This document shows positions 1-6,305 of a stretch of 6,305 nt of DNA, piece after piece; position 1 is the stretch's first letter, and the number at the start of each line of letters is the position of its first letter. This stretch comes from Kiritimatiellia bacterium. GTDB taxonomy: Bacteria; Verrucomicrobiota; Kiritimatiellia; JAAZAB01. Where the stretch lies: contig JAGYMT010000115.1 in NCBI GenBank assembly GCA_018400335.1, positions 1-6,305 on the forward strand, in the 5' to 3' direction. Under the pieces are notes generated by a model that was given only the letters and a program-made list of their open reading frames with translations, ran no database searches and had not been told where the DNA came from. The position numbers and the translations under genes were made by a program.

Positions 1-138
1 TTGCGCCGCCGCCTGAAAAAGCACGGAGCTTGGCTTCCCGACGCCGGCGATGCCGCGCCGTAGCAAGCGGGCTTGGAGTTTGCTATACACCGTGCAATTA
101 TCCTTAAAAAAAGGTAACTACTCGCTTTCTACTTAGCA
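1..138. other. Intergenic or gene-tail DNA, no firm gene
   Basis: No convincing gene is visible. One plus frame is open from the first base to a TAG at 61-63 and would give a 20-residue basic tail (LRRRLKKHGAW...). It could be the C-terminus of a gene entering from the left, but it is too short to judge. The stop lies inside a 17-bp repeat that recurs at 328-344, which argues that this part is repeat DNA rather than conserved coding sequence. The rest (about 76-138) is AT-richer with no motif I can name. Confidence 0.4.
51..67 (+). repeat. 17-bp direct repeat, copy 1
   Basis: TGCCGCGCCGTAGCAAG occurs here and again, identical, at 328-344. The short phrase GCGGGCTTG adjoins both copies but on opposite sides (67-75 here, 321-329 there), which suggests rearranged pieces of one dispersed intergenic repeat family. 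Function unknown. Confidence 0.7.
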
Positions 139-198
139 GGTAGGGACGGACAGCCGTGTCCGTCCGAATTCGGCGGGACAAGGCTGCCCCGCCCTACC
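139..198. repeat. REP-like element folding as a three-way junction
   Basis: This 60-bp element folds on paper into a closed three-way junction. The outer stem is GGTAG (139-143) with CTACC (194-198). Hairpin 1 is a perfect 9-bp stem, GGACGGACA (144-152) with TGTCCGTCC (157-165), closed by the tetraloop GCCG. Hairpin 2 is GGCGGG (172-177) with CCCGCC (188-193), continued past one mismatch by CA/TG around the tetraloop AGGC. Two tetraloop hairpins inside an outer stem is the architecture of REP/BIME-type repeats mobilised by Y1 transposases (RAYTs). No RAYT gene is visible here. It lies downstream of the oxidoreductase stop and could also affect transcript ends, though it lacks a T-run. Confidence 0.75.
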
Positions 199-385
199 GG
201 CATACAGGTTTAACCCGACTTGATGAACCATGTCTGCTTTCGGTATCCGCGAGCATCGCAAGCCTGATGTCCAAAAAAGTTCGCTATTTGCCGGCAAAAG
301 GCCAAACTACAAGTCCGCGCGCGGGCTTGCCGCGCCGTAGCAAGTGCATGTAGAAAGAGCAGTGACGAGGGTGTGAATCCGAGCT
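199..385. other. Intergenic DNA downstream of the oxidoreductase
   Basis: No gene recognised. The stretch contains a 10-bp palindrome, CCGCGCGCGG (315-324), and the second copy of the 17-bp repeat. No rho-independent terminator (stem plus T-run) could be found for the oxidoreductase transcript, which runs leftward into this region. A short plus-strand frame spanning 156-353 has no recognisable content and overlaps the folded repeat, so it is not called. Confidence 0.5.
328..344 (+). repeat. 17-bp direct repeat, copy 2
   Basis: Identical to 51-67. CTTGC (326-330) just before the end of this copy's left edge and GCAAG (340-344) form a short 5-bp dyad around a GC-rich loop, so this copy could form a small hairpin. 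Function unknown. Confidence 0.65.
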
Positions 386-1573
386 CTACTTGTGCCTCGG
401 ATCGGTTACGCGAAGATTCTGCGCTGTCTTCTTCACGAATTTCGAGGTCTTGCGCAGCTTCGCCAGCATCTTGTCGTAGCCCGCGCGGCTGATCGGAAGC
501 TTCACCCACTTGTTCTCCCACGAGGAGAGCATGATGGCGTTGGCCAGTTCAAGCGATGCCACGCCGCTTTCGCCGGGTGTTACCAGCTTCTGTCCGTCGA
601 GAATATGATTTGTCATGTTGCGGATGACTTCAGCGTGGCCGCATCTCTTCTCCTTAATCTTCAGCGGCACCTCAACCACTTCCGGCCCGCCCCACATCGC
701 CTTGACCGTCTTTATATGATGGTGGACACCTGGCTTGTGGCGGAAGAAGGAGATCTGACCGTTTCTATAAACGAGTTTTCCCTTTTCGCCGAATATCTCG
801 ATCATCTGGCCGGGCGCCGGCTCATTGGTCGAGCAATACAGATAGCCGGTTCCGCCGTCCGGGTATTTCAGCATGGCCTCCGCCTGGTCCTCCACCTCGA
901 TGTGGTGAAGGCGGGTGTCAATACGGCCGTACACCTCGCTCGGCATTCCGCAGAGCTGTACGAAAATGTCGAGTATGTGCGGGGACTGGTTCATCATCAC
1001 GCCGCCGCCTTCGCCGGTCCATGTGGCGCGCCACGTGCCGGAGTCGTAATAGGCCTGCGAGCGATACTCGGGTGAGATCATGACCGTCCTGTAAATCCTG
1101 CCAATCTCGCCCTTGCGGATGAGCTCGATCGCCTTTGCGATGACCGGCTCATGACGGCGCTGGAACATGACAACCAGAGAGACTTTGTTCTTCTTTGCAG
1201 CGGCGACCATCTTCTCCGCGGTGGAAACGCGCTCGGACAGCGGTTTCTCGGAAAGGACATGCCGCTTTGCGTTTAAGCAGTCAATCGCTACTGCCGGCCG
1301 CTCGGGGTGGGGGGTGGCAATGATCACGGCGTCGCAAAGTCCGGCCTTGATGAGCTCCTTGTGCGTGAAGAAAAAAGGCACTTTCATCTGCGCGCCGATT
1401 GCTTCGGCACGTTTACTGTCAGTATCGCACACGGCTACCAGCCTCGCCCGCGGCACTTTCTGAAGTGCCTGACAGTGGCCCGTGCCCATTCCTCCGACTC
1501 CGATCACCGCGAAACGTACCAGCTTGCCCCTCGACGCTCCCGTCTTCTTTCGACTTGCCGATGTCTTCTTCAT
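386..1573 (-). CDS. Gfo/Idh/MocA family NAD(P)-dependent oxidoreductase
   Basis: A 395-residue protein, a normal length for the Gfo/Idh/MocA family of cytoplasmic sugar or inositol dehydrogenases. The N-terminal Rossmann fold shows the dinucleotide motif GVGGMG (residues 25-30) after beta strand FAVI, and VAVCD ending at Asp50 at the end of beta 2. The family EKP motif is at 109-111, with Lys110 the expected catalytic lysine. The C-terminal alpha/beta domain has GGGVMMNQSPHILD (189-202), matching the family GGG...H..D signature with His199 as likely active-site base. No export signal is evident; the first 18 residues are a basic Lys/Arg/Ser tail. The frame stays open upstream to 2044, but that part runs through 8-bp repeats and reads as low-complexity HHSIIPPF. 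The chosen ATG has AAAGGAGGA placed 7 nt upstream and a promoter at 1621-1648. Substrate cannot be told from sequence. The stop is TAG. Family assignment is firm, exact activity is not. Confidence 0.93.
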   Translation of the reverse strand: MKKTSASRKKTGASRGKLVRFAVIGVGGMGTGHCQALQKVPRARLVAVCDTDSKRAEAIGAQMKVPFFFTHKELIKAGLCDAVIIATPHPERPAVAIDCLNAKRHVLSEKPLSERVSTAEKMVAAAKKNKVSLVVMFQRRHEPVIAKAIELIRKGEIGRIYRTVMISPEYRSQAYYDSGTWRATWTGEGGGVMMNQSPHILDIFVQLCGMPSEVYGRIDTRLHHIEVEDQAEAMLKYPDGGTGYLYCSTNEPAPGQMIEIFGEKGKLVYRNGQISFFRHKPGVHHHIKTVKAMWGGPEVVEVPLKIKEKRCGHAEVIRNMTNHILDGQKLVTPGESGVASLELANAIMLSSWENKWVKLPISRAGYDKMLAKLRKTSKFVKKTAQNLRVTDPRHK

Positions 1574-1620
1574 CAAAAAATCCTCCTTTTCAACAATATG
1601 ATGCCGGTGAATGTTTTGGG

Positions 1621-1648
1621 AGTATACGCGGCTTCCCTCTATCGTCAA
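1621..1648 (-). promoter_or_regulatory. Sigma70-type promoter of the oxidoreductase
   Basis: Read on the minus strand: TTGACG (1648-1643), a 16-bp spacer, and TATACT (1626-1621). Each hexamer differs from consensus at one base. Predicted transcription start is near 1614, giving a leader of about 40 nt that contains the strong ribosome binding site (about 1581-1588). This placement supports the ATG at 1573 over the longer open frame. Confidence 0.7.
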
Positions 1649-1668
1649 CGATAAAACTGGATACACGT

Positions 1669-1683
1669 CGTCCCATAGGGACG
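1669..1683. promoter_or_regulatory. Perfect 6-bp dyad upstream of the promoter
   Basis: CGTCCC (1669-1674), a 3-nt spacer and GGGACG (1678-1683) form a perfect inverted repeat about 20 bp upstream of the oxidoreductase -35 hexamer. It directly abuts the 8-bp repeat array, so it may be either a regulator-binding site or the end of that repeat element. The sequence cannot decide between these. Confidence 0.4.
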
Positions 1684-1775
1684 GGAATGGTGGAATGGTG
1701 GAATGGTGGAATGGTGGAATGATGGAATGGTGCCAGTATTCCATCATTCCATTCTTCCAATCTTCCATGGGATGC
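1684..1775 (-). repeat. 8-bp repeat array A with large hairpin
   Basis: Plus strand 1684-1731 is six 8-bp units (four GGAATGGT, one GGAATGAT, one GGAATGGT). These are followed by inverted units, so that GGAATGATGGAAT (1716-1728) and ATTCCATCATTCC (1738-1750) form a perfect 13-bp stem with a 9-nt loop; the stem continues imperfectly outward by further units. Read on the minus strand the element begins with GCATCCCATGGAAGATTGG (1775-1757), the same 19-bp module that opens array B at 5151. Spurious HHSIIPPF-like frames come from this array and should not be annotated as protein. Confidence 0.85.
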
Positions 1776-2099
1776 TGCTGAACAGGATGCTTGACCGCGC
1801 GGGCTCCATTCGCTATCACGTTCAATGAGAACTTGTAACCGGCTGCTGAAAAGGGGTGTCGAAAAGAGGAAAACATCAGAAAGATTATAGCCCACGCCAT
1901 GGCGTAGCGAGCGCAATTCATCCCGCAAGGCGGAAGTCCCGAAGTCACAAAACCTGTCGCAAGGCGGGAAGGTTCGGAAACCACATATCTTGCTATTATA
2001 ATTGTTTCGTTCTTTAATATATTTGATTGTAAGTCTTTTATCAAGCCTCAACAAAGAGACTGAATCAATTAGAGCTTATTCAGAAAAAGGCATTTAATA
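1776..2099. other. Gene-free intergenic stretch
   Basis: No gene recognised. It contains short palindromic repeats at 1894-1967 and then an AT-rich tract (about 1979-2099). The tract holds TATAAT-like hexamers on both strands (around 1993-1998), but none has a convincing -35 partner at proper spacing. The segment separates the oxidoreductase promoter region from the left end of the IS relic. Confidence 0.5.
1894..1967. repeat. 12-bp palindrome and short direct repeats
   Basis: ACGCCATGGCGT (1894-1905) is a perfect palindrome. CGCAAGGCGG occurs twice, at 1924-1933 and 1958-1967, 34 bp apart. Between them AAGTCACAAAA (1942-1952) matches 11 bp of the IS terminal repeat at 2100. These look like fragments of dispersed intergenic repeats, with no clear function. 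Confidence 0.5.
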
Positions 2100-2131
2100 G
2101 CCACGAAAAGTCACAAAAAGTCACAAAAAAG
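2100..2131 (+). repeat. Left terminal inverted repeat of the IS
   Basis: The first 19 bp match the reverse complement of the right end perfectly, then two mismatches (2119-2120), then TCACAAAAA (2121-2129) matches again. AAAAGTCACAA is repeated twice in tandem within this end. Similar CACAAAAA-rich phrases are common in intergenic DNA of some bacterial groups, so an origin as generic repeat is a minor alternative. Confidence 0.7.
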
Positions 2132-2151
2132 TTTTAAAACATAAAAACAGC

Positions 2152-2178
2152 TTGACAAAATATATCGCAACGTACTAT
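2152..2178 (+). promoter_or_regulatory. Possible promoter of the transposase
   Basis: TTGACA (2152-2157) is a perfect -35 hexamer. The best -10 is TACTAT (2173-2178) at a 15-bp spacing, which is short, and it matches consensus at only four positions. It sits inside the left end of the IS, 44 bp upstream of the likely transposase start, where an IS promoter is expected. Confidence 0.4.
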
Positions 2179-2221
2179 CGTTCAACTATTAACAATAAGT
2201 AAGGGTTGATTATGATAGCGT

Positions 2222-3748
2222 ATGGCGACAAATATGGGGAACAATTCGCGATCAACGCTATCTTTTTGCCGGTTCCAGATTACGGACTTTCACGATTTTC
2301 TTCGCGAAGTGGAAGAAGTTGGCCCGGTTTGCGCGCCGATCGTCTCCATCTGACAAGGGGTTTGGATGCCCGGGCAAAGAAAAAAACAGCTTCCGAATAG
2401 AGGATCGGAAATTTGTGCAGATCAAACCCCTCACATTGCCCAGGCATCGGCGTCCAAGGAGCGGAATCTGCTTGCAGAGGAACTGAACCTTGCCCGTTGG
2501 GCGTCCTCGAATGCCGGCATACCGGTATACATGTTTTGATGATCCGAGGCTTTCTTGTTCGTTGCGTTGACATCGAAGAGCGCGCATGTTCTTGCGTGGT
2601 CAATGAGTTTGGCAGCTGGTTTCTTAAATGACCGTGGATTGAAGATGCAGATGGACAACGATGGAAAATGTAGACCTGGTCAGTCATGCGACGCGCGAGT
2701 TGATATTCGACAAGCAGATACAGCTTGCATTTGACGAGGAATCTCGACGACTTCCGAAGTTGACGATTGACAACATCGGTGAAAGCGAACGGCGCTCTTG
2801 GCCTACGGTTGCGAATGCTAACCGGACTGCTGGGTCGCGCGAATCGTTTCGGACAGAAGGTGTTTTGGATTGAAGGATTTCAAAAGCCAAAAGAGTCTAA
2901 GGTTCCTCGATGGCTGGAAGAGATGTGAAACTGACCTTTCAGATATGCTGGTTGCAGGCAAAGGCGATCGAGAGGAAAGCTGAAGAAACATTATGGTCGG
3001 GTGCTGAAACGTGGGCGGAAAGCTGTCGAATCATTGGGAGGGGAGTTGCGCCGTGTTGAGGAAGGATTATCGTTGGAGGGCATTTTCCCCGAGCCAACGA
3101 ATTCTATTACAACGGGTATTGTCGCGGATCAAAGCTGACATAAGCGACTCGCGTCAGGTTCTGAGATATGCGCATGATCCCGGGTATTTCTGGAAAAGAC
3201 GCTACCATCAACGGAGAAAATCCTTAGTCTGTCGGATGGCTCGGCTGCGCTAAAAATAAAGAAGGGTCTCGTGCACCCCTGTCGTGGCTATAAGCCACAA
3301 TTGGTGCTGGCGCAAAAGCGGTTTGTCGTCAGCCTCATTGTTCCGGAAGGCAATGCGGCTGATTCGATTAATTGGTTCCTGCGATTTCCGACTCAGTGAC
3401 TTGGAGCAGTGCTGGCGGACATGGTCAGTTCCGATGATGATTATGCTTCGTCGGATGGACGCGACAAACTTCTGCTTGGCATGGGCATCGCCGATGTATA
3501 TCAGCGGAGCCAAAGGCAATGACCACCCCGGATGACTGGGACAACGAGGCATATCATAGAGCGCCGTTATCGTTCCCGCGGTGGAAGTCGCTGATGTTTA
3601 ATCAGGACGGTTTTGAATTTGGCAGGAACTTGCTCGTCGAGGCATTGGCGCGGTGCGTGACGGAGTATTGGAAAAGGTTTTGGCCTACAATTGCTGTCGC
3701 GCCACGTTATTGAAAGACGACGAAGAAAAACAGGCGCAAGCCGCCTGA
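2222..3748 (+). pseudogene. DDE transposase pseudogene with many frameshifts
   Basis: No frame is open across the region, but consecutive pieces in different frames make one coherent transposase of about 500 residues. In order: DFHDFLREVEEVGPVCAPIV (frame starting 2222, stop at 2351), IEDRKFVQIK and GRPRMPAYRY (around 2390-2525, with an in-frame TGA at 2484), ALTSKSAHVLAWSMSL (about 2566-2613), MENVDLVSHATRELIFDKQI (from 2661), MLTGLLGRANRFGQKVFW (about 2815-2868), LKKHYGRVLKRGRKAVESLG (from 2980), RILLQRVLSRIKADISDSRQ (about 3100-3160), KILSLSDGSAAL then SLIVPEGNAADS (3181-3396, TGA at 3397), VSSDDDYASSDGRDKLL (3424-3474), DDWDNEAYHRA (from about 3531), SLMF..DGFEFGR, and AVRDGVLEKVLAYNCCRATL, ending at TGA 3746-3748. 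Candidate catalytic acids are Asp 3235-3237, Asp in the 3433-3441 run, and Glu at 3584-3586. The last is followed by an apparent one-base insertion at 3587. The gene is certainly non-functional. Confidence 0.88.
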
Positions 3749-3951
3749 ATACGAGCCGGCACAGGTCAAAGAGGAAGGATAAAGAGATAGGTGTGTCGAA
3801 AAATGACGAAAAACAGGAAAGCAGTGGCAACGATGCTGGTGACCGATCAAATGCCGTGTTTGCGACCGTGAACCTTGAACGATGAACCTTAAACCCTCCG
3901 TTCGAAAGGCTTTCGGGCGGATCGATAGAGAAAGAAGAAGTGTTTTCTCTT
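3749..3951. other. Right non-coding part of the IS relic
   Basis: There is no gene between the transposase stop and the right terminal repeat. A phrase built on repeated (T)GAACCTT (about 3870-3892) and the interrupted dyad CCGTTCGAAAGGCTTTCGGGCGG (about 3898-3920) are visible. Whether all of this was part of the original IS or includes later insertions cannot be seen. Confidence 0.4.
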
Positions 3952-3983
3952 CCTTTTTGTGAAGTTTTGTGACTTTTCGTGGC
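3952..3983 (-). repeat. Right terminal inverted repeat of the IS
   Basis: TTTTGTGACTTTTCGTGGC (3965-3983) is the exact reverse complement of 2100-2118, and TTTTTGTGA (3954-3962) continues the match after two differing bases. It marks the right end of the decayed IS, 118 bp before the kinase start codon. Confidence 0.7.
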
Positions 3984-4014
3984 AAAAAGCTCTTTTCCGA
4001 AGACAGCCAACCGA

Positions 4015-4067
4015 CTTGCCTGCGTGTACGCCTGACTGCGAGCGTACTTGCTCAGGCGGGGCGCAAG
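4015..4067 (+). repeat. Folded repeat in the kinase leader
   Basis: The leader contains nested inverted repeats. The inner hairpin is GCGAG (4038-4042) with CTTGC (4047-4051, one G-T wobble) around the tetraloop CGTA. It is extended by GCCTGA (4030-4035) with TCAGGC (4052-4057), and by CTTGC (4015-4019) with GCAAG (4063-4067) outside. A second small hairpin, GCGT-GT-ACGC (4022-4031), competes for part of it. It ends 33 bp before the kinase ATG, so it would be in the 5' untranslated RNA if transcription starts upstream. It could be a dispersed repeat or a leader element; it leaves the ribosome binding site free. Confidence 0.55.
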
Positions 4068-4100
4068 CAGAAGAAGCGAGGTTACCCTTGGGAGGAAATC

Positions 4101-5135
4101 ATGCCCACTGAACGCATCCGCCGCAAGCGCATCAACGCAATAGCTCCGACACGAATCTGCGACATTGGAGGATGGACGGACACCTGGTTCGCGCATTCCG
4201 GCACGGTGCTCAATTTTGCCGTGTACCCTTATGTTGAAGTGCAGGTGCACATCACCGAGAATGTCGAATCAGAGGAGCGCGTAACCATTTCGGCTGAAAA
4301 CTTCGGCCACACTTACTCGATTAATCCCGATGTCATCACCTTCACGAAGCATCCGCTGATAGAGGCGGCAATAGATGTTATGAAGTTGCCGGGGGACGTC
4401 TCTTTCAGGATCAATATATTCTCCGACGCGCCGCCCGGCGCCTCCATGGGCACCTCGGCCGCAGTGTCGGTGGCGTTGATAGGAGCGCTCGATGCATTGA
4501 GCCGCGGCAGGCTCACTCCGCACGAGGTCGCGGCCCTGGCGCATTCCATTGAGACCGACAAGCTCGGACTGCAGTGCGGGGTCCAGGACCAGTTTGCCAG
4601 CGCGTACGGCGGCATCAGCTACATACAGATGCACGAGTTTCCGCATTCCAGCGTTTCGCCCGTACGTGTGCCGGACAGCGTCTGGTGGGAGTTGGAGCAC
4701 AGGTTTGCCGTGATCTACATCGGCACTCCGCACAGCTCAAGCGAGACTCATCAGAAGGTAATCGCCGGGCTCGGGGAGGACGCGAGCGGCGACCCGCGCA
4801 TCCGGAGATTGCGCGAGCTTGCCGGAGAGGCCAAGAACGCAGTGTATGCGGGAGATTTTACGGAGCTTGGCAGAATCATGCACGAGAACACGGAGGTGCA
4901 GCGAGCGCTTCATAAGGACCTTATCTGCAAGCAGTTTCAGGAAGTGATCGCGATAGCCTCCGATTTTCACGCCCTGGGCTGCAAGGTGAACGGGGCAGGG
5001 GGGGACGGCGGGTCGCTCACGATCCTCACCAACGGCGATATGAGCGTCAAGCGGCGCATGCTCAAGGCGATCCGCGAGCGATCGTATTTCAGTCTGCCCA
5101 TCTACCTCTCCAGGCAGGGCCTTCGCGTGTGGTGA
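4101..5135 (+). CDS. GHMP-family sugar kinase
   Basis: A 344-residue cytoplasmic kinase of the GHMP superfamily (galacto-, homoserine, mevalonate, phosphomevalonate kinases), of normal length for the heptose-7-phosphate / fucose / arabinose kinase-like branch. Motif 1 is IAPTRICDIGGWTDTWF (14-30), with GGWTD at 23-27, followed by GTVLNFAV. Motif 2, the ATP phosphate loop, is DAPPGASMGTSAA (109-121), slightly off the usual PPGxGLGSSAA. GVQDQFASAYGG (160-171) carries the likely catalytic Asp163. Motif 3 is KVNGAGGDGGSLTIL (295-309). The family transfers phosphate from ATP to a sugar hydroxyl; the substrate is not determinable here. The start at 4101 is chosen for GGAGG 5 nt upstream (4091-4095) and because the longer frame from 3969 begins inside the IS terminal repeat. 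It is divergent from the oxidoreductase, with the IS relic between them. No promoter I trust was found. Confidence 0.93.
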   Translation: MPTERIRRKRINAIAPTRICDIGGWTDTWFAHSGTVLNFAVYPYVEVQVHITENVESEERVTISAENFGHTYSINPDVITFTKHPLIEAAIDVMKLPGDVSFRINIFSDAPPGASMGTSAAVSVALIGALDALSRGRLTPHEVAALAHSIETDKLGLQCGVQDQFASAYGGISYIQMHEFPHSSVSPVRVPDSVWWELEHRFAVIYIGTPHSSSETHQKVIAGLGEDASGDPRIRRLRELAGEAKNAVYAGDFTELGRIMHENTEVQRALHKDLICKQFQEVIAIASDFHALGCKVNGAGGDGGSLTILTNGDMSVKRRMLKAIRERSYFSLPIYLSRQGLRVW

Positions 5136-5150
5136 GTTGTTCCTGCAGTA

Positions 5151-5210
5151 GCATCCCATGGAAGATTGGAATGATGGAATGATGGAATGATGGAATACTG
5201 GAAGGATGGA
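5151..5210 (+). repeat. 8-bp repeat array B
   Basis: It opens with GCATCCCATGGAAGATTGG (5151-5169), identical to the start of array A on the opposite strand, including the preceding CAGYAGCATCC context with one change. Then come 8-bp units: GGAAGATT, three GGAATGAT (5168-5191), GGAATACT, GGAAGGAT, and a partial unit. It starts 16 bp after the kinase stop. Positions 5176-5197 are the exact reverse complement of 5327-5348 in array C, so B and C can form a 22-bp stem. Confidence 0.85.
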
Positions 5211-5248
5211 GCAACGAGACAGGGAAAGAAGTCCCAGTTTCAAAATTC

Positions 5249-5315
5249 GGCATGGTTCATAAGACACCGTAACAGAGTAACACTTTAGGCATGTTACCCC
5301 GATTTGAACCATGCC
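5249..5315. repeat. 67-bp module with 11-bp terminal inverted repeats
   Basis: GGCATGGTTCA (5249-5259) and TGAACCATGCC (5305-5315) are perfect inverted repeats bounding a 45-bp core. The core carries GTAAC at 5269-5273 and 5277-5281 and the inverse GTTAC at 5293-5297. It lies exactly between arrays B and C. It has the form of a miniature mobile element or a solo IS end, but encodes nothing, and no target duplication is recognisable. Confidence 0.6.
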
Positions 5316-5319
5316 CACC

Positions 5320-5383
5320 ATTCCACTATTCCATCATTCCATCATTCCACTATTCCATTCTTCCACTATTCCACCATTCCAGT
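5320..5383 (-). repeat. 8-bp repeat array C, inverted relative to B
   Basis: Eight consecutive 8-bp units of the ATTCCAYY type (ATTCCACT, two ATTCCATC, ATTCCACT, ATTCCATT, CTTCCACT, ATTCCACC, ATTCCAGT), the reverse complement of the GGAATGRT units of arrays A and B. Unlike A and B, it lacks the GCATCCCATGG module. It makes a stop-free frame reading FHHSIIPLFHS that is not a real protein. Confidence 0.85.
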
Positions 5384-5409
5384 TCCTCTGGAAGACAGAG
5401 TTTTCCCTG

Positions 5410-5438
5410 TTGATATTCTCCGCCCGCGGTTGTATTAT
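5410..5438 (+). promoter_or_regulatory. Sigma70-type promoter of the NYN-domain gene
   Basis: TTGATA (5410-5415), a 17-bp spacer, and TATTAT (5433-5438): each hexamer is one base from consensus and spacing is ideal. Predicted start of transcription is near 5445, giving an unusually long leader of about 138 nt before the ATG at 5583. Confidence 0.65.
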
Positions 5439-5447
5439 TGATCCCGT

Positions 5448-5460
5448 CCTGTTAAACAGG
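5448..5460. promoter_or_regulatory. Operator-like palindrome at the transcription start
   Basis: CCTGTT-A-AACAGG is a perfect 13-bp palindrome beginning about 3 bp after the predicted start of transcription. A dyad in this position is where a repressor would block initiation. The regulator is unknown; no regulator gene is in the window. Confidence 0.5.
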
Positions 5461-5549
5461 TTTGTCTTCTTCGCCGGGCCCGCGTGGATTATAGTTGCAT
5501 GTGATCGAACGGCGCCCGATAGAATCGCGGACTCGAATCCGCAAAAACT

Positions 5550-5565
5550 GCGCCCCGCGGGGCGC
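5550..5565 (+). promoter_or_regulatory. 16-bp GC palindrome next to the ribosome binding site
   Basis: GCGCCCCGCGGGGCGC is a perfect palindrome that forms a very stable 6-bp stem with a CGCG loop in RNA. It ends 3 nt before the likely ribosome binding site GGGAG (5569-5573) and 17 nt before the ATG. A weaker hairpin, GCGGA (5527-5531, first bases approximate) with TCCGC, precedes it. It may modulate translation, but could equally be a neutral repeat. Confidence 0.5.
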
Positions 5566-5582
5566 GATGGGAGTATCAGGTT

Positions 5583-6188
5583 ATGAGTTTTTTGAAGCGT
5601 TTATTCTCAGGCCCCCGGGATAGCGGCAGTTTCCCCGCGCGTCCGAAGTCCGACCAGGTGGTCGTTGTTGATGCCACGGGCATGATCAATCAGCGGCACA
5701 AGGCCGGCACCGGGCAGGGCAGTCCGCGCGATCATGCGGCCATCTTGAAGGATGTGCTGAGCTTTGCGTCCAGGGAGGGAGTCAGCTTTCAGCTCATCTT
5801 CACCGGCCGCCCGCTCAGGGAGGCGGCTGAGGGAAGCGAAAGAAAGGGCGTGACCGCGCATTACGTCGAGACGAGGGATGCGTGCCGGGACATGATCCTC
5901 AGCCTCGTCAAGGAATCATTACGAAAATACAACGTGGTGGTATGCGCCTCTGATCCGCAAGTGGAGGCGCAGGCTGCCGCGCTGGGCGCTGATTGCATGC
6001 GGCTCTCGACATTCAGGAAGACTCTTGATGGAAGCGACGAGAGACCGCGCCAGCCGCCCAGGAATTCCAACAGCAGGCGAGCGGCTGCTGAACAACGTCC
6101 CTCGGAGCCCGAAAAATCGGAGCCCCGATCCGAGCCCCGGCAAGACACGCGCGATGCCGCCGTTCTGACTCTCATTGACCCGGTTTAG
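5583..6188 (+). CDS. Putative NYN/PIN-like nuclease domain protein
   Basis: A 201-residue protein with a likely NYN (YacP-like, PIN-superfamily) domain at about 24-148. Beta strand VVVVDATGMIN (26-36) carries the first acidic residue, Asp30. A helix (about 48-65) and strand FQLIFTG (69-75) follow. ETRDACRDMILSLV (96-109) supplies Asp99 and Asp103 in the usual acidic helix. VVVCASDPQVEAQAAALGA (118-136) provides Asp124 and the closing strand-helix unit. These acids would form the metal site of a ribonuclease. The C-terminal 50 residues are Pro/Glu/Arg-rich and look disordered, ending in a short hydrophobic LTLIDPV. Members of the superfamily process or degrade RNA; the target here is unknown. 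The start is supported by GGGAG 9 nt upstream. It has its own promoter, and no partner gene such as an antitoxin lies adjacent. Assignment rests on pattern recognition and is moderate; a generic Rossmann-like domain is the alternative. Confidence 0.7.
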   Translation: MSFLKRLFSGPRDSGSFPARPKSDQVVVVDATGMINQRHKAGTGQGSPRDHAAILKDVLSFASREGVSFQLIFTGRPLREAAEGSERKGVTAHYVETRDACRDMILSLVKESLRKYNVVVCASDPQVEAQAAALGADCMRLSTFRKTLDGSDERPRQPPRNSNSRRAAAEQRPSEPEKSEPRSEPRQDTRDAAVLTLIDPV

Positions 6189-6305
6189 AGCCGGCTTGGC
6201 GCCTCATTGTCTGAAGTGGGCAGGCAACCCGATCACTGTGGCGGGGTGCCGACATGCCCGCGCGGCGGAGCGCACGGGCCACCTTTCCGTCATCCCGAAC
6301 GAAGG
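6189..6305. other. Intergenic DNA to the window edge
   Basis: No coding region is seen. It contains a folded GC-rich repeat (6238-6282), and the last bases, CGTCATCCCGAACGAAG (6289-6304), resemble the start of an intergenic repeat phrase frequent in environmental bacterial genomes, cut by the window edge. No stem followed by a T-run was found after the NYN gene stop. Confidence 0.4.
6238..6282. repeat. GC-rich REP-like folded repeat
   Basis: The outer arms GTGGC (6238-6242) and GCCAC (6278-6282) are perfect inverted repeats. Inside, GCGGG (6241-6245) can pair with CCCGC (6257-6261) and continue to TG/CA around the tetraloop CCGA. Alternatively CCCGCGC (6257-6263) pairs with GCGC..GGG (6270-6278). 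The hairpin resembles the second hairpin of the 139-198 element in layout, though not in sequence identity. Confidence 0.5.

Follow-up and report, generated by a model that had tools for sequence, protein, structure and literature searches.

What kind of element is formed by two facing arrays of 8-bp repeats that follow directly on a kinase gene in a Kiritimatiellia bacterium? The window analyzed here, the whole stretch of 6,305 nt, carries a GHMP kinase gene (4101–5135, plus strand) upstream of these arrays and a gene for a YacP-like NYN protein (5583–6188, plus strand) downstream; a Gfo/Idh/MocA oxidoreductase is encoded on the minus strand of the same window. Among the best 120 relatives of the kinase listed, seven bear a group name, at 63–67% identity: Lentisphaerae, Kiritimatiellia, two Verrucomicrobia, Chlamydiae, Chitinivibrionales and Acidobacteriota; a host from the PVC group is accordingly likely. 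One relative of the kinase, P0002, is 94% identical. The first-pass annotation had described 5151–5383 as a nested inverted structure, with repeat arrays on either side of a 67-bp module. The analysis shows that this structure is recurrent, and more general than that description implied.

The array structure behind the kinase, which we call copy B, spans 5146–5391 and starts 10 nt past the kinase stop. Its left arm (5159–5211, plus strand) consists of seven TGGAA-type units, six of them exact, and its right arm (5321–5381, minus strand) of eight exact TGGAA units with a 24-bp higher-order period. Between the arms lie a spacer (5212–5248) that might fold into a separate small hairpin and the 67-bp module (5249–5315) with its inner GTAAC repeats. 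The right border (5382–5391) is part of a small hairpin, TTCC-TCT-GGAA, as paired by eye. The inverted matches noted earlier are exact: 5249–5259 and 5305–5315 form a perfect 11-bp inverted repeat that bounds the 67 bp, and 5176–5197 is the reverse complement of 5327–5348 within a full match of 23 bp (5175–5197 with 5327–5349). The module had also been placed exactly between the arrays. It is in fact off center: on the left, 37 nt separate the end of the plus array (5211) from the module, and on the right only 5 nt separate the module from the first full TTCCA unit (from 5321).

The inverted structure of 5151–5383 is confirmed and greatly exceeds what chance would produce. When the window was shuffled 30 times with dinucleotides preserved, the longest perfect inverted repeat measured 9–13 bp (spacers up to 300 nt). 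As RNA, the segment folds with a predicted energy of −101 kcal/mol versus −52.1 (sd 4.6) kcal/mol in shuffles (z −10.6); as DNA, it reaches z −8.7, and 0 of 200 shuffles fold as well in either form. The repeated unit is TGGAA followed by three bases. Among 98 such tails from nine elements, some of them at array ends, 90 have G or T at position 6 and 96 have A or G at position 7, and position 8 is unconstrained; because of this composition we write the unit as TGGAAKRN. Since two opposed arrays of one unit make long complementarity nearly automatic, the 22-bp match by itself adds little.

A related copy occurs in the same window. Copy A (1673–1780) is inverted relative to copy B and contains no module. 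It consists of a plus array (1683–1727; six units, five exact) that corresponds to the right arm of copy B, a 3-nt gap, and a minus array (1731–1767; five units, four exact) that matches the left arm. What had been annotated as array A is therefore part of a second, module-less version of the inverted structure. Positions 5146–5193 align with the reverse complement of 1733–1780 (48 nt, 90%), including the border AGCATCCCATGG, and 5332–5391 align with the reverse complement of 1673–1732 (60 nt, 85%), including the small border hairpin. Compared by eye, this hairpin reads TCCC-ATA-GGGA in copy A (region of 1672–1681) and TTCC-AGA-GGAA in its equivalent in copy B. Both matches extend beyond the arrays, so that both arms and both borders are common to the two copies. 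Since the module is found only in copy B, it is the two opposed TGGAAKRN arrays that recur, and the module is optional; the nested figure is an array hairpin whose loop may or may not carry an insert. Unlike copy B, which follows a stop codon, copy A precedes the start of a gene.

In an alignment of the whole region, copy B is longer by 138 nt (5194–5331). Anchored by eye on GGAATACTGG and CACCATTCC, the extra segment becomes 5202–5315, and its placement is ambiguous because the arrays are periodic. The non-array DNA that only copy B contains amounts to about 104 nt, namely, the spacer and the module. An equal hairpin without the module, together with the 11-bp inverted ends of the latter, could indicate that the module is a MITE-like mobile remnant, inserted into the loop of an array hairpin that was already in place. 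We consider this very unlikely. The spacer 5212–5248 is also part of the difference between the copies, and no target-site duplication was seen by eye at the module or at the element borders in the window. Searches with the module returned nothing from phages or viral contigs and a single partial match from plasmids (E = 4, 32% of the query). A scan of genome contigs for the shared border pattern likewise produced a single match, which fell within a Clostridia MAG coding sequence and was dismissed as chance.

The window contains other inverted sequences. A second pair of inverted short repeats, of the CACAAAAAGT type (2100–2129 and 3954–3983; 30 nt, 93% complementary), encloses a 1.8-kb stretch of decayed coding sequence. 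Pieces of this decayed stretch (2206–3885) found no Pfam family above the cut-off, the best being DUF3863 with E = 0.12. A long imperfect palindrome with the halves GGACGGACAGCCGTGTCCGTCC and GGCGGGACAAGGCTGCCCCGCC lies at 136–201.

The layout of an array with an inverted partner recurs elsewhere, on viral contigs and in translated arrays. Scans of viral contigs for the unit pattern found 29, 66 and 3 stretches. A fixed array finder, run on 86 sequences (85 loci and the window), reported 132 arrays. Convergent pairs account for 13 rows, which correspond to ten elements on six viral contigs plus the window, and divergent pairs for 12 rows, from one nine-locus viral family and the single loci L014, L054 and L056. 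Arm order on the raw DNA rows is thus not one-sided. The divergent arms contain three units (one has four), and the convergent arms three to eight. The pattern scan found three convergent and two divergent stretches, the latter two being homologous and of the TTCCAATATTCC kind. The nine-locus family (L041, L048, L055, L061, L063, L064, L067, L071 and L083) has a conserved pair of TTCCAATATTCC-type arrays, 110–120 nt apart, which adjoins AATAAATATATTTATT and has mixed units in one arm; L102 and L103 resemble this family.

All six contigs with convergent pairs encode phage structural proteins (portal, terminase, head or scaffold); the assignment of L047 relies on homology to L017. Unit and layout connect these phage elements with those of the window, a connection that may reflect descent and does not prove it. 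Four stretches of one 36-kb phage contig (L009, L011, L018 and L073) differ in that their 11 TGGAA arrays lie on one strand and have no partner; in the two stretches with listed ORFs, the long ORFs are mostly on the strand of the arrays. Many arrays of this contig lie between same-direction genes, mixed with GAGGGGC and GAGAGTT runs. Concerning the earlier proposal that arrays should be associated with the module or with an inverted partner, we find no tie to the 67-bp module and, these 11 arrays excepted, a clear tie to the partner.

Arm order becomes one-sided in translated arrays from metagenomes, which we searched in 5.8 billion proteins. Among 74 ORFs that read a TTCCA-type array, a TGGAA-type array lies upstream in 24 and downstream in none (23 and none with a narrower expression), and among 51 ORFs that read a TGGAA-type array, from a second search, the opposite array lies downstream in six and upstream in none; these counts include related ORFs, such as P0137 and P0159, which end alike, and so overstate the number of independent cases. 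Simulated ORF calling on 6000 elements of each kind, for the first search only, gave 114 ORFs from convergent and 58 from divergent elements. This two-to-one bias does not explain 24 to 0. Named organisms stand behind three of the 74 ORFs: Desulfobacteraceae (E = 9e-6), Verrucomicrobia (E = 0.02) and a deltaproteobacterium (E = 0.2). The predicted proteins P0121–P0245 are translated 8-bp arrays, and the name given to P0200, "pantothenate kinase-related protein Tda10", is probably wrong. The Singulisphaera plasmid pSINAC03 carries a period-8 ATTC array with a 24-bp period in a part with no listed genes (L104, 1498–1626) and a smaller GAATTCCT array at 2102–2123. A Providencia match of an array peptide was rejected as a plain AAAATTCC repeat, and plasmid matches from Klebsiella, E. 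coli, Burkholderia and Streptomyces were left out of the counts.

We tentatively propose, with a confidence somewhat short of even, that 5146–5391 is a dispersed, non-autonomous array-hairpin element that is either put to use as an RNA hairpin between cistrons or tolerated. Such an element would consist of two opposed arrays of 8-bp TGGAAKRN units, the GGAA-rich arm first, with a variable loop between them that may carry extra sequence such as the 67-bp module. Each arm seems to gain and lose length on its own through slippage, in steps of 8 or 24 bp, and copies would spread as units by some route and settle mainly in intergenic gaps. Several observations speak against the proposal: the position of copy A, the divergent pairs, the arrays that have no partner, and, as described below, arms that do not covary and three elements that fold weakly.

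The behavior of the arms could also be read in neutral terms, as a micro-satellite. The TGGAA repeats of human satellite DNA can fold back, and here a TGGAA-rich seed might expand by slippage and acquire its partner when the purine-rich strand folds back or switches template; this strand could prime itself through G-A pairing. This history, which we regard as unlikely, would set the arm order without function or mobility. It would fit arms that grow independently: unit-by-unit agreement between arms is 0.496, compared with 0.505 in shuffled order (1285 of 2000 shuffles are as good), so that covariation of the arms was rejected, and no match in composition between the arms within elements was found. 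It would also fit a 24-bp period confined to one arm (in copy B and, by eye, in L023) and the existence of arrays with no partner. The flanks point the other way. Copies A and B have common borders outside the arrays, whereas array ends vary among the phage elements; L006 and L058, which are two places on one contig, have a leader in common and align over 212 nt (74.5%), beginning at the upstream stop and reaching into the first array. These common borders and the common leader argue that whole units were duplicated. A similar loop (50 bp, 82%) that L017 and L047 carry at different places also counts against this history. The recurrence with conserved borders that had been named as a sign of a discrete element is therefore borne out by copies A and B and by the leader, but not for the module as a fixed center.

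Returning to the element proposed above, its mobility as a unit is suggested by where related phages carry it. The phages of L047 and L017 are related (81% over 2543 bp and 78% over 1134 bp). The spacer between terminase and portal holds an array element in L047; in L017 it consists of 210 nt with no arrays. Conversely, three of the nine listed spacers of L017 contain array elements, and none of the three is the terminase–portal spacer. Another case lies inside a gene: in L023 (2093–3784) a 563-aa terminase large subunit contains an in-frame array pair that encodes a WKTGRMED-type repeat. The three relatives found do not have about 34 residues at the site of the array pair; since they are only 51–56% identical, a variable loop may be the explanation instead of an insertion. 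No transposase was seen with the elements.

The position of the elements relative to stop codons was compared for ten phage elements (L025, three in L017, two in L026, L047, L006, L058 and L023), for which the ORFs are mechanical calls. By script, the array starts 6–11 nt past the upstream stop in four of the ten, namely, in L025, the second element of L017 and both of L026. If looser units are counted by eye, the first and third elements of L017 and that of L047 start within about 9 nt of a stop as well. In L006 and L058 the leader intervenes between stop and array, and L023 is the case inside a gene.

Folding allows a hypothesis as to what the transcribed element may do. RNA folding gave z ≤ −3.7 in eight of 11 array elements tested; the weak folders are the first and third elements of L017 (z −1.8 and −1.1) and L047 (z −1.7). 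The cruciform or RNA hairpin originally suggested for copy B agrees with the folding results, while the unit-by-unit covariation of the arms that might have accompanied it is absent. A hairpin of this kind could act between cistrons or in a 3′-UTR, by protecting the mRNA end or by partial attenuation, or it could be merely tolerated. An intrinsic terminator would consist of a GC-rich stem with a T tract directly behind it; by eye, no T tract follows the long hairpin of copy B, and none was seen behind the long hairpins of the other elements. Rfam 15 has no match in the window at gathering scores. The region 4900–5700 contains four terminator-like sites (0.6 expected) and one sigma-70-like site (5410–5438; 0.8 expected), and one of the four terminator-like sites, a weak one (5386–5404), lies directly behind copy B, separate from the long hairpin. 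Because of these sites, copy B may simply sit in the gap between two transcription units.

The best hint of an RNA role comes from the head-protein gene of L025, behind which the array hairpin would do the job of an intercistronic hairpin. This gene was found at 12 loci, L025 and 11 relatives, and the folding of the spacers behind it took in L025 and ten relatives (L098, alike to L096, was left out). All 11 spacers fold better than shuffles, nine with z ≤ −2.2 and two with −1.94 and −1.83, and their sequences are unrelated. A start codon and a ribosome-binding-like stretch follow in nine of these spacers, as seen by eye, and were not identified for L100 and L101. The folding may instead be a common property of spacers of this kind.

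A wider reading, which we put forward as rather improbable, would make the TGGAAKRN array-hairpins a widespread undescribed class of non-autonomous elements in several bacterial phyla and their phages. Their preferred arm polarity would result from the way they are made, for example by self-priming fold-back of the purine strand, and they would move as units into spacers or genes and replace older intercistronic hairpins. If this were so, many of the small hypothetical proteins that contain HHSIIPSF- or EYWNDGMME-type repeats would be translated hairpin elements, and phages would carry and swap them as hairpins ready for use between cistrons. The preference for one arm polarity would then offer a testable handle on the birth of long inverted repeats, and the terminase case would suggest that array DNA can become protein.

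Searches by repeat letters and by concept, in literature mostly outside the subscription journals, found no published description of TGGAAKRN arrays. Several known systems share parts of the design. REP/REPIN, ERIC and MITE families are short, non-coding, hairpin-forming, multi-copy sequences that lie mostly between genes. The present elements resemble them in all of these respects, but their arms are built of short tandem units in varying number, they seem to have no fixed terminal repeats, and no target-site duplication or linked transposase was seen here. The STRR of cyanobacteria are heptanucleotide tandem repeats. They too are intergenic and of short period, whereas here the period is 8 and an inverted partner is present. 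Human satellite DNA has the TGGAA core and a purine strand capable of fold-back in common with our arrays; the satellite is eukaryotic and of period 5, and we treat this likeness as a lead only.

The nearest published design is that of the paired octanucleotide sites of Geobacter metallireducens (PMC2700814). The class 1 sites, with the consensus GTTGCTYN, comprise four tandem octanucleotides each and are paired on opposite strands at variable distance; TWGTTGAY pairs occur as well, and some class 1 sites have insertion sequences at a fixed distance (PMC2700814). The authors read these sites as predicted sites of a global regulator and proposed binding of IHF or HU (PMC2700814). By analogy, each TGGAAKRN array might be a tandem protein site, with opposed sites forming a loop. 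The layout, the fixed core with three variable bases and the absent covariation of the arms, as expected for protein sites, would all suit such a function. We nevertheless judge it distinctly unlikely, as arrays range from 3 to 12 units, most of the phage copies are found between same-direction genes, and one lies inside a gene. Compared with the Geobacter sites, our arrays are likewise dispersed tandem repeats of a partly degenerate 8-nt unit that are paired on opposite strands. They differ in the unit itself, TGGAAKRN instead of GTTGCTYN or TWGTTGAY, which places them outside that family; and whereas the Geobacter sites were described from one genome, the arrays studied here are of variable length, are found in phages as well and have common borders outside the arrays.
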